Of a stretch of DNA of 64,000 nucleotides, positions 1-64,000 are shown in pieces. This DNA is from Gemmatimonas sp. (GTDB lineage: Bacteria > Gemmatimonadota > Gemmatimonadetes > Gemmatimonadales > Gemmatimonadaceae), in the NCBI GenBank assembly GCA_011390885.1, contig JAABRO010000014.1, forward strand, positions 253 to 64,252, written 5' to 3'. Within the stretch, counting starts at the first letter, position 1. The number at the start of each line of letters is the position of its first letter. The notes below the pieces were generated by a model. That model saw nothing but the letters and a program-made list of their open reading frames with translations, did no database searches and was not told where the DNA came from. Made by a program: the position numbers and the translations under genes.

Positions 1-1
1 A

Positions 2-3000
2 TTCGTGTCGTCACCGGCCGCCCACGGCGCCCGCATGTACCGCACCGGTGACCTGGCGGTGTGGTCGCTCGACGGCACGCTGCGCTGCCTCGGGCGCATC
101 GACACGCAGGTCAAGCTGCGCGGGCATCGCATCGAGCTCGGCGAGATCGAGGCCGCGCTCGAGGCGCTGCCGGCCGTGCGCGAATCGGCCGCGCGGCTCT
201 GGGATGATGGGCAGGGCGACGCCCGCCTGGTGGCCTACGTCGCTCCTGCCCTCGGCGAGACGCTCGATCGCGATGTGGTGCTCGATGCGCTGCGCACGCG
301 CCTCCCGTCGTACATGCTGCCGCAGCACCTCGTGGTGCTCGACGCGCTCCCGCGCACTCCCAACGCCAAGCTCGATCGGGCGGCCCTGCCGTCCCCAGCG
401 GATGGACCGGGATCGGCGCGCGCCGAATCCGCCGATGTCCCGGCCGCGCCTTCGTGGCGCGGGCTGGCGCGGATCGTGGCCGACGTGTGGCAGGAGGTGC
501 TGGGCGTGCCGGTCGCGCGCGGTGATGCGGACTTCTTCGAACTGGGCGGGCACTCGATCCTCGTGGCGCGGGTGATTGCGCGTCTCGAGGATCGGCTCGG
601 CGTGGAGGTCGGCATGCGCCGGCTCTTCGAGCATCCAAGGTTCGAGGCGTTCGTGGAGGCGGTGACGCCACTCGCTGCCGCGAATGAGGCGCCAGCCGCG
701 GAGTCCGGACGCGCGGGGCTGGCAGTGTCTGCGGACGGCGCGCCGTCCGATGCGTCGCAACCCGCCGCTGGACGATGGGGGACCGTCCTGTCGGCGCAGC
801 AGGAGCGGCTCTGGTACCTCGAGCGGGTGGAGCCCGGACTCACCGCGTACGTGCTGCCGGGCGCCTTCCAGCTCGAGGGACCCCTGCACCTCGACGCGCT
901 CGAGGGCGCACTGCGTGACTTCGTGGAGCGCCATGACCTCGGTCGCGTGCACATCGTGACCGACGCTGGGCAGCCACGCCTGGCGTACGCGGATGCCTCG
1001 CACTTCTCGTTCCGTGTGATCGAGGCGGCCGACGTCCTGGCCGACCCGACCGATGCGCGAGCACTCGCGCGCTGGATCGAGGAGGCGGGCGACGTGGCCA
1101 TGTCGCTCGACGAGCCGCCGCTCATCCGGTTCACGCTCGTGCGTGTCCAACCCGCGGTACACGTGCTGCTCCTCGTGGTGCACCACGCCGTCTGGGACGG
1201 ATGGTGCTTCGACCTGTTCCTGCGTGACGTCGGCGCGTGCTACGCCGCACGGTGCGAGGGGCGCGCGCCCGGGTTGCCGGCGCTCACCACGTCCTACGCG
1301 GCGTTCGTCGCACAGCAGCGGGCGCGGCTGGACGGTGCGCGAGGCGAGGCCGGGTTGCGCTTCTGGTCGGAGACACTGTCCGGGACATTGCCGGACCTCG
1401 AAGTCATGGGTGACCGGCCGAGGCCCGCGCAGATGACCTACCAGGGCAGCCGCGTGCCATTCTCCCTCGGTGCCGACGGGCTTGCCGGCGTGCGCGCGCT
1501 GGCGAAGGCCGAGCACACCACGGTCTTCCTCACCATGCTCGCGGTCTACAAGGTGCTCCTGCACCGCACGACCGGCCAGGAGGACCTGATCGTCGCGGTG
1601 CCGGTGCAGGGGCGCGGGCAGCCAGCCTTCGAGGAGGTCGTGGGCTTCTTCGTGAACACGGTGGTGGTGCGGTCGCAACCGAATCCGCGCCTGACCTTCC
1701 GCGAGTACCTGCGCGATGTCGCCGCGCGGTTCCTCGGCGCGCTGGAGCACCAGGACACGCCCTTCGAGTGGCTGGTGCGCCGGTTCGGGCGTCGCGATGC
1801 GAGTCGCACGCCGATCTTCCAGACGATGTTCACCCACCAGTTCACCGCACGGCGTCACGAGGGCTGGGGTGACGTGCGCATTCGCTCGTTCAACCGCGGG
1901 ACGCGGTCGGTCACGACGGACATCAGTCTCTGGGTGCGTGAGTACGAGGAGCGCATGGACGGCGGCCTCGACTATCGCACCGACCTGTTCGACGAGGCCT
2001 CGGCGGCATCGCTCGCCTCGGCGTACCATCGCCTGCTCGAGGCGGTCGCCCGCAATCCCGACATCGCGCTCGAGGACCTGCCCCTGCTCGATGAGCGCGA
2101 GATCCGGTGCGAGACGCGCGAACGACGGGGCCTGGCGTCCACGGCGTCGGGCGAGTGGTCCGCGCTGGCGTGCATCGCTCGACATGCGGCCGAGTCGCCG
2201 TCCGCGATCGCCACCGAGGACGGCGACGGACGACTCACCTACGCGGAGCTCGAGTCCATGGCGGCGCACGTCGCTGCCGGGCTCATCGCGCGCGGCGTTG
2301 CGCCGGGCGACCCCGTCGTCATGCTCGTGCCGCGCGATCGGCGCCTGCCGGCGCTGCTGCTCGGTGTGTTGCGGGCCGGCGCGGTGTATGTGCCGTTCGA
2401 CCCGACGTATCCGGTGGAGCGCCTGCGATACATGGCAGAGGACAGTGCGGCGCGCGTTGCCCTCGTCGATGCCGAGACGGCGGAGCTCGCCTCGATCATC
2501 GGCCTGCAGCCGGTCGCCGCGGACTCGCTGTGCGACGGATCGGCCGCAGCTGCAGGAGCGGCGGAGCGCTCGATTCGCGACCGCTCGTGGCCCGACGCGT
2601 CGGCGCCGGCCTATCGCATCTACACATCGGGGTCGACCGGCCAGCCGAAGGCGGTCGTCGTGTCGCATGGCGCGCTCGACAACTTCCTCCTTGGTACGCG
2701 GGATCTGCTGGTGTTGACGCCGAGCGATGCGCTGCTCGCCGTCACGACGGTCTCGTTCGACATCTCGCTGCTCGAACTCCTGTCGCCGCTCGTCGCCGGG
2801 GCTCGCGTGTTCATGGCGACCGCCGACGAGGCGATCGATGCCTGGGCCCTGCGCCAGCGACTGCAGCACGATGGTATCACGGTCATGCAGGCCACGCCGG
2901 CGACGTGGCGCCTGCTGGTCGACGATGGCTGGTCCGGGGGGCTGCGGCTCGCGATCTGCGGTGGCGAGGCGTTCCCGCGCACCCTGGCCGACGAACTGCT

Positions 3001-3895
3001 CGCACGGTGCGGCAACGTGTGGAACATGTACGGGCCCACGGAGACGACCATCTGGTCGACGGCGCAGGCGGTCGGACACGGCACGGGTCGCGTGCCGGTC
3101 GGCCGGCCGTATCGCAACACCAGCGTGTACGTGCTCGACTCGAGGCAGCGTCCGGTGCCGCAGGGGGTGCCGGGTGAGATCTGGATCGGCGGCGATGGCG
3201 TCGCGGTCGGTTACTGGCAGCGCGACGCGCTCACGGGCGAGCGCTTCGTCGCCGATCCATTCGCCGACGCACCCGGGGCACGGATGTATCGCACCGGAGA
3301 CCTCGGTCGCTGGCGCGCCGATGGAACGCTCGACCATCTCGGTCGCCTCGATCTGCAGGTGAAGGTGCATGGGTATCGTATCGAGCTTGGCGAGGTCGAG
3401 GCGGCGCTGGAGTCACTGCCCGACATCCGACAGGCGGCCGTGGACGCACGCGGCGAGGATGCGGACCGTCGCCTCATCGGCTGGGTCACGCTCGCGGAGG
3501 GGGTGACGGACCCACCGACGTCGAGCGAGGTGCGTCGCGCGCTGCGCGACCGCCTCCCCGCGCACATGGTGCCGGCGCTGATCGTGACCGTGGCGTCGAT
3601 GCCGCTCACGCTCAACGGCAAGGTGGACCGGCGGCAGCTGCCCGATCCGATGCAGCAGGCTGCAGTCGGCGGCGCCGAGTATGAGCCGCCGCGCGGCGAG
3701 GTGGAGACGGTCATCGCGGAGGAGTGGCAGCGGCTGCTGGGCGTGACACGCATCGGACGGCACGACAACTTCTTCGAGCTCGGGGGACACTCGCTGCTTT
3801 CACTGCAGTCCGTCGCGGCGATCGAGCGACGCCTGGGCCGGCGTCTCGATCCGCGACGGTTCTTCTTCTCCACGCTCGCCCAACTCGCCAACTAG
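2..3895 (+). CDS. Nonribosomal peptide synthetase, C-terminal part (A-T-C-A-T)
   Basis: The gene enters in frame from the left edge, so the GTG at 5 is not its start. Counting residues from base 5: the tail of an adenylation domain (YRTGDL near 12, NAKLDR near 120), a carrier domain (LGGHS, Ser184), a condensation domain from about 260 with the catalytic HHAVWDG at 393-399, a second adenylation domain from about 720 (YTSGSTG at 873, YGPTET near 1009, YRTGDL at 1095, NGKVDR at 1204) and a last carrier (LGGHS, Ser1263). It stops about 33 residues later, with no thioesterase, reductase or epimerase domain. It therefore adds at least one residue and then needs release in trans or hand-over to another enzyme. 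The second adenylation pocket read by eye is D-I-L-Q-A-C-M-I-W, loosely like glycine codes; this is tentative. A methyltransferase gene follows after 3 bases. Confidence 0.95.
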   Translation, partial: FVSSPAAHGARMYRTGDLAVWSLDGTLRCLGRIDTQVKLRGHRIELGEIEAALEALPAVRESAARLWDDGQGDARLVAYVAPALGETLDRDVVLDALRTRLPSYMLPQHLVVLDALPRTPNAKLDRAALPSPADGPGSARAESADVPAAPSWRGLARIVADVWQEVLGVPVARGDADFFELGGHSILVARVIARLEDRLGVEVGMRRLFEHPRFEAFVEAVTPLAAANEAPAAESGRAGLAVSADGAPSDASQPAAGRWGTVLSAQQERLWYLERVEPGLTAYVLPGAFQLEGPLHLDALEGALRDFVERHDLGRVHIVTDAGQPRLAYADASHFSFRVIEAADVLADPTDARALARWIEEAGDVAMSLDEPPLIRFTLVRVQPAVHVLLLVVHHAVWDGWCFDLFLRDVGACYAARCEGRAPGLPALTTSYAAFVAQQRARLDGARGEAGLRFWSETLSGTLPDLEVMGDRPRPAQMTYQGSRVPFSLGADGLAGVRALAKAEHTTVFLTMLAVYKVLLHRTTGQEDLIVAVPVQGRGQPAFEEVVGFFVNTVVVRSQPNPRLTFREYLRDVAARFLGALEHQDTPFEWLVRRFGRRDASRTPIFQTMFTHQFTARRHEGWGDVRIRSFNRGTRSVTTDISLWVREYEERMDGGLDYRTDLFDEASAASLASAYHRLLEAVARNPDIALEDLPLLDEREIRCETRERRGLASTASGEWSALACIARHAAESPSAIATEDGDGRLTYAELESMAAHVAAGLIARGVAPGDPVVMLVPRDRRLPALLLGVLRAGAVYVPFDPTYPVERLRYMAEDSAARVALVDAETAELASIIGLQPVAADSLCDGSAAAAGAAERSIRDRSWPDASAPAYRIYTSGSTGQPKAVVVSHGALDNFLLGTRDLLVLTPSDALLAVTTVSFDISLLELLSPLVAGARVFMATADEAIDAWALRQRLQHDGITVMQATPATWRLLVDDGWSGGLRLAICGGEAFPRTLADELLARCGNVWNMYGPTETTIWSTAQAVGHGTGRVPVGRPYRNTSVYVLDSRQRPVPQGVPGEIWIGGDGVAVGYWQRDALTGERFVADPFADAPGARMYRTGDLGRWRADGTLDHLGRLDLQVKVHGYRIELGEVEAALESLPDIRQAAVDARGEDADRRLIGWVTLAEGVTDPPTSSEVRRALRDRLPAHMVPALIVTVASMPLTLNGKVDRRQLPDPMQQAAVGGAEYEPPRGEVETVIAEEWQRLLGVTRIGRHDNFFELGGHSLLSLQSVAAIERRLGRRLDPRRFFFSTLAQLAN

Positions 3896-3898
3896 CAG

Positions 3899-4684
3899 AT
3901 GCTCGAGGCGTTCCGTACGGCCCACCTGCACTGGCAGCGGGCCCGTCACGCGCGACGATTCTTCTCGCGCGGTGACGGGCCGCGCTTCTGCGGTGTCTTC
4001 TCGTCGCACGAGCAGGCCGTGGGCGCCGTGCGTGCACCCAAGGAGACGGGCTACGACCACGCGGAGGTGACCGAGGTCAACTTCACGCGCATGTGCGAGG
4101 TGGCACCGTGGGATGGGCCCGTGCTTCGCTGGCTCGAGCAGTTGCTGCCGCAGCACTCGGCGGTGCTCGATGCCGGTGGACACATGGGCACCAAGTTCCG
4201 TGCCTTCCGCCCCCACCTCCCCGCCATGCGCGGGCGCCGCTGGACCGTGTGGGACGTTCCGCACATGGTGGCCGCCGGTGCCCAGCGCGCGCTTGTCGAT
4301 GGTCTCTCCGATCTGCACTTCACCAACGATCTTGGCAGCGTCGATCACGAGCACGATCTCTGGCTCACGTCGGGCCTGCTGCAGTATCTCGATCGGCCGT
4401 TCCCGTCGCTGCTGTCGGCGGTCCGTCACCCTCCGCGCACACTCATTCTCCACAAGGTCGCGGTCACCGACCATCCGTCCTTCTTCACCCTCGAGAACCT
4501 CGGCTACTCGGCGGTGCCTTACCACGTGCGCAACGAGCCGGCATTCGCGGCATCGCTCGCGTCGCTCGGCTACACCGTCCGCGATCGCTGGGAGATCCCG
4601 GAGCTGTCGCACCGCATTCCGCATCATCCCGAGGTCGGGGCCACGCGCAGCATCGGGCTGGTCCTCGAGCGTGCGGCTGCCTGA
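3899..4684 (+). CDS. TIGR04325-family putative methyltransferase
   Basis: 261 residues, starting 3 bases after the NRPS stop. It matches the pattern I know for the TIGR04325 (LIC12133) family: an N-terminal FCGVFSSHEQA block, a conserved LDAGGHMGTKFR glycine loop near residue 80 that would bind S-adenosylmethionine, then a WDVPHMV segment and a WLTSGLLQYLD segment where class I methyltransferases have strands 4 and 5. The family is often found in cell-surface or natural-product loci, and its substrates are mostly unknown. Position in the cluster suggests it modifies the peptide or a precursor. No membrane segment or signal peptide. Function beyond methyl transfer is inference. Confidence 0.8.
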   Translation: MLEAFRTAHLHWQRARHARRFFSRGDGPRFCGVFSSHEQAVGAVRAPKETGYDHAEVTEVNFTRMCEVAPWDGPVLRWLEQLLPQHSAVLDAGGHMGTKFRAFRPHLPAMRGRRWTVWDVPHMVAAGAQRALVDGLSDLHFTNDLGSVDHEHDLWLTSGLLQYLDRPFPSLLSAVRHPPRTLILHKVAVTDHPSFFTLENLGYSAVPYHVRNEPAFAASLASLGYTVRDRWEIPELSHRIPHHPEVGATRSIGLVLERAAA

Positions 4685-4694
4685 GGAGACGACG

Positions 4695-5813
4695 GTGAGC
4701 CACGCGCGCGCGCGAGGCGCGCGGACGCTTCATCGCTGGCGGGTGCTTGCCGCGGCCGGCCTCCTGCTCCTCCCCCTCCTCCTCGTGCTTCGAGAGCGTC
4801 TGATGCCCCGCGATCTCGTCGATGCCGACGACCAGCGTGTGCCCCTGGCCGTGCTCGGCGACTCAGACAGCCATGCCTTCCACGACTCCATCTGGTTTCC
4901 GCCGGGGAGCTCGGAGCGGGGCGGGCGCCATCGCTCGATCACCTTCCAATGGACCGAGGTGCTCGCCCGGCTGCGTGACGGCGAAGTCAACCAGGGGCGC
5001 TGGGGGGTGTACGGCTCACATCCGCGTGTCGCGCGTGTGGCGTCGTGGGTCGGACTGCCGCTTCGCGCGCCGCGCAAGCAGGACTACGCGTTCAACTTCG
5101 CGACGTCCGGTGCGACGTGCGAGCACCTTCTGGCGCCTCGCGGCCAGCTCGCGCAGCTGCTGCGCCTGCTCGAGTCCGCGCCCTCGTACTGGGCGAATGG
5201 TGCCGTGGTGATTCGCATCGGCATCAACGATATCGGCACCGGACCGGTCCTTCGCGACATCGCCGCCAACGGATTCCGCGACAGCGCGCGCGCACGGGTC
5301 GCGGTGTGCACGAGCGCCATCGAGACGGCCGTGCGCGCGATTCGGCTGGCGAACGCCACGGTGCGCATCGTACTCGTGGGGATCGCAGACAACGCGAACT
5401 GGCCCCCGAACTTCGACGACTTTCGCAGTGCCGAGGCGATGCGGAACCTCGGTCTGCATCACGACGCCTACGACGACGTGCTGCGTCGCCTCGCGAGGGA
5501 GGTGCGCCATACCTGCTTCCACGACGATCGCGCATGGTTTCGGGACCGGTGGGGGGGGCGCGATCCGGAAGGCGGTCCGGCCTACCGCGCGGTGGAGGTG
5601 GGGGGGCTCTCCGTCGGCATGACGCAGGGCGACGGACTCGAACACGCCATCCTGGGCGACGGGCATGCCGGGACGGTGCTGAATACGCTCTGGGCGCGTG
5701 AGCTGGTGGCCCTGCTCGGTTCATGTGCGGGGCTGCCGCTGACCCCCATCACGACCACCGAAGTGGACGAGTTCGTGCGCGGTCTGCGCCCGGGTGCGCC
5801 GAAGCGCGGGTGA
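4695..5813 (+). CDS. Membrane-anchored SGNH/GDSL hydrolase
   Basis: 372 residues from a GTG start that is preceded at 4683-4688 by GAGGAG, which decides the start. Residues about 16-34 form one membrane segment or uncleaved signal (LAAAGLLLLPLLLVL). After it come the SGNH blocks: the nucleophile block AVLGDSDSHAF (GDSD), the GIND block with oxyanion Asn (IRIGINDIG), and a late DGHAG with Asp and His of the catalytic triad. The hydrolase domain would face the periplasm. SGNH enzymes are esterases, acyl esterases or lipases; in this locus it could release or de-acylate the NRPS product, since the synthetase has no thioesterase. That role is inference. It lies 10 bases after the methyltransferase and 19 before the exporter. 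Confidence 0.8.
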   Translation: MSHARARGARTLHRWRVLAAAGLLLLPLLLVLRERLMPRDLVDADDQRVPLAVLGDSDSHAFHDSIWFPPGSSERGGRHRSITFQWTEVLARLRDGEVNQGRWGVYGSHPRVARVASWVGLPLRAPRKQDYAFNFATSGATCEHLLAPRGQLAQLLRLLESAPSYWANGAVVIRIGINDIGTGPVLRDIAANGFRDSARARVAVCTSAIETAVRAIRLANATVRIVLVGIADNANWPPNFDDFRSAEAMRNLGLHHDAYDDVLRRLAREVRHTCFHDDRAWFRDRWGGRDPEGGPAYRAVEVGGLSVGMTQGDGLEHAILGDGHAGTVLNTLWARELVALLGSCAGLPLTPITTTEVDEFVRGLRPGAPKRG

Positions 5814-5832
5814 TCGTACATCTTTCGAGGAC

Positions 5833-7107
5833 ATGACCGCTGCCCCCTCCCGCAACCCCTTCGCCGTCCTCGCGCGCCACCGCGAGTACCGCATCTTCTG
5901 GACGGGGCAGACGGCGTCGCTGGTGGGCACCTGGATGCAGTCCATGGCCCAGGGATGGCTCGCGCTCCAGCTGAGCGACAGCGCGCTCGTGGTGGGGCTC
6001 GTGGCCGCCATGAACGCCATGCCCATGCTGCTCTTCTCGTTTCACGCCGGCGCACTCGTGGACCGCGGCGACCGGCTGGCCATCGTGACGTGGGCCCAGC
6101 GCATCTTCCTGCTCGAGGCCACGGCGCTCTGGCTGCTCACGTGGAGCGGGCTGATCACCGTGCCGCTGCTGCTCGTGCTCGCCGCCGTGCACGGCGCCTG
6201 CGCCACGGTGGAGATCCCGGCGCGGCAGAGCTTCGTGTACGAACTCGTGGGACGCGACGACCTGCAGCCGGCCATCGCGCTCAACTCGAGCGGCTTCAAC
6301 CTCGCGCGCGTGGTGGGACCGGCCATCGGCGGGGTGGTGATCGCAAAGCTCGGTCTCGCGTGGTGCTTCGGCATCAACGCCGTCTCCTACGGCTTCGTGC
6401 TCTTCGGACTGCACACCATTGCGAAAGAACGCGTGGCGGCGGCGCACCACACGTTCGAGTTCGCGGTGCAGGCGATCGCGCGCACCGTGCGCGACGCGGT
6501 GCACGCCAGCAACGCGAGTGCGATCGAGGGGCTGCGCTACCTGCTGCGACCGGGACTCGTGCGCGACCTGCTCGGCGTGGTCACGGTGGGCGCGATCTTC
6601 GGCGGACCGGTGATCCCGCTCATGCCGGTGTTCGCGCGCGAACGGCTCGGCCTGGGTGCCGGCGGCTATGGCACGCTGTTGTCGGCGATCGGCATCGGCG
6701 GCGTGATCGGCGCGCTGCTGCTGGCCGGCCCGCTGTCGCAGGCGCGGCGTGGTCGCCTGCTCACCGTGGCCGCGATCGCGTACCCCACGCTGCTGTTCGC
6801 GCTGTCGCTGAGTCGCGTGACGTGGGTGGCGCTCGCGGTGCTGCCGTTCGTCGGCATGATGCTGATCGTGTTCAACTCGCTCGCGAACAGCATGCTGCAG
6901 CTCCTGGTGGCCGACGAGTATCGCGGTCGACTCATGGCGCTCTACGGGCTGATCATCATCGGGCTGTCGCAGAGCGTGGGCGCGCTCACGGCGGGGGCGA
7001 TGGCGCGCGCGTTCGGCGTGCAGTGGGCGGTGGGGGGCGGGGCGGTGGTGGTGCTGGGGTATGCGGCGGTGACGCTGAGGCGGCGTCCGGAGCTGCGGCG
7101 CAGTTGA
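5833..7107 (+). CDS. MFS exporter of the EntS/MFS_3 type
   Basis: 424 residues; ATG at 5833 chosen over an upstream start because a GAGGA sits just before it and the protein then opens with the family-typical PFAVLARHREYRIFW. About 12 hydrophobic segments, with GTWMQSMAQGWLALQLS after the first helix and an MFS signature loop (ALVDRGDR) between helices 2 and 3. The MFS_3 family includes the enterobactin exporter EntS and other drug/siderophore exporters. Last gene of the NRPS operon, so export of the peptide is the natural inference. Its stop codon TGA lies inside GTTGAACCC, the tip of a dispersed palindrome, and a truncated second copy of its 3' end lies at 8889-9089. Confidence 0.9.
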   Translation: MTAAPSRNPFAVLARHREYRIFWTGQTASLVGTWMQSMAQGWLALQLSDSALVVGLVAAMNAMPMLLFSFHAGALVDRGDRLAIVTWAQRIFLLEATALWLLTWSGLITVPLLLVLAAVHGACATVEIPARQSFVYELVGRDDLQPAIALNSSGFNLARVVGPAIGGVVIAKLGLAWCFGINAVSYGFVLFGLHTIAKERVAAAHHTFEFAVQAIARTVRDAVHASNASAIEGLRYLLRPGLVRDLLGVVTVGAIFGGPVIPLMPVFARERLGLGAGGYGTLLSAIGIGGVIGALLLAGPLSQARRGRLLTVAAIAYPTLLFALSLSRVTWVALAVLPFVGMMLIVFNSLANSMLQLLVADEYRGRLMALYGLIIIGLSQSVGALTAGAMARAFGVQWAVGGGAVVVLGYAAVTLRRRPELRRS

Positions 7108-7210
7108 ACCCTCGCCCTCGCACCTCTCGCCTGCGACCTTATGCCCGATTGACGCGATGATCGCTCGGCGATCGGAACGCGGCGCGACCGTCACACTCAA
7201 GGGGTCAACC
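7100..7210. repeat. Worn copy of the dispersed palindromic repeat
   Basis: Begins with GCAGTTGAACCCTCG overlapping the MFS stop codon and ends with GGGGTCAACC near 7201-7210, the two tips expected for the palindrome family at 9082, 10892, 24894 and 56921. The interior is shorter and the CTCGGGTCCGT cores are not recognisable, so this would be a decayed or internally deleted copy. The rest of the 7108-7312 gap shows no gene. Confidence 0.4.
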
Positions 7211-7312
7211 GGTACAAGGCGGGAGGCTCGAACGTTTCCGTATGGGCCTTGACTCGTCCGACTCAGGTATGCCCACGATGCTCCCCCTCCCATCCTCATT
7301 CGTGGCTCGACG

Positions 7313-8440
7313 GTGAACAGTCCCGGTGCGTCTCGGCTCCGCGGCATCGACGCCGCACGGGGTGCGGCGATGCTGTTCGTCTGCCTGTCGCACTTCGCCC
7401 TCGAGTACTTCCGGCCGTTCCCCGACCGGCCAGAGGGATCCTGGCTGCTGCTGATCTCCCTTGTTGCCAGCCCGACCTTCATGCTCGTGAGCGGCATGAT
7501 GGCCGGCCTGCTGGCCACGACCAAGGGGGCCCGGTTCGCCGGGACGCGCTCGTCGCTCGCCAGCCGCGGAATCTTCCTGCTGACTGTCGGCCACCTCCTC
7601 ATCGTGCTTGCGTGCGTGCCGCGCTATGGTCTTGCAGATGCCGTCTGGCGAGGCTTCATCACGGACGCGATCGGTGCCGCCATCATCATCGGCCCATGGC
7701 TCGTCGTCCGTTTCGGGCGCACCGCTCGACTGATGCTTGCGCTGGCGCTGTACTCTGCGGCGACGCTGCTCGCCGCCGTCTGGCTGCCGGAGAGCGATCT
7801 GATTGCGGTCCTCCGATATGTCCTCGTGGGGCCGTTCGCCGGGCGCGTCGAGCACGCGAACTTTCCGGTGTTGCAGTGGCTCTCGGTGTACGTCGCCGGC
7901 ACGGTGCTCGGTGGACTTCTCGGTGACGTACGGCAGGACGAGCGGCGACGTACATCGTTCGATCGGTCACTGGCGCTGATCGGCGTTGCGGCGGTCGTGC
8001 TCGCCGTCTCGCTGAAGATGGGGTATTGGGTGGTCCGGGATGCGGGCCTTGCCGGCGACGCGAATGCATTCGTGTATGCACTCTCTTCGCCCAGCCAGAA
8101 GTTCCCGCCTGGTCCGGTCTACCTGATGCTTTTCGGAGGCGCCGGGCTGGTCCTGACGGCGTGCATGTTGATGCTCGACCGACGCGGCGCATTCGTCCCG
8201 GTGCTGGAGTGGCTCGCAGTCTTTGGCCGCGCCTCACTTTTCGTCTTTCTGCTGCAGTTCTATGTCTACTATGTTGGGGTGTACCTGCTCGCGCTTCCTT
8301 TCTCATGGCTGTGGCCGCTGTACTACGGCCTGACCATCTGGGTCTTGCACCTGGCTGGTCGCTGGTGGCTTGATCGCGGCTACAACCGCTGGTTCGACGT
8401 TCGTCTCTGGTTCGAGAAACCGCGAGAGACAGGGTCCTGA
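7313..8440 (+). CDS. Membrane acyltransferase, DUF1624 / heparan-alpha-glucosaminide N-acetyltransferase-like
   Basis: 375 residues from a GTG start. The N-terminus SRLRGIDAARGAAML followed by FVCLSHF is the typical entry of the DUF1624 (HGSNAT catalytic) family: an Arg-Gly-Asp/Ile-Asp turn, the first membrane helix and a His in the first helix. About ten further hydrophobic segments follow to residue 350. Such proteins transfer acyl groups across the membrane to sugars; the substrate here cannot be read. Base composition looks milder than the neighbours. It sits between an intact MFS gene and degraded copies of MFS and CXXC-protein fragments, so it may have arrived in a duplicated stretch. 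No operon partner. Confidence 0.75.
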   Translation: MNSPGASRLRGIDAARGAAMLFVCLSHFALEYFRPFPDRPEGSWLLLISLVASPTFMLVSGMMAGLLATTKGARFAGTRSSLASRGIFLLTVGHLLIVLACVPRYGLADAVWRGFITDAIGAAIIIGPWLVVRFGRTARLMLALALYSAATLLAAVWLPESDLIAVLRYVLVGPFAGRVEHANFPVLQWLSVYVAGTVLGGLLGDVRQDERRRTSFDRSLALIGVAAVVLAVSLKMGYWVVRDAGLAGDANAFVYALSSPSQKFPPGPVYLMLFGGAGLVLTACMLMLDRRGAFVPVLEWLAVFGRASLFVFLLQFYVYYVGVYLLALPFSWLWPLYYGLTIWVLHLAGRWWLDRGYNRWFDVRLWFEKPRETGS

Positions 8441-8595
8441 CTCTCGGCCGCGAGCTTGCAGATTCGCCGCTCCGAGTACTGCGTGCTCATGGCTACCGGA
8501 TTGCTGCCCCGCCCGGCCCAACTTGCCCGCGCTCACCCCCGAGACTCCCCGTCGTTCACCGCGATGAGTGCAACGGCAGTCACTCGTTCGCCGCA

Positions 8596-8800
8596 CCAGG
8601 CCGCCGGGAAGCCGCACACGTACAGCAGATTGGGATGCGCTCTCCGTTCGCACTCGGGCGCGGAGGAGTCGCCGAGCAAGTCCGGTTCTCCGCACGCTCG
8701 ACCACCGGCACGGGCTCGCTGCAGGGCGGCGACACGGAGCTCTCCAGCGAAGCGACCGTGACCGTGAGCGTGCAGGAGCGCCCAACGGTCGTTTCGGCGC
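8596..8800 (+). pseudogene. Decayed 5' fragment of a CXXC-protein gene copy
   Basis: Aligned by eye, this stretch follows bases about 9310-9520 of the CXXC gene at 9278: CAGGCCGCCG then GAGCCGCACACG-like matches, a GCCGAGCAAGTCCGGTTCTC block against GTCCGAGCAGGCACAGTTCT, and later CCAGCGA and GCGTGCAGGAGC blocks. The translated piece VAEQVRFSARSTTGTGSL corresponds to VSEQAQFSVRTSTGAGAL. There is no CXXC region after it, and the reading frame is not maintained to a complete protein, so this is a truncated pseudogene. The 8441-8595 stretch before it shows nothing recognisable. Confidence 0.7.
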
Positions 8801-8888
8801 TGATGATGTGCTGGTTCGACGGCGTCAGGTCACGTGCAGCACCAGTCCGCGCAGTTTGTCCACCCAGAGACACGTAACCAGCGGCGCA

Positions 8889-9089
8889 ATGGCGATCGGC
8901 ATCGGCGGCGTGATCGACGTGCTGCTGCTCGCCGGCCCGCTGTCGCAGGCGCGGCGCGGTCGCCTGCGCACCGCGGGCGCCGCCGCGCGCGCGTTGAGCG
9001 TACGGTGGGCGGTCGGCGTAGGAGCGGTGGTGGTGCTGGGGTATGCCGCCCTGACCCTGCACCGCCGCCCCGAGCTGCGCCGCAGTTAG
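8889..9089 (+). pseudogene. Decayed 3' fragment of the MFS exporter gene
   Basis: Near-identical in blocks to the MFS gene: 8895-8975 matches about 6690-6765 (GGCATCGGCGGCGTGATCG, then CCGGCCCGCTGTCGCAGGCG), and 8985-9089 matches about 7005-7107 (GTGGTGGTGCTGGGGTATGC). Between them roughly 240 bases of the intact gene are missing, joining helix-7 sequence directly to the last helix. Ends CGC AGT TAG where the intact gene ends CGC AGT TGA. A pseudogene left by duplication of the MFS 3' end and deletion. Confidence 0.85.
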
Positions 9090-9232
9090 ACCCCCGAGGC
9101 TCGCGGCTCGCCGCTTCTCGCTCTGGTCCGTTTGGCGAGATGCCGACCGCGTGGGCGGTGCCCGGTACGGGCATCGCGCAGCACGGACCCGAGCGGTCGG
9201 CGGCGAGCCGCGAGTCTCGTGGGGTCAACTGC
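9082..9232. repeat. Dispersed palindromic repeat, copy 1
   Basis: Two arms of 64 bases face each other across about 23 bases; by hand about 49 of 64 positions pair. Left arm starts GCAGTTAGACCCCCGAGGC, right arm ends CGTGGGGTCAACTGC. Inner cores are CTGGTCCGT on the left and ACGGACCCGAG on the right. No ORF. Lies between the MFS pseudogene and the CXXC gene and overlaps the pseudogene stop. Confidence 0.9.
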
Positions 9233-9277
9233 GTCCCGTCGCTGGCGAGATCCTGCGCGGCGCCATAGCATCGGCAC

Positions 9278-10888
9278 ATGCCGGCCTTCCCCACCATGCG
9301 CGCCCAGCTGCAGGCCGCCGTCGAGCCGCACACGCGCTACACCCTCGACTCGCTCGCCATTCGCGACGGCACCGAGTCCGTCGCGCGCGGCCGCATCACC
9401 GTGTCCGAGCAGGCACAGTTCTCCGTGCGCACCAGCACTGGTGCCGGCGCGCTCCCCGCCGGCATTCCGACGCGCCCCAGCGAGGCTGCGGTCAACGCCA
9501 GCGCGCAGGAGCACGCGCAGGCACTCAAGGCGGCCGTGACCGCGCGCCTCACCCGCTGGGCCGCCGGCCAGCCGCTCGACGCATCGCTTTCCACGAGTGA
9601 TTGCTGGGACGGGGCGACCGCGTTCGGCACCACGCGCACCTGCAGCGGGTGCAACGGCGCGAAGCAGCTCACCTGCAACGGCTGCGGCGGACGCGGCCAG
9701 ACGCGCTGCACGGCGTGCGACGGCGGCGGCTCGGCGCGCTGTTCCTCGTGCTCCGGTGGACGCGTGGCCTGTTCGTCGTGCGGCGGGCAGCGTGGCCGCA
9801 ACGTGCAGACCGGCAGCGACGGGTCGTTCCGCTGGGAGCAGTGCTATGCCTGCAGCGGCTCGGGGCAGCAGAACTGCGGCCAGTGCCGCGGGAGCGGACG
9901 ACGCACGTGCATGATGTGCTCCTTCGGCAACGTGCGCTGCGCGCGTTGCGGCGGCAGTGGACGCATCGACTGCAGCAGCTGCAGTGCGACCGGTGCCACG
10001 CACATGATCGCGCGCACGGAGTGCTCGGTCACGCACCAGCTCGTTTTCTCGCACGCCCTCTCCGACCAGCAGGTGGCCACCGAATTCGGTGCGCTGTCCA
10101 CTCGTGCGATGATGGCGCTGTGCGACGTGACGCCGCGCGAACCGTCAGTGCAGGGCACGCAGGTGGTGCGCAGCTACGATCTCACGCTGCCGGTGGCCGA
10201 GCTGTTCGTGACGGTGGCGGGCGAGGAGCTGCGGCTGCTCGGGCTCGGTCCCGACGCCGCGATCCGCGACTATCGCAACGTGGTGGGCCGGCTGCTCGAG
10301 CACGACGTGCATGCGCTGCGCGCTGCGCGCGCCGGCCATCCGTGGTTCGTGCTCGCACCGAGCGTGGCGCTGGAGCGCGCGCTCGAGGTGGTGCTCGATT
10401 CCGAGGCCAACCAGGCCATCCTCGACGCGAAGCACGGCGGACGCGGTCCCGCGGAGCGCACCCCGGCCGCGATCGCCGCTGCGTCGCAGGGTTCGGTGTC
10501 AGCCGGCTACGTGCAGGCGCTCGACCTCGAGTTCACCGCATCGCTCCGCCGCGCCGTGCTGGGCCCGCTCGGCATCCCGATGGTGAGCGCGGCCGCGGGT
10601 GCGTCGGTGCTCGCGTTCGGCCTCGCGCACGTCGTGGCGCGCGTGATCGGGTTCCACCCGGCGTTCGGACCGACACAAATGGGGATCCTGTGCATCCTGG
10701 CCGCGACCGGCGGCGCAGAGTGGTGGGCACGGCAGCGGCTGGCGTCGCAGTTCGACGGCCCGAGCTGGACGCGCATGACGCCGCTGATCGGGAAGCTGGG
10801 CATCGGCTGGATGCTGCGCGGGGCGGCCGTGGGGGCCGGGCTCTCGGCGTGGGCCGGGTTGTGGCAGCTGTTCGGTGCGCCGAGGTGA
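9278..10888 (+). CDS. Multi-CXXC zinc-binding membrane protein, DnaJ-like cysteine repeats
   Basis: 536 residues. Residues 122-235 hold ten CXXC motifs (CSGC, CNGC, CTAC, CSSC, CSSC, CYAC, CGQC, CMMC, CARC, CSSC), many as CXXCXGXG like the DnaJ central zinc domain, enough for about five zinc sites. No J domain. The N-terminal 120 residues are soluble and unrecognised; 236-420 is a mixed region; the last 115 residues have three likely membrane segments (near GIPMVSAAAGASVLAFGLAHV, MGILCILAATGG and MLRGAAVGAGLSAWAG). So a cytoplasmic zinc-finger body anchored at its C-terminus. DnaJ-type cysteine domains bind unfolded protein, but the role here is not known. Flanked on both sides by palindromic repeats; an N-terminal fragment is duplicated at 8596-8800. 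Confidence 0.8.
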   Translation: MPAFPTMRAQLQAAVEPHTRYTLDSLAIRDGTESVARGRITVSEQAQFSVRTSTGAGALPAGIPTRPSEAAVNASAQEHAQALKAAVTARLTRWAAGQPLDASLSTSDCWDGATAFGTTRTCSGCNGAKQLTCNGCGGRGQTRCTACDGGGSARCSSCSGGRVACSSCGGQRGRNVQTGSDGSFRWEQCYACSGSGQQNCGQCRGSGRRTCMMCSFGNVRCARCGGSGRIDCSSCSATGATHMIARTECSVTHQLVFSHALSDQQVATEFGALSTRAMMALCDVTPREPSVQGTQVVRSYDLTLPVAELFVTVAGEELRLLGLGPDAAIRDYRNVVGRLLEHDVHALRAARAGHPWFVLAPSVALERALEVVLDSEANQAILDAKHGGRGPAERTPAAIAAASQGSVSAGYVQALDLEFTASLRRAVLGPLGIPMVSAAAGASVLAFGLAHVVARVIGFHPAFGPTQMGILCILAATGGAEWWARQRLASQFDGPSWTRMTPLIGKLGIGWMLRGAAVGAGLSAWAGLWQLFGAPR

Positions 10889-10891
10889 GCT

Positions 10892-11034
10892 GCAGTCGAA
10901 CGCACGAGCCTCGAAGCTCGAGGCTTCTCGCTCGGGTCCGCGCTGCGCGATGTTCGCCCGGAGATCGAGACCGACTGGACAGATCGCGCAGCACGGACCC
11001 GAGGAAAAGAGCCTCGAGCCTCGTGGGTTCAACG
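10892..11034. repeat. Dispersed palindromic repeat, copy 2
   Basis: Left arm GCAGTCGAACGCACGAGCC, core CTCGGGTCCGCGCTGCGCGAT; right arm ATCGCGCAGCACGGACCCGAG, tip CGTGGGTTCAACGAC. It fills almost exactly the 149-base space between two convergent genes (stop at 10888 on +, stop at 11038 on -), where a strong RNA hairpin could end transcription from both sides. Confidence 0.9.
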
Positions 11035-11037
11035 ACC

Positions 11038-11628
11038 TCAGATCACGTTCAGCACCAACCCCTTCAGCAGCCCCACCCCGAAATACGCCACCAGCGGGGA
11101 AACGTCGATCGGCCCGATCGTCGGAATGATCCGACGCAGCGGCTCCATGAACGGATCGGTGATCACGAAGGCCCACCGCCAGAGTTTCTTGTAGCGCGAC
11201 CCGCCCACCCAGCTCGAGATCACGCGCGCGATGATCGCGAACTGCACCACCGAGAAGCTCCACGCCACGAGCAGTCGCACGATGCCGCGCACGCCACCGG
11301 CCGCGGCGGCGTCGGCCATGAGCAGCTGACGGATCACGAACTGCAGCGCCGAGATGAGCAGCAGTCCGCCCACCACCACGGCGGCCAGCGTCCACCAGGG
11401 TGCGTGCGCCGGCTGCCCGCCGGCCATGAGCAGGCGCTTCTCGGCGGGCTCGAAGAGCGGGTCGATCTTCTGGCGCGTGAGGCGGCCGAGCCCCGAGAAC
11501 GGGGAGAGCCGGCGCGTGGCCGTGGCCCACGAGGCGAGGGCGCCGAGTCCGGTGACGACGGCAACGCCGAGCACCAGTGGACGCACGACGGCGAGGAGGA
11601 CGGCGAGGCCTTCGATCAGGGGGCGCAT
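11038..11628 (-). CDS. YggT family membrane protein
   Basis: 196 residues from ATG at 11628 (MRPLIEGLAVLLAVV). Four to five hydrophobic segments, with two halves of the YggT pattern: a C-terminal block ARVISSWVGG followed by WRWAFVITDPFMEPLRRIIP and a GPIDVSPLVAYFGV end, which is the characteristic 'P-R-R-x-x-P-x-x-G-x-x-D-x-S-P' signature. YggT proteins sit in the inner membrane and are linked to osmotic tolerance or cell division in different phyla; no mechanism is established. The central residues 40-75 form a hydrophilic loop. Downstream of mutY by 32 bases, so the two may be co-transcribed. Its 3' end abuts a palindromic repeat. Confidence 0.85.
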   Translation of the reverse strand: MRPLIEGLAVLLAVVRPLVLGVAVVTGLGALASWATATRRLSPFSGLGRLTRQKIDPLFEPAEKRLLMAGGQPAHAPWWTLAAVVVGGLLLISALQFVIRQLLMADAAAAGGVRGIVRLLVAWSFSVVQFAIIARVISSWVGGSRYKKLWRWAFVITDPFMEPLRRIIPTIGPIDVSPLVAYFGVGLLKGLVLNVI

Positions 11629-11660
11629 GCCCTCAATACTCGTTGGCGCGCCTCCGGGGT

Positions 11661-12407
11661 TCAACCGTCGACGGCTGATCGACCGCTGGTCCCGGTGCGC
11701 GCGGTATCGCCCGTGAGGCACCCCCGCCGCAGCGGACACTCCCCGCACTTCGCCACGCGCGCCGTGCACACCAGCGCCCCGAGCTCCATGATCGCCTGGT
11801 TGTGTGTCCACGCCGCCTTGCCGGTGCGCGGCATGACGGCCTCCGCGAGCGCCCACGCGATGCGCTGGCCGAGGCCGCTCTTGGGCGAGTGCCCCGGCGC
11901 GTAGAGCCGCAGCAGCACGCGGGCCACGTTGGTGTCCACGAGCGGCGCGCGCTTCTCGTAGGCGAAGCTCGCCACCGCGCCGGCCGTGTAGGCGCCGATC
12001 CCCGGGAGCGCGCGCAGCGCCTCCGGGTCCGACGGCAGCGCGTGGTTGGGTTCGCCGTTCGGTGCCACGGTTCGCGCGAGCTGCTGCAGGTTGCGCACGC
12101 GCGCGTAGTAGCCGAGCCCCTCCCATGCCTCGCGAACCTGCTTCGGCCGCGCCTTGGCCACGTGGTGCAGCGTGGGGAAGCGCGTGAGCCAGCGCTCGTA
12201 GTAGTCGATCACCCGCGAGACCTGCGTCTGCTGCAACATCAGCTCGGACACGAGCACGCGGTACGGATCGCGTGTGCGTCGCCACGGCAGGTCTCGGCCA
12301 TGTTTGCGGAACCAGGTGCGAAGCCGCGTCATCTGGCGGCGCACGGCGGCCATGTCGAGCGTGGCGACGAGGTCGCGGGCGAGGTCGGCGTGGGTGCGGC
12401 GGGGCAT
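11661..12407 (-). CDS. mutY: A/G-specific adenine glycosylase, short form
   Basis: 248 residues from ATG at 12407. MutY removes adenine mispaired with 8-oxoguanine. Visible: RDLPWRRTRDPYRVLVSE with ELMLQQTQV (catalytic Glu region and helix), the helix-hairpin-helix LPGIGAYTAGAVASFAY, the catalytic Asp in VDTNVARVL, and the four iron-sulfur cysteines C-X6-C-X2-C-X5-C near the end (CTARVAKCGECPLRRGC). The protein ends about 17 residues later, so the C-terminal NUDIX-like domain that reads 8-oxoguanine in longer MutY proteins is absent. Divergent from the DUF4160 gene, with a 227-base gap holding no clear feature. YggT follows. Confidence 0.93.
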   Translation of the reverse strand: MPRRTHADLARDLVATLDMAAVRRQMTRLRTWFRKHGRDLPWRRTRDPYRVLVSELMLQQTQVSRVIDYYERWLTRFPTLHHVAKARPKQVREAWEGLGYYARVRNLQQLARTVAPNGEPNHALPSDPEALRALPGIGAYTAGAVASFAYEKRAPLVDTNVARVLLRLYAPGHSPKSGLGQRIAWALAEAVMPRTGKAAWTHNQAIMELGALVCTARVAKCGECPLRRGCLTGDTARTGTSGRSAVDG

Positions 12408-12634
12408 GGCGGCGGCAAGGTAACCGCTACGAGTGTCCGAGCGGAGGTGGCGAGTGGAATCAGGGGCTGACAGGAGCGGATGACGCGCGCGGGCACGCCC
12501 CGCCGGTGCGCTCCGTCGACATGTCGCGCGTGCTTTCGATCCATCGCGGAGACGGTCGAATGACATGCGTGTCGATCGTTGCAGGGAGCCCCGTTTGCAT
12601 CTTGCTGCTCGATAACCCAGCCCTTAGGTTTCCA

Positions 12635-12877
12635 ATGCCTGTCGTCTTGCGTGAGGCCGGATTCCGCTTCGTGATCCGTTTCGCGCCACGCGAACACGGT
12701 CCGGCTCATCTGCATGTCTTCAAGGGTGGCGGCGAGGTCGTCATCGAACTGACGAATCCGCCCGCGCTCTGCGAAAGCATCGGCCTGAGCCTTTCAGAAG
12801 TGCGGACGGCCCTTTCGTTGACGCGTAGACATCGCACTCGACTCCTCGACGCTTGGGAGCGGATCCATGGGGAATGA
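12635..12877 (+). CDS. DUF4160 protein (small, toxin-antitoxin-like pair)
   Basis: 80 residues from ATG at 12635 (MPVVLREAGFRFVIRF); longer upstream starts in the same frame lack family similarity. The core HGPAHLHVFKGGGEVVIEL matches the DUF4160 pattern of an H-x-P-x-H motif followed by a short beta segment. The gene overlaps the next one by 11 bases. DUF4160 and DUF2442 genes are usually found side by side and are widely treated as a candidate toxin-antitoxin type module; that is family knowledge, and activity here is unproven. Confidence 0.85.
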   Translation: MPVVLREAGFRFVIRFAPREHGPAHLHVFKGGGEVVIELTNPPALCESIGLSLSEVRTALSLTRRHRTRLLDAWERIHGE

Positions 12878-13289
12878 CGCGAACTTCGTGACGCAAGATG
12901 AGTTGGATGCCGCCGAAAGTCGCGGGCGGACGCGCCGATCCGCCGGGCCGACAATCGTCTCCGCGTGGTTCGACGTGGATCGGCGGCTGCTCCTCTCGCA
13001 GATGCTTGACGGCGTCGTCGTCGGCGTGCCGGTCGACCGCTTCAAGTCGCTCGCAGCGTTCGACGACGACGCGTTGGCTCGGCTCTGCGTGGCGCCGTCC
13101 GGTCTCCTGCTTTTCTGGGAAGACCCCGACGCAGACGTCTCGGTGGAGGAGATCCTTGCGCACGCACTCGGAAGTCCCGGAATGCTCCGGGAGCTGGCTC
13201 GCACCGCCGGTCGCGTGCGCAGCGAGGCCAAGGCGCGCGCCGCCCGCACGAACGGTGCGCGCGGCGGGCGACCCCGAAAGGTTCCGTGA
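12867..13289 (+). CDS. DUF2442 protein, partner of DUF4160
   Basis: 140 residues, ATG at 12867 inside the end of the DUF4160 gene. The middle VSAWFDVDRRLLLSQMLDG then VGVPVDRFKSLAAF and LFWEDPDADVSVEEIL is the DUF2442 pattern (a small beta-rich fold with a W-E-D-x-D-x-D-x-S-x-x-x-L end). An N-terminal 25-residue charged stretch and a basic C-terminal tail (RSEAKARAARTNGARGG) are extra; the tail could contact nucleic acid. Such DUF2442 proteins are the presumed antidote or regulator in the pair. It ends 4 bases before the convergent ATPase gene. Confidence 0.85.
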   Translation: MGNDANFVTQDELDAAESRGRTRRSAGPTIVSAWFDVDRRLLLSQMLDGVVVGVPVDRFKSLAAFDDDALARLCVAPSGLLLFWEDPDADVSVEEILAHALGSPGMLRELARTAGRVRSEAKARAARTNGARGGRPRKVP

Positions 13290-13293
13290 CAGG

Positions 13294-14787
13294 TTACCCG
13301 AAGAACTCCTGATTCGGCCGCCGACGCTCACGCTCGGCCTTGCCGTACCGCCCCGCGTCGCTGCGGCTGATCTTGCGCCGCGCGACGAGCGCCTCGAGCA
13401 CCAGCTCGCACGCCACCGCGACCAGCGCGGAATCGCCCTTGGGCGCGAGGCCGAGGGCGACCACGGTGTCCACCAGCCCCGGCACCGCGTCGAAGCCCTG
13501 GCGCACGAGCGGCGTGGCCGCGTCGTCGCTCACCTGCAGCGCACCACCGCCGTCGAACCACATCACGATCTCGTCGGCGTCCACCTCGCCGGCGCGCGCC
13601 TCGAGCGTTTCGTGGCACGCACGGCGAATGAGTTCGTGCGCGATCGCGGTGCCGCCCACCAGCTCGCCTTCGTACTCGAGCTCCATCTTGCCGGTGATCG
13701 CGGGGAGCGCCGCGTACACGTCGGCGATGCGCGGCACGATCTCCGACTCGCCCTTCACGATCGCGCGCTGCTCGGCGTTGGAGACCACGTTCTCGAGCAC
13801 GGTGATCGGCATGCGCTGCGACACGCCACTGCGCTTGTCCACGCGCTTGTCCTCGCGCGCCTCGAACGCGATGCGCTCGACCACCTCGCGCACGAGGTCG
13901 GGCACGCGCTGCGGCATCGCGCCACGGTCGGTCCACGCCTCCTGCTGCGTGATGCTCACGCCCAGCTCCACGCTCGATGGGTAGTGCGTCACGATCTCGC
14001 TGCCGATGCGGTCCTTGAGCGGCGTGATGATCTTGCCGCGCGCGGTGTAGTCCTCGGGGTTCGCGGTGAAGCAGAGCAGCACGTCGAGCTTGAGGCGCAC
14101 CGGATAGCCTTTGATCTGGACGTCGCCTTCCTGCATGATGTTGAACAGCCCCACCTGCACCTTGCCCGCAAGGTCGGGGAGCTCGTTGAGCGCGAAGATG
14201 CCGCGGTTCGCGCGCGGCAGCATGCCGTAGTGCATGGTGAGTTCGTCGCTCAGCAGGTGCCCGCCGCGCGCGGCGCGGATCGGGTCCACGTCGCCGATGA
14301 TGTCGGCCACGGTCACGTCGGGGGTGGCGAGCTTCTCCACGTAGCGCTCGTCGCGCGTCACCCAGGCGATCGGCGTGTCGTCGCCGTGCTCGGCGATGAG
14401 CTGCCGGGCGTACTTGGAGATCGGTGCGAACGGCGAGTCGTTCACCTCGCTGCCCGCGACCACGGGCATCTGCTCGTCGAGCAGCGTGCCGATGGCGCGC
14501 AGCAGGCGCGTCTTGGCCTGGCCGCGCAGGCCCAGCAGGATGAAGTTGTGTCGCGACAGCAACGCGTTGACGATCTGCGGCATGACGGTGTCCTCGTAGC
14601 CGAGCACACCGGGGAAGAGCGGGCCGCCGTTCTTGAGTCGGGCGATGAGGTTGGCGCGGACTTCGTCCTTGACCGTGCGCGGACGGGCCGGATCGGCCCA
14701 GGAGGAGCGACGCAGGGCGCCAAGCGTATCGGGAAGTCGGGTCACGGAACCGTTCGGAAGAGAGGAGGTCGGCACAACAGCCGTCAT
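13294..14787 (-). CDS. AAA+ ATPase of the magnesium chelatase ChlI / MoxR type
   Basis: About 497 residues from ATG at 14787 (an in-frame ATG at 14805 is possible). Residues about 85-125 hold the P-loop as LGLRGQAKTRLLRA, an unusual GxxGxxKT form; Walker B is in the RGIFALNELPDL block and is followed by a sensor 1 region LLCFTANPEDYTARGKI, all as in magnesium chelatase subunit I and MoxR ATPases. A long C-terminal helical domain follows. Such ATPases usually remodel a partner with a VWA domain, but no VWA gene lies nearby, and no chlorophyll or cobaltochelatase gene is seen. Role unknown; general chaperone-like function is inference. Confidence 0.8.
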   Translation of the reverse strand: MTAVVPTSSLPNGSVTRLPDTLGALRRSSWADPARPRTVKDEVRANLIARLKNGGPLFPGVLGYEDTVMPQIVNALLSRHNFILLGLRGQAKTRLLRAIGTLLDEQMPVVAGSEVNDSPFAPISKYARQLIAEHGDDTPIAWVTRDERYVEKLATPDVTVADIIGDVDPIRAARGGHLLSDELTMHYGMLPRANRGIFALNELPDLAGKVQVGLFNIMQEGDVQIKGYPVRLKLDVLLCFTANPEDYTARGKIITPLKDRIGSEIVTHYPSSVELGVSITQQEAWTDRGAMPQRVPDLVREVVERIAFEAREDKRVDKRSGVSQRMPITVLENVVSNAEQRAIVKGESEIVPRIADVYAALPAITGKMELEYEGELVGGTAIAHELIRRACHETLEARAGEVDADEIVMWFDGGGALQVSDDAATPLVRQGFDAVPGLVDTVVALGLAPKGDSALVAVACELVLEALVARRKISRSDAGRYGKAERERRRPNQEFFG

Positions 14788-14891
14788 GGGTGAGCGCATG
14801 AGCACGCCGGAACGTGCCCGGGCGACAGCGAGTGCCCGGATCGCGGGCGCAAAGGCGTTGGGGCTACGCGACTTGCGTCACCGTTGGTGAC

Positions 14892-14919
14892 TTGACACAT
14901 GAGCGACAGCGAGTAGCTT
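14892..14919 (+). promoter_or_regulatory. Sigma-70-type promoter for the lipoprotein gene
   Basis: A perfect -35 TTGACA at 14892-14897, 16 bases, then TAGCTT at 14914-14919 as a weaker -10. Transcription would start near 14926, giving a leader of about 80 bases to the ATG at 15008. Confidence 0.55.
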
Positions 14920-15007
14920 CCACCGCTGTCCGTTTTCGAAGGCCGTGCCATGGTTCACTCGGAACTGCGGCGAACGGGCGAACAATCGAACCCAGTTGAG
15001 GATCGCC

Positions 15008-15199
15008 ATGAAGCGTATTGCCCTGATCGCCGCGGCCGTGGTGCTGACCGCTTGCGGTGGTGCGACGGAAGAAGCCGCAGAGCCGATGGTCGAGGAGCAG
15101 CCGGCGGCTGCCGTCGAGGCCCCGATGGACTCGATGACCCCGGACAGCGCCGCGATGCCGGATACGACCGCGCCGGCCCCGGACAGCGCCAGCATGTAA
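15008..15199 (+). CDS. Small acidic, proline-rich lipoprotein
   Basis: 63 residues. MKRIALIAAAVVLTACGG is a lipoprotein signal peptide with lipobox LTAC (Cys17 would be acylated by Lgt, which is encoded at 48148). The mature part is only about 46 residues, rich in Glu, Asp, Ala, Pro and Met (MVEEQPAAA, MDSMTPDSAAMPD), with no fold recognised. Its own promoter and a strong terminator at 15221 suggest a single, well-expressed transcript. Small disordered lipoproteins of this type are common but uncharacterised. Confidence 0.75.
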   Translation: MKRIALIAAAVVLTACGGATEEAAEPMVEEQPAAAVEAPMDSMTPDSAAMPDTTAPAPDSASM

Positions 15200-15220
15200 T
15201 CTCGCGGTCACGCGAGCACC

Positions 15221-15254
15221 GAACGCCCCGAGGCCATCAGGCTTCGGGGCGTTC
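15221..15254. terminator. Rho-independent-like hairpin between lipoprotein and ygfZ genes
   Basis: GAACGCCCCGAG pairs with TTCGGGGCGTTC (one G:U) around a 10-base loop, followed on + by TGCGTTT. Lies 21 bases after the lipoprotein stop and before the convergent ygfZ stop, so it may serve both strands. The same stem core occurs at 21743. Confidence 0.75.
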
Positions 15255-15324
15255 TGCGTTTGCGGCGGGTTCGGCGGTGTTGGCGACGCGCCGGCATCGC
15301 GGCAACCCGCCGCGCGGCATCCGT

Positions 15325-16368
15325 TCAGCGCTCCACGGTCACCGTCATCGGCGCGTGCCCTTCCGCGACCGCCTCGAGCATCGCGCCCGGCTCGACCTCG
15401 CGGCGCACCATGGCCAGCGCCACGGCCCCGAGGCGCGGCGAGAGCGCGCTCGACCGCACGTCGCCCACCACCTTCCCCTCGGTGGTGCGCAGCTCGGCGC
15501 CCGTGGGCACGGCGGTTTCACTGCGCAGCAGTCGAAGGTGCCGGTTCACATGCCCGCGAAAGTGAATGCGCGCGACGGTCTCCTGGCCCGTGTAGCACCC
15601 CTTGTCGAAGTGCAGGGCGCCGAGCTGGCCGAGGTTGGCTTCCTGGGGGATGGTGTTGTCGTCCATGTCGCGCCCCCAGCGTGGACGCCCCGCCTCGATG
15701 CGCGCCACGTCGAGCGCGGCCTCGGTGCCGGTCACCACGGCGGCGTCGCGCGCGAGGGTGTCGTGCAGCGCCTCGAGCACCGCCGGCGGCGCGAGCAGGT
15801 CCACCCCCGGCACGTCGCCCAACGCGGGAGACGTGATGCAGAACAGCTCCTGCTCGCCGAGCAGCCAGCGGCTGCAGGCGTACGGGGCGGCTGGATCGGA
15901 CGCGACGGTGGCGCCGCCGCCCTCCGGCACCTCGAACTCGGCGCGCGTGGCGCCCACGCTCGAGAGCACCTGCTCGGCGGTCGTGGCGGCGAGCGGCCCG
16001 AAGAGTGAGAGGGTGCCGAGCGACGGCTCTGCGTAGCGCGCGAGGCGCGGGTTCACGTACTTGCGCACCAGGTCGCGCCAGCCGTCCCAGCAGGGCTCCT
16101 GCGCGGTCGTGAGGAAGCGCTCGGCCCCGGTGCGCACGATGCGCAGGTCGGCCACGATCTTCCCCTTGGCGGTGAGCGTGGCCGCGTACTGGCCGGCGCC
16201 GATGGCCAGCCCGAGCACGTGATTGGTGACGAGCCCCGTGATCACGTCGCCGGCCTTGGGGCCGGTGAACTCGAGGTGATGCACATCGGGACGCTCGAGC
16301 GCGACGACGCCGGCGAACAGGGCGTCGTAGGCGGCGCGGTCGGCGCCGGAAAGTTCGGTCGGCAGCAT
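15325..16368 (-). CDS. ygfZ: Folate-binding YgfZ/GcvT-like protein for iron-sulfur enzyme maintenance
   Basis: 347 residues. YgfZ binds tetrahydrofolate and supports iron-sulfur enzymes such as MiaB. The diagnostic K-G-C-Y-x-G-Q-E motif is present as KGCYTGQETVARIHFRGHVN near residue 258, preceded by an EAGRPRWGRDMDDNTIPQEA block; the N-terminal FTGPKAGDVITGLVTNHV is the GcvT-fold entry. Normal length. Start at ATG 16368. The last gene of a possible run led by the receiver protein and glcDEF; the 53-base gap to the HAD-like gene and the terminator at 15221 fit one transcription unit. Confidence 0.9.
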   Translation of the reverse strand: MLPTELSGADRAAYDALFAGVVALERPDVHHLEFTGPKAGDVITGLVTNHVLGLAIGAGQYAATLTAKGKIVADLRIVRTGAERFLTTAQEPCWDGWRDLVRKYVNPRLARYAEPSLGTLSLFGPLAATTAEQVLSSVGATRAEFEVPEGGGATVASDPAAPYACSRWLLGEQELFCITSPALGDVPGVDLLAPPAVLEALHDTLARDAAVVTGTEAALDVARIEAGRPRWGRDMDDNTIPQEANLGQLGALHFDKGCYTGQETVARIHFRGHVNRHLRLLRSETAVPTGAELRTTEGKVVGDVRSSALSPRLGAVALAMVRREVEPGAMLEAVAEGHAPMTVTVER

Positions 16369-16421
16369 GCGGATGAATAATCGCGGCGGCCGGCCCGAGG
16401 GAATCGCCGGTCAGTCGTCGG

Positions 16422-17042
16422 TCAGTCGCCGGCGTGGTCGTCGGGCCAGCCGATGGCGATATCGGGGATCACGGAGCGGGCGCGGTCGGACGCCTCCGTG
16501 GTTGCTTCGCGTGAAATCACCGGTAATTGGCTCGTTGCTGACGCTTTGATCACTCGATACTGTCGCTCAATGAGCGTGTCGCGGTCCACGGTCGTCGGCA
16601 GGTCGTCGCCGGCGCTGCAGCGTGCGGCCCCAGTTTCCGTCATCAGGAACTCGAGCAGCGGTCCGGCCGCGCGGCGCGTCGTGTCGGCGCGCAGCAGCAC
16701 GCGCCAGCCTCGTTCGACCGCCGCTTGGCAGTGCTCGATGCCCTCGGGGATCAGCAGCCACGCCTCGCGGGCCAGCCTCGCCTGCAGTGCGCGCTCGGCG
16801 GCGAGTGCGGTGAGGTCGAGCAGCGTCTCGTCGACGTCGGGACCGGCGAGCAGGCGCGCCGCCTCTCGCCAGGAGCGGCCGGCGACCGTGGCGTTCGAGC
16901 AGACGGACGCCGCCAACGCCGCAAGGCCAACCGTGCGCGCGGCCTCGGCGAGCGCGTCGCGGCGGAGCGGCAGCGAGTCGACGAGCACGCCGTCCACGGC
17001 CACGATGAGCGTGGGGCGACCTGTGGACGGGGGGGAACCCAT
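16422..17042 (-). CDS. HAD-like protein lacking the nucleophile Asp
   Basis: 206 residues. The N-terminus LIVAVDGVLVDS lines up with the HAD motif I hhFDxDGVLVDS, but the first Asp, the catalytic nucleophile, is Ala; the second Asp is kept. A motif II-like VLLRADTT follows near residue 115 and a GDDLP acid pair near 147. Shorter than a normal HAD phosphatase, and the last 60 residues (TLIERQYRVIKASATSQLP onward) are unlike the fold. Likely a non-catalytic or altered HAD relative. It sits between glcF (32 bases) and ygfZ (53 bases) on the same strand. Confidence 0.6.
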   Translation of the reverse strand: MGSPPSTGRPTLIVAVDGVLVDSLPLRRDALAEAARTVGLAALAASVCSNATVAGRSWREAARLLAGPDVDETLLDLTALAAERALQARLAREAWLLIPEGIEHCQAAVERGWRVLLRADTTRRAAGPLLEFLMTETGAARCSAGDDLPTTVDRDTLIERQYRVIKASATSQLPVISREATTEASDRARSVIPDIAIGWPDDHAGD

Positions 17043-17074
17043 GGATCAGCCCGCTGCGATGCAGCTGCTGCGCG

Positions 17075-18487
17075 TCACGCCAGATCCGGCTCGCCGACAC
17101 GCTCCGCCGGCGCGGCCTGCAGTGCGTGGTCGAGCAGGTCGATCGGGTGCACCGCGCGCGTGCTGCTGCCGCTCCGCATGAGGCCGGCCCCGAGCTGCAT
17201 GAGGCAGCCGGGGTTGCCGCTCACGAGCCACTCCACGCGCGCATCGGCGACGTGGCGCAGCTTGGGGGCGAGCACCGCATCGCTCGTGTCGGGTTCGACG
17301 AGGTTGTAGATGCCCGCGCTGCCGCAGCACTGATCGGCATCCACGAGCGGCACGAGCTCCACGCCGGGAATGGCCGAGAGCACCGCCTGCGGTTCGCGCG
17401 TGATGCGCTGCGCGTGCATGAGGTGGCAGGGCGGGTCGTAGGCAATGCGGACCGGCGGCGAGCTTGCCGCGCCATGCGCCGAGTCGCGCGCCGTCGGTGC
17501 GGCGGGTGATGCCTCGCGCGCTGCCGGCAGCAGCCGGTCCGCAAGCAGCTCGCTCACGTCGCGCACCCGCGAGGCCACGGCTTCGGCACGCGCGTGCCAG
17601 GCCGGGTCGTCGTGCAGCAGGTGTCCGTACTCCTTGAGCATCGCGCCGCATCCGGCGGAGTTCACAGCGATGAGCGCGTCGGGCACTCGCTCGAAGGCTG
17701 CGATGTTGCGCCGCGCCATGTCGCGCGCGGCGTCGAGGTCGCCGGCGTGCGCGTGCAGCGCGCCGCAGCACCCTTGGCCCGGCGCGGATCGCACCGTGTG
17801 CGCCGTGGCGGAGAGCACGCGTGTCGTGGCGGCGTTGGTGTGCGCGAAGAGGCCGCGCATGACACACCCGTCGAGCCGCACGACGGTGCGCCTGGCCTGC
17901 GAGGCGCGCACGCGTACACGATGAAGCACGCGATCATGCGCAGATGCCTGCGGCAGGCGCGCCGGCGTGGTGCTCGCGAGCATGGCGAAGGGAAAGGCGA
18001 GCCGCGCGGGGAGCACGCGCGCGAGCCAGTCTGGCAGGCGCGTCGCGCGCAGCACGCGCGCGCCCACGAGCACCAGCGACAGCAGCATTTCGCGCTGGAA
18101 CACGCCGAGCACCACGCGCGCCACGAGCGGCACGGGACGCGCCACACGCGTGGTCGCGCGCGTGGCCTCGAGCAGCTGTCCGTACGGTACGCCGCTCGGG
18201 CACGCGGTCTCGCACGCGCGGCAGCCGAGACAGCGATCCATGTGCGTGCCCACGTCGGGGTCGCGCACGTCGAGTTCGCCGTCGAGCAGCCGGCGCATGA
18301 GCAGCAGCCGTCCGCGCGGCGAGTCGTTCTCGTCCTGCAGGTTCACGTACGTCGGGCACGCGGGCAGGCAGAATCCGCAGTGCACGCAGGCGTCGAGTCC
18401 GGCGGCTGCCTTCGCGAGTGGCGAGTCGGGGAGGGCGCACGTCGGCAGGGGCGATGGGCCGGCGGACGTGGTCGGAGAGGTCGTCAC
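17075..18487 (-). CDS. glcF: Glycolate oxidase iron-sulfur subunit
   Basis: 470 residues; GTG start at 18487 overlaps the glcE stop as GTGA, which fixes the start by coupling. Two [4Fe-4S] motifs, CVHCGFCLPACPTY near residue 35 and CLGCRACETACPSGVPYG near 85, then two cysteine-rich CCG domains (GQGCCGALHAHAG and DQCCGSAGIYN), the layout of GlcF. It passes electrons from the FAD subunits GlcD and GlcE towards the quinone pool when glycolate (or D-lactate) is oxidised to glyoxylate. A poorly conserved 80-residue Arg/Thr-rich stretch lies between the ferredoxin part and the first CCG domain. Confidence 0.93.
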   Translation of the reverse strand: MTTSPTTSAGPSPLPTCALPDSPLAKAAAGLDACVHCGFCLPACPTYVNLQDENDSPRGRLLLMRRLLDGELDVRDPDVGTHMDRCLGCRACETACPSGVPYGQLLEATRATTRVARPVPLVARVVLGVFQREMLLSLVLVGARVLRATRLPDWLARVLPARLAFPFAMLASTTPARLPQASAHDRVLHRVRVRASQARRTVVRLDGCVMRGLFAHTNAATTRVLSATAHTVRSAPGQGCCGALHAHAGDLDAARDMARRNIAAFERVPDALIAVNSAGCGAMLKEYGHLLHDDPAWHARAEAVASRVRDVSELLADRLLPAAREASPAAPTARDSAHGAASSPPVRIAYDPPCHLMHAQRITREPQAVLSAIPGVELVPLVDADQCCGSAGIYNLVEPDTSDAVLAPKLRHVADARVEWLVSGNPGCLMQLGAGLMRSGSSTRAVHPIDLLDHALQAAPAERVGEPDLA

Positions 18488-19695
18488 GCGAGCACCCGGC
18501 GTGCGTCGGCGCGTGGCACGGCGTCTGCGCGCCGGGCCGGCTCGCCGAGCAGTCCGGCATTGAGCACACGCGCCGGATCGAGTGCGTCGCGGAGCCCGGT
18601 GGAGATCGTGTCCGCCACGGCGCACGGCACATGCGGCCATGCTTCCGCCGGCAGTCGCTCCCACGACACATGCGCGCCAGGCGGTGCAATCGTGCGCACG
18701 AACGACGGCCAGTCCACATTGGCCGCCGCCACATCGTCGCGCGTCGACGAGATGGGCAGCACCACACGCACGAGCCCGCGCGACAACGACGCGCGCACGA
18801 GCGGTTCCCACTGTGCATGCGTGCCGCAGAACTCCAGCACGTGCCGGAACGTCTCGGCCACGCGGGTGCGCTCGTGCGATACGCGCGCGACGAGCGCGTC
18901 GCTCGGTTCGTCGGCCGCCAGGCGCATGAAGACCGCGGTGTCCACCTCACGCACGTCGCCGAGCGCGCCGAGTGCCCGCTGCTGCGCGTCCACGCGCTCC
19001 GCGTTGCCGCCCAGGCGCACGAGCAGGCAGGTGCCACGCGCGAGGCCGAGCGCGGCGGACAGCGCCGGGTCGAGCAGTTCGAGTGCGAGCGGTGCGAGGG
19101 GCAGGTCGGTGAGCGGCGCGAGGCGCGATTCGAGCGACGCGCGTTCGTCGCCGGTCACCACGAAGGCGCGGTCCACCTCGGGACGCGCGCGAAGGCGCAG
19201 CGTGACCTCGCTGATCACGCCCAATGTGCCCCACGCGCCGGTGTGCAGGCGCACCAGGTCGAAGCCGGCCACGTTCTTCACCACGCGCCCGCCCACGCGC
19301 GTGACCTCGCCGGTGCCCGTGATGCACTCGAGGCCGAGCACGAGGTCACGCACGCGGCCGAAGGCGATCGCGAGCGGGCCGTCGGACGCGGTGGCCACGG
19401 TCGCGCCGATCGTGCCCTCCGGCGCGCCTGCGGGATCGAGGCCCAGCCACTGCCCTTCGGCGGCGGTGACGCGATCCAGTTCGCGCAGGGAGGTGCCGGC
19501 GCGCGCGGTGATCGTGAGGTCGCCTGGGGTGTACTCCACGATGCCTGCAAGCGCGCCGATGTCGAGTGGATCGCCGGCGCAGGGGCGACCGGCGTCCAGC
19601 CAGGTGCCGGCGCCGCGAATGCGCAGCGGCGCGCGCCGGGCGTGCGCGTCGGCGATCCGGGCGGCGAGGTCGGACGGGGACGCGGGAGCGGACAT
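18484..19695 (-). CDS. glcE: Glycolate oxidase FAD-binding subunit E
   Basis: 403 residues, ATG at 19695. Half-length FAD-linked oxidase: N-terminal LRIRGAGTW, PCMH-type FAD binding seen in EGTIGATVATASDGPLA and GRVRDLVLGLECI, then VVKNVAGFDLVRLHTGAWGT, which is the GlcE hallmark. The C-terminal third is variable. Works with GlcD and GlcF in membrane-associated glycolate oxidation. It starts 74 bases after glcD and overlaps glcF by 4 bases. Confidence 0.93.
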   Translation of the reverse strand: MSAPASPSDLAARIADAHARRAPLRIRGAGTWLDAGRPCAGDPLDIGALAGIVEYTPGDLTITARAGTSLRELDRVTAAEGQWLGLDPAGAPEGTIGATVATASDGPLAIAFGRVRDLVLGLECITGTGEVTRVGGRVVKNVAGFDLVRLHTGAWGTLGVISEVTLRLRARPEVDRAFVVTGDERASLESRLAPLTDLPLAPLALELLDPALSAALGLARGTCLLVRLGGNAERVDAQQRALGALGDVREVDTAVFMRLAADEPSDALVARVSHERTRVAETFRHVLEFCGTHAQWEPLVRASLSRGLVRVVLPISSTRDDVAAANVDWPSFVRTIAPPGAHVSWERLPAEAWPHVPCAVADTISTGLRDALDPARVLNAGLLGEPARRADAVPRADARRVLA

Positions 19696-19769
19696 GCGGG
19701 GAATATAGGGATCGTCAGGCGCGCCCTGCGCGGGGCTGCCTGCCCCACGGCATGGCCGGGGCCTCGGGG

Positions 19770-21179
19770 CTATCGCCGTCCGCCCCACTCACGGCACGCA
19801 TGCACCGGCACGACCTTGCCCGGGTTGGCGCGCCGGTCCGGGTCGAACACCTCGCGCACGGCACACATGGCCGCGAGCGACGGCTCGGTGAAGAGCGCGT
19901 CCATGTAGCCGAGCTTGTCGAGTCCCACGCCATGCTCGCCGGTGATCGTGCCACCCGCGTCGATGCATGCCTGCATGATCTCCGACATGGCCGCGTGCAC
20001 GCGCTCGGCCTGCGCGTGGTCGCTCGCGTCGTAGGAGATGTTGGGGTGGATGTTGCCATCGCCGGCGTGGAACACATTGCACACGGCCACGCCGTGTCGC
20101 GCCCCGATCGCGGCGATCGTCTCGAGCACGTCGGGCAACCGGGTGCGCGGCACGACGGCGTCCTGCACCACGAGGTGCGGTGCGATGCGGCCGAGCGCAC
20201 CGAAGGCCTTCTTGCGGCCCTGCCAGAGTCGCGCGCGATCGCCGTCGGTGCGCGCGATGCGCACGTCGCGCGCGCCGGCCTCGCGGCAGCAGCGTTCGAT
20301 GGTGCGCGCATCCGCGTCGAGCCCGGCCTCGAGACCGTCCACCTCGGCGAGCAGCACGGCGGCCACGTCGGTGGGGTAGCCGGCAGCATAGATGCTGGCC
20401 TCCACGGCGCGAATGGTGGCCTGGTCCATCATCTCGAGCGCGGCGGGCACGATGCCCGTGGCGATGATCGCGGAGACGGCGCGCGCCGCGTCGGTGAGCG
20501 ACGGGAAGTCGGCAAGCAGCGTGCGCACGGCGGGCGCGACGGGGAGCAGGCGCACCCACACGTCGGTGGCGATGCCGAAGCACCCTTCGCTGCCGATGAA
20601 CAGGCCGCACAGGTCGTAGCCGTCGCGCTCGGAGGCGGGGTCGCCGAACTGCACGAGTTCGCCGTTCGGAAGGCACACGGTCACGGCGGCGACATGGTTG
20701 AGCGTCACGCCGTACTTGAGGCAGTGCGGCCCGCCCGCGTTTTCGGCCACGTTGCCGCCGATCGTGCACGCCGACTGGCTCGACGGGTCGGGCGCGTACT
20801 GCAGGCCGAAGGGTGCGACCTCGCGCTGCAGCACGGCGTTCACCACGCCCGGCTCCACATGCGCGATGCGATTGCCCGCGTCGATGGCGTGGATGCGCGT
20901 GAGGCGGTTGAGGCCGATGATCACCGCATCGTTTGCGAGCGCGCCGCCGGAGAGTCCGGTGCCGGCGCCGCGGGGAACGAAGGGCACGCCGTGCTGCGCG
21001 AGCAGTCGCACCACGGCGATGACCTCGTCGCGCGAGGCGGGGAGCACGACGAACGAGGGGGTCGCGCGATAGCCGGGGAGCGCGTCGGAGTCGTACGCGG
21101 TGAGCTCGGCGGGGCGCTGCTTCACCCAGCGGGGGCCGACGATCGATCGCAGTGCGTCGGCGAGGCCTGCGGTGATCAT
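19770..21179 (-). CDS. glcD: Glycolate oxidase FAD subunit D
   Basis: 469 residues, ATG at 21179. FAD-binding type 4 (PCMH) domain with FVPRGAGTGLSGGALAND near residue 68-85 and QSACTIGGNVAENAGGPHC near 130, and a C-terminal oxidase domain ending in the conserved TITGEHGVGLDKLGYM. This is the catalytic flavoprotein for 2-hydroxyacid (glycolate or D-lactate) oxidation; the presence of adjacent glcE and glcF argues for glycolate. Preceded by a lone receiver-domain gene after only 13 bases. Confidence 0.93.
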   Translation of the reverse strand: MITAGLADALRSIVGPRWVKQRPAELTAYDSDALPGYRATPSFVVLPASRDEVIAVVRLLAQHGVPFVPRGAGTGLSGGALANDAVIIGLNRLTRIHAIDAGNRIAHVEPGVVNAVLQREVAPFGLQYAPDPSSQSACTIGGNVAENAGGPHCLKYGVTLNHVAAVTVCLPNGELVQFGDPASERDGYDLCGLFIGSEGCFGIATDVWVRLLPVAPAVRTLLADFPSLTDAARAVSAIIATGIVPAALEMMDQATIRAVEASIYAAGYPTDVAAVLLAEVDGLEAGLDADARTIERCCREAGARDVRIARTDGDRARLWQGRKKAFGALGRIAPHLVVQDAVVPRTRLPDVLETIAAIGARHGVAVCNVFHAGDGNIHPNISYDASDHAQAERVHAAMSEIMQACIDAGGTITGEHGVGLDKLGYMDALFTEPSLAAMCAVREVFDPDRRANPGKVVPVHACREWGGRR

Positions 21180-21192
21180 CGGAGCGACGGCG

Positions 21193-21597
21193 TCAGTGCG
21201 TCAGGTCGGCGGACGGTGTGGGAGCGATCACGACATTCTGCACGAGCGTTCGCAGTTCCGCAAAGTCGAACGGCTTGAGCAGCACGTGCGTGCTGTCGCG
21301 GAGCGAGCGCTGCTCGGGAGAGAAGTCCATGTTGTCGCCGGTGCTGAACACGAAGCGGGGCAGCAGCCGAGGCCAGCGGGCCTGCACGCGAGTGGCGATG
21401 TCGAGGCCCGTGGTGTCGGGCAGGTGCAGGTCGCAGATCACGAGGCCGTAACCCGTGTGCACCTCGTCGAGCTGGCTGAGTGCGGCGCGGCCGGTGTCGG
21501 CCTCGTCCACGGTCCAACCGTTACGCTCGAACCATTTGCGAAGCGCGAGGCGGATCGCCGGTTCGTCATCCACGAGCAGCACACGTTGCATTTCCAT
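21193..21597 (-). CDS. Stand-alone receiver-domain response regulator
   Basis: 134 residues, essentially a single REC domain: acidic pocket LLVDDEP at 8-13, phosphoacceptor Asp in VICDLHLPDTTG near residue 56, Thr/Ser switch in FVFSTGDN, and Lys in LLKPFDF near 110. No DNA-binding or enzymatic output; only a 15-residue tail. It probably acts by protein contact, like CheY or Spo0F types. It is the first gene before glcDEF with a 13-base gap, so it is expected to be co-transcribed with the oxidase genes. No kinase nearby. Confidence 0.9.
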   Translation of the reverse strand: MEMQRVLLVDDEPAIRLALRKWFERNGWTVDEADTGRAALSQLDEVHTGYGLVICDLHLPDTTGLDIATRVQARWPRLLPRFVFSTGDNMDFSPEQRSLRDSTHVLLKPFDFAELRTLVQNVVIAPTPSADLTH

Positions 21598-21742
21598 GCA
21601 CGGAAAGTGACGCAGCGCACACTTGCCGACAAGTCGGCGCGGTCACGCGGTGTTCCGGACACGGTCACGATGTCGCGATGCCGCCGAGTCGCGTTGTCAC
21701 AATGTTGCAATGGCTGTCGCGCTGGTGGCGGGTGGTGAAACG

Positions 21743-21772
21743 CCGAACGCCCCGGGAGGCCGGGGCGTTCGG
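21743..21772 (-). terminator. Terminator hairpin after the sigma factor gene
   Basis: CCGAACGCCCCG pairs perfectly with CGGGGCGTTCGG (12 bp) around a GGAGGC loop. On the - strand it is followed by CGTTTC, a short T run, and it lies about 80 bases after the sigma gene stop. Nothing else was seen in 21598-21852. Confidence 0.75.
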
Positions 21773-21852
21773 GGCGTACGAGAGCACGCCGAAGCGCGCG
21801 AGACCGCGGTCCGCCAAGGCGGGGTGCGGCAGGGATTCACATCATGGACGCG

Positions 21853-22761
21853 TCAGGCGGTGCCCCAGAAACCGGCGAGGGCATTTCCGTCGGGCGACTC
21901 GCGGAGCTTCTCGAAGGCGCGCTCGCGGATCTGGCGAATGCGTTCGCGCGTGACGCCCATGAGGGCGCCGATGCGCTCGAGCGTCATGGCCTCGGCGCCT
22001 TCCTCGAGCCCGTAGTAGAGGTAGAGGATCTTGCGCTCGCGCGGCGTGAGGTAGCGACGGAAGACGCGGTCGATGAACTCGCGCATGAGGCGGGAGTCGG
22101 TGCCTTCCTCGATCTCGACGTTCGTCTCACCGGCGAAGCGCTCGCCGAGGGTGCTGGCCTCGCGGTCCTGCCGGTCGATGGGGGCGTCGAGGGAGACCTC
22201 GGTGCCACTCATCTGGCGGGACTGACGCACGGTGTCGACGGGCTCCTCGAGCATCTTGGAGAGCTCTTCGTCGGTCGGCTCGCGGCGCAGCACCTGACTC
22301 AACACCGTCTCGGCACGCGAGAGGCGGATGAGCTGGGAGTTCTGGTTGAGCGGGATGCGGACGGAGCGGGTCTGCTCGGCGAGCGCCTTGAGCACGGCCT
22401 GTCGGACCCACCAGACGGCGTACGAGATGAACTTGACGCCCTGGTCCGGGTCGAACTTGCGCACGGCCTTGAGGAGTCCCTCGTTGCCGATGGCGACCAG
22501 CTCGCTGAGGTCGAGGCCGTGCCCCTGGTACTTCTTCACGTAGGAGATGACGAACCGCAGGTTCGCCGTGACGAGGCGTTCGGCGGCGGACTCGTCGCCC
22601 TGCTGGGCGAGGCGCGCGAGGCGTCGCTCCTCCTGGACATCCTTGATGAGGGGCAGCTTCTGGATGTCGTGCAGGTACTGATCGAACGCGGACGACGGGG
22701 CGGAGCGGAAGAAGCCCTTGGCCCGAGGTTCGGAGGTCCTGCTGGCGGCCGCAGTCTGCAT
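21853..22761 (-). CDS. RpoD/SigA-type RNA polymerase sigma factor, compact form
   Basis: 302 residues from ATG at 22761, with AAGAGGG upstream as ribosome binding site; an ORF extension to 22851 would read through the promoter. Region 1.2 (FDQYLHDIQKLPLI), region 2 (LVTANLRFVISYVKKYQGHG, then DLSELVAIGNEGL and VKFISYAVWWVRQAV), region 3, and region 4 with helix-turn-helix TLERIGALMGVTRERIRQIRE are all intact. Region 1.1 and the long non-conserved insert of E. coli RpoD are absent. Either the primary sigma factor of this organism or a group 2 relative. Own promoter at 22830-22858 and a terminator at 21743. Confidence 0.92.
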   Translation of the reverse strand: MQTAAASRTSEPRAKGFFRSAPSSAFDQYLHDIQKLPLIKDVQEERRLARLAQQGDESAAERLVTANLRFVISYVKKYQGHGLDLSELVAIGNEGLLKAVRKFDPDQGVKFISYAVWWVRQAVLKALAEQTRSVRIPLNQNSQLIRLSRAETVLSQVLRREPTDEELSKMLEEPVDTVRQSRQMSGTEVSLDAPIDRQDREASTLGERFAGETNVEIEEGTDSRLMREFIDRVFRRYLTPRERKILYLYYGLEEGAEAMTLERIGALMGVTRERIRQIRERAFEKLRESPDGNALAGFWGTA

Positions 22762-22829
22762 ACGCGCCCTCTTGAATGACCGGATGGTGGGACCGGCGGG
22801 AGCCGGCACCGGTGCTGGTATGGAAGGCC

Positions 22830-22858
22830 ACAGTACGACAGAAGTGCGCACCCGTCAA
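22830..22858 (-). promoter_or_regulatory. Sigma-70-type promoter of the sigma factor gene
   Basis: Read on the - strand: TTGACG (22858-22853), exactly 17 bases, TACTGT (22835-22830). The start site would fall near 22823, leaving a leader of about 60 bases to the ATG at 22761. Confidence 0.6.
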
Positions 22859-22861
22859 CAC

Positions 22862-23123
22862 AAATCTTTTCGCTGCGACGGAACAGTGACGGAGCGGTGG
22901 GTTTTCGAGGGGGTGCCGTGTGAGCAATCGGCTGCGTATGTCTCTTGTATGGCGCCTTGAAGATTTGTTGGTGCTTTATAAACGAATCGTCCCTTTGGAC
23001 CTGAGCAACGCTTCACGCTTCGAGTCGGGCGTGACTTTTCAACGTCTGTTGAGTTTCCTTTATCGGAAACGGAGCGTCGCCTTGTCGGACATGCGCAACA
23101 CTACAGTTGTGCCGCAGCGACGA
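22862..23123. other. AT-richer intergenic island with small hairpins
   Basis: 262 bases between the sigma promoter and the aroB stop are clearly less GC-rich than the window. They contain short stems such as GTTTCC-TTTATC-GGAAAC (23052-23069), TCAAC-GTCT-GTTGA near 23039 and CACGC..GCGTG near 23013, and a TTTATAAA box near 22975. A 74-codon + strand frame exists but has no family similarity and runs into aroB. It may hold the aroB terminator or a small RNA; no call is firm. Confidence 0.35.
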
Positions 23124-24263
23124 TCAGTCGGCGCGAATCGGTGACCGGGCCAGCCGGCGTGACTCGGACAGGGCGGCGCGCACCGCCGCCTCGTCCACGG
23201 GGGTACTCCAGCGGCCGGCGGGGCCCGGACTCATGCGGCCGAGTCGCTCAGGGAGCGCGTACTGGACCACGCCGGCGCGGGCCTTCTTGTCGCTGCGGGT
23301 GGCGGCCAGGATCGTGTCGTCGCTGACCGAGGCCGGCGGACCGTCCGGCAGCCCGGCGCGGCGTACGGCGTCGGCCACGATGTCGGCCAGGCCGGACTCG
23401 GCCACACCGAGTCGTTCCGCGAGGCGCGCCTCGATCACGAGCCCCGCAGCCACCGCGGAGCCGTGCGCCACCCCGAAGGCGAGTGCGTGCTCGAGCGCGT
23501 GGGCGATGGTGTGGCCCGCGTTGAGCACCTGCCGCCGCCCCGATTCGTGCGCGTCCTCGTGCACGACGCGCGCCTTGATGCCGATGCTGTGGCCGATGAG
23601 CGCCGGCAGCTCGGCCACCTCGGCACCGGCCTCGCCGGCCAGCGCCGGCAGCAGCCCGCACAGCTCGGTGAAGTGGTCCGAGTCGGCGATGAGGCCGTGC
23701 TTGATCATCTCGGCCAGCCCGTCGCGGCGCACCGCGGGCGGCAAGGTGCTCAGCGTGTCCACGTCGGCCACGACGAGCGACGGGTCATGGAACGCGCCCA
23801 CGAGGTTCTTGCCGGCGGGCGTGTCCACCCCCGTCTTGCCGCCCACGCTGCTGTCCACCATGGCGAGGAGCGTGGTGGGCACCTGCACCACGGGCACGCC
23901 ACGGTGCAGCGTGGCGGCCACGAAGCCGGCGAGATCCCCCACCACGCCTCCCCCCAGCGCCACGACCGTGGTGTCGCGGCCGGCGCCCCACGCGAGCAGG
24001 GCGTCGGTGAGCCGCTCCCACTCGGCGCGGCTCTTGGAGGCCTCGCCGCTCGGCACCGTGAGCGCGAGCGTGCGCTCGGCGGGGAACCCGGAGCGCGCGC
24101 GGGCACCATGCCCCGCCGCGATGGCGGCGTCCACGATGATCGCGTACCGATGGTTGGGCGCGTGTCGTTCGACGAGCGCGTGCAGCGCGCCGAGCAGTCC
24201 GCGTCCGGTGAATACGGGGTACGCGACGGGGAGCGACAGCGCGCCCGCGGTGGTGCTCAGCAT
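23124..24263 (-). CDS. aroB: 3-dehydroquinate synthase
   Basis: 379 residues. Second step of the shikimate pathway: DAHP to 3-dehydroquinate, NAD- and metal-dependent. Seen: TVPSGEASKS, the NAD-binding GGGVVGDLAGFVAATLHRG, VPTTLLAMVDSSVGGKTGVD, the active-site Lys in LAEMIKHGL and the metal-binding His pair in LNAGHTIAHALEH. Normal length with a slightly long C-terminal tail. It follows the adenosyltransferase gene by 33 bases and is probably co-transcribed. Confidence 0.95.
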   Translation of the reverse strand: MLSTTAGALSLPVAYPVFTGRGLLGALHALVERHAPNHRYAIIVDAAIAAGHGARARSGFPAERTLALTVPSGEASKSRAEWERLTDALLAWGAGRDTTVVALGGGVVGDLAGFVAATLHRGVPVVQVPTTLLAMVDSSVGGKTGVDTPAGKNLVGAFHDPSLVVADVDTLSTLPPAVRRDGLAEMIKHGLIADSDHFTELCGLLPALAGEAGAEVAELPALIGHSIGIKARVVHEDAHESGRRQVLNAGHTIAHALEHALAFGVAHGSAVAAGLVIEARLAERLGVAESGLADIVADAVRRAGLPDGPPASVSDDTILAATRSDKKARAGVVQYALPERLGRMSPGPAGRWSTPVDEAAVRAALSESRRLARSPIRAD

Positions 24264-24296
24264 GGCCTCATCGCATGTCCGCCGGACACGGTCACC

Positions 24297-24842
24297 TCAC
24301 CAGGTGACTTCGCCGGCGCCCGCGCGCTTGTTGGCGAGGCGCGCGAGGGTGAAGAGCAGGTCGCTCAACCGGTTGAGGTAGATCACGGTGAGCGCCGGCA
24401 GCTCGATCTCGTGCGCCAGCCGCACCACGCGCCGTTCGGCGCGTCGGCAGACGGTGCGCGCCACGTGCAGCGCCGCGGCCTTGGGCGTGCCACCGGGAAT
24501 GATGAAGCTGCGCAGCGGCTCCAGCTCCCCCTCGGCCGCGTCGATGGCGCGCTCGAGCTCCTCGATGCGCTCCTCGTCGATGCGCGCCTTGGCGAGCTGC
24601 TCGCGCATCTTGTCGTGATCGGGCGTGGCCAGCAGCGCGCCGATGGCGAACAGGTCGCGCTGAATGGGCACGAGCACTTCGTCGATGCGCGGCATGAGCT
24701 CGATGGAGCGCGCCATGCCCAGCGCGGCGTTCAGTTCGTCGACGTCGCCGTAGGCTTCGACGCGCGGATGATCCTTCTCGACGCGGCCACCCCCGAACAG
24801 GCCGGTGGCACCGCTGTCGCCGGTCTTCGTGTAGATCTTCAT
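24297..24842 (-). CDS. PduO-type cob(I)yrinic acid a,c-diamide adenosyltransferase
   Basis: 181 residues, ATG at 24842. MKIYTKTGDSGATGLFGGG is the ATP-binding N-terminus of the PduO/CobA2 family, followed by RVEAYGDVDELNAALG; the C-terminal RTVCRRAERRVVRLAHE and LNRLSDLLFTLAR complete the three-subunit active site. It makes adenosylcobalamin from cob(I)alamin and ATP. No cobalamin synthesis genes nearby, so it likely serves salvage. First gene of a pair with aroB; palindromic repeat 3 lies 52 bases upstream. Confidence 0.93.
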   Translation of the reverse strand: MKIYTKTGDSGATGLFGGGRVEKDHPRVEAYGDVDELNAALGMARSIELMPRIDEVLVPIQRDLFAIGALLATPDHDKMREQLAKARIDEERIEELERAIDAAEGELEPLRSFIIPGGTPKAAALHVARTVCRRAERRVVRLAHEIELPALTVIYLNRLSDLLFTLARLANKRAGAGEVTW

Positions 24843-24893
24843 GCGGGAAAGGTAGCGGGTGGGGGCGGGGGATCGCATGGCGGGTGCCCATTC

Positions 24894-25084
24894 GCAGTTG
24901 AACCCACGCGACTCGGAGCTCGCCGCTTCCCGCTCGGGTCCGTTCAGTGCGACGGTGGCGCCGAGTGTGGTGTTCGCCGCGGGCATTACGCGGCACGGCC
25001 CCGAGTGCGGTGCTCGCCGCGCGCATCACGTGGCACGGACCCGAGCGGGAACCCCCGAGGCTCGAGTCTTGGGGGTTCAACTGC
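24894..25084. repeat. Dispersed palindromic repeat, copy 3, with internal 40-bp duplication
   Basis: Tips GCAGTTGAACCCACGCG and GGGGGTTCAACTGC, cores CTCGGGTCCGT (left) and ACGGACCCGAG (right). It is about 40 bases longer than the other copies because the right-inner part, starting CCGAGTGTGGTG at 24961, is repeated at 25001 (CCGAGTGCGGTG). Lies between two divergent genes, immediately before the tamA promoter region. Confidence 0.9.
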
Positions 25085-25105
25085 CATGCGGGCGCATCAG
25101 TCGCA

Positions 25106-25111
25106 TATAAT
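25106..25111 (+). promoter_or_regulatory. TATAAT -10 box upstream of tamA
   Basis: An exact TATAAT in the motif GCATATAATTCGG, rare in this GC-rich window; no good -35 at 17 bases. Start would be near 25118, about 85 bases before the tamA ATG. It begins 22 bases after palindromic repeat 3. Confidence 0.45.
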
Positions 25112-25201
25112 TCGGATACCTGACTCACCCCCATCCCGATCCGCATTCCTGTCGCACCGAACCGTCCGAGCCTGCCCCGTGCGTTGCCCCGCGTGCTGAC
25201 C

Positions 25202-27439
25202 ATGCTGCGCGGGCGACTCACCGTCTTCGCCGCACTGCTCGGGGCGATTTCGGCCGCGCCGCTCGCTGCGCAGGACTTCCGGTGCGAACGGGGCGATCGC
25301 GAGGTGCGCTCGCTGCGCTTCGATGGCCATCGCGAGTTCACCACGCTCGAACTCACGGCGGCCGTCGCCACGCTGCCGTCGTCGCGCGGGTTGCCGTTCC
25401 TCGGCACGCGCCGCTGCCTCGATCCCGCAGAGTTCACGCGCGACGTGCAGCGGCTCGAGGTGCTGTACCGTCGTCGCGGCTATCCCGACGTGCGCGTGGA
25501 TACGCTGATGGACACCGTGCGCACCGACATGGTCGACATCACGTTCGCGATCACCGAGGGCCGTCCCATGCGCGTGGCGACGCTCGCCGTGCGCGGACTG
25601 GAGGGAGTGCCCGATGCCGACGACCTCGTGTCGGCGTTTCCGCTGCGCGCCGGCGGGCTGTTCGACCGGGCCGCGCTCGAATCGGGGCGCGACTCGCTCG
25701 TGCGGCAGCTGCGCAACTCCGGGTGGGCGGGCGCCGAGGCGCTGCTCGCCTACACCACCGACGAGCGCGCCTACAGCGCCGACGTGGAGGTGCAGGCCGT
25801 GCCCGGCACGCGCGCGCGCATCGGCGCGGTGCGCATCGTGGTGGACTCTGCCGACGACGGCAATCGCATTTCCGACGAGACGATCCGGCGCGCGATGGCC
25901 GTGTCCACCGGCGACTGGTACAGCGCGCGCGCACTCATCGCCGCGCAGCGCTCGCTCTACCAGCTCGATGCGTTCCGCCGCGTGGACCTGCAGCTCGACC
26001 GCGAGCCCACGGCCGGCGACAGCGTGGTGGACCTCACCGTGCGCCTGCTCGAGGGCGACCGCTACGCCGCGCAGGGGGGCATCGGCTGGGCCACGCTCGA
26101 CTGCCTGCGCATGCAGGGCTCCTACACCGACCGCGACTTCCTGCCGTGGGCACCGCGCCTCGAGCTCAACGGCCGCGTGTCGAAGGTGGGCATCGGCGCA
26201 CCGCTGGATGGCGCCGAGGGATTGTGCCAGCAGCAGGCGCGGCAGGATCCGTACAGCCGCACGCTCAACTACTACGCGGGCATGACCATCCGGCAGCCGG
26301 CATTCGGTCGCCGGTCGCGCGTGCCCACGCTCTCCGTGTACAGCTCCACCCTCAGCGAGTACCGCGCGTTCCTGCGTCGCACGCCGATCGGTGGTGCGCT
26401 CTCCATCACGAACCCGCTGCAGGGGCGCGTGCCGAGCACGCTGAGCTACCAGATGGAGCTTGGCCGCACCGAAGCCGAGCCGGCGTTCTTCTGCGCCGTG
26501 TTCAACACGTGCGACGCCGAGTCGCGCTCCTTCCTGCAGCGCAATACCCGCCTCGCGGCAATCGGCTACACGGCCTCGTACGATGCCACCGACAATCCGC
26601 TGCGCCCCTCGACCGGCTTCACGTTGCGCTTCGATGCGCGGCACGCGAGCACGCTCGTGGGCTCCGACCGCTCGCAGCAGTTCAATCGCATCGTGAGCGA
26701 CGCCACCTGGTATCGCGCGCTCGGCGGCGGCGTCGTGCTGCTGGCGCACGTGCGGGGCGGCGTGGTGTATGGCGGTGGCACGAGCCCCACGATCGGCGGA
26801 TTCATTCCGCCGCAGGAGCGGCTCTACGCCGGTGGCCCCACGACCGTGCGCGGTTTCCGGCAGAACGAGCTCGGTCCCGCCGTGTACATCGTGCCGGGCT
26901 ACCTCGAGGTACTCGAGGGCGGCACCACGTTCTTCCGCGCCGACACGAGCGCGTTCGAGGAACGGGTCGTGCCGGTGGGCGGCAACACGCTGCTGGTGGG
27001 CAATCTCGAGCTCACGGTGCCGAGTCCGGTGCTGCGTGGCCTGCTCAGCTGGGCCGGCTTCGTGGACGTGGGGCGTCTGTGGAATCGTGGTGACGTGTCG
27101 GGTGTGCAGCAGCTCGGCTCCGATGCGCCGGGCACCAAGCTCACGCCCGGACTCGGTGTGCGCATCGCGTCGCCGTTCGGCGCGATCCGCGTGGATCTCG
27201 GCTACAACGGCTATCGGCTGCCGGCGGGCGCCGCGTACTTCAATGCGCCGCTGCAGGCGGGCGTGGCGCCGCTGTACTGCGTGAGCCCGGGCAACACGCT
27301 GCCGGTTTCGCCGTCGGGGAGCGCCGGTGCGCCTCCCGTGCAGGCACCCGGCGCGTGTCCCACCACGTACCGCCCGCCGCAGCGCCTCGGATTCCTCCGG
27401 CGCCTGAATCCGAGCATCTGGATCGGCCAGGCCTTCTGA
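25202..27439 (+). CDS. tamA: Omp85-family outer-membrane protein, TamA-like
   Basis: 745 residues from ATG at 25202, chosen because it places a clean signal peptide (LTVFAALLGAISAAPLAAQ) at the N-terminus; a TTG at 25184 is less likely. Residues about 35-300 contain repeated POTRA-like units (LRFDGHREFTTLELTAAV, LYRRRGYPDVRVDT, IGAVRIVVDS). The rest is a beta barrel with an Omp85 motif region LYAGGPTTVRGFRQNELGP near residue 540-560, followed by VGNLELTVPSP and a terminal aromatic residue (WIGQAF), the usual outer-membrane C-terminal signal. It inserts or moves proteins or lipids at the outer membrane together with TamB, whose gene starts one base after this stop. Confidence 0.88.
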   Translation: MLRGRLTVFAALLGAISAAPLAAQDFRCERGDREVRSLRFDGHREFTTLELTAAVATLPSSRGLPFLGTRRCLDPAEFTRDVQRLEVLYRRRGYPDVRVDTLMDTVRTDMVDITFAITEGRPMRVATLAVRGLEGVPDADDLVSAFPLRAGGLFDRAALESGRDSLVRQLRNSGWAGAEALLAYTTDERAYSADVEVQAVPGTRARIGAVRIVVDSADDGNRISDETIRRAMAVSTGDWYSARALIAAQRSLYQLDAFRRVDLQLDREPTAGDSVVDLTVRLLEGDRYAAQGGIGWATLDCLRMQGSYTDRDFLPWAPRLELNGRVSKVGIGAPLDGAEGLCQQQARQDPYSRTLNYYAGMTIRQPAFGRRSRVPTLSVYSSTLSEYRAFLRRTPIGGALSITNPLQGRVPSTLSYQMELGRTEAEPAFFCAVFNTCDAESRSFLQRNTRLAAIGYTASYDATDNPLRPSTGFTLRFDARHASTLVGSDRSQQFNRIVSDATWYRALGGGVVLLAHVRGGVVYGGGTSPTIGGFIPPQERLYAGGPTTVRGFRQNELGPAVYIVPGYLEVLEGGTTFFRADTSAFEERVVPVGGNTLLVGNLELTVPSPVLRGLLSWAGFVDVGRLWNRGDVSGVQQLGSDAPGTKLTPGLGVRIASPFGAIRVDLGYNGYRLPAGAAYFNAPLQAGVAPLYCVSPGNTLPVSPSGSAGAPPVQAPGACPTTYRPPQRLGFLRRLNPSIWIGQAF

Positions 27440-27440
27440 C

Positions 27441-30400
27441 ATGGCGCGCCCCCGCACGATCGTCTTCACCGCAGCCGGCCTGCTGCTCGGCGTCCTGCTC
27501 CTCGCCCTTGGCGCGGTGGCGGCACTGACGCAGACCGATCGTGGGCGCGCCACCCTGCGCAGCGCCTTGCTGCCCGTGCTGCGCGCGGCGATCCCGGGAC
27601 GGCTCTACGTGGGCACGATCGGCGGCAACCTGTTCACCACGCTCACCATCGATTCGCTCGAGCTGGTGACGCCGGACGGCACGCCGTTCCTGCGCTCGGG
27701 GCCGGTGCGCGTGGAGTACGATCCGCGCGACCTGCTCGCGCGCCGCATCGTGGTGCGCCGCGCGGAGCTGGAGCGCACCGTAGTGCACCTCGTGGACTAC
27801 GGCAACGACGACTGGAACTGGATGCGTGCGCTGCGTCGCTCACGTCCCGCGCCGCAGGCCGAGGTGCGACGCGAGCGCGGCTTCGGCGACTGGATCCGCA
27901 TCGACAGCGCGGTCATGATCGAAGGCAACGTCGCGGTGGTCGAAGCCTGGAAGCCACCCGACTCGCTGCGCGGCGCGCGACTCGACAGCGCGATCCGCTT
28001 CAACCTCGCGCGACGCGACCTCGAGATCCGCCGCGAGGGCGATCGCTACGTGAAGGTGCGGCGCTGGATGCGTGTGAACGCGGCCCTCGGTCCGTCGCGC
28101 ATCAAGCACCCGGACAGCGCGGGGCTGTTCTTCAAGATCCACCGGCTCGACGCGGTGGAGAACGATCCCCCCTTCTGGTTCCGCAACGTGTCCGCCACGG
28201 TGCGGCTGCTCAAGGATTCGCTCTGGGTGGATTCGGCGCGGCTGCAGCTGCCGCGTTCCGGCGGCACGGCGAGCGGCAAGCTCGTGTGGGGCAGTGGCCT
28301 GCCCATGCGCTGGGACCTGCGCATTCGCGGCGACTCGGTGGCCTTCAGCGACATCGCGTGGATCAGCCCGGTGCTGCCGCACGTGGGCGGTGGCAGCACC
28401 GAGCTGCACATCCGCAACGATCCGCGCAACGTGCGCGTGATCGAGTACATCATCACCGACATGGACGCGCGCGCGCTCCGGTCGCGGCTGCGCGGCCGCA
28501 TGACGTTCGGCGTGGGCGACACGGTGCTGCGCATCACCGATGTCGGGCTCGACCTCGCGCCGATGCACACCGACCTCATGCGGTGGATGAACGCCGAGCC
28601 GTTCCCGTACGACTGGCGCGGCGCGCTCACCGGGCGTGTGAACGCGCGCGGCGGACGCGTCGACCGCTTCCAGCTCGACGAAGCGCGCCTCGCGTACGCC
28701 GACGAGCACGTGCCCGACGCGATCACGCGCGGCACCGTGCGCGGCCTGCTCGACGTGTACGAGCCCGCCTTTGCGGTCTTCCTGGGCGCGGAGGTGGAGA
28801 TCGACCAGCTCGACCTGCGCACGCCGCGCTACGTGAACCCGCTGTTCCCCGACCTCAAGGGCATCGTGACCGGCACGATGGTGCTCGACTCGGTGTGGAC
28901 CGACGTGCGCTTCTCGCGCGCGCAGATCGCGCACCGCGACGGGCCCGGTGACACCACGCGGCTGAGCGGCGCGGGACGCATCACGCTGCTCGACGAGTCC
29001 ACCGCCTTCGACGTGGACCTCAACGCGGCACCGCTGTCGTTCACCACGATGTCGCGTTCGTACCCGGGGCTGCCGCTGCGCGGCCTCGCCGTGGGGCCGA
29101 TCCGTGCCAAGGGCATCGTCGAGGATTTCTCGCTCACCACGGCGCTCGCCGGTGCCGGCGGCGAGATCGCGTTCACCGGCACCATGGACGCCTTCGAACC
29201 CGACTTCCGCGTGACCGGCGACCTGCGGCTCACCGGTGCCGACGTGCGCGCGCTGCTGGCCGACACGCTGCTGCCGCCCACCTCGCTCGGCCTCACGGCC
29301 ACGCTCGACGTGCAGGGCGAATCGCTCGCGACCCTCGCCGGCACGGCGCGCGCGCAGCTCGCCGAGCGATCCTCGCGCATCGGCGACGTGCTGGTGTACG
29401 CGGGGCTCGCCGCGCTGCGCTTCGACGACGGACGCATGCACCTCGATACGCTGGCGGTCGAGAGCGCGGCATTCCGCCTCTCCGGCGCTGGCGCGCTCGG
29501 CCTCACGGCGTCACGACGGGACACACTTCGTCTTCGCCTCGACGCCGACTCGCTCGGCGGCATTCGCGACCTGGCGCGCTGGACGGGCATGGTCGCGGTC
29601 GCACCGGACGACAGCACGGAGCGGCTGCCCGTGGCCGGCTCGATCGCGTTGCGCGCACTGCTCGCGGGCACGATCGACACGCTCGATGCCCATGGGTTGC
29701 GCGCGGAAGTCACCGCCGATGCGCGCGACCTCGCGATCGGCACCGCGTCGGCGCGGCGGGCGTCGTACTCGGCCACGCTCAACGACGTGCTGCGGCAGGC
29801 GAACGGCAGCGGACGGCTGACGCTCGACTCGGTGCAGGTGGGCGGGGTGGCCGCCGAAGCGGTCGTGGCCACGACGACCATCGACGACGGCATGCCGTCG
29901 CGCTTCACCCTCGACCTGCGCACGGCGGCGGACGCGACGGTGCGCATGGAGGGCGGGGCGTCGCGCCTCGCGGACTCCACACGCGTGATCGTGGATCGTT
30001 TCGATGTGCGCACGCCAGCGGAGGCGCGCTCCCCGTCGGCGCGCGCGCTCGTGAACACGGAGACGCGTGGGTTCTCGCTGGCGTGGCCGGTGTCGATCAC
30101 GCTCGGCACCGAGGGAGCGGGAGCGGTCGACTCCGTGCTGTGGCGCCACACCGATGGCGGCACGATCGCGCTGCGCGGCCGCATCGGCACCGATGGCGCA
30201 CTGTCGGGGCAGTTCGACGCGACACGCGTGCCGCTCGCCGACCTGGGAGCACTGGCGAGTCCGGGCACGTCGTTCGCCGGCACGTTCGATGCCACGGCCA
30301 CCGTGGGCGGACGGCGCGACTCGCCCACCCTCGACGGCACGCTCGGACTGCGCGACGCGCGATTCGGGCCGGTGCGCTTCGGTCGTCTCGACGTGGGCGC

Positions 30401-32051
30401 ACGCTACGCGGATCGCCGACTGCTCTCCGATCTCGCCCTCGTGATCGATGGCACGCCGGCGCTCACCGCGTCGGCCTCGCTGCCCATGGAACTCGCGCTG
30501 GCGCGCACGAGCCGCCGGTTGCTCGACGAGCCGCTGAGCGGACGCATCACCTCCGACGCGGTCGACCTGCGCCTGCTCGAGGCCGTGCTGCCCTCGCTGC
30601 AGCAGGGCGTCGGCAAGCTCGACACGGACATCCGCCTCACCGGCTCGTGGGATCGCCCGCGCCTCACCGGCCAGCTCTCGATCGATCGTGGCGCGCTGAC
30701 GCTCGCCGATCTCGGCATCCGGCTGCAGGAGATCGGGGCCGACGTGCGCCTCAGTGGCGACACGATCGCGATTCGTCGCCTCTCCGCGCGCAGCGGTGAG
30801 ACGCGCCGCGATACGCTCTCGCTCTCGGGCGTGATCGACATCGCGACGGCCAGCGACCCGGTCTTCAACTTGCGCCTCACCGCGAACAACTTCGTGGCGA
30901 TGGACCGCGCGCGCACGGCCACGCTGGCCGTCTCCACGGTGCGCCCCATCACGCTGCGGGGCCCGCGCCGCAACGCCGTGCTCGAGGGGGGCGCGCGCAT
31001 CGACGAGGGGCGGCTCTTCCTCAACTCGCTGAGCCAGCGCCGCGCGCTCGACGTCTCCGACGACCTCGACATCATCGACACCACGTCGGTGCGCATGGAT
31101 GCCGTGCTCGCCACCGCGCCCGATGCCATCGTGCAGGGACTGACGCTGGACAACGTGCGCATCGACATCGGCGACGACGTGTGGCTGCGCTCTCCCGAGG
31201 CGAACATCAAGCTCGGCGGTGGCCTGCGCGTGACGCGCTCCGTCGATCCGCGCGACGGGCTGGCCCGGCTGGCGCTCGCCGATTCGCTCACCGTGCAGCG
31301 CGGCACCTACCAGCTCAACCTTGGCCTTGCCCGTCCCACCTTCGACGTGGAGCGGGGCACGATCCGCTTCTTCGGCGATCCCGACCTCGATCCGGCGCTC
31401 GACATCGCCGCGCTCCACGTGGTGCGGCAGCAGCGCGCGAACTCCAATCGGCAGGACGTGCGCATTCGCGTGCAGATGGGCGGCACGCTCAACCAGCCGA
31501 CGCTCACGCTGAGCAGCGCCGACAATCCGCCGCTCCCCGAGAGCGACATGCTCAGCTACCTCGTGACCGGCGAGCCGGCATACGCGCTCTTCGGCACGCC
31601 GTACGCCGACCAGGGGGCCACGCTCGCGCTGCGACTCGCCGGCAGCTACCTGTCGAGCCGGCTGGCCGGCGGCCGCTTCGACCTCGTGCAGGTGGAGCCC
31701 ACGGCGCTCAACCCCGGCGAAGCGAGCAACCTGCGGCAGAGCGGCCTCGGCATTCTCGCGGCCACGCGCATCGGCGTGGGCGGCCAGCTCGGCGAACGCA
31801 CCTTCCTGAGCGTCACCACAGGACTGTGCGGACTGGCCCCGCAGAGCGGCGGCACGGCCGATCCGCTGTCGCTGTTCGCGCAGGGGCTGGGCGTGAAGCT
31901 CGAGCGCCAGTTCAGTCGCCGCTTCTCCGCCTCCTTCGGCATCGAGCCCGGGAGTTCGGCGCAGACATGCGGCCGTCCCGGCGCCTCGCGCACCTTCCAG
32001 CAGACGCCGCCGCAGTTCGGTCTCGACCTGTTCCGCCTCTGGTCCTGGTAG
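27441..32051 (+). CDS. tamB: TamB-like translocation/assembly protein
   Basis: 1536 residues, ATG one base after tamA stop. A single N-terminal membrane anchor (residues 8-30, AAGLLLGVLLLALGAVAAL), then about 1100 residues of repetitive beta-strand sequence as in AsmA/TamB bridging proteins, and a C-terminal DUF490 (TamB) domain from about 1230 on, with LSYLVTGEPAYALFG and LALRLAGSYLSSRLAGGRFD. It spans the periplasm between the inner membrane and the TamA barrel and is thought to carry lipids or proteins. Many SxRxD-T and 'LDSVxV' repeats fit beta-helix coils. The stop is part of a 12-bp tandem duplication. Confidence 0.9.
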   Translation: MARPRTIVFTAAGLLLGVLLLALGAVAALTQTDRGRATLRSALLPVLRAAIPGRLYVGTIGGNLFTTLTIDSLELVTPDGTPFLRSGPVRVEYDPRDLLARRIVVRRAELERTVVHLVDYGNDDWNWMRALRRSRPAPQAEVRRERGFGDWIRIDSAVMIEGNVAVVEAWKPPDSLRGARLDSAIRFNLARRDLEIRREGDRYVKVRRWMRVNAALGPSRIKHPDSAGLFFKIHRLDAVENDPPFWFRNVSATVRLLKDSLWVDSARLQLPRSGGTASGKLVWGSGLPMRWDLRIRGDSVAFSDIAWISPVLPHVGGGSTELHIRNDPRNVRVIEYIITDMDARALRSRLRGRMTFGVGDTVLRITDVGLDLAPMHTDLMRWMNAEPFPYDWRGALTGRVNARGGRVDRFQLDEARLAYADEHVPDAITRGTVRGLLDVYEPAFAVFLGAEVEIDQLDLRTPRYVNPLFPDLKGIVTGTMVLDSVWTDVRFSRAQIAHRDGPGDTTRLSGAGRITLLDESTAFDVDLNAAPLSFTTMSRSYPGLPLRGLAVGPIRAKGIVEDFSLTTALAGAGGEIAFTGTMDAFEPDFRVTGDLRLTGADVRALLADTLLPPTSLGLTATLDVQGESLATLAGTARAQLAERSSRIGDVLVYAGLAALRFDDGRMHLDTLAVESAAFRLSGAGALGLTASRRDTLRLRLDADSLGGIRDLARWTGMVAVAPDDSTERLPVAGSIALRALLAGTIDTLDAHGLRAEVTADARDLAIGTASARRASYSATLNDVLRQANGSGRLTLDSVQVGGVAAEAVVATTTIDDGMPSRFTLDLRTAADATVRMEGGASRLADSTRVIVDRFDVRTPAEARSPSARALVNTETRGFSLAWPVSITLGTEGAGAVDSVLWRHTDGGTIALRGRIGTDGALSGQFDATRVPLADLGALASPGTSFAGTFDATATVGGRRDSPTLDGTLGLRDARFGPVRFGRLDVGARYADRRLLSDLALVIDGTPALTASASLPMELALARTSRRLLDEPLSGRITSDAVDLRLLEAVLPSLQQGVGKLDTDIRLTGSWDRPRLTGQLSIDRGALTLADLGIRLQEIGADVRLSGDTIAIRRLSARSGETRRDTLSLSGVIDIATASDPVFNLRLTANNFVAMDRARTATLAVSTVRPITLRGPRRNAVLEGGARIDEGRLFLNSLSQRRALDVSDDLDIIDTTSVRMDAVLATAPDAIVQGLTLDNVRIDIGDDVWLRSPEANIKLGGGLRVTRSVDPRDGLARLALADSLTVQRGTYQLNLGLARPTFDVERGTIRFFGDPDLDPALDIAALHVVRQQRANSNRQDVRIRVQMGGTLNQPTLTLSSADNPPLPESDMLSYLVTGEPAYALFGTPYADQGATLALRLAGSYLSSRLAGGRFDLVQVEPTALNPGEASNLRQSGLGILAATRIGVGGQLGERTFLSVTTGLCGLAPQSGGTADPLSLFAQGLGVKLERQFSRRFSASFGIEPGSSAQTCGRPGASRTFQQTPPQFGLDLFRLWSW

Positions 32052-32064
32052 GGTCCTGGTAGGG
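32040..32064 (+). repeat. 12-bp tandem duplication at the tamB stop
   Basis: The unit GGTCCTGGTAGG occurs twice in a row, the first containing the TAG stop of tamB. Consistent with slippage; no coding effect. Confidence 0.7.
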
Positions 32065-32166
32065 CGATCGGCGTCGCGAAACCGCCTCCATCGCGCCGTG
32101 CGCGCCACCTCCCGTCCGGCGGTCGCGAGGCGTTTCCATGCATCGGTCCCAATCGTCCGGGAGGAG

Positions 32167-34113
32167 ATGCTCGACACCCTCCGCCCCGCCGAGACCGTCA
32201 CACCGCCGGCGTCCTTCGCCGACGCGCTCACCGCCGTGGATCGCGCCGCCACCGCGAGTGCGCGGCTGCGCGCGGCCGCCGACGCGCTGCACGCGTGGGG
32301 GTTCGGGCGCGTACTGCTCACGTTGCGCGATCCCTCACTCGCCCCGCGCATCGTGGCCGCCGCGGGCCGGCCCGACCGGGACGCCGCTCCCGACGCGATG
32401 CAGCCGCTCCCCGGCGTGGTGTGGCGTCAGCGCCTGCCGCTGCTGCAGCCCTTTGCGCGCGACGGCCTCTTTCTCCTGCCAGGCAGCGATCCGTGGGTGG
32501 CACGCGAGTTCTGGGCCGATGCACCGACGCCGGCACCCACTCCTGACGAGTGGGGCGCGCTCGACCTGATCGTCGGGCTCGTGCTCGGCGCGAGCGGCGA
32601 GGTGCTAGGCACCGCCCTGCTCGCCGAATCGGACTCCAGGCGGCGCCCGGACCGCGAACGCTGGTTCGAGGTGTTCGGGCTGCTCCGCCATCTGGGGCTG
32701 CGACTCTCGCATGATGCGGTGCAGGCGCTCGCACAACGTCGCGCCGACCGTCTGCAGCGGCTGCAGGAAGCCGGCGCCGCGCTGGCGCGATCGCTCGACG
32801 AGCGCGAGATCGTGCGCGAGCTCGCGCGCCAGGTGGTGCGGGCGACCGACGCGGATGGCGCCATGGTTGCCGCGCCGGACCTCGCCGGCGGCACCTGTCG
32901 CACGCTGGCGCGCGTGGTCGGCGCCACCGAGCGCACCGTCGAGGCGGAGCGGCCGCTCGGGGACGGGGTGATCGCGATGGTCGCGCGAGAGGGACGCAGC
33001 GTGCGTTCGCCAGAAGGCGGACGCCGCGGCGACCTGGCCGCGAGTGATGCGTGGTCGCCGCTCTCGGCGCTCGACGTGATGGGCGATGTGGTCAAGGAGC
33101 TCGGACCGCCGGGGTCGGTGATCGCCGTGCCGATCATGGTGGGCATCCGCCTGCTCGGCGTGCTCGCCGTGCACGCGACGGAGGCCGATCGCTTCACCGC
33201 GGAGGATGCGGAAGTCGTGGCCACGATGGCGTCGCAGGCGGCCACGGCGCTGGCCAACGCGCAGCGCTACGCCGAGAGCGAGCGTGAGCGGCGGCAGTCG
33301 GAAGCGCTGGCCGAGGTGGCGCGCGCCGTCGGCGAGTCGCTGCGTCCGGGTGACGTGATGCATCTCATTCTCCGGCACGCCCTCGCGCTGCTCAAGGCCG
33401 AGGGCGCGTGCATCGCGCTCAGACAGGAGCAGTGGATGCACATCGTGGCAGGCAGCGGCGCCGCGGAGCTGCTGGCCGGCGTGCACGTGCCGCTCGACGA
33501 TTCGCTGCTCGGCCGCGTGGCGAAGCAGGGCGGCCAGGTGCTGTCCAACGACCTGCCGGCGCACAGCGGCGCGTTCAAGCCGCTGCAGCGCATCACGCGC
33601 ATCCGCAGCACGGTGATTGCACCGCTCACCACGGCGCAGGGCACCATCGGCGCGATCGCGGTGCTCAACCGCGCGGACCCGTTCACACAGGCCGACGCGC
33701 GCATCCTGCAGCGGCTCGGCGACCAGGTGTCGGTCGCGATCGCGAACGCGCGGCTGTTCGAGGAAGTGGAGCGCGCGACCCGCGAGTGGAAAGTGGCGTT
33801 CGACTCGGTGGCGTCGTGCCTCGTGGTGCTCGACGACGCGCGGCGCATCGCGCGCTGCAACCGACGACTCGTGGAACTGTGCGGCGCCGCCGATGTGGCG
33901 TCGGTGCTCGGGGCGTCGTTTCCGGATGTGCTCTGGCACGACGCCGCAGCGCACGCGGCGACGGCGCTGATCGCGCGCGCCGGCACCGAGGGATCGGTGG
34001 TGCGTGGCGAGGTGCTCGATGACGTGCGTGGTCGTGTGTTCATGCTCACGGCCGCACCGCATCCGGACGGCGGCTCGATGGTGACCGTGGACGACGTCAT
34101 CGACGAGCGCTGA
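32167..34113 (+). CDS. Multi-GAF (and PAS-like) sensory protein without output domain
   Basis: About 648 residues from ATG at 32167; an in-frame GTG at 32098 is possible, and the GGAGGAG touching the ATG at 32167 is too close to be a good ribosome site, so the start is uncertain. After an N-terminal GAF-like region (to about 190) come two clear GAF domains: about 205-370 (SLDEREIVRELARQVV to FTAEDAEVVATMASQAATAL) and about 400-560 (GDVMHLILRHALALL to DARILQRLGDQVSVAIANA), then a PAS-like segment (VAFDSVASCLVVLDD). A short coiled stretch joins the GAF units. It ends without kinase, cyclase or DNA-binding domain, so it would sense a small ligand or redox state and act by binding a partner. Confidence 0.8.
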   Translation: MLDTLRPAETVTPPASFADALTAVDRAATASARLRAAADALHAWGFGRVLLTLRDPSLAPRIVAAAGRPDRDAAPDAMQPLPGVVWRQRLPLLQPFARDGLFLLPGSDPWVAREFWADAPTPAPTPDEWGALDLIVGLVLGASGEVLGTALLAESDSRRRPDRERWFEVFGLLRHLGLRLSHDAVQALAQRRADRLQRLQEAGAALARSLDEREIVRELARQVVRATDADGAMVAAPDLAGGTCRTLARVVGATERTVEAERPLGDGVIAMVAREGRSVRSPEGGRRGDLAASDAWSPLSALDVMGDVVKELGPPGSVIAVPIMVGIRLLGVLAVHATEADRFTAEDAEVVATMASQAATALANAQRYAESERERRQSEALAEVARAVGESLRPGDVMHLILRHALALLKAEGACIALRQEQWMHIVAGSGAAELLAGVHVPLDDSLLGRVAKQGGQVLSNDLPAHSGAFKPLQRITRIRSTVIAPLTTAQGTIGAIAVLNRADPFTQADARILQRLGDQVSVAIANARLFEEVERATREWKVAFDSVASCLVVLDDARRIARCNRRLVELCGAADVASVLGASFPDVLWHDAAAHAATALIARAGTEGSVVRGEVLDDVRGRVFMLTAAPHPDGGSMVTVDDVIDER

Positions 34114-34224
34114 CGGACGTGACGACGCTGCCGGACGCGTTCCGGACCGGCACCGGTCGCGTTCGCCGCGCCTCGCGCGCGAGAGGCACTGGCATCGAGG
34201 CCGCGCGCGCGTGATCGTACCCGG

Positions 34225-35292
34225 GTGTCTTCTCCTCCCATCGACTCCGACCTCGCACACGCCGACGCGGCCGCCTGGGCGGCGCTCGGTCTTGGCATCG
34301 GGCATGCGACCGACGACATCGGCGCAACGGGTTGCACCGTGGTGCTCGGCCGCGACGGTCCGTTCCGCTGCGCGGCCGCCGTGGTGGGGCGCGCGAGCGC
34401 GACGCGCGAGCTCGCCACTTGCGCGCCGGAGCATCTCGTGGATCGCACCGATGCCGTGCTGCTCACCGGCGGTTCGGCCTACGGACTCGATGCAGCGGCG
34501 GGCGTGATGCGCTTCCTCGAAGCGCAGGGGCGCGGGTACCCGGTGGGCGGCGGCGTGGTGCCGATCGTGCCCGCGGCCAGCATCTTCGACCTCACGCCGC
34601 TCGGCCGCTTCGACGCGCGCCCCACGCCCGAGCTGGCGCGCGCGGCGTGCGTCGCGGCCCGGCAGACATCGACCGACGTGATGGAAGGGAGCGTGGGCGC
34701 GGGCACGGGCGCGCTCGTGGGCAAGGCGCGCGGCACGGCACACGCGATGAAGGGGGGCGTCGGATCGGCGATCGTTCGCGGCGCGGCCGGTGTGGCCTGC
34801 GCGCTCGTCGTCGTGAATGCGTTCGGCGATGTGCGCGATGCGACAGGCCGAATCCTCGCTGGTGCGCGCGATGACGACGGCACCTTCGTCGATGCCGAGG
34901 CACTGCTGCGCGGCGGCGAGGGCGTCGCGCGTTTCGCTGCGGCGGGGCGCGAGCACACCACGCTCGCGTTCGTGGCGGTGGATGCGCCGCTCGGCAAGCT
35001 CGAACTCGCGCAACTCGCGCAGGCGGCCACGTCGGCACTGCATCGCCACATCACGCCCGTGGCCACGGCGTTCGACGGGGACGTGGTGTTCGCAGGCGCG
35101 CCGCTGCCCGCTGCCGACGCGACGCTGGTCACGCACGATCCTGTGCACCGCGCGGCGCTCGAGGCGCTCGCCGTGCGCGCGCTCGGCGCGGCGATCGAGC
35201 GCGGCGTGCGCACCGCGCGTGGGCGTGACGGTGTGCCCGGCCTTGCCGACGCCGCGTCGACTTCACCTTTCAGCGGCGAGTCCGACGCATGA
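34225..35292 (+). CDS. P1 family peptidase / DmpA-like N-terminal nucleophile hydrolase
   Basis: 355 residues from GTG at 34225. Matches peptidase family S58: GLGIGHATDDIGATGCTVVL at the N-terminus, VDRTDAVLLTGGSAYGLDAA, a GSVGAGTGALVGKA block near 155 and the KGGVGSA segment where related enzymes self-cleave before Ser or Thr. These are aminopeptidases with Ntn-like fold (DmpA, BapA) that act on D-Ala or beta-Ala peptides or amides. Gene end overlaps the NlpC/P60 gene by 4 bases (ATGA), suggesting joint translation and linked peptide substrates. Confidence 0.88.
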   Translation: MSSPPIDSDLAHADAAAWAALGLGIGHATDDIGATGCTVVLGRDGPFRCAAAVVGRASATRELATCAPEHLVDRTDAVLLTGGSAYGLDAAAGVMRFLEAQGRGYPVGGGVVPIVPAASIFDLTPLGRFDARPTPELARAACVAARQTSTDVMEGSVGAGTGALVGKARGTAHAMKGGVGSAIVRGAAGVACALVVVNAFGDVRDATGRILAGARDDDGTFVDAEALLRGGEGVARFAAAGREHTTLAFVAVDAPLGKLELAQLAQAATSALHRHITPVATAFDGDVVFAGAPLPAADATLVTHDPVHRAALEALAVRALGAAIERGVRTARGRDGVPGLADAASTSPFSGESDA

Positions 35293-36053
35293 CGTCCGAC
35301 GGCCTCTCGATGGACACTCCGTCGTTTCGCGTGCGGGCGTCGCTCGCGCCGATGCTCGGCGAGCCGCGGATCTCGTCGGCGCTCATCTCGCAGCTTGTGG
35401 CGGGGCAGCTGCTCCGAGGGCTCGAGCGCCGCGAGCCCTGGCACCGCGTTCGCGGTGAGGACGGCTACGAGGGGTGGGTGCACGAGGGTTATCTCGAGCC
35501 GGCGCGCGGCGATGAGCGGGACTGGCCGGTGACCACCGGGGCGCAGGTGCAGGAGGCGGACGGCCGAGTGCGCGCGCTTCCGTTCGGTGCGCGCATTGCT
35601 CCCGACGCCATGGTGATCAGCGGTGATGTCTACGACGTGGACGAGCTCGCGCAGCAGTTTCCGGCCGAGCCGGCGGCGCTCTGCCACAGCGCGGAGCACT
35701 CGTTCGTCGGCGCGCCGTACGTGTGGGGCGGCGTAAGCCCCTGGGGCACCGACTGCAGCGGCTTCGTGCAGGCGATCGCGCGCCTGCATGGCCTCGCGCT
35801 GCCGCGCGATGCCTGGCAGCAGGCGCTGGCGGGCGAACCGGTCGCGCTCGATGCCGTGCGCGCCGGTGACCTGCTCTTCTTCTCCGACCGGGACGACGGC
35901 CGCGTGACGCACGTGGCCATGGTGCTCGAGGGCGAACGACTCGTGCACAGCGCCCTCGGGCGAGGCGGCGTGTCGGTGGAATCGCTGTCGGCTGACGATG
36001 CCTACGTGCGTCGACTGCTGTCGCAGCGCGTGGCGGCCCGCCGGATCCTCTGA
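35289..36053 (+). CDS. NlpC/P60 cysteine peptidase with SH3-like N-terminus
   Basis: 254 residues, ATG inside the preceding stop. Residues 15-70 look like a bacterial SH3 domain (PSFRVRASLAPMLGEP, WHRVRGEDGYEGWVHEGYL). The C-terminal NlpC/P60 domain has the catalytic Cys in TDCSGFVQAI near 157, His in VTHVAMVL near 212 and a third polar residue in LVHSALG near 225. The family cuts gamma-D-Glu-diamino acid bonds of cell-wall peptides. No signal peptide is seen, so it may act on recycled muropeptides in the cytoplasm, like YkfC; pairing with a P1 peptidase fits that idea (inference). Confidence 0.9.
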   Translation: MTSDGLSMDTPSFRVRASLAPMLGEPRISSALISQLVAGQLLRGLERREPWHRVRGEDGYEGWVHEGYLEPARGDERDWPVTTGAQVQEADGRVRALPFGARIAPDAMVISGDVYDVDELAQQFPAEPAALCHSAEHSFVGAPYVWGGVSPWGTDCSGFVQAIARLHGLALPRDAWQQALAGEPVALDAVRAGDLLFFSDRDDGRVTHVAMVLEGERLVHSALGRGGVSVESLSADDAYVRRLLSQRVAARRIL

Positions 36054-36075
36054 GCCTCGTGCGGCGGCTGGCGGG

Positions 36076-36501
36076 CTAGGAGACCATGCCGCCGATCGGG
36101 CGCGCCTGCGGCACGGCGCCGTGCACGTGCAGCGTCACGTCCGCGTGCGTCGTGCCGTCGAGCTCCACGAGCATCTGGTAGTCGCCGGGCATGTCGAGCG
36201 GCAGGTCCACGGCGGCGATCACGGGCATGTCGAGGTCGCCCACATGGCCGGGCGGCGTGCCCACCGTGAGCTCCGCACTCGACGACCACAGCTCGGTGCC
36301 GTGCGGATTCCGCCAGCGCAGCCCCATGCTGTGGGTGCCGGCGTCGGCCGGGGAGCCCTTGAGGCGCACGACGATCGTGGCGCGGGGATGAACGGAGGGG
36401 AAGGCGGCCACGTGGACCGCATCGAACACGCCGAGCACGTTGAGCTTGCCTTCCTGCGAGAGGTTGGCGGCGTCGGCGAAGAGGGCGAAGGAGACATGCA
36501 T
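36076..36501 (-). CDS. DUF6941 family protein
   Basis: 141 residues. The N-terminus MHVSFALFADAANLSQEGKL followed by NVLGVFDAV is the hallmark of DUF6941, a small beta-sandwich family that often begins with 'FALxADAAN-x-x-x-x-GKLNxLGxFD'. No membrane segment, no catalytic residues known. Convergent with the NlpC/P60 gene (22-base gap) and divergent from the EamA gene (95-base gap). Function unknown. Confidence 0.8.
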   Translation of the reverse strand: MHVSFALFADAANLSQEGKLNVLGVFDAVHVAAFPSVHPRATIVVRLKGSPADAGTHSMGLRWRNPHGTELWSSSAELTVGTPPGHVGDLDMPVIAAVDLPLDMPGDYQMLVELDGTTHADVTLHVHGAVPQARPIGGMVS

Positions 36502-36596
36502 CGCGTCAAGCTACACGGCCGCGGCTCGGCCGCCTAGTTTTCGGAACGTCCGCCACCGCCACCGTCGCAGCCGCCGAGCCGACCGAGTCCCCCGTC

Positions 36597-37547
36597 GTGC
36601 CGGCCGCGCCCGTGGCGCGCTCCTCCTTCGGGGCCACCGACGCCGGCCTGCTGCTCATGGCCGCGATCTGGGGCATCAACTTCACGGTGGTGAAGGCGGG
36701 CATCTCGGCGATCCCCGCCGAGGCGTTCAACGGGCTGCGCGTGCTGCTCGCCGCCGTGGTGCTCATGGTGGTGGCGTTCTCCGTGGCCGGCGTGCGCGCG
36801 TTCCCGAAGCGGCGCGATGCGCTGGCGCTGCTGGCGATGGGCGTGATGGGGAACGGCGTCTACCAGCTGCTGTTCATTGCGGGACTCTCACGCACGCGCG
36901 CCGGCATTGCCGCGCTCGTGATCGCGGCCGGTCCGGCGTGGATCGCGCTGCTCTCGCGCCTCTTCGGGCGCGAGCGGCTCTCCGGTCGCGGCTGGATGGG
37001 CATCGGCCTGCAGATGATCGGCATGCTCTCCGTGGTGGCGAGCACGGGCGCGCTCGACGCCGATTCGAGTGCGTTCACCGGCGCCGCGTTCATCATGATG
37101 GGCAGCGTGGTGTGGGCGCTCTTCACCGTGCTGCTGCAGCCGTACACTGCGCGTGTGCATCCGCTGCACCTTGCTTCGCTCACGCTCTCGAGCGGCGCGC
37201 TGCTGCTCTTCGTGGTGGGGCTGCCGAGCATCCTGCGCCTCGACTTCGCGGCCGTGCCGCTGTCGGCGTGGGGCGCGGTGGTGTACGCGGGCGTCGGCGC
37301 CCTCGTGATCGCGTACCTGCTCTTCTATCGCGGTGTGCGCGTGCTCGGCCCCACGCGGACCGCCATGTACGGCAACCTGCAGCCGCTCATCGCGCTGCTC
37401 GTGGCGTGGGTCGCGCTCAGCGAGCGGCCCACGGTGTGGCAGGGTGCGGGTGGCGCGCTCGTGATGGCGGGGCTGCTCGTGTCGCGCACCGCCCGCATGC
37501 AGCCCGCCGGCCCCGCGCCGCACGGTCCTTCTTCTCCGACCCGATGA
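36597..37547 (+). CDS. EamA (DMT) family transporter
   Basis: 316 residues from GTG at 36597. Ten hydrophobic segments in two EamA halves; first half AAIWGINFTVVKAGI with the typical conserved Asn/Lys, second half opening SSAFTGAAFIMMGSVVWALFT and ending TAMYGNLQPLIALLVAWVAL then LSERPTVWQGAGGALVMAG. Family members export amino acids or metabolites; the substrate is not readable. The gene overlaps the next by 4 bases (ATGA), the first of two such overlaps in this run. Confidence 0.9.
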   Translation: MPAAPVARSSFGATDAGLLLMAAIWGINFTVVKAGISAIPAEAFNGLRVLLAAVVLMVVAFSVAGVRAFPKRRDALALLAMGVMGNGVYQLLFIAGLSRTRAGIAALVIAAGPAWIALLSRLFGRERLSGRGWMGIGLQMIGMLSVVASTGALDADSSAFTGAAFIMMGSVVWALFTVLLQPYTARVHPLHLASLTLSSGALLLFVVGLPSILRLDFAAVPLSAWGAVVYAGVGALVIAYLLFYRGVRVLGPTRTAMYGNLQPLIALLVAWVALSERPTVWQGAGGALVMAGLLVSRTARMQPAGPAPHGPSSPTR

Positions 37548-38233
37548 AGCTCGTACTCTTCGACATCGACGGCACGATCCTCTGGACGGACGGCGCCGGT
37601 CGCCGCTCCATGGAGGCGGCGCTCGAAGCCGTGTACGGCATGCCCGGCGATCCGTCCTATCGCTACGACGGCAAGACCGACCGGCAGATCGCGCGCGAGC
37701 AGCTGCGCGCCGCCGGCGTGCCCGATCGCGACATCGATGCCCGTCTGGACGCCTTGCTCGACACGTACCTGCGCAACCTCACCGACGTGCTCGCGAGCGA
37801 CCCACTCGCGGCGCGCCTCTGCGAAGGGGTCGAGGTGCTGCTCGATGCCGTGGAGGCGCGCCCCGACACCATCCTCGGCCTGCTCACCGGCAACGTGGAG
37901 GGCGGGGCCGCGCGCAAGCTCGGCGCCGTGGGCATCGACTTCACGCGCTTTCGCGTGAATGCGTTCGGGTCGGACCACGAGCATCGCCCCGAACTGCCGC
38001 GCGTGGCGCAGCAGCGCGCACGCACCGCGCTCGGCATGGACGTGCCGGGCGAGCGGATCGTGATCATCGGGGACACGCCCGCCGACATTGCGTGCGGTCG
38101 CCCAATCGGCGCGCGCGCGATCGGCGTGGCCACGGGCCGATACGGGGTGGACGATCTCGCCGCGCACGCGCCGCACGCCGTGTTCCCCGACCTCCGGGAC
38201 ACCGATCGCGTGCTGGAGGCCATCCTCGCGTGA
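37544..38233 (+). CDS. HAD superfamily phosphatase
   Basis: 229 residues, ATG overlapping the EamA stop. All motifs are present: VLFDIDGTIL with both Asp (motif I), LLTGN (motif II, Thr), the Arg/Lys region near RVAQQRARTAL, and VIIGDTPADIACG (motif IV, Asp). The helical cap between residues 15 and 85 (GAGRRSMEAALEAVYGMPG) is of the phosphoglycolate phosphatase subfamily. The substrate could be 2-phosphoglycolate, whose product is the substrate of the GlcDEF complex encoded at 17-21 kb, but they are not in one operon and this is only a suggestion. Confidence 0.88.
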   Translation: MKLVLFDIDGTILWTDGAGRRSMEAALEAVYGMPGDPSYRYDGKTDRQIAREQLRAAGVPDRDIDARLDALLDTYLRNLTDVLASDPLAARLCEGVEVLLDAVEARPDTILGLLTGNVEGGAARKLGAVGIDFTRFRVNAFGSDHEHRPELPRVAQQRARTALGMDVPGERIVIIGDTPADIACGRPIGARAIGVATGRYGVDDLAAHAPHAVFPDLRDTDRVLEAILA

Positions 38234-38979
38234 CGGACGCGCGGGTGCCGTCGCCGACATCGACCGGGCACGCGACGGTGGACGTGTCGCGCCTCGTCGG
38301 GCTCTGGCGCGGTGCCGAGGTGGACGGTCCGGCCCGCCTGTCGCGCGACGGCGAGGCGCTCTCCTTCGAGTGTGCGCGCGGCGGCACGCTGCGCATCCCG
38401 ATCGTGTCGCTCGAAGGGCTCGACGTCGTGCCGCCACGCGCGCTGCTCTACGTGCGCGGCGGCGACCTGCTCGATGTGCGCCTCGACGGCGACGAGGCGC
38501 GTGCCTTCTTTCGCGCCGTGCAGGACGACGCGTTTGCACTGCCCGAGTTCACGCGTAGCCTGCGCCACCTGGGCACATCGCCCGCGCGCGGGGGCGGTGA
38601 CGCCTGCGAGCGCTGGTTCGCCCCGCTGCTGGCCGCGCGCCGGCGTGCGGCCGGTGTGACGGATCCGTTGCGTCAGGTGGCGCTGCTCGAGGCCGACCAG
38701 CTCGCGCGCGACCTGGCGAGCACGCTCGCGGAGCTGGCCGCGCTGCGCACGGGCGGTGCGCCCGCACTCACTCGCGCGCTCGAAGCGATGCTCGAGGAGG
38801 AGACGGAGGGGGTGCGCGAGGCGCTTGCCGGCACGGCGCTGGCCGCCGCGACGCTGCAGGGGAGCGCCGCCGACACGCGACTCGCCGACTGGCGGGAGTG
38901 GGTGCAGCAGCTGCAGGTGCTGTTCCGTCGAGCGGATGAGGTATGGCCGCGGATGGCGATGGTGCTGGAAGGGGGGTGA
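38230..38979 (+). CDS. Unknown soluble protein
   Basis: 249 residues; GTG start overlaps the HAD stop as GTGA. I do not recognise a family. The first 100 residues look like a small beta domain (VDGPARLSRDGEALSFECA, LRIPIVSLEGLDVVP, ALLYVRGGDLLDVRLDGDEA), possibly a PH-like fold that often occurs in sensors of surface properties; the rest is helical, rich in Ala, Leu, Arg and Glu (LLEADQLARDLASTLAELAAL). No signal peptide or membrane segment. Third gene of the EamA-HAD operon by translational coupling. Confidence 0.7.
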   Translation: MTDARVPSPTSTGHATVDVSRLVGLWRGAEVDGPARLSRDGEALSFECARGGTLRIPIVSLEGLDVVPPRALLYVRGGDLLDVRLDGDEARAFFRAVQDDAFALPEFTRSLRHLGTSPARGGGDACERWFAPLLAARRRAAGVTDPLRQVALLEADQLARDLASTLAELAALRTGGAPALTRALEAMLEEETEGVREALAGTALAAATLQGSAADTRLADWREWVQQLQVLFRRADEVWPRMAMVLEGG

Positions 38980-39036
38980 GGGGGGCGGCTGCGGCGGCCG
39001 TCTCGCTGTGACGCAACCAGCGGGGTGGCGACAGCA

Positions 39037-39288
39037 GGTGTTCAGCTGTGAGCGGTTTCAGCTGGTCGGCTGGACAGCTGACGGCCGCATCGCGCGAAGG
39101 CGGGCGAGTGGTGATGTCGCCACGTGTTGTGTGATGCCACCGCTCAGCTGATCGGCGACGCCGCCTCCGGCGGCGCAGCTGAGCGGTCGCCAAGCCGCGA
39201 TGGGAGCGGTCGCCGCGACGCCCGCCGAGCCGCGATCGTGCCGGTGGCTGGTTGGCCGACCAGCTGAAACCGCTCACAGCTGAACACC
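39037..39288. repeat. Element bounded by a perfect 34-bp inverted repeat
   Basis: Bases 39037-39070 (beginning GGTGTTCAGCTGTGAGCGG) are the exact reverse complement of 39255-39288 (ending CACAGCTGAACACC), 34 of 34, with 184 bases between. Each arm carries two CAGCTG sites flanking AAACCGCTCA. A third arm in direct orientation, with two changes, is at 39462-39495. No ORF. Together with the direct repeats it accounts for most of the 38980-39681 gap; the outer parts show nothing else. Confidence 0.9.
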
Positions 39289-39549
39289 GGTAGTCGCCGC
39301 CCCGAGGCGAGGTGAACAGGGCGACCGCTGCCGCAGCGCGATACCGCTGGTCAGCTGATCACCCGCGCCGCCCGCGGCGGCGCCGCTGAGTGGTTGCCGA
39401 GTCGCGATGCCCAAGCTCACCGCGACGCCCGCCGAGCCGCGATCGTGCCGGTGGCTGGTCCGCCGATCAGCTGAAACCGCTCGCAGCTGAACACCTGCAG
39501 TCGTCGCCCCGATCTGAGCTGACAAGGGAAAACGCCGCCGCCGCGCGAT
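39139..39549. repeat. Two imperfect direct repeats of about 205 bp
   Basis: Unit 1 is 39139-39342 and unit 2 is 39343-39549, head to tail. Shared blocks include ACCGCT..CAGCTGATC at the start, CGCGACGCCCGCCGAGCCGC and GATCGTGCCGGTGGCTGG in the middle (39214 and 39421), CAGCTGAAACCGCTC and CAGCTGAACACC, and CGCGAT at the end. Unit 2 is followed by 130 bases before the kinase gene. Confidence 0.88.
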
Positions 39550-39681
39550 CCCGCAGGCCCCCCGCTCAAGCCCACCCCCCTCCCCGCCGACACTCGCACT
39601 GGTCCGCCGGCAACGCGTCGCGCCGGCCCCTCCCTCCGTTCCGGTGCGCGTGGCTCGCTCGCGCCGCCGGTCTTTCCCGCC

Positions 39682-42510
39682 ATGTCCGACCACCACCCGC
39701 CGCGCCGTCCGTCCGCGCCCGATCGCCAGCATCGTCGTCTGCAGCGCGCCACCTGGGTCGCCTTGCTGGTCGTGGCCGTCCTGCTGGGCGGTGGCCTGGC
39801 CGCACTGGCGCTGGCCCCCGTGTCTCCCGCGGTGCTCGGTGCCGCGGGGGCGCTGTTCGCGCTCGTCACCGGTGGGCTGCTCGCCGCGACCGTGTTCGTG
39901 GTGCGGCCAGCCGCGGCGCGCGCGGCCGAAGCGCAGGCCCTCGAGGCGAGGACCGCCGCGGACAGCGCCCTGCGCGAAGTCACGGCGCTTCGGCGCGCGC
40001 TCGACGAGCACTCGCTGCTGTCCGTGGCCGATCGCAGCGGCAGGATCATCGATGTGAACACCGGCTTCGTGCAGATCAGCGGGTACGACCGCGAGGAACT
40101 GCTCGGCCGCGACCACCGCGTGCTCAACTCCGGGGTGCACCCGCCGGAGTTCTGGAAGCAGGTGTGGCGCCTCATCGCCTCGGGGCAGGTGTGGCGTGGC
40201 GAGGTGTGCAACCGGCGCAAGGATGGCACGCTCTACTGGGTGGACAGCACCATCGTCCCGCATCACGGCCCCGATGGCCGGATCGAGCGCTACGTGTCGA
40301 TCCGATTCGACATCACGGCCAAGAAGGCCGCCGAGTCTGCGCTGGAAGCTACGCGTGCGTCGCTCGAGGAGGCGCAGGCGCTCGCCCGCATGGGCAACTG
40401 GTCGTACGACCTCGCCACCAGCAGCATCGAGTGGTCGCAGCAGGTGTACGATCTGTTCGGCCGTGCCCCCGAGGCCGGCCCGCCCACCTTCGACGAGCAC
40501 CGCCGCGACTTCACCGAGGCCTCGGGGGCGGCGCTGCTCGACGCCGTCACCGACGCGCTGGCCGACGGCCATCCCTATTCGCTGCTGCTCGAGCTGCGCG
40601 CGTCCGCGAGGGGCGTGCGCTGGGTGCGCGCCGAGAGTCGCGTGCGCCGCGATGCGCGTGGCACCATCTCGGGGCTGTTCGGCACCGTGAGCGATGTCAC
40701 CGCCGAGATCGAGCGCGAGGAGGCGCTCCGAGCGGCGCAGGCCGAGGCGAACCTCGTCACGCAGCGGCTGCTCGAGACCAACCAGATCCTCGAGCAGGCC
40801 ACCGCGCACGCGAACGACATGGCCGCGCAGGCGGAGATGGCGAGCTACGCGAAGAGCGAGTTCCTCGCCAACATGAGCCACGAGATCCGCACGCCGCTCA
40901 CCGCCATTCTCGGCTACACCGACGTGCTGCGCGACGAACTGCTCGTCTCGCACGGCTCGGTGCGGCAGCGTGATGCCATCGACACGATCCGCCGCGCCGG
41001 CGAGCACCTGCTCACCGTCATCAACGACATCCTCGACCTCTCCAAGATCGAGGCGGGGCGCATGGTCATCGAGACGGTGGACACCGACCTGCCGCGCCTG
41101 CTGCTCGACGTGGACGGCCTCATGCAGGAGCGCGTCGCGGCAAAGGGCATCGCGCTGCGCACGCGGCTCGCCACACCGGTGCCCGAGCACGTCTGCACCG
41201 ACCCGACGCGCCTGCGGCAGATCCTCATGAACATCGTCGGCAACGCCGTGAAGTTCACCGACGCCGGCGCGATCGACGTGGACGTGCGTGTGGAGCGCGT
41301 GACGACGGGCGGCGAGGTCATGGCCTTCGACGGCGATGCCCTCAGCTCGGAGCGGCTCGTCATCGCCGTGACCGACACGGGCGCCGGCATGACGCCACGT
41401 CAGGCGGAGCAGCTCTTCCAGCCTTTCACCCAGGCCGATGCGTCGGTCACCCGCCGGCACGGCGGCACCGGACTTGGCCTCACGATCTGCCGACGGCTGG
41501 CCGCGCTCATGCACGGCGACGTGCGCCTCGCGCGCACGAGCCCGGGGCAGGGCACGACGTTCGTGGTGGAGCTGCCGCTCGTGCCGGCGGAGGGAAGCGC
41601 GCTCGTGCACGATCTCGCGGCGTGCACCGAGCCCGCCGTACTGCGCGCGGCGACGGGCGGAGCGACGATCGCACTGGCGGGGCGCATTCTGCTCGCCGAG
41701 GACGGCCCCGACAACCAGCGACTGATCAGCCACCATCTGCGCGTCGCGGGTGCCGAGGTGAGCGTGGCCGAGAACGGCGCGGTGGCGCTGGCACAGCTGC
41801 GCGCGGCCGAGCGGGCCGGTGAGCCGTTCGACCTGCTCGTCACGGACATGCAGATGCCCGAAATGGACGGCTATACGCTCGCGCGCACGCTGCGCCAGGA
41901 GGGCAGCCGGCTGCCGATCATTGCGCTCACCGCACATGCGATGGCCGAAGACCGCGCGCGCTGTCTCGAGGCCGGCTGCGACGATTACGCGAGCAAGCCC
42001 ATTGACCGCGCGCTGCTGCTGGCCACCTGTGCGCGCTGGCTCGACACAGCCAATCCACACGGCCCCGCGGCGGACGATGCAGACGTGCGCGCCGGCGATG
42101 CCGACAGCGTGTTCCCCGCAATCGTGAACGACGACGACACCCTCGACGCGGACGGCGTGCCGTCCGTGATCCTCAGCGAGCTGGCGCACGATCCGGACCT
42201 CGCCGAACTCGTGCGTGCCTTCACGGGCAACCTGGGCGCGCGCATGGAGCAGGTGAACGCCGCCGCGCGCGATGGCGACCTCGCCACGCTCGGCCGGCTT
42301 GCCCACCAGATCAAGGGCACCGGCACCAGCTACGGCTTCCCCGCGCTTACGCGCGCCGCGCGCGCCGTCGAGGCGCACGCTACCGATGTCACCGACCCCG
42401 ATGCGCTCGCGCACGCGGTCACCCTGCTGCTCACCACGGCCCGCGCCATCCGGCGCGGGGCCGGCGCCACGCCCCACGTCGCCATGCCCGCGATCCAGGA
42501 GACCTCATGA
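39682..42510 (+). CDS. Membrane hybrid histidine kinase (PAS-PAS-HisKA-HATPase-REC-HPt)
   Basis: 942 residues. Two membrane segments near 15-72, two PAS domains (about 110-225 and 235-350; the first with VNTGFVQISGYDREELLGRD), HisKA with phospho-His400 (FLANMSHEIRTPLT), HATPase with N box (LMNIVGNAVKF), G1 (VTDTGAGM) and G2 (GGTGLGLTI), a receiver with Asp722 (LVTDMQMPEMDG) and Lys in SKPID, and a C-terminal HPt with His875 (LAHQIKGTG). All relay residues are present, so it can run His-Asp-His transfer to a separate receiver; the next gene encodes one. The gene stop overlaps the next start as ATGA. Confidence 0.95.
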   Translation: MSDHHPPRRPSAPDRQHRRLQRATWVALLVVAVLLGGGLAALALAPVSPAVLGAAGALFALVTGGLLAATVFVVRPAAARAAEAQALEARTAADSALREVTALRRALDEHSLLSVADRSGRIIDVNTGFVQISGYDREELLGRDHRVLNSGVHPPEFWKQVWRLIASGQVWRGEVCNRRKDGTLYWVDSTIVPHHGPDGRIERYVSIRFDITAKKAAESALEATRASLEEAQALARMGNWSYDLATSSIEWSQQVYDLFGRAPEAGPPTFDEHRRDFTEASGAALLDAVTDALADGHPYSLLLELRASARGVRWVRAESRVRRDARGTISGLFGTVSDVTAEIEREEALRAAQAEANLVTQRLLETNQILEQATAHANDMAAQAEMASYAKSEFLANMSHEIRTPLTAILGYTDVLRDELLVSHGSVRQRDAIDTIRRAGEHLLTVINDILDLSKIEAGRMVIETVDTDLPRLLLDVDGLMQERVAAKGIALRTRLATPVPEHVCTDPTRLRQILMNIVGNAVKFTDAGAIDVDVRVERVTTGGEVMAFDGDALSSERLVIAVTDTGAGMTPRQAEQLFQPFTQADASVTRRHGGTGLGLTICRRLAALMHGDVRLARTSPGQGTTFVVELPLVPAEGSALVHDLAACTEPAVLRAATGGATIALAGRILLAEDGPDNQRLISHHLRVAGAEVSVAENGAVALAQLRAAERAGEPFDLLVTDMQMPEMDGYTLARTLRQEGSRLPIIALTAHAMAEDRARCLEAGCDDYASKPIDRALLLATCARWLDTANPHGPAADDADVRAGDADSVFPAIVNDDDTLDADGVPSVILSELAHDPDLAELVRAFTGNLGARMEQVNAAARDGDLATLGRLAHQIKGTGTSYGFPALTRAARAVEAHATDVTDPDALAHAVTLLLTTARAIRRGAGATPHVAMPAIQETS

Positions 42511-44324
42511 GTGCCCCCTCGTCCGCCAGCGATGCGCGCGTCCTGCTCGTTGACGACGATCCGGACGTGCACGCGCTCGTCGGCGCCATGCTCAAGCCGC
42601 TCGGCGTGACCCTCGTCCATGCCATGAACGGCGCCGAGGCGCTGCACACCGTGCGCGCACTGCCCGTGGACCTCATCCTGCTCGACCACGACATGCCCGG
42701 ACGCAACGGCCTCGAGGTGCTCGAGGAGCTGCGCGCCGACGGTCGCCTGTCGCGCATTCCCGTGATCATGGTCACCGGCAGCGACAGCCACGCCGTGCTC
42801 GCCTCCTGCTTCGCGGCCGGCGCGCAGGACTACATCCGCAAGCCGTTCTTCGCCGCCGAACTGCGCGCGCGCGTGGGCTCGGCGCTCGAGCGCCAGCGGC
42901 TCATGGTGGAACTCGTCGGCGCCGCGCGGCGCGATCGCCTCACGGGATTGCCCAATCGCGCCTTCCTGCTCGATCAGCTCACCGTCGCGGTGCGCGCCGC
43001 GAAGCAGTCGCCTGACGCCGGCTTCGCACTCATGTTCCTCGACTTCGATCGCTTCAAGCTCATCAACGACAGCCTCGGCCACGACGTGGGCGACCTGCTG
43101 CTGCGCGGCATCGCCGACCGGCTGCGCGAGAACCTGCGCGCGACCGACACCGTGATCGTGGGTGACGCGACCACGACGGTGGCGCGGCTCGGCGGTGACG
43201 AGTTCGTGGTCATGCTGAGCGGGGTGAGCGACTTCCTCACGGCATCGGCCATCGCCGACCGTCTCATTCGCGCGCTCGAGCCGCCGTACCAGCTCGGGCC
43301 GCACCTCGTGCGCTCGTCGGCCAGCATCGGCATCTCGTGCAACTCGGGGCAGTATGACTCCCCCGACGATGTGCTGCGCGATGCGGACATCGCCATGTAC
43401 GAGGCCAAGAGCCGTGGCAAGGGCTGCTGGGTGCTCTTCACCGATACCATGCGCGAAGCCGTGGCGCACCGCCACAAGCTCGAGACGGCGCTGCGCGCCG
43501 CGATCGAGCAGGAGTCGCTCACCGTGGTCTACCAGCCGATCGTGTCGCTCGAGGATCGCTCGGTCGACGGCTTCGAGGCCCTGCTGCGCTGGACGGATCC
43601 GGAGCTGGGTCCCATTTCGCCGTCGGAGTTCATCACCATCGCCGAGGAAACGCGGCTCATCCTGCCACTCTCCGAGTGGACGTTGCGCGTGGCCTGCGCC
43701 GAGTTCATGCGATGGCGTCAGGCCATGGGCTCGGCCGCGCCGCGCTACATCAGCGTGAACCTCTCGCGCGTGCAGCTCGGTGATCCGGGGCTGCTCGATC
43801 GCACGCTCGGCATCGTGCGCGAGGCGGGCATGCTCCCGAGCGAGCTGCAGCTCGAGGTGACCGAGTCGCAGATCATGGCGAACCGCGTCACCGCCATCGC
43901 GCAGCTGCACGCGCTGCGCTCGGCGGGCGTGCGGCTGGCCATGGACGACTTCGGCACGGGCTACTCGTCGCTTTCCTGCCTGCAGGAGTTTCCGCTCGAC
44001 GTGCTCAAGATCGATCGCGCGTTCGTGGCCAACCTGTCGCGTGGCCGCGATTTCGCGGCGCTGGTGCACGCCGTCGTCACGCTCGCCGACAACCTCGGAC
44101 TCGAAGTGGTGGCGGAAGGCGTCGAGGAGGTGGCGCAGGCGGCCATGCTGCAGGACCTCGCGTGCAAGTACGGCCAGGGCTACCTGCTGGCCTCGCCGAT
44201 GCCGGCCGGTGACGTGCTGCCGTGGCTGGGTCACGAGGTGCCGACCGCCGGCGTCGTGCCGATCGGCACCGCCACCTCGCACACGTCCGATGCCAACCTG
44301 CTCGTGCAGGGGAGGGTGGCCTGA
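42507..44324 (+). CDS. Receiver - diguanylate cyclase - c-di-GMP phosphodiesterase protein
   Basis: 605 residues. REC domain to about 125 with phosphoacceptor Asp60 (LILLDHDMPGRNG) and Lys in RKPFF; GGDEF domain with intact GGDEF at 229-233 and no RxxD inhibitory site just before it; EAL domain from about 330 with EAL at 357-359, SVNLSRVQL, EVTESQIM, DDFGTGYSSL, LKIDRAFV and EGVEE, all the metal and catalytic residues. It could make or break c-di-GMP; the full EAL set favours hydrolysis as the main or switchable activity. The kinase before it ends in an HPt that can phosphorylate Asp60. ATGA overlap with the kinase, TGATG overlap with the HDOD gene. Confidence 0.95.
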   Translation: MSAPSSASDARVLLVDDDPDVHALVGAMLKPLGVTLVHAMNGAEALHTVRALPVDLILLDHDMPGRNGLEVLEELRADGRLSRIPVIMVTGSDSHAVLASCFAAGAQDYIRKPFFAAELRARVGSALERQRLMVELVGAARRDRLTGLPNRAFLLDQLTVAVRAAKQSPDAGFALMFLDFDRFKLINDSLGHDVGDLLLRGIADRLRENLRATDTVIVGDATTTVARLGGDEFVVMLSGVSDFLTASAIADRLIRALEPPYQLGPHLVRSSASIGISCNSGQYDSPDDVLRDADIAMYEAKSRGKGCWVLFTDTMREAVAHRHKLETALRAAIEQESLTVVYQPIVSLEDRSVDGFEALLRWTDPELGPISPSEFITIAEETRLILPLSEWTLRVACAEFMRWRQAMGSAAPRYISVNLSRVQLGDPGLLDRTLGIVREAGMLPSELQLEVTESQIMANRVTAIAQLHALRSAGVRLAMDDFGTGYSSLSCLQEFPLDVLKIDRAFVANLSRGRDFAALVHAVVTLADNLGLEVVAEGVEEVAQAAMLQDLACKYGQGYLLASPMPAGDVLPWLGHEVPTAGVVPIGTATSHTSDANLLVQGRVA

Positions 44325-45244
44325 TGCCCGCCGTCGCCGAAGCCGGCACGCCGCACCGCGCGAGCGCAGCCATCACGCCGTCCCCCGAGCTCGTGGCGAC
44401 GCAGGTCATCGCCGGACTCGGACAGCTCGCCACGCTGCCCACGGTCACGCTGCAGATCATGCGCCTGGCCGACGATCCCACCGCCACCGGCGACGCGCTC
44501 GATCGCCTGCTCGTGGCAGACCCGACACTCGGCGCGCGCGTGCTGCGCGTGGTGAACTCTGCGTTCTACGGCCTGCCCGGCACCATCACCACCACGAGTG
44601 GTGCCATCGTGCGTCTCGGCTTCGCGGCCATTCGCAACATTGCGATCGCGGCCAGCCTCACACGCATGTTCCGCGGCGGTCGCCTCTCCGCCTCCTTCGA
44701 CGCGCGTGACGTGTGGCGACACTCGGTGGCCGTGGCCGAGGCGGCACGCCTGCTGTCGCGTCGCGCGAAGCGCGGCAGCGCGGACGAGGCGCTGCTGGCT
44801 GGGCTGCTGCACGACATCGGCCTCGTGGTGGCCATGCAGGGGTGTCGCCCGGAGTTCGAGCGGCTGCTGCTCGCGCTCGATGCCGATCCGGACGTGCCGT
44901 TCGCGGACGTGGAACTCGTGCATCTGGGCACGGGCCACGCGCAGCTGGGCGCGGAGCTCGGACGCAAGTGGGGGTTCCCGCCGGCGCTCGTCGCGGTCGC
45001 GGCGCATCATCACACGCCGATGGCGCTCGACCCGTCGGTGCGCACGCTTCCTGCCCTGGTGTGCGTTGCGGACCACCTCGCCGTGCGCGCGGGCGAAGGC
45101 TACACGAGCACGGTGCGCGGCGCGTCGCTCGATCCGCAGGTCGTGGCGTGGCTCGGACTCGGCGAGGCGGACCTCGACGACGTCATCGCGGCGCTGCCGG
45201 CGGCCACGTCGGAAGCGATGCAGGTGCTCGGCGACGGCAGTTGA
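44324..45244 (+). CDS. HDOD domain protein
   Basis: 306 residues, ATG sharing its A with the previous stop. HDOD domain about 30-235: LGQLATLPTVTLQIMRLADD, LVADPTLGARVLRVVNSAFYG, then LLAGLLHDIGLVV (HD-like turn) and HTPMALDP. HDOD proteins are relatives of HD phosphohydrolases, usually without full metal sites, and act as signalling or scaffold proteins next to c-di-GMP enzymes. Third gene of the signalling operon. A GC-rich hairpin begins at the stop codon. Confidence 0.9.
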   Translation: MPAVAEAGTPHRASAAITPSPELVATQVIAGLGQLATLPTVTLQIMRLADDPTATGDALDRLLVADPTLGARVLRVVNSAFYGLPGTITTTSGAIVRLGFAAIRNIAIAASLTRMFRGGRLSASFDARDVWRHSVAVAEAARLLSRRAKRGSADEALLAGLLHDIGLVVAMQGCRPEFERLLLALDADPDVPFADVELVHLGTGHAQLGAELGRKWGFPPALVAVAAHHHTPMALDPSVRTLPALVCVADHLAVRAGEGYTSTVRGASLDPQVVAWLGLGEADLDDVIAALPAATSEAMQVLGDGS

Positions 45245-45262
45245 CCGCGCCGCGCGCGGTCA
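45242..45262. terminator. Hairpin between HDOD and FeoB-associated genes
   Basis: TGACCGCGC and GCGCGGTCA pair perfectly around CGC; the first bases are the HDOD stop codon. No T run. It sits in the short convergent gap to 45278, so it could slow both transcripts. Confidence 0.4.
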
Positions 45263-45277
45263 GCGAACCGCGCCGCG

Positions 45278-45451
45278 TCAGCGGTGCAGCGTGTCCCAGT
45301 CCTTGGGCACGCGGCCGGCCGCCGGCGAGCAGCCGCAGCTGGTGCCGCAGCCGTCCTTCGGCGCCCGTGCGCTGCGCACCGAAGCCAGCCCGCGCTTCGC
45401 GAGGAAGCCGACGGCGGCCAGCAGCACGAGTCCGATGATGAGCGTGTCCAT
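45278..45451 (-). CDS. FeoB-associated Cys-rich membrane protein
   Basis: 57 residues, ATG at 45451. One membrane helix (MDTLIIGLVLLAAVGFLA), then a cytoplasmic tail with CGTSCGC cysteines (GCGTSCGCSPAAG). This is the pattern of the small FeoB-associated family (PF12669) that often follows feoB; it is thought to help iron hand-over but is poorly studied. 20 bases after the feoB stop. Confidence 0.88.
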   Translation of the reverse strand: MDTLIIGLVLLAAVGFLAKRGLASVRSARAPKDGCGTSCGCSPAAGRVPKDWDTLHR

Positions 45452-45471
45452 GCGTCCTCCCGGGTCGTCGC

Positions 45472-47643
45472 TCAGTAGCCGAGCGCGCGGCCCACGGTGT
45501 ACACCAGCCACGCCGCGCCGTAGGCCAGCGCGAGCATGTAACCAAACTGGATGGCGGCCCACGACCAGCCAAGCTTCCCGCCGCCCGCCTCGCGCACCGT
45601 GATCGCCGTGGTGCTCATGCACATGAGCGCGAACACGTAGAACACCATCAGCCCGAGCGCCACCAGCGTGGTATACACGGGTTCGCCCGTCTCGGGGTTG
45701 CGCTCCGCGCGCAGGCGATCGCCAAGTGCCTGCACGTTCTCCTCGTCGCTGCCCACGCCGTAGATGGTGCCCATGGTGGACACGAACACCTCGCGCGCGG
45801 CGAAGCTGGCCGCGATGGACACACCGATCTTCCAGTCGTAGCCGAGCGGACGCACCAGCGGCTCGATGAGCTTGCCCACCTGGCCGAGTGCGCTTCCTTC
45901 GAGCTGCTGCTCGGCCTGCACCACCTCAGGCTCGGACGGGTCCACGCTCGTGCGCGGATAGGTGGCCATGGCCCACAGCACGATCGAGAGCGCCATGATC
46001 ACCGTGCCGGCGCGTCGCACGAACAGCATCGCGCGCTGCCACACCGTCACGCCGAGCGTGCGCACACTCGGCCACCGGTAGGCCGGCAGCTCGAGGATCA
46101 TGGGACGCACCGGCCCCTTGAGCAGCGTACGCTTGAAGATCGCTGCCACGCCGAGCGCGGCGAGCGTGCCCAGCAGGTACATGCCGAGCAGCGTGAGCCC
46201 CTGCAGGCCGAAGCCGAGCGGCAGCGTGCTGGCCGGCACGAAGGTGCCGATGAGCAGCGTGTAGACCGGCAGGCGCGCCGAGCAGCTCATGAGCGGCACC
46301 ACCATGATGGTGGCGAGCCGGTCCTGCCTGTTCTCGATCACACGCGTGGCCATGATGCCCGGCACGGCGCACGCGTACCCGGAGAGCATGGGAATGAAGC
46401 TGCGCCCGTGCAGCCCGACGCGGCGCATCACGCGATCCATGAGGAACGCGGCGCGCGCCATGTAGCCCGAGTCCTCGAGGATGCCGATCACGAGGAAGAG
46501 GATGCTGATCTGCGGCAGGAACACGAGCACGCCGCCCACGCCGGCGAAGATGCCGTCCACCACGAGCGATCGCAGGTCGCCCTCCGGGAGCACGGCCCCC
46601 ACGAGCGTGCCGAGCGTGGCGATGAGCCCCTCGATCGCATCCTGCATGGGCGCGGCCCACGTGAACACGGACTGGAACACGATCGCCATGAGCGCGATGA
46701 ACAGCACCGGACCGAGCACACGATGCAGCACGACACCATCAATGCGGTCCGAGAGGGACCGGCCGTACTGCTCCTTCGTGGTTACGGCGCGCGCGACCAC
46801 TTCGCCGATCCAGCCGTAGCGCGAGTCCGACTCGAGCCGCTGCGGCGCGATGCCGATCTGCCCGAGCGTGACCGCTGCGTGGCGACGGGCCTCGTCGAGC
46901 CCCGGCACTTCGGCGACGTGCGGTTCGAGGTGTTGTATGGACAGCAGGCGCAGGGCCTCGAGCTCCGCGGCCGACGTGGTGAGCCCATTCGCCTCGAGTC
47001 GCTCCACCATGGGCGCGAGCGCCTCGGTGACGGCCGGTGCCAGTGTGAAACGTCGCGACGGCGCGGGCAGTGTGACGGCGATCTCGCAGGCGCGGCCGAG
47101 CGCGTCGATGCCCTGGCCACGCTTGGCGACGAGCGGTACGACGGGCACACCGAGCGCATCGATGAGTTCGGGCACGTCGATGCTGATGCCCTTCGCTTCC
47201 GCCGCGTCCATCTGGTTGAGCGCGATCACCACCGGCACGCCGAGCTCGATGACCTGGCTGGCGAGGAAGAGGTTGCGCTCGAGGTGGGCGGCGTCGGCCA
47301 CGACCACGATGACATCGGGGCGCCAGCCATCACGCGCGCGTCCGAGCAGCACTTCGAGGGCGATCTGTTCGTCGGGCGACGAGGCCGACAGCGAATAGCT
47401 GCCGGGCAGATCGAGGCACGAGACGCGGCGCCCGGAGGTGGTGCGGAAGAATCCCTCGACGCGCTCCACGGTGACGCCCGCGAAGTTGCCGACGCGCTGG
47501 CGCAGTCCCGTCAGCGCGTTGAAGAGGGTGGTCTTGCCGGTGTTGGGATTGCCGACGAGCGCAAGGCGCAGGACCGCCTCGTTGGCGGGCGCGCGGGGTG
47601 TCGGAGGCGTGGGCTCGACGACGGGGGCGGCGACTTCACTCAC
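45472..47643 (-). CDS. feoB: Ferrous iron transporter FeoB
   Basis: 723 residues. N-terminal G domain with G1 LVGNPNTGKTTLFNAL, G2 Thr region VGNFAGVTVER, G3 DLPGSYSL and G4 NQMD, a GDI linker, and a C-terminal membrane part with two Gate repeats; the conserved Cys motifs are in SGYACAVPGIMATR and MSCSARLPVYT. It imports Fe(II) at low oxygen or acidic pH. Full family length. 28 bases after feoA, and followed by the small Cys protein, so a standard feoA-feoB-accessory operon. Confidence 0.95.
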   Translation of the reverse strand: MSEVAAPVVEPTPPTPRAPANEAVLRLALVGNPNTGKTTLFNALTGLRQRVGNFAGVTVERVEGFFRTTSGRRVSCLDLPGSYSLSASSPDEQIALEVLLGRARDGWRPDVIVVVADAAHLERNLFLASQVIELGVPVVIALNQMDAAEAKGISIDVPELIDALGVPVVPLVAKRGQGIDALGRACEIAVTLPAPSRRFTLAPAVTEALAPMVERLEANGLTTSAAELEALRLLSIQHLEPHVAEVPGLDEARRHAAVTLGQIGIAPQRLESDSRYGWIGEVVARAVTTKEQYGRSLSDRIDGVVLHRVLGPVLFIALMAIVFQSVFTWAAPMQDAIEGLIATLGTLVGAVLPEGDLRSLVVDGIFAGVGGVLVFLPQISILFLVIGILEDSGYMARAAFLMDRVMRRVGLHGRSFIPMLSGYACAVPGIMATRVIENRQDRLATIMVVPLMSCSARLPVYTLLIGTFVPASTLPLGFGLQGLTLLGMYLLGTLAALGVAAIFKRTLLKGPVRPMILELPAYRWPSVRTLGVTVWQRAMLFVRRAGTVIMALSIVLWAMATYPRTSVDPSEPEVVQAEQQLEGSALGQVGKLIEPLVRPLGYDWKIGVSIAASFAAREVFVSTMGTIYGVGSDEENVQALGDRLRAERNPETGEPVYTTLVALGLMVFYVFALMCMSTTAITVREAGGGKLGWSWAAIQFGYMLALAYGAAWLVYTVGRALGY

Positions 47644-47671
47644 GGCCGAGGCCGAACTGCCGAGCCAGGGC

Positions 47672-48007
47672 TCAGCCGCGCGCCGAGCGGGCGGCGGCGG
47701 GCAGCGGCTGGACGGTGATGCCGGCGGTGAGCGCCGATCCGAGCGCGAGCCGGGTGCCGCGCACGTCGAGCACCATGGCGTGGCGCGAGTCGACGATGCT
47801 CACTGCGGTGCCCTCGCAGAGGCCGAGCGCGCGCAGGCGGCAGGCTTCGTCGGAGCCGCAGTCATCGAGTCCCAGCACGGTGGCGCGGCTGCCGGGGCGG
47901 CACTGCGACAGGGTGCAGGGGCGCGCCGCTTCGAGCAGGCCGTCAGGACCGCCCGTCGCAACGGACGGGGCGGTGGGCAGCACGGGGAGTGAGACGCTCA
48001 GGGACAC
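47672..48007 (-). CDS. feoA: FeoA domain protein
   Basis: 111 residues from GTG at 48007. The core LSQCRPGSRATVLGLDDCG then RLRALGLCEGTAVSIV and GTRLALGSALTAGITV is the SH3-like FeoA domain; a 30-residue N-terminal extension is not conserved and includes no better start. FeoA binds and tunes FeoB. First gene of the feo operon, with a Fur-like box 12 bases upstream of the start. Confidence 0.92.
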   Translation of the reverse strand: MSLSVSLPVLPTAPSVATGGPDGLLEAARPCTLSQCRPGSRATVLGLDDCGSDEACRLRALGLCEGTAVSIVDSRHAMVLDVRGTRLALGSALTAGITVQPLPAAARSARG

Positions 48008-48018
48008 GGTCGGCGGAG

Positions 48019-48035
48019 TTGAGAATGTTTCTCAA
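48019..48035 (-). promoter_or_regulatory. Fur-like operator of the feo operon
   Basis: TTGAGAA-TGT-TTCTCAA is a perfect 7-3-7 palindrome. It differs by one base from the 7-1-7 Fur core TGAGAATGATTCTCA. It lies just after the predicted start site of the feo promoter, where bound Fur would block transcription under iron-rich conditions. Confidence 0.65.
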
Positions 48036-48048
48036 TGGCTTCTTCTGT

Positions 48049-48077
48049 AGGTTAGCGGGCCGAGTCGCGGTTGGCAA
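48049..48077 (-). promoter_or_regulatory. Promoter of the feo operon
   Basis: On the - strand TTGCCA (48077-48072), 17 bases, TAACCT (48054-48049). The start would be near 48042, with the Fur-like box at about +7 to +23. Confidence 0.45.
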
Positions 48078-48147
48078 TGGGGAGAAATCCGCTCGGATCG
48101 GAGCCGAACCGAGCGGGTCCCGCCCACTCGCGAGCGCCGCACGCCGC

Positions 48148-48999
48148 CTACGCCCGCGCCGGCACCGCGCCGCTGCCGCCGCCCGCCTGTCCGTTGCGGG
48201 CCACCATCACCGCCACGCCGATCGCGGCGATGGCCAGCGCAATCACCTGGGCCATCGTGAGCCCGGCCACGAAGCGGTCGTCCTTGGCGCGGAAGAACTC
48301 CACGATGAAGCGCTCCACGCCGGCCAGGATGCAGTACATCCCGAACAGCCACCCTTCCTTGTGCGTGTGCTCGCGGAACCGCCACAGGATGAGGAACATG
48401 ACGAACCCCATTGCCGTCTCGTACAGCTGCGTGGGGTGCACCGCGATCACGTCGGTGGGCTGCGTGCCCGGCGGCAGCGTCACGCCGAAGAGCTGCTCCA
48501 TGTTCGTGGCCGTGCTCGGCGGCGCGCCGAGGGGGAAGCGCACCGAGAACGGGCCGCTCCACGGACGGCCGTAGTCGTCGCCCACCGCCCAGCAGCCCGT
48601 GCGTCCCACGGCATAGCCGGCGGCGATCGCGATGCCGGCCACGTCGGCGATGCGCAGGAACACCAGCTTCTTGTAGCGGATCACCAGCCAGCAGAGCAGC
48701 ACCGACCCCATGAAGCCGCCCCAGAACACGAACCCGCCACGGCTGAAGAACGCGCCCGGATCACCGGTGAGGATCACGTAGTAGGTCTTCGCGCCGATGA
48801 TCGTGCCCACGAGCGCGGCCATGACGATGTCGGGGATCGCGTCCGCTTCCTGCAGCTGGCCGCGGCGCGTGAGTTCACGCTGGCAGATGATCTGCGAGAT
48901 CATGAAGGCCGCGAGCACCGCGAGCCCGAACCCGGTCAGTTCGAGCGGGCCGATCGAGAAGACGGTGGGCAGGTGATTGATGCCGTCGGAGGCGAGCAT
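48148..48999 (-). CDS. lgt: Prolipoprotein diacylglyceryl transferase
   Basis: 283 residues, seven hydrophobic segments. Lgt moves diacylglycerol to the Cys of prolipoproteins. Visible: GGFVFWGGFMGS, the signature GRTGCWAVGDDYGRPW (a variant of GRxGNF), and HPTQLYETAMGF near 192-203 with conserved His/Tyr/Glu; the C-terminal RFIVEFFRAKD ends the catalytic core. Last gene of the long - strand run, 48 bases after tsaD. It would act on the lipoprotein encoded at 15008. Confidence 0.92.
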   Translation of the reverse strand: MLASDGINHLPTVFSIGPLELTGFGLAVLAAFMISQIICQRELTRRGQLQEADAIPDIVMAALVGTIIGAKTYYVILTGDPGAFFSRGGFVFWGGFMGSVLLCWLVIRYKKLVFLRIADVAGIAIAAGYAVGRTGCWAVGDDYGRPWSGPFSVRFPLGAPPSTATNMEQLFGVTLPPGTQPTDVIAVHPTQLYETAMGFVMFLILWRFREHTHKEGWLFGMYCILAGVERFIVEFFRAKDDRFVAGLTMAQVIALAIAAIGVAVMVARNGQAGGGSGAVPARA

Positions 49000-49047
49000 G
49001 CCGAGGGAGTGTGTGGGAAACGGACGCGCCGGTCGAGGAAATGCCGA

Positions 49048-50136
49048 TCAGCGCCTCGAGGACGCGCGCGTGCCGGAGTCGGCGGTCGCGTCTAACATAC
49101 CGGGAAGCGGCAGCGAAGCGTGAGCCGAGAAGCTGGGGGAGACCGTCGTGCCGGCCCGGAACCGGAAGGCGCCGGCCGCCGCGATCATGGCCGCGTTGTC
49201 GGTGGCCAGGCGTGGCGCGGGGGCGAAGACGGCGATCGACGCGGCCGCGCGCCGCATGGCCGCCTGCAGCGCCCCGTTGCACGCCACGCCACCCCCCAGC
49301 ACGACGCGCTCGCGCCCGTGCTGCCGGGCGGCGCGCAGCGTCTTCGCCACCAGTGTGTCCACGACCGCGTCCTGGAAGCCACGCGCGATGTGGGCCCGGT
49401 CCTCCTCGAGCGTGCCGGCCGCCTCGGCCGCGCGCACGGCGAGCAGCACGGCCGTCTTGAGGCCACTGAACGACAGGTCGTAGTAGTCCGGGTCGCCGGG
49501 CTGCTGCGAGCGGCGCAGCATGGGGCGCGCGAACGCGAACCGCGCCGGATCGCCGCTGCGCGCAAGCTCCTCGATGGGGCGTCCGCCGGGGTAGGGCAGC
49601 CCCAGCAGCTTGGCCACCTTGTCGAACGCCTCGCCGGCCGCATCGTCGCGCGTGCGTCCGAGCAGGCGGTACTCGCCCCACGCCGGCACGTCGATGAGCA
49701 GCGTGTGCCCGCCGCTCACGAGCAGCGCCGTGAACGGCGGGACCGCGTCGGGGTGCTCGAGCGCGGTGGCGAAGAGGTGCCCCTCCATGTGGTGCACCGG
49801 CACCACCGGCAGGCCGCGCGCGAGGCCCAGCGCCTTGGCGAAGTGCACGCCCACGAGCAGCGCGCCCACGAGGCCGGGGGCGTGCGTGACGGCGATCGCA
49901 TCGCAGCAGCGCGCGTCGGCGTCCGCTTCCTGGATCGCGGCGCGCACCACGGGCGGCAGCGCCGTGAGGTGCTGTCGGCTCGCGATCTCCGGCACCACCC
50001 CGCCGAACAGCCGGTGCACGTCCTGCGAGAGGATCACCAGTGAGCGCTGCGAGAAGGTGCTGCCGTCGTACTCCACGACCGATGCCGACGTCTCGTCGCA
50101 CGACGTCTCGATGCCCAGCACACGCGTGATCGTCAT
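49048..50136 (-). CDS. tsaD: tRNA threonylcarbamoyladenosine synthase subunit TsaD
   Basis: 362 residues from ATG at 50136, fixed by a 4-bp overlap with the preceding gene. Transfers threonylcarbamoyl to A37 of ANN-decoding tRNAs with TsaB and TsaE (not in the window). Seen: LGIETSCDETSASVV, the iron-binding VHHMEGHLFA, LLVSGGHTLL, GEAFDKVAKLLGL and VVLGGGVACNGAL. Normal length. Confidence 0.95.
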   Translation of the reverse strand: MTITRVLGIETSCDETSASVVEYDGSTFSQRSLVILSQDVHRLFGGVVPEIASRQHLTALPPVVRAAIQEADADARCCDAIAVTHAPGLVGALLVGVHFAKALGLARGLPVVPVHHMEGHLFATALEHPDAVPPFTALLVSGGHTLLIDVPAWGEYRLLGRTRDDAAGEAFDKVAKLLGLPYPGGRPIEELARSGDPARFAFARPMLRRSQQPGDPDYYDLSFSGLKTAVLLAVRAAEAAGTLEEDRAHIARGFQDAVVDTLVAKTLRAARQHGRERVVLGGGVACNGALQAAMRRAAASIAVFAPAPRLATDNAAMIAAAGAFRFRAGTTVSPSFSAHASLPLPGMLDATADSGTRASSRR

Positions 50137-50552
50137 GGCCGCGCAGCGGCCGACGAGTCGTCCCACTCGCGCTGCGGGTGCCGCAGCGCCACCAGCAGCA
50201 GGCGCGGACGCACGTCGCGCACCACGAGCGCGGCGCCCTCTGGCAGCGTGACGTCGGCGGCGCGCAGCTCGAGGCGCGCGGTGTCGGTGCCTTCGGCGGT
50301 GACGGCGCGCTGCATGGTCGGGCCGGCGGGGAGCAGCATCAGCAGCTCACGTCGCTTGCCGGTCACGAAGGCCTGCACCTCGGGCGTGGTGCCGTCGAGC
50401 GCCACATCGGGGTCGAGCGTGAGCGTGACGTTCACGGGCACCCACGCCGACGCATCCTTCTCGGCGTTCACCACCACCCAGATCACGACGGCGAGCGCGA
50501 GCGCGGCGAGCGCCCGCGGCCAGTCAAGGCGTCGGGACCGCTTGTCGGGCAT
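50133..50552 (-). CDS. YbbR-like domain membrane protein
   Basis: 139 residues. One N-terminal membrane helix (ALAALALAVVIWVVVNAEKDA), where the LALAxxIWxxV-N-x-E pattern is typical of YbbR/CdaR proteins, followed by one YbbR-like beta domain (VPVNVTLTLDPDVAL). CdaR regulates a diadenylate cyclase in Firmicutes; no cyclase gene is seen here, and this protein has one repeat rather than several. Overlaps tlpA by 29 bases and tsaD by 4. Confidence 0.7.
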   Translation of the reverse strand: MPDKRSRRLDWPRALAALALAVVIWVVVNAEKDASAWVPVNVTLTLDPDVALDGTTPEVQAFVTGKRRELLMLLPAGPTMQRAVTAEGTDTARLELRAADVTLPEGAALVVRDVRPRLLLVALRHPQREWDDSSAAARP

Positions 50553-51126
50553 CGTTCAGCTCGGTGCCCTCGAACTCGCGCACGCCTCCGAGGAGTCCTT
50601 CGAGGAAGCGACGGTTGGCTGGCGAGTTCCAGTCGTCCTCGCCGATCCACTTGCGTCGGATCACGCCTTCGCGGTCGATGATGTACGTCTCCGGCACGCC
50701 GGTGTAGCGATACACGGCCCGGAACAGTTCGGCGCGGTCGTAGAGCACGTCGAACGTGAGGTCGTACTCCTTCACGAAGTCGCGAATCGTGGTTTCCATG
50801 TTCGCGTCGTCCACGCTCACGGCGACCACGGCGAGGCCGCGGTCGCGCAGGTCGCGGTGCACGCGCTCCATGCTGGGCATTTCCTTCTTGCACGGCGTGC
50901 ACCAGGTGGCCCAGATGTTGAGCAGCACGACCTTGCCGCGATAGTCGCTCAGCGTCTTGAGCTCGGTGTCGCTGCGGATGACGTCGACGGCGTTGAAGCC
51001 GGGCGCCTCGGTCCCCACGCGCACTTCGTAGAACTCGTCGCCGAGGAAGGTGGTGCCGGCCCAGAGACCGGCGCCGAGCACGAGCACGATGCCGAGCACG
51101 GCAAGCCACTGCTGACGCACGGTCAT
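50524..51126 (-). CDS. TlpA/ResA-like thiol-disulfide oxidoreductase
   Basis: 200 residues. N-terminal membrane anchor (WLAVLGIVLVLGAGLWAG), then a thioredoxin fold with redox motif WCTPC in LLNIWATWCTPCKKEMPSM, and the cis-Pro in GVPETYIIDREG. The enzyme would act in the periplasm, reducing disulfides, for example in cytochrome c maturation; no ccm genes are nearby. Start overlaps the rpe stop by 4 bases (ATGA). Confidence 0.92.
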   Translation of the reverse strand: MTVRQQWLAVLGIVLVLGAGLWAGTTFLGDEFYEVRVGTEAPGFNAVDVIRSDTELKTLSDYRGKVVLLNIWATWCTPCKKEMPSMERVHRDLRDRGLAVVAVSVDDANMETTIRDFVKEYDLTFDVLYDRAELFRAVYRYTGVPETYIIDREGVIRRKWIGEDDWNSPANRRFLEGLLGGVREFEGTELNDARQAVPTP

Positions 51127-51788
51127 GCGGTCACCCCGCAGGCCGCGCGCAGTGCGGTGATCTCACGCTGCGGATCGGCAGCCGTGAAGATCGCGTTGCC
51201 GGCCACGAACGTGTCGGCACCGGCGCGCCAGCAGCGCGTGATGGTCTCGCGGCCGATGCCGCCGTCCACCTCGAGCACGGCGCCCGAGCCCGCCGCTGCG
51301 AGCATCTGCTTCGCGCGCGCGATCTTCTCCACCGTGTACTCGATGAACCGCTGTCCGCCGTAGCCGGGGTTCACCGTCATCACGAGCAGCAGGTCGAGCT
51401 GCGCCGCGACTTCGCGCACCATCTCGAGTGGCGTGGCCGGGTTGAGCGCAACGCCCGCCTTGCACCCCAGTTCGCGAATGCGCGCGAGTTGCCGGTCGAG
51501 GTGCGGCGCGGCCTCGGCGTGGATCGTGAGCACGTCGGCACCGGCCTTCGCGAAGTCGTCGAAATAGCGCTCCGGCTCCACCACCATGAGGTGCACGTCG
51601 ATGGGGAGCGTGGTGCAGCGGCGCACCGTCTCGATGACCTTGGCCCCGAAGGTGAGGTTGGGCACGAAGCGGCCGTCCATGACGTCCACGTGGATCCAAT
51701 CCGCGCCACCGGCCTCGCACATGGCGAGGTCGTCGGCGAGCTTCGCGAAGTCGGCGGAGAGAATGGACGGGGCGATGCGAACGGTCAT
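51123..51788 (-). CDS. rpe: Ribulose-phosphate 3-epimerase
   Basis: 221 residues, ATG at 51788. TIM barrel with all catalytic blocks: APSILSADFAKL, HVDVMDGRFVPNLTFG, DVHLMVVEPERY, TVNPGYGGQRFIE and LEVDGGIGRETI (catalytic Asp and metal His). Interconverts ribulose-5-phosphate and xylulose-5-phosphate. Coupled by ATGA overlaps on both sides (PASTA protein before, tlpA after). Confidence 0.96.
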   Translation of the reverse strand: MTVRIAPSILSADFAKLADDLAMCEAGGADWIHVDVMDGRFVPNLTFGAKVIETVRRCTTLPIDVHLMVVEPERYFDDFAKAGADVLTIHAEAAPHLDRQLARIRELGCKAGVALNPATPLEMVREVAAQLDLLLVMTVNPGYGGQRFIEYTVEKIARAKQMLAAAGSGAVLEVDGGIGRETITRCWRAGADTFVAGNAIFTAADPQREITALRAACGVTA

Positions 51789-52399
51789 GGCAGCGTGTCG
51801 GGAAGGACGAACAGCGAGTCGAGGGACAGCGAATCGACGGCGAGCGTGTCGAGGGACAGCGAGTCGGCGGCGAGCGTATCGGTCACCAGCGAGTCGCCGA
51901 ACGTGGGGTCGAACGCCATGGTGTCGACGGTGCGGCGCCGGTCGGCGAGGATGAGGTTCACCGTGGCCGGCAGCGCGACGCGTTCGCCGGGCACGGGGAA
52001 CGTCTGCAGCACGGTGCCCACGGGGAGGTCGTCCTCCTGGAACATGATCTCGCCCACGGCGAATCCGGCGCGCTCGAGCAGGCGTCGCGCGTCGCCCTCC
52101 ACGCGGCCGATGAGGTCGGGCACCACGGCCACGCTGTCGCGCACGGCGAGGCGTCCGCCGCCTACCATGCCCGTGTTGCTGCCCGCGCGCATGCCGTCGG
52201 CGCGCGGGCCGCTGATCTGCCGGCGCGGCGCGTCCGTGACGGGCGCCTCCTCCACCGGCTCGATCACCGGTGGCGGGGCATCGCCCATGAGCAGCTTGAG
52301 GCCGATCACACTGCCCGACACGCCCGCGACGAGGCCGGCCACCACGGCGATGCCGGCGCGCATGGCCCAGAGGCGCCCGGTCGTTCGCTTCGCGCTCAC
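51785..52399 (-). CDS. Membrane-anchored single PASTA domain protein
   Basis: 204 residues from GTG at 52399 that overlaps the rsmB stop (GTGA). A membrane helix (AGIAVVAGLVAGVSGSVIGL), a Pro/Gly linker, one PASTA domain (VAVVPDLIGRVEGDARRLLE, then GTVLQTFPVPGERVALP) and a C-terminal low-complexity tail of Asp-Ser-Leu/Thr units (DTLAVDSLSL, DTLAADSLSL) encoded by a 30-bp tandem repeat. PASTA domains usually sit on Ser/Thr kinases or PBPs and sense cell-wall fragments; here there is no kinase. Role unknown. Confidence 0.85.
   Translation of the reverse strand: MSAKRTTGRLWAMRAGIAVVAGLVAGVSGSVIGLKLLMGDAPPPVIEPVEEAPVTDAPRRQISGPRADGMRAGSNTGMVGGGRLAVRDSVAVVPDLIGRVEGDARRLLERAGFAVGEIMFQEDDLPVGTVLQTFPVPGERVALPATVNLILADRRRTVDTMAFDPTFGDSLVTDTLAADSLSLDTLAVDSLSLDSLFVLPDTLP
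51821..51880. repeat. 30-bp tandem repeat in the PASTA protein tail
   Basis: GAGGGACAGCGAATCGACGG plus ten more bases at 51821-51850 is repeated at 51851-51880 with three differences; partial units flank it. In-frame (10 codons), so copy number can change without frameshift. Confidence 0.8.
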
Positions 52400-53805
52400 G
52401 TCTGCTCCCGCCGACGCAACCGCGCGGCGAAGGCGCCGTCGGCGCCGTGCTCCTGCGGCAGCACGCGCAGGCGGCCGTGGTCGAGCACGGTGTCGGGCAC
52501 GCTGCCGGCTGGCGGCGGCTCGAGCACGAAATCGGGGCGCTCCGCGAGGAAGGCATCCACCGGCCCGTCGTTCTCCTCCGGCTCGAGCGAGCAGGTGGAG
52601 TAGATGAGCAGGCCACCGGGGCGCACGGTGTCGGCGGCGGCGCGCAGGATCTCGCGCTGCAGCGTGGACATCACGGCCAGGTCGGAGGTGCGCAGGCGCC
52701 AGCGCGCATCGGGGTGACGGCGGAAGGTGCCGGTGCCGGTGCAGGGCACGTCGAGCAGCACGGCGTCGAGTCCCTGCAGTGCCGGCTCGCGCGCGTCGCC
52801 CACGAAGGCCACGATGTTGTCGGCGTCGAGGCGCCCCGTGCTCACCAGCAGGCGCTCGAGGCGCCCCGGCACGCGATCGGAGGCGATCACGAGACGCGCC
52901 ACGCGCGAGAGTTCGAGCGCCTTGCCGCCGGGCGCGGCGCAGAGGTCGCCGACCACGCTGCCTGGCGCGATCGCGGCGTAGCGCGTGACGAGCGTGGCGG
53001 CCGGGTCCTGCACGAACAGCAGTCCCTGCTTGAAGGCGCCGAGCTCGGTGAGCTGCACGCCGGGGCCGAGCACGAGCGAGTCGGCCACGAGCGGCGCGTC
53101 GGCCACGGACACGCCGGCGCCCTCGAGCATGGCTTCGAGCTGCTCCCGCACCACGCCGTAGGGGCGCAGCACGATCGGCGCTTCGTGGTTGTTGGCCTCG
53201 AGCAGCCGCTCCGTGGCGTCGAGCCCGAAGCGCGCGACCCAGCGCGCCACCAGCCAGCGCGGATGCGAACCGCGCAGCGCGAGCGCGTCGATCGGGTCGG
53301 ACGGCTGCACCGGCTCGAGTGCATCGCGCTCGCGGTCGACGCGGCGCAGCACCGCGTTCACCAGCTTGCTCGCGCCGATGCCGTGCCGCTGCTTGGCGAG
53401 CTCCACCGTCTGCGCGATCGCCGCGTACGGCGGCACGCTGCCCATGAACAGCAGCTGGTAGGCGCCAAGGCGCAGCAGGTCGGCCACGTCGCCATCGAGG
53501 CGCGCGAGCCCGCCGCGCACGCGCAGCCCGAGCACGGCGTCGAACCAGCTGCGGCGACGGAGCGTGCCCCACACGAGCTCCTGCACCCAGCGTCGGTCGC
53601 GCGCGTCGAGCGGACCGGCGTGGCGCTCGAAGGCAGGATCGAGCAGCTGGCCGCTGCGCATGTCGGCCAGGATCGCCGCCGCGGCAATGCGCGAATCGGT
53701 GATCGCCGCCGTGCGACGGCCGCGTGATTGCACACGTACATCGGGGCCCGGGCCCCGGTCAGGTCCTTCCACCGGCATCATGCGGTGAAAGTTAGCCGAT
53801 TCCAT
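52396..53805 (-). CDS. rsmB: 16S rRNA (cytosine-967) methyltransferase
   Basis: About 469 residues from ATG at 53805; starts at 53781 or 53778 are also possible, since the first gives a 14-base overlap with fmt. N-terminal NusB-like domain (RWVQELVWGTLRRRSWFDAV, KLVNAVLRRV), then a class I methyltransferase: GDLCAAPGGKALELS for AdoMet, LDVPCTGTGTFRRHPD and IYSTCSLEPEEND with the two Cys needed for m5C formation. Followed by the PASTA gene with GTGA overlap. Confidence 0.93.
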   Translation of the reverse strand: MESANFHRMMPVEGPDRGPGPDVRVQSRGRRTAAITDSRIAAAAILADMRSGQLLDPAFERHAGPLDARDRRWVQELVWGTLRRRSWFDAVLGLRVRGGLARLDGDVADLLRLGAYQLLFMGSVPPYAAIAQTVELAKQRHGIGASKLVNAVLRRVDRERDALEPVQPSDPIDALALRGSHPRWLVARWVARFGLDATERLLEANNHEAPIVLRPYGVVREQLEAMLEGAGVSVADAPLVADSLVLGPGVQLTELGAFKQGLLFVQDPAATLVTRYAAIAPGSVVGDLCAAPGGKALELSRVARLVIASDRVPGRLERLLVSTGRLDADNIVAFVGDAREPALQGLDAVLLDVPCTGTGTFRRHPDARWRLRTSDLAVMSTLQREILRAAADTVRPGGLLIYSTCSLEPEENDGPVDAFLAERPDFVLEPPPAGSVPDTVLDHGRLRVLPQEHGADGAFAARLRRREQT

Positions 53806-54769
53806 CCCCGTCGTCGAAGCGGTCGCCCACCTGCACGCCGCGCCCGCGCTGCCAGGCCAGCGGCGTGAGGCGCGCCTTGCCCGCCGGCTGCACCTCGGCG
53901 ATGCGCACCGCGCCCTGTCCGCAGCGCACCACGAGCCCCTCGTCGTCGATGGCGCGGATGGTGCCGGGGCGGCTGGCGCGCAGCGCCTCGTCGGTGAGCT
54001 CGCCGTCGCTGAGCGCGCGGATCCGCACCCCGAAGCACTTGACCGGCGTGCCGTGCAGCGTGGTGTGCGCACCCGGTCGCGGGTCGAAGGCCCGGACCAC
54101 CCGCGACACCTGCGCGGCGTCCTGCGAGAAGTCGAGGCGCGCTGACGCGCGGTCGATCTTGGCCGCGTACGTGGCCCGCGTGTCGTCCTGCGGCACCTCG
54201 TGCGCGACCCCCGCCTCGAGCAGCGCGAGCGCCTGCACGATGGCGAGCGCACCGAGCTCGGCGAGCTGGTCGTGCAGCTCGCCGTAGGTGGTATCGGGGA
54301 GGATCGGAGTGCGCACCACGTGCAGCATGGGGCCGGCATCGAGCGCCGGGACCATGCGCATGATCGTGATGCCCGTCTCGGTGTGCCCCTCGAGGATCGA
54401 GGCCTGGATCGGCGCCGCGCCGCGAAGCGCCGGCAACAGCGACGCGTGGATGTTGAGCGTGCCCAGCCGCGGCGCGTCGATGACGACCCTGGGGAGGATG
54501 TGCCCGTAGGCCACGACCACGCTCAGCTCCGGCTCGAGCGCCGCCATCTCCGCCATGAACGCCTCGCCACGCGGCTTCTCGGGCTGCAGCACGGGCAGCC
54601 CCTCCTCGAGCGCCACCTGCTTGACCGGTGACGGGTCGAGCTGCGAGCGGGAGCGTCCGCGCGGCTTGTCCGGCTGCGTGACCACGCCGACCACGTCATG
54701 TCCTTCGCCGAGCAGGGCGCGCAGCGGCGGAACGGCGAAGTCGGGGGTGCCCCAGAACAGGATGCGCAT
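53792..54769 (-). CDS. fmt: Methionyl-tRNA formyltransferase
   Basis: 325 residues, ATG at 54769. Formylates initiator Met-tRNA using 10-formyl-THF. Signature MRILFWGTPDFAVPPLRAL, catalytic Asn-x-His in LNIHASLLPALRGAAP, catalytic Asp in PALDAGPML, and a C-terminal OB-like domain (GTIRAIDDEGLVVRCG). 47 bases after def, the matching deformylase, as in many genomes. Confidence 0.96.
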   Translation of the reverse strand: MRILFWGTPDFAVPPLRALLGEGHDVVGVVTQPDKPRGRSRSQLDPSPVKQVALEEGLPVLQPEKPRGEAFMAEMAALEPELSVVVAYGHILPRVVIDAPRLGTLNIHASLLPALRGAAPIQASILEGHTETGITIMRMVPALDAGPMLHVVRTPILPDTTYGELHDQLAELGALAIVQALALLEAGVAHEVPQDDTRATYAAKIDRASARLDFSQDAAQVSRVVRAFDPRPGAHTTLHGTPVKCFGVRIRALSDGELTDEALRASRPGTIRAIDDEGLVVRCGQGAVRIAEVQPAGKARLTPLAWQRGRGVQVGDRFDDGDGIG

Positions 54770-54816
54770 GAGCGTGGTGACCGGGTGCGGTGGAGCCGCG
54801 CAGGGCGCGGCAGCGA

Positions 54817-55380
54817 TCAGGCGTGGGCGGAGCGGGCGCCGTCGTCGTCCGGCGGCAGGTCGCCCACGGGGAGCACGCGCAGGTTGCCCACGTACTTGCC
54901 CTTCTCCTGTTCCCACGTCTTGAGCGCACCGCGGCGCTTGAGCAGCGAGAGCCGGTCGAGGAACAGCTTGCCGTGCAGGTGGTCGATCTCGTGCTGCAGG
55001 CAGACCGCCAGCAGCTCCGTGCCCACGACTTCGATGTGGTTGCCGTCGAGGTCCTGCGCGCGCACGGTGACTTCGTTGGCGCGATCGACGTGCGCGAACA
55101 CCTCGGGGATGGACAGGCACCCCTCCTCCCAGCGGATCGCGCCGGTGCGCAGCACGATTTCCGGGTTCACGAGGGCGAAGCGGGCTTCCTCGACCTCCAC
55201 CACCGTCAGGCGCTCGAGGCGCCCCACCTGCGGGGCGGCGAGTCCGATCCCCTTGGCGGCGTGCATGGTCTCGAACATGTCGTCGGCCAGCCGACGCAGC
55301 TCGGGGGTGAACTGGGTGACGCGCTCGGTTTCCTGCCGGAGGATCGGCGAGCCCAGGACGTGGATGTCGAGGAGCGACAC
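54817..55380 (-). CDS. def: Peptide deformylase
   Basis: 187 residues. Removes the formyl group added by Fmt. All three motifs: GIGLAAPQVG, EGCLSIPE (metal Cys) and QHEIDHLHG (two metal His and catalytic Glu). A 25-residue tail rich in Asp follows the conserved part. Seven bases after yajC. Confidence 0.96.
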   Translation of the reverse strand: MSLLDIHVLGSPILRQETERVTQFTPELRRLADDMFETMHAAKGIGLAAPQVGRLERLTVVEVEEARFALVNPEIVLRTGAIRWEEGCLSIPEVFAHVDRANEVTVRAQDLDGNHIEVVGTELLAVCLQHEIDHLHGKLFLDRLSLLKRRGALKTWEQEKGKYVGNLRVLPVGDLPPDDDGARSAHA

Positions 55381-55387
55381 CGCGACC

Positions 55388-58135
<2,748 letters not shown>

Positions 58136-58167
58136 GGGCGGGAAAACTACTGCGCCGTGATCCGATG

Positions 58168-59196
58168 TCAGAGCAGGGTCCCCTGTTCGGGGTGCGCGCG
58201 CGGCGGTTCGTAGCCCATGTGCCGGTAGGCGTGCGCCGTGGCCACGCGACCGCGCGGCGTGCGGTGCAGGAAGCCCTGCTGCACGAGGAACGGCTCGTAG
58301 ACGTCCTCGATGGTGCCCGCGTCCTCACCCACGGCGGCGGCGATCGTGCCCAGGCCCACCGGCCCGCCGTCGAACTTCTCGATGATCAGGCGCAGCAGCC
58401 GCGCGTCCATGTCGTCGAGGCCGTACTGGTCCACGTCGAGCAGTTCGAGCGCGGCGTCGGCCACCGCCCGGTCGATGACGCCGTTCGCGCGCACCTGCGC
58501 ATAGTCGCGCACACGCCGCAGCAGCCGGTTGGCCACGCGGGGGGTGCCGCGCGCGCGGCGCGCGATCTCCTGCGCGCCCGCGTCGTCGATCGGCACCTGC
58601 AGCACCTCGGCGGTGCGCCGCACGATCACCTCGAGGTCGGCCTCCGGGTAGAACGCAAGCTGGTGCACCAGCCCGAAGCGCGCGCGCAGCGGCGGCGTCA
58701 GCATCCCGAGCCGCGTCGTCGCCCCCACGAGCGTGAAGCGCTCGATCGGCACGGTGACCGTCTGCGCCTTCGGGCCCTCGCTCAGGCGGATGTCGATCTT
58801 GAAGTCCTCCATGGCCGGATAGAGGTATTCCTCGATCACTGGCCGCAGCCGGTGGATCTCGTCGATGAAGAGCAGGTCCCCCTCGCGCATGTTCGTGAGG
58901 GTGCCAACGAGGTCGCCCGGCTTCTCGAGCGCGGGGCCCGACGTGGTGCGGATGTTCACGCCCAGCTCGCGGGCCATGAGTTCGGCCAGCGTCGTCTTGC
59001 CCAGCCCCGGCGGGCCGAAGAAGAGCGTGTGGTCGATCGGCTCGCGGCGCGCCCTGGCGGCGTCGATCGCGATGGACAGGCTCTCCTTCACCTTGCCCTG
59101 CCCGATGAACTCGGCCAGCCGCTGCGGGCGCAGCGACAGCTCGACGACGCCCTCGTCGGGCAGCTCTTCGGGGGTCGTGATCTCGGGGCGGGACAT
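58168..59196 (-). CDS. ruvB: Holliday junction branch migration ATPase RuvB
   Basis: 342 residues, ATG at 59196. Motor of RuvAB: Walker A in [17 protein letters not shown], Walker B in [10 protein letters not shown], sensor 1 [11 protein letters not shown], and the C-terminal winged-helix end. ruvA and ruvC are not in the window. First gene of the long - strand run; the 200-base gap before it contains a TATATT near 59270 on the - strand as a possible -10, without a clear -35. Confidence 0.97.
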
Positions 59197-59398
59197 CGCG
59201 AACGGAGTCGGGGCGGCGCGTGGGTGGTCGGACGCGGGGGCGAGGGAACCAAGCCGGCCCGCTCCGTGAATATAGAGACAGGCCGCGCCCGATCGGGCGC
59301 GCCGCCGCGGCCTCGCGGGCTCCAGCATTCGGCCGCCGATTGCGTAGTATTCACGGATCGTGGCCACCGATCGGCCATCCTCATCGCCCCATCCCGTC

Positions 59399-60097
59399 AT
59401 GACCCATCGCTCCTCCGTGCGAGCCGGTGACTCGGCTCGTCGTCGCACTGCGCTCGCCGTCCTGGGTTCGGCCGTCGTCCTCGCCGTTGCCTCGGTCACC
59501 GTGGCGGCGACGTCCGCCTCTGCCGCGCCGCTGTCGGGCGCATCGCCTGCGGTGACGGCGGGCGGTCCGTGGGTGCCGGCGCTGTGGCACCACGCAGCCT
59601 ACCATGCCCCGTTCCGTCTCGAGGCCGAGCGCTTCGCGACCGGCACGATGGCCGAGGCGCCGGTCGGTCTGGCCGCTGGCCTCGCGACGCGCGGCGTGCT
59701 CGTGGAAACGGCGGACGCGCTGCAGGACTCGCCGCCGATCGACTGGCGCGTGCTGGCCGGCCTCGACTACCTCACGGGCAAGGCCACGGACACGCTCAAG
59801 AAGCTCGAGGGCAAGCGCGTGCGCGTGCCGGGCTTCGTCGTGCCGCTCGACGACTTCATGGAAGACGGCGCCGAGTTCCTGCTCGTGCCGTACTACGGCG
59901 CCTGCGTGCACACGCCGCCGCCGCCGCCGAACCAGATCATCTTCGTGCAGATGGCCAACAAGAAGGCCGTGAAGCTGGCGCTGTTCGACGCCGTCTGGAT
60001 GCACGGCACGCTGAAGATCGCCACCGTCGAAAGCCCCTACGGCACCGTGGGCTTCACGATCGACGGGCTGAAGATGGAACCGTACAGCTCGCGATGA
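59399..60097 (+). CDS. DUF3299 secreted protein
   Basis: 232 residues, ATG at 59399. A twin-arginine-free signal peptide or anchor ([21 protein letters not shown]) and then, from about 120, the DUF3299 core: [50 protein letters not shown]. The conserved Cys and His in the [11 protein letters not shown] stretch could bind metal. In Pseudomonas a related protein is encoded in a zinc-responsive operon with an ABC transporter and a His-rich protein; the same neighbours are found here. Translationally coupled to the ATPase gene (ATGA). Confidence 0.85.
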
Positions 60098-60837
60098 GCC
60101 TGTCGCACACGGCGCCGGCCGCCGCATCGACGGCGTCGGCACCGGCGGTGGAACTGCAGGGCGCCCGCTTCGCCTATCGCGCCGGTCGTGACGTGGTCGC
60201 GATCGAGTCGCTGGTGATTCCGCGGGGAGAGACGGTGTTCCTGCACGGGCCGAGCGGCAGTGGCAAGACCACGCTGCTCGGCCTGCTTGCTGGAGTGCTC
60301 AAGGCCGACCAGGGCGCGGTGCGCATCCTCGGCACCGACCTCACGCGTCTGTCCAGTGGTGAGCGCGACGCGTTTCGCGCGCAGCACCTCGGCTACGTCT
60401 TCCAGCAGTTCAACCTCATTCCGTACCTCTCGGTGCGGGAGAACATCCTGCTGCCGGTTCGGCTCGACGCCGGCCGTCGCGCGCGCCTGCAGGGGGCCGA
60501 TCCGCTGCGCGCGGCCGACACGCTCGCGGCCGACCTCGACATCGCAGGGGCGCTCGAATCGCCGGTCACCGAACTCTCGGTGGGGCAGCAGCAGCGCGTG
60601 GCCGTGGCGCGCGCGCTGATCGCGTCGCCCGAACTGGTGATCTGCGACGAGCCCACGTCGGCGCTCGATTCCGATCGCCGCGAGCGCTTCCTGCAGCTGC
60701 TCTTCAAATCCTGCGCCAAGGCGGGCGCCACCCTGGTGTTCGTGAGCCATGACATGTCGTTGCAGCCCCTCTTCGCGCGCGCGGTGTCGCTCCCCGAGGT
60801 GAACCGCGCGAGCGCCGTGCACCTCGTGGAGAACTGA
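60094..60837 (+). CDS. ABC transporter ATP-binding protein, LolD/MacB type
   Basis: 247 residues. Walker A GPSGSGKTTLLGLLAG, Q loop VFQQFNLIPYLSV, signature LSVGQQQRVAVARAL, Walker B LVICDEPTSALD and H loop FVSHD. The sequence type is that of mechanotransmission transporters (LolD, MacB, FtsE), which pair with FtsX-like permeases such as the one encoded 2 bases downstream. Energy for moving a periplasmic ligand or lipoprotein rather than classic import. Confidence 0.95.
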   Translation: MSLSHTAPAAASTASAPAVELQGARFAYRAGRDVVAIESLVIPRGETVFLHGPSGSGKTTLLGLLAGVLKADQGAVRILGTDLTRLSSGERDAFRAQHLGYVFQQFNLIPYLSVRENILLPVRLDAGRRARLQGADPLRAADTLAADLDIAGALESPVTELSVGQQQRVAVARALIASPELVICDEPTSALDSDRRERFLQLLFKSCAKAGATLVFVSHDMSLQPLFARAVSLPEVNRASAVHLVEN

Positions 60838-60839
60838 CG

Positions 60840-62366
60840 GTGGGCACGATCCTCCGCCTCGCGCTGCAGTCGCTGCGCAGCCGCTTCCTCACGTCGTTCC
60901 TCACGGTGGCGAGCATCGCGCTCAGCGTGACGCTGCTCGTGGGCATCGAGCATGTGCGCGCGGGCGTGCGCGAGAGCTTCGCCGGCACGATCCGCGGCGT
61001 GGACCTGATCGTGGGCGCGCGCGGCGGCACGCTGCAGATCCTGCTGAGCAGCGTGTTCGGCATCGGCGCGCCGGCGGGATCCGTGAGCATGGCGACCTAC
61101 GAACGCTGGGCGCAGCATCCGGCCGTGGCGTGGACGATTCCGTACGCGCTGGGCGACAGCCATCGCGGCTACCGCGTGGTGGGCACGACGCCCGAGTTCT
61201 ACGAGCGCTATCGCTACCGGCAGGACGGCCGGGTGACGTTCGCGACCGGCGGGCCGGCCGCGAAGGAGACGGACGTCGTGATCGGTGCTGAAGTGGCCGA
61301 GCGACTGGGATATGCGGTGGGCTCACCCATCGTCGTCACGCATGGGCTGCAGGGTGGCGGCATCTCGGATCACGAGGCGCACCCGTTCACGATCGTGGGC
61401 GTGCTCGATCGCACGTTCACGCCGATCGACCGGGCGATCTATGTCACGCTCGAAGGCATCGAGGCGATGCACGAGGACTTCGAGGCGATGCCGGTGTCGG
61501 CGCCGCCGGCGATCGGGGCGCCTGCGGAAAGCGTGCCGAGCATGCCGGGCGCGTCGGCCCCGCCGGCGATGCCGGGCGCATCCGCACCACCGGCCATGCC
61601 GGGGTACGAGCCGCCGCCGGGCACGCCCACGATGCCGGGGTACGAGCCGCCGCCGGGCACGCCCACCATGCCGGGCGCGACGCCGCCGGCGGTGGCGCCT
61701 GCGCCTGCCCCCGTGGCCGAGGCGCCGCACGACGACGAGCACGACGATCATGCGGACCACGACGAGGACGCGCAGGGTGCCGAGGGCGACCACGCCGGTC
61801 ACGATCACGCGCCGGAGCAGATCACGGCGTTCTTCGTGGGCACGCGCAACCGCTTCGAGGCGCTGCAGCTGCAGCGCGAGATGAACACCGACCTCACGGA
61901 GCCGCTCACGGCGGTCATTCCCGGCGTCGCGCTCGGTGAACTGTGGCAGAACATCGCGAGCGCCGAAGTGGGGCTGCGCATCGTGGCGCTGTTCGCGGTG
62001 GCGATCGGACTCACCGGCATGCTCGTGGCGCTGTACTCCTCGCTCGACGCGCGACGCCGCGAGATGGCGATCCTGCGCGCGGTCGGCGCGGGCCCGCGCA
62101 CGATCGTGTCGCTGCTCGTGTTCGAGTCGGCGCTGCTGGCGTTCGTGGGATGCGTGCTTGGCGTTGCCTTCGTGTACCTCATTCTCAGCCTCGGCCAGGG
62201 CGCGATCGAAGCACGCTCCGGCATCCATCTCGCCATTCGCGGCCTGGGTGCCACGGAGTGGTCGTATCTCGCGCTCGTGCTCGGCGCCGGCACGCTGATC
62301 GGTTTCGTGCCGGCGCTCAAGGCGTACCGCAACTCGCTCAGCGACGGACTCAGTCCGCGCAGCTGA
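60840..62366 (+). CDS. FtsX-like ABC permease with His/Asp-rich periplasmic insert
   Basis: 508 residues from GTG at 60840. One N-terminal membrane segment (LRSRFLTSFLTVASIALSVT), a large periplasmic domain and three C-terminal helices (VGLRIVALFAVAIGLTGML, TIVSLLVFESALLAFVG, LALVLGAGTLIGFV) in the FtsX/MacB arrangement. The periplasmic domain carries an insert: Pro-rich tandem units (ASAPPAMPG twice, YEPPPGTPTMPG twice) and then a tract near 297-327 with PHDDEHDDHADHDED and DHAGHDHAPE, a likely divalent metal-binding stretch. Together with DUF3299 this suggests a metal-linked export or lipoprotein system; zinc is the best guess, unproven. Confidence 0.9.
   Translation: MGTILRLALQSLRSRFLTSFLTVASIALSVTLLVGIEHVRAGVRESFAGTIRGVDLIVGARGGTLQILLSSVFGIGAPAGSVSMATYERWAQHPAVAWTIPYALGDSHRGYRVVGTTPEFYERYRYRQDGRVTFATGGPAAKETDVVIGAEVAERLGYAVGSPIVVTHGLQGGGISDHEAHPFTIVGVLDRTFTPIDRAIYVTLEGIEAMHEDFEAMPVSAPPAIGAPAESVPSMPGASAPPAMPGASAPPAMPGYEPPPGTPTMPGYEPPPGTPTMPGATPPAVAPAPAPVAEAPHDDEHDDHADHDEDAQGAEGDHAGHDHAPEQITAFFVGTRNRFEALQLQREMNTDLTEPLTAVIPGVALGELWQNIASAEVGLRIVALFAVAIGLTGMLVALYSSLDARRREMAILRAVGAGPRTIVSLLVFESALLAFVGCVLGVAFVYLILSLGQGAIEARSGIHLAIRGLGATEWSYLALVLGAGTLIGFVPALKAYRNSLSDGLSPRS
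61606..61677 (+). repeat. 36-bp tandem repeat in the permease insert
   Basis: TACGAGCCGCCGCCGGGCAC plus 16 bases occurs at 61606 and again at 61642, differing at about two positions. It encodes two YEPPPGTPTMPG units, in frame. Confidence 0.85.
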
Positions 62367-62476
62367 GCGCTTCCGGCGCGACGCCGCGCCATCAGTGCTG
62401 GCCTGCTGTCTGTTCGTGCGCGCGTGATCGGGGCACCGCGCGCACGCCTCGTTGCCCCGCTCAGGAGTCTCCAACC

Positions 62477-64000
62477 ATGAAGTTCCGTTCACTCGTGCGC
62501 GCCAGCGCCGGTCTCGCGCTGCTCGCCACGACGACACCGCTGGTCGCGCAGGGGCCCGGCGGCCGCGGTGGCGCGCGCCCGCTCCAGAAGGCACCGCTCG
62601 CCACACCGATGCATGCCGACTCGCTGCCCGCGTACGTGCGCGCCGACGCCCCCACCGACGCGACGATCCGCCGCATCTGGGAGGAGGGGATGCAGCGCTC
62701 GCAGGTGGCGACGATCGGACAGGTGCTGCTCGATTCCATCGGACCGCGCCTGACCGGTTCGCCGAACGCGACGCGCGCCCAGGACTGGGCCGTGGGGCTG
62801 CTGAAGAGCTGGGGCGTGGACGCGAAGAAGGAGCAGTACGGCACGTGGAACGCGTGGAAGCGCGGCGTCGCGTTCGCCGCACTCACGGCGCCGCGCGTGA
62901 AGCCGCTGGACGCGACCATGCTGTCATGGAGCGGCAACACGGCCGGCGAGTGGGTGGAGGGCGGCGTGGTCATCCTCGAGCCCTACGCGAATGCCGAGGA
63001 GTTCCGCGCGTGGCTGCCGACGGTGCGCGGCAAGGTGGTGCTGGTGGGCGCGCCGCGGCTGTCGTGCCGCATGCCGAGCCAGATCAACGAGTTCGGCACG
63101 CCGGAGTACATCGAGGCGCTCACCCTCGAGCAGAATCAGCTCACGGCCGCGTATCGCGGCCTCAACCAGCGCATCCCCACGTTCTACGCCGACGTGAAGG
63201 CGGCCGGTGCGCTCGCGGTGTTCGAGTCGAACTGGTCCAACTACCCGGGCATCCAGAAGATCTTCGGTTCGCCGCGCAACGGCGCCATCGCCACGTTCGA
63301 CATCGGCTGCGAAGACTATGGCATGCTCTTCCGCCTCGCGAAGAACAACCAGAGCCCCACGGTGCGCCTGATGGCCGAGTCGGAGTCGCTCGGTGAGCAG
63401 CCGGTGTTCAACGTGATCGGCACGATCAAGGGCAGCGAGAAGCCGAACGAATACGTGGTGCTGTCGGCGCACTTCGACTCGTGGGAGGGTCACTCGGGCG
63501 CCACCGACAACGGCACGGGCTCGATCACGATGCTCGAGGCGCTGCGCCTCCTCACGACGGCGTACCCGAAGCCGAAGCGCACGATCATCCTCGGCCTGTG
63601 GAACGGCGAGGAGCAGGGGCTCAACGGCTCGCGCGCCTTCTCCGAGGATCACCCCGAGGTGGTGCAGGGGCTGCAGTTCCTGTTCAACCAGGACAACGGC
63701 ACGGGGCGCGTGGTGAGCATGAGCCCGAACATCCTGCCGAGGAGCGGCGACAAGTTCGCGCAGTACCTGTCGCAGATGCCGCGCGAGCTGAGCCAGTGGA
63801 TGCGCCTGCAGGGCCCGGGTGGCATCGGCGGCGGCACCGACCACGTGTCCTTCGCCTGCCATGGCGCGCCGGCCACGACGCTGAATGCGCTGTCGTGGGA
63901 TTACAGCTTCACCACGTGGCACACGCAGCGTGATTCATACGACAAGCTCGTGATCGACGACGTGAAGCACAACGCGACGATCGCCGCGATGTTCGCGTAC
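62477..64000 (+). CDS. M28 family zinc aminopeptidase, secreted (cut by right edge)
   Basis: 508 codons seen, no stop before the window end. ATG at 62477 with AGGAG at 62463-62467. Signal peptide MKFRSLVRASAGLALLATTT ending PLVAQ. A PA-like insert (residues about 150-290) precedes the M28 catalytic domain: zinc ligands in SAHFDSWEGHSGATDNGTG (His, Asp), catalytic Glu and ligand Glu in WNGEEQGLNGS, Asp in FNQDNG, and His in TTWHTQRDSYD. Exported metalloaminopeptidase that would feed on peptides. It follows the ABC genes after 110 bases and is probably separate. Confidence 0.93.
   Translation, partial: MKFRSLVRASAGLALLATTTPLVAQGPGGRGGARPLQKAPLATPMHADSLPAYVRADAPTDATIRRIWEEGMQRSQVATIGQVLLDSIGPRLTGSPNATRAQDWAVGLLKSWGVDAKKEQYGTWNAWKRGVAFAALTAPRVKPLDATMLSWSGNTAGEWVEGGVVILEPYANAEEFRAWLPTVRGKVVLVGAPRLSCRMPSQINEFGTPEYIEALTLEQNQLTAAYRGLNQRIPTFYADVKAAGALAVFESNWSNYPGIQKIFGSPRNGAIATFDIGCEDYGMLFRLAKNNQSPTVRLMAESESLGEQPVFNVIGTIKGSEKPNEYVVLSAHFDSWEGHSGATDNGTGSITMLEALRLLTTAYPKPKRTIILGLWNGEEQGLNGSRAFSEDHPEVVQGLQFLFNQDNGTGRVVSMSPNILPRSGDKFAQYLSQMPRELSQWMRLQGPGGIGGGTDHVSFACHGAPATTLNALSWDYSFTTWHTQRDSYDKLVIDDVKHNATIAAMFAY

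Follow-up and report, generated by a model that had tools for sequence, protein, structure and literature searches.

Bacterial MITE-like repeats, among them ERIC, Correia/NEMIS, RUP, the Rickettsia palindromic elements, Chunjie and QMITE, are small, non-coding sequences with terminal inverted repeats, which occur in multiple intergenic copies and whose transcripts are predicted to form long stem-loops (PMC2229807; PMC10969869). REP elements are likewise palindromic; they prefer gene 3' ends and convergent or unidirectional gaps, are arranged in tandems or dimers and form species-specific families (PMC3733652). A further related phenomenon is template switching at quasipalindromes, reported in E. 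coli and in RNA genes, which homogenises the arms of a hairpin over several bases at once and in blocks (PMC7202029; PMC8794818).

Here we describe a family of repeats, designated F1, which came to light through an inverted repeat upstream of a histidine kinase gene in a 64,000-nucleotide stretch of a Gemmatimonas genome (the window). F1 is best filed as a new family of a known kind, the REP/MITE-like palindromic intergenic repeats, ordinary in kind and unusual in detail. Like ERIC, Correia/NEMIS, RUP and similar repeats, it is small and non-coding, has terminal inverted repeats and many intergenic copies, and is predicted to form long stem-loops; unlike them, its palindrome takes up the whole ~257 bp, neither a target duplication nor a parent transposase was found, and its copies are strongly clustered on the chromosome. 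With REP elements and BIMEs it shares the palindromic structure, the position near gene 3' ends, the tandem arrangements and the species specificity. However, REPs measure 20-40 bp and carry a GTAG or CGTC foot, whereas the F1 unit has ~257 bp and the end sequence CTGCAGGT..., and no Y1/RAYT-type transposase was detected in the genome that carries it. Integron attC sites were considered as well but dropped on inspection, since their core sites have no fitting counterpart here and housekeeping genes occupy the stretches between copies. What appeared to be a regulatory curiosity turns into a small natural experiment, with about 20 copies of a ~257-bp palindrome and homogenisation within copies. 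The family makes it testable whether arm-to-arm copying or RNA selection maintains long hairpins in bacterial chromosomes, and how palindromic repeats spread where no REP-type transposase exists.

Structure of the window locus

The gene-free gap described in the first-pass annotation measures 702 bp, from the stop of the upstream gene at 38979 to the kinase ATG at 39682. The upstream gene (38278-38979, + strand) encodes 233 aa without a Pfam match and ends 43 bp short of the element. That annotation's description of the kinase operon holds: a hybrid histidine kinase with PAS, HisKA, HATPase_c, REC and Hpt domains (39682-42510, + strand), which lies outside the element, followed by REC-GGDEF-EAL and HDOD proteins. 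Within the gap, 39037-39070 (+) and 39255-39288 (-) are exactly complementary, and the longest perfect run is indeed the reported 34 bp. The third arm at 39462-39495 (-) is also present, with one mismatch in the 24-nt core; no matches to this core are expected in shuffled windows, which excludes chance. The CAGCTG boxes are there too, ten of them between 39043 and 39489. Complementarity reaches beyond what had been annotated, with 86-nt arms at 39021-39106 pairing at 79% with both 39219-39304 and 39426-39511, and 39022-39301 is in effect a single imperfect palindrome along its full length. As RNA, this segment folds at -210 kcal/mol on the + strand (z = -14, that is, 14 SD below shuffles) and at -192 kcal/mol on the opposite strand, with z about -14 on both.

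We consider it well supported that the feature consists of one full and one truncated tandem copy of F1, a family of ~257-bp fold-back repeats. Copy 1 (39022-39301, + in the family-consensus orientation) was delimited by BLAST to the ~20 genome copies, alignment and folding, and leaves ~380 bp between its end and the kinase ATG. The exactly complementary segments, recognised by their pairing, are its left and right terminal arms, and between them lies a central secondary hairpin (39136-39190, +), whose inner stem CGCCGCC-TCC-GGCGGCG at 39159-39175 is invariant in 17 copies. Copy 2 (39302-39512, +), identified by the direct repeat and a partial BLAST match, is without its left arm, and the third arm is, by complementarity and its match to the arm core, the right terminal arm of this clipped copy. 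The head-to-tail units proposed in the first-pass annotation (39133-39339 and 39340-39546) do exist, with 207 bp at 81% identity, but the natural unit is the ~257-bp palindrome, with the second copy missing the left arm. The suggestion of small element ends was right in spirit: the repeat is fold-back and dispersed, congeners have empty sites, and the 34-bp repeats are the terminal arms of a palindrome of the whole length.

The family within the genome

The source genome is a 4.07-Mb draft in 62 contigs, ~95% complete, in which a BLAST search with the window element returned about 20 copies, found on contigs C3, C14, C18, C27, C34, C43 and C56. The refuting condition set by the first-pass annotation, a 34-mer confined to this locus, does not apply, as close relatives of the arm lie at more than 12 other loci. 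Seventeen full copies could be aligned over ~280 columns with a mean column identity of 78% and a constant core of 255-258 bp. The consensus starts with CTGCAGGTnnnCAGCCCTGAGCnGTTTCAGCTG and ends in roughly the complement of this start, and the inner hairpin CGCCGCCnnnGGCGGCG is invariant throughout the 17-copy alignment. F1 shows several of the features by which MITEs are defined, namely terminal inverted repeats (arms perfect over up to 34 bp; 86 nt at 79%), a size between 50 and 500 bp (~257-bp core), the lack of coding sequence (no gene is called inside any copy) and many dispersed copies. Several loci are tandem arrays with a spacing of ~381-393 bp, and two arrays on C3 terminate in a shorter copy from whose interior ~100 bp are gone. 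The window copy is among the most diverged, the closest other locus being 72% identical.

The loci are far from evenly distributed. Seven of the 14 have a neighbouring locus less than 6 kb away, against 0.5 expected (0/20000 simulations), and copies at different loci of one contig are 81% identical, whereas copies from different contigs share 70% identity (p = 0.0002 by label permutation). Contigs C3, C56 and C14 are probably neighbours on the chromosome, because their marker genes all map at 624-754 kb on the closed chromosome of one relative; the marker genes of C18 and C43 map elsewhere.

Distribution and empty sites in relatives

Among 40 sampled relatives, including four congeners, F1 was not found and only matches of 22-31 nt at chance level were obtained, an absence that holds per genome sampled, with one draft genome standing for each species. 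It was also absent from 394 further genomes drawn from the phylum and unmatched in plasmid and phage records, and an exact-pattern scan of a genome-contig collection returned zero matches. Thirteen isolated single matches of a short degenerate pattern in viral contigs were taken as chance. F1 accordingly appears from these searches to be a species-specific family, unrelated in sequence to any searched record.

Empty sites were seen in relatives at two loci. At the window locus the neighbouring genes are syntenic in two congeners, where 125 bp (G004) and ~130 bp (G001) separate the upstream gene from the kinase gene, versus 702 bp here. Between the convergent mnmE and DUF2268 genes, 7 bp in G004 correspond to 356 bp with F1 in the source genome; in another congener, G003, this position is taken up by unrelated DNA of ~250 bp. 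No target-site duplication is visible at mnmE, the one clean empty site, where 7 bp of congener sequence differ, and the other flanks are too diverged for this comparison. A third comparison of this kind, at the C18 locus, was uninformative because the genes flanking F1 sit on different contigs in G004; the genes around the first two copies (L065 4032-8500) are split in this way, which may mark rearrangement breakpoints at F1 or merely reflect the fragmentation of the draft.

Gene context

On the gene calls of a simple codon-usage gene finder, a gene 3' end adjoins 12 of the 14 loci; six loci lie in convergent gaps and two in divergent ones. The neighbours have nothing in common, as they include mnmE, ruvA, a GlnRS-type tRNA synthetase, an acyl-CoA dehydrogenase, a PHP/polymerase-beta-type protein and beta-lactamase-fold proteins, among others, and such diversity speaks against a role confined to the kinase operon. 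F1 is very unlikely to be a dedicated regulator of that operon.

Covariation and homogenisation of the arms

In the alignment, cells in which both sides have changed and pairing is kept number 52, compared with 26.9 +/- 4.5 after shuffling and 5-12 when the structure is slid. The two arms of a copy resemble each other more than re-paired arms do (0/10000). At the free trinucleotide that separates GGT from CAGC, 7 of 19 copies show full complementarity, where re-pairing would give 1.0; five different triplets are involved, and the remaining copies match at 0-2 positions, mostly 0-1. The first-pass annotation had suspected recent exchange on the arms, and this is borne out by the block-wise homogenisation of the arms inside individual copies. 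Such mostly all-or-none covariation points to arm-to-arm copying, and as far as aligned copies can tell, it would fit the copying of one arm onto the other better than compensation one base at a time. Copies born as near-perfect palindromes and decaying afterwards would, however, give an identical pattern. The multi-base, block-like character is shared with quasipalindromes corrected by replication template switching. Quasipalindrome correction is a mutational process and not an element family, whereas here template switching would be acting on a dispersed repeat, as judged from the comparison of copies.

Wobble pairs were counted as well. G-U mismatches outnumber A-C mismatches 149 to 110 overall, in a pairing-neutral alignment of copies that are related to one another. 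Single copies can be strongly biased by strand, with 13 G-U to 0 A-C in the window copy (39022-39301) and 1 to 18 in the copy on C56 (L068 74-355). Either RNA selection or strand-biased C-to-T mutation could be the cause. Across copies, the favoured strand shows no consistent agreement with the direction of the neighbouring genes. Given this inconsistency and the relatedness of the copies, we do not take the wobble bias as proof of an RNA.

Origin and spread of F1

It is only from the distribution of the copies that we infer mobility, because no transposase-bearing element with matching ends, no Y1 transposase and no target duplication was seen. F1 may have spread as a non-autonomous, MITE- or REP-like element, through a transposase that can no longer be recognised or through some process linked to replication; it would persist where insertion does no harm, i.e., past stop codons. 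The perfection of the 34-bp arms in the window would then reflect recent arm-to-arm copying, through template switching between the arms or through birth as a near-perfect palindrome, rather than the binding of a protein there. Should transcription run in from the upstream gene, a very stable hairpin would be expected in the + strand RNA, and it could end or protect that gene's transcript.

Control by F1 of the kinase / c-di-GMP operon, as an invertible segment or as the large operator array of the first-pass annotation, is highly improbable. Perfect inverted arms and paired CAGCTG boxes close to the operon are what such a reading has to offer, but the same element stands beside a dozen unrelated genes at more than 12 unrelated loci, two congeners retain the kinase gene with a gap of 125-130 bp and without the element, no recombinase gene was seen adjoining the window element, and the full copy starts much closer to the upstream stop (43 bp) than it ends before the kinase ATG (~380 bp). 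It is less far-fetched, if still unlikely, that F1 is a family of functional structured RNAs or terminators, which transcripts would enter from gene 3' ends and whose hairpin would stop transcription, block 3' exonucleases or be cut by RNase III, with selection on the RNA producing the covariation of the arms. The position at gene 3' ends, the fold (z about -14, on both strands), the arm covariation itself and the wobble-pair strand bias per copy are in its favour, and a purely passive element would not need RNA selection. Against this, no intrinsic-terminator T-run stands beside the long hairpin and only one weak internal site was seen, two loci lie between divergent genes, the wobble-rich strand opposes the adjacent genes at C3 and C27_211, and homogenisation is mostly all-or-none and not site by site. 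Rfam likewise gave no match at the gathering threshold in the window, with chance-level hits only at E<=1.

The remaining alternatives concern the way in which the palindrome travels. REP-type transposition is unlikely, because searches for the Y1 (RAYT-type, PF01797) transposase gave 0 matches in the source genome and were positive in control genomes. Tentatively, F1 may be a classical MITE that relied in trans on an ordinary DDE transposase, with the full-length parent now lost or hidden in the ~5% of the genome that the draft lacks; this is a narrower form of the explanation preferred here and compatible with it. Terminal inverted repeats, constant length, dispersed copies and empty sites all agree with a classical MITE. 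No parent with matching ends was recovered, as a scan of the genome for the end motif with up to two mismatches yielded no further paired ends, no target-site duplication was seen, the palindrome extends beyond the ends to cover the whole element, and the copies are locally clustered. One additional exact match of the end motif, at C2:99611, is without a partner arm and looks like chance. It can also be speculated, as a rather doubtful proposal, that F1 spreads without any transposase, with replication template switching both giving rise to the palindromes and maintaining them, and with new copies arising a short way off along the chromosome. If true, this would explain the clustering, the likeness of copies on the same contig and the mostly all-or-none homogenisation of the arms, as well as the coexistence of several unrelated fold-back families in the source genome and a congener.

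Other fold-back families

A hairpin scan covering ~540 kb of the source genome and ~197 kb of one congener revealed several unrelated fold-back families besides F1. Long fold-back elements are very unevenly spread along the chromosome; on the 277-kb contig C11 (L097-L110), short terminator-like hairpins were the only ones present. A second family, F2, is rich in CTCGAG, has the ends GCAGTTGAACCC.../...GGGTTCAACTGC and occurs on many contigs of the source genome. Its copies include four in the window (9081-9233, 10895-11033, 24894-25084 and 56915-57077) and two in L063 (6303-6477 and 8532-8717), the latter on C3 and with an outer stem of ~52 bp that pairs almost perfectly. Hairpins of the congener G004 (L117 1144 and L131 734) are possibly related to F2. 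A third family comprises very long hairpins at L113 5205-5592 (388 bp, -343 kcal/mol) and L064 10002-10270 (269 bp, -214 kcal/mol), with similar ends ..ACTGCCGG... G004 also has a fold-back family of its own (GGCGGGGCGAAGGGG..., at L117 5445-5905 and L134 126-280), in which one locus of 461 bp consists of tandem palindromes. Finally, hairpins of the type CGCGTCAACTGCCGC...GCGGCAGACACGCG have a conserved core of 32 nt with an asymmetric internal loop CAA/AC and outer arms that are variable but paired (L112 9514-9587; L113 11881-11962 and 14797-14880; L117 9627-9740; also matches in G003 and G002). Often several to a contig, they were present in four of five genus members examined and in 0 of 20 genomes outside the genus.

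Follow-up and report, generated by a model that had tools for sequence, protein, structure and literature searches.

Our analysis of the window, a stretch of 64,000 nucleotides from Gemmatimonas sp., revealed a genuine and well-formed three-gene ABC transporter operon that is a variant of the Zrg kind without ZrgA. We consider it likely, with a probability of roughly 60%, that the operon encodes a periplasmic metal-handling machine in which a tethered loop of the permease would collect metal in place of ZrgA. The observation in one genome is modest; the new part, as far as our literature search shows, is a rule that appears from sequence comparison to hold across phyla, namely that a nearby ZrgA and a His-rich permease loop are mutually exclusive across the permease family. 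Our searches of the open-licence literature found no report of a His-rich permease loop.

Organization of the operon

The three genes, all on the plus strand, form a tight unit and their coordinates hold. They encode a DUF3299 protein similar to ZrgE and PA4066 (59399..60097; PF11736, E 1.9e-33; PDB 4hsp by phmmer, E 1.7e-21), an ABC ATPase of the FtsE/LolD/MacB group similar to ZrgC and PA4064 (60094..60837; PF00005, E 4.2e-32) and a MacB/FtsX-type permease of 508 aa similar to ZrgB and PA4065 (60840..62366; PF12704 MacB_PCD, E 1.3e-15; PF02687 FtsX, E 2.6e-13). The earlier note had described genes that overlap or nearly touch, which agrees with the 4-base overlap between the ATPase start (60094) and the DUF3299 end (60097) and with the position of the permease GTG start (60840) 2 bases past the ATPase stop (60837). 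Upstream lies a divergent minus-strand frame recognised by eye as ruvB, while downstream a plus-strand gene for an M28 metallopeptidase (62477..64000, PF04389, E 2.7e-37) continues beyond the window end. An M28 peptidase match was obtained by tblastn at 21/46 loci of the Gemmatimonadota set, a count that includes duplicates, short flanks and two distant matches, and this conserved neighbourhood only suggests that the peptidase is part of the same system.

The DUF3299 protein, predicted by eye to be exported, occurs once in the source genome and carries a C-x-H-x-PPPP-x-NQ motif, of which Cys169, His171, PPPP and NQ do not vary among three sequences representing two phyla; 4hsp is the solved structure of PA4066 (PMC8561739). 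None of the NCBIfam cut-offs shown is reached by the ATPase, for which the FtsE, DevA and LolD models are among the nearest. The designation 'LolD-type' is thus a loose label. The NCBIfam cut-offs for LolCDE are missed by both subunits (LolD 142.5 vs 307.75; lolCE 35.3 vs 362.45).

Permeases from operons of Pseudomonas, Phaeobacter and a Rhodobacteraceae strain share 47%, 44% and 39% identity, respectively, with the window permease, the 47% match being a copy on a P. aeruginosa plasmid, and the proposed kinship with the zinc-responsive Pseudomonas operon therefore stands. The Pseudomonas and Phaeobacter operons hold DUF2796 (ZrgA), ATPase, permease and DUF3299. As had also been claimed, the separate His-rich protein of the Pseudomonas operon is missing here: ZrgA (PF10986) was detected neither in the operon nor in the source genome (4.07 Mb, 62 contigs), even at E 0.1. 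We therefore regard the operon as a ZrgA-less variant and not as a standard member of the Zrg kind, although the genome is 95.1% complete and the absence is therefore not proof.

The enlarged permease loop

Extraction with two half-HMMs delimited an enlarged periplasmic loop of 115 aa (residues 212-326, 61473..61817), at the same site where the ZrgA-linked relatives have 11-34 aa. It contains Pro-rich spacer units with MPGYEPPPGTPT repeats (61541..61675), which include a 36-base tandem DNA repeat of 2.3 copies (61594-61675), and is closed by a His/Asp tract (61728..61817) with 7 His and 9 Asp among the last 31 residues; a His/Asp tract inside the permease after tandem Pro-rich units is what the earlier note had described. 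Units resembling the spacer, PPPGTPMVMPGAE, are found in Gemmatimonadaceae relatives. The binomial probability of the tract is about 3e-6 against the protein's own 2% His as background, for a stretch that was chosen for being His-rich. We consider the comparative evidence stronger, since the same site is His-rich in other bacteria as well.

An AlphaFold2 model of the permease built with 51 sequences reached a mean pLDDT of 83.1, with ten-residue blocks of the core mostly at 84-98, and low values of about 46-54 without structure along residues 217-325 of the loop. In a ZrgA-linked permease folded in the same way, the short loop was of moderate confidence (blocks of 72 and 77) and contained a short helix. 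Foldseek matched the fold of the window permease to MacB (5gko, E 3.4e-12), to LolCDE and to HrtBA, a heme exporter, and YbbAP is also a structural neighbour. The insert is best described as a Pro-rich spacer, predicted to be disordered, with a His/Asp tract at its end, and not as a fused ZrgA domain. The 'fused version' suggested earlier, in the sense of DUF2796 and permease genes joined into one, was rejected, as the permease has no PF10986 match by Pfam and the loop has no confidently predicted structure. Replacement of ZrgA is favoured over gene fusion because many unrelated loop sequences occur at the same site.

Loop type and nearby ZrgA across the permease family

The survey drew on the best 80 of at least 557 confirmed permeases (84,980 species scanned), which were ranked by likeness to the window permease and are not a random sample, on all 43 of 43 searched Gemmatimonadota genomes, taken from 70 that were DUF3299-positive, on an even draw of 369 Gammaproteobacteria, 42 of which had the permease, and on four plasmid loci and a small number of second copies. 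Loops were excised by means of the two half-HMMs, ZrgA was sought in the fetched DNA, and a loop with at least 4 His was called His-rich. 'Nearby' means anywhere in the fetched stretch, usually up to about 6 kb, with L115-L144 judged from whole-genome matches. This first set comprised 150 distinct permeases, 133 of them assessable. The counts exclude 7 permeases that were duplicates, 16 loci whose flank was too short, 1 partial permease, permeases missing one half (L095 and L140 among them) and, in Alphaproteobacteria, 4 loci with short flank. Among the 16 short-flank loci, 5 had at least 4 His in the loop and ZrgA was seen at 0/16.

In the first set, including the best 80 of at least 557, the 85 loci with ZrgA nearby had loops of 11-31 aa with 0-2 His and reached 4 His in 0/85 cases, compared with 23/48 at the loci where no ZrgA was nearby; at a further 11/48 of the latter the loop was long but His-poor. 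The prediction was then written down before a later and separate draw of 385 Alphaproteobacteria was analysed, 36 of which had the permease (38 loci, 34 assessable). Here at least 4 His were found at 0/23 loci with ZrgA nearby (at most 1 His) and at 9/11 loci without, the His counts of these 11 being 17-21 in eight and 4, 3 and 1 in one each. For the 167 loci combined, a His-rich loop was present at 0/108 with ZrgA vs 32/59 without (Fisher p 2.3e-18, kinship ignored), and a loop of at least 40 aa at 0/108 vs 41/59. Loops of the His-loop group were 17.2% His and those of the ZrgA group 0.69%, against 2.1% for the remainder of the protein in either group, and Cys occurred in no loop of the 167 loci.

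The short loop is itself conserved near ZrgA (Trp 92%, Gly 94%, Leu 89%, Pro 89%; n=85), its W..G start being present at 78/85 ZrgA loci vs 6/23 His-loop loci. A His loop is not an obligatory consequence of ZrgA loss, since fewer than 4 His were found at 27/59 loci without nearby ZrgA, and the idea that every ZrgA-less locus gains such a loop was therefore rejected. Three loci (L215, L227, L231) retained the short conserved loop with ZrgA not detected, and a search there for missed His-rich small proteins returned only implausible frames.

The pattern recurs in Gemmatimonadota, in Gamma- and Alphaproteobacteria and at loci labelled Latescibacterota or Betaproteobacteria in their records, with loop sequences that differ between lineages. 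On a tree of 133 permeases, inferred with the loop removed, the His-loop state required 11 changes, at least 10 of them forced by supported branches, and a 167-row tree under a mixture model gave 13 changes, again with at least 10 forced; both trees are quick ones with some long branches. The first tree gave 11 independent pairs that differed in ZrgA, of which 0 went the wrong way, a mean of 6.3 went the expected way and the rest were equal (median p 0.031); on the second, 9 such pairs gave 0 wrong and 4.6 expected on average (median p 0.0625). On these trees the His-loop state thus arose repeatedly, but the kinship-corrected pair test of the association is borderline.

ZrgA elsewhere in the genome

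The exclusion concerns nearby genes. Genome-wide, ZrgA was absent in 15/21 His-loop genomes searched, and strict complementarity at that level was rejected since it fails in the other 6/21. Among Gemmatimonadota genomes with a long insert, ZrgA occurred elsewhere in G184 and G243 of the window's genus (2/4 genomes of that genus) and in G019, G055, G068, G079 and G180. In G184, G055, G068, G079 and G180, as well as in G259, a DUF3299-ZrgA pair lies away from the sole ABC operon, which bears the long loop; G259 and at least five Gemmatimonadota genomes with a distant ZrgA count against a simple replacement story. A different arrangement was found in G255 and G266, where ZrgA lies in a second operon next to a permease with a short loop (27 and 25 aa, respectively, 0 His) and the His-loop permease stands apart without ZrgA. 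The same split occurs in G741, with ZrgA next to the short-loop permease and not the His-loop one.

Zinc context

The operons PA4063-PA4066 of P. aeruginosa and zrgABCDE of Vibrio are regulated by Zur in those hosts, and control by Zur with induction under zinc shortage is a mark of the Zrg kind. Neighbours were counted at every fetched locus that had both halves of the permease, L115-L144 excepted, and follow-up was confined to the Fur, COG0523 and M28 clusters; the clustering is noisy because antisense frames cluster too. In the fetched DNA a Fur-family gene was near 6/29 His-loop operons vs 35/105 ZrgA operons, and a COG0523-type GTPase near 7/29 vs 12/105. Three of the six Fur-family genes were scored, each having Zur as its best model without reaching the cut-off, while one of three scored GTPases (L266) exceeded the cut-off of the ZigA zinc-chaperone model. 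At Gemmatimonadota loci no Fur or COG0523 neighbour stood out and the M28 peptidase follows in many of them instead. In the window itself no Fur-family gene was recognised next to the operon, and the two Fur-family genes of the source genome were best to the Fur and PerR models, below cut-offs, and did not score as Zur.

By eye, no Zur box was recognisable upstream of the window operon. One candidate, an AGCATT...TTGCGTAGTATTCA block conserved in four same-genus genomes, was rejected, as it looks promoter-like and is not palindromic. A scan for Zur-like palindromes at 18 His-loop loci, with a consensus sequence and 20 shuffles per locus, gave a best site above the shuffles at L053 and L240 (just before the ATPase), at L204 and L221 (before a COG0523-type gene) and at L042, where no role was seen. 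Sites before the ATPase at L054 and L202 equalled the best shuffle without exceeding it, and that before a Zur-like gene at L055 fell below it; among ZrgA-type controls, 3/7 loci (L101, L092, L237) exceeded the shuffles. These palindromes weakly favour zinc control of His-loop loci.

Proposed mechanism and alternatives

ZrgA has been described as a zinc binder (PMC9820375, PMC8561739, PMC9817125, PMC11481552), and for PA4063 a micromolar zinc affinity and His-rich loops were reported (PMC8561739). In the usual version of the system, a separate ZrgA would capture zinc (or cobalt) and bring the metal to the periplasmic domain of the permease, probably docking at its short conserved loop, and ATP use in the cytoplasm would move this domain, as in MacB-fold machines. 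In the window version the loop would form a long flexible arm, whose Pro-rich spacer would hold the His/Asp tract out in the periplasm; metal would be captured in cis by the His and Asp ligands and passed along by the permease, DUF3299 being a retained accessory. The best argument against such a tethered collector comes from V. cholerae, in which the core of ZrgA is essential and its His-rich loop dispensable (PMC9820375), and therefore a His loop may be insufficient by itself to stand in for ZrgA. The arm may do more than ZrgA's loop, or it may be a store and not an essential site. Extended to the family, the reading becomes more tentative, and we hold it at slightly worse than even odds that some Zrg machines internalised their metal-binding partner, the ZrgA-docking loop having turned, along with the loss of ZrgA from the operon, into a tethered disordered His/Asp collector, which in the window sits on a Pro-rich spacer; this would have happened independently several times, with about ten changes on the tree.

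The P. aeruginosa system has been read as a MacB-type exporter of pyochelin-cobalt, and PA4065 mutants accumulate pyochelin and cobalt (PMC11481552). The window machine could likewise be a split MacB-type system that exports metal bound to a chelator, its His loop sensing metal or gating export on arrival of the metal-loaded complex. This would suit the accumulation in the mutants, the fold of the MacB, LolE and heme-exporter type and the HlyD-like adaptor gene found just upstream of one His-loop operon (L033). However, data from V. cholerae and V. parahaemolyticus have been read as zinc acquisition (PMC9820375, PMC9817125), no gene for a MacA-type adaptor or a TolC/outer-membrane channel was recognised by eye beside the window operon, and the clustered neighbours listed included no recognisable one either. 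We find this alternative rather unlikely.

It is also improbable, in our opinion, that the loop is a neutral low-complexity expansion, grown by repeat slippage once ZrgA no longer docks and with a His content devoid of any role. The tandem DNA repeats of the insert, the long His-poor loops at 11 of the 48 ZrgA-less loci mentioned above and the variation of loop sequence by lineage speak for such an expansion, but at least 4 His occur in 30/41 loops of at least 40 aa, in several lineages independently, the loops hold 17% His vs 2% in the cores of the same proteins, and an EHDHGDD-type loop end is retained in many Gemmatimonadaceae. We give still less weight to non-metal envelope work of the Gemmatimonadota operon, either LolCDE-like or linked to the peptidase, with an incidental His tract. 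The structural resemblance to LolCDE and YbbAP, the M28 peptidase that follows many of these operons and the lack of a recognised Fur-family neighbour in the window all speak for it, yet DUF3299 is present at 161/167 assessable loci of the permease family and the permease is near the Zrg types by sequence. Moreover, M28 enzymes are themselves metal-dependent.

The mechanism of Zrg systems, even the choice between zinc import and metal-complex export, is disputed in print (PMC9820375 vs PMC11481552). The exclusion rule points to one permease loop as the likely meeting place of ZrgA and the permease, and naturally ZrgA-less systems allow simple tests of the ZrgA-ZrgB contact and of the role of the loop. 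Should the tethered-collector reading be true, the loop would mark this contact and the self-contained operons would be the simplest form in which Zrg function can be learned. Annotators could also recognise ZrgA-less zinc-type operons, which would otherwise be named generic ABC transporters.

Comparison with known systems

ZnuABC resembles the window operon in a zinc role, shared by association with the Zrg kind, and His-rich loops are also known from ZnuA, but its permease fold is different (PMC9820375) and the window operon has no cluster A-I binding protein. MacB, LolCDE and HrtBA share with the window permease a fold of long helices around a large periplasmic domain; in MacB, however, the ATPase is fused to the permease, whereas the window operon has a separate ATPase and a His-rich periplasmic loop. 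PA4063-PA4066, for which roles as a zinc chaperone or a pyochelin-cobalt exporter have been proposed, contains the same three genes as the window, although DUF3299 is last in operons of that type and first here, and the homologue of PA4063 (ZrgA) is absent. Finally, ZrgABCDE of Vibrio has the permease, ATPase and DUF3299 homologues in common with the window and includes ZrgA (DUF2796) and, in the majority of species, also ZrgD (PMC9817125), while the window operon has no ZrgA and carries a 115-aa loop in its permease.

A perfect 10-base inverted repeat (arms TCCGTGAATA and TATTCACGGA, window positions 59263-59272 and 59348-59357) is situated between the divergently oriented ruvB and the DUF3299-ABC operon, and its right arm overlaps a block conserved among genomes of the same genus. 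Perhaps the repeat represents two facing promoters. On the 3' side, the operon is followed by a gene for an M28 metallopeptidase (window 62477-64000), and a gene of this type was found 3' of the operon in several genera from at least two families, taking the Gemmatimonadota loci and the window together. The metallopeptidase is a possible client for metal.

The permease with a His-rich periplasmic loop (His-loop form) was also detected, with 17-20 His, in Alphaproteobacteria genomes of 1.4 Mb (loci L250, L264, L272, and L281); small genomes thus retain the compact version. The record of locus L052 is titled Euryarchaeota, but this archaeal label of a metagenome bin is probably wrong, given that in the permease tree the L052 core is nearly identical to that of L135 from Gemmatimonadota. 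At locus L033, the stretch 1516-3083, which lies 5' of a His-loop operon, encodes an HlyD-like adaptor together with a small membrane protein that is rich in His (weak DUF6463), hinting at a tripartite exporter at this locus. The Deinococcus operon of L034 (2911-5218) carries a distant permease with an 8-aa loop, and the position of DUF3299 is occupied by a protein of 152 aa that contains a CPFC motif and matched nothing in Pfam.

Concerning ZrgA (DUF2796), the partner protein of Zrg systems, a two-gene pair with DUF3299 lies apart from the ABC genes at L163 (9119-10230, minus strand) and L243 (6865-8154, plus strand). Match coordinates place the pair likewise distant from the ABC genes in genomes G055, G068, G079, and G180. 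This arrangement suggests that DUF3299 and ZrgA are partners independently of the ABC genes. In two Gemmatimonadaceae loci (L165 and L167), ZrgA nearly lacks its usual His-rich stretch, and the permease there has a long Pro-rich loop.
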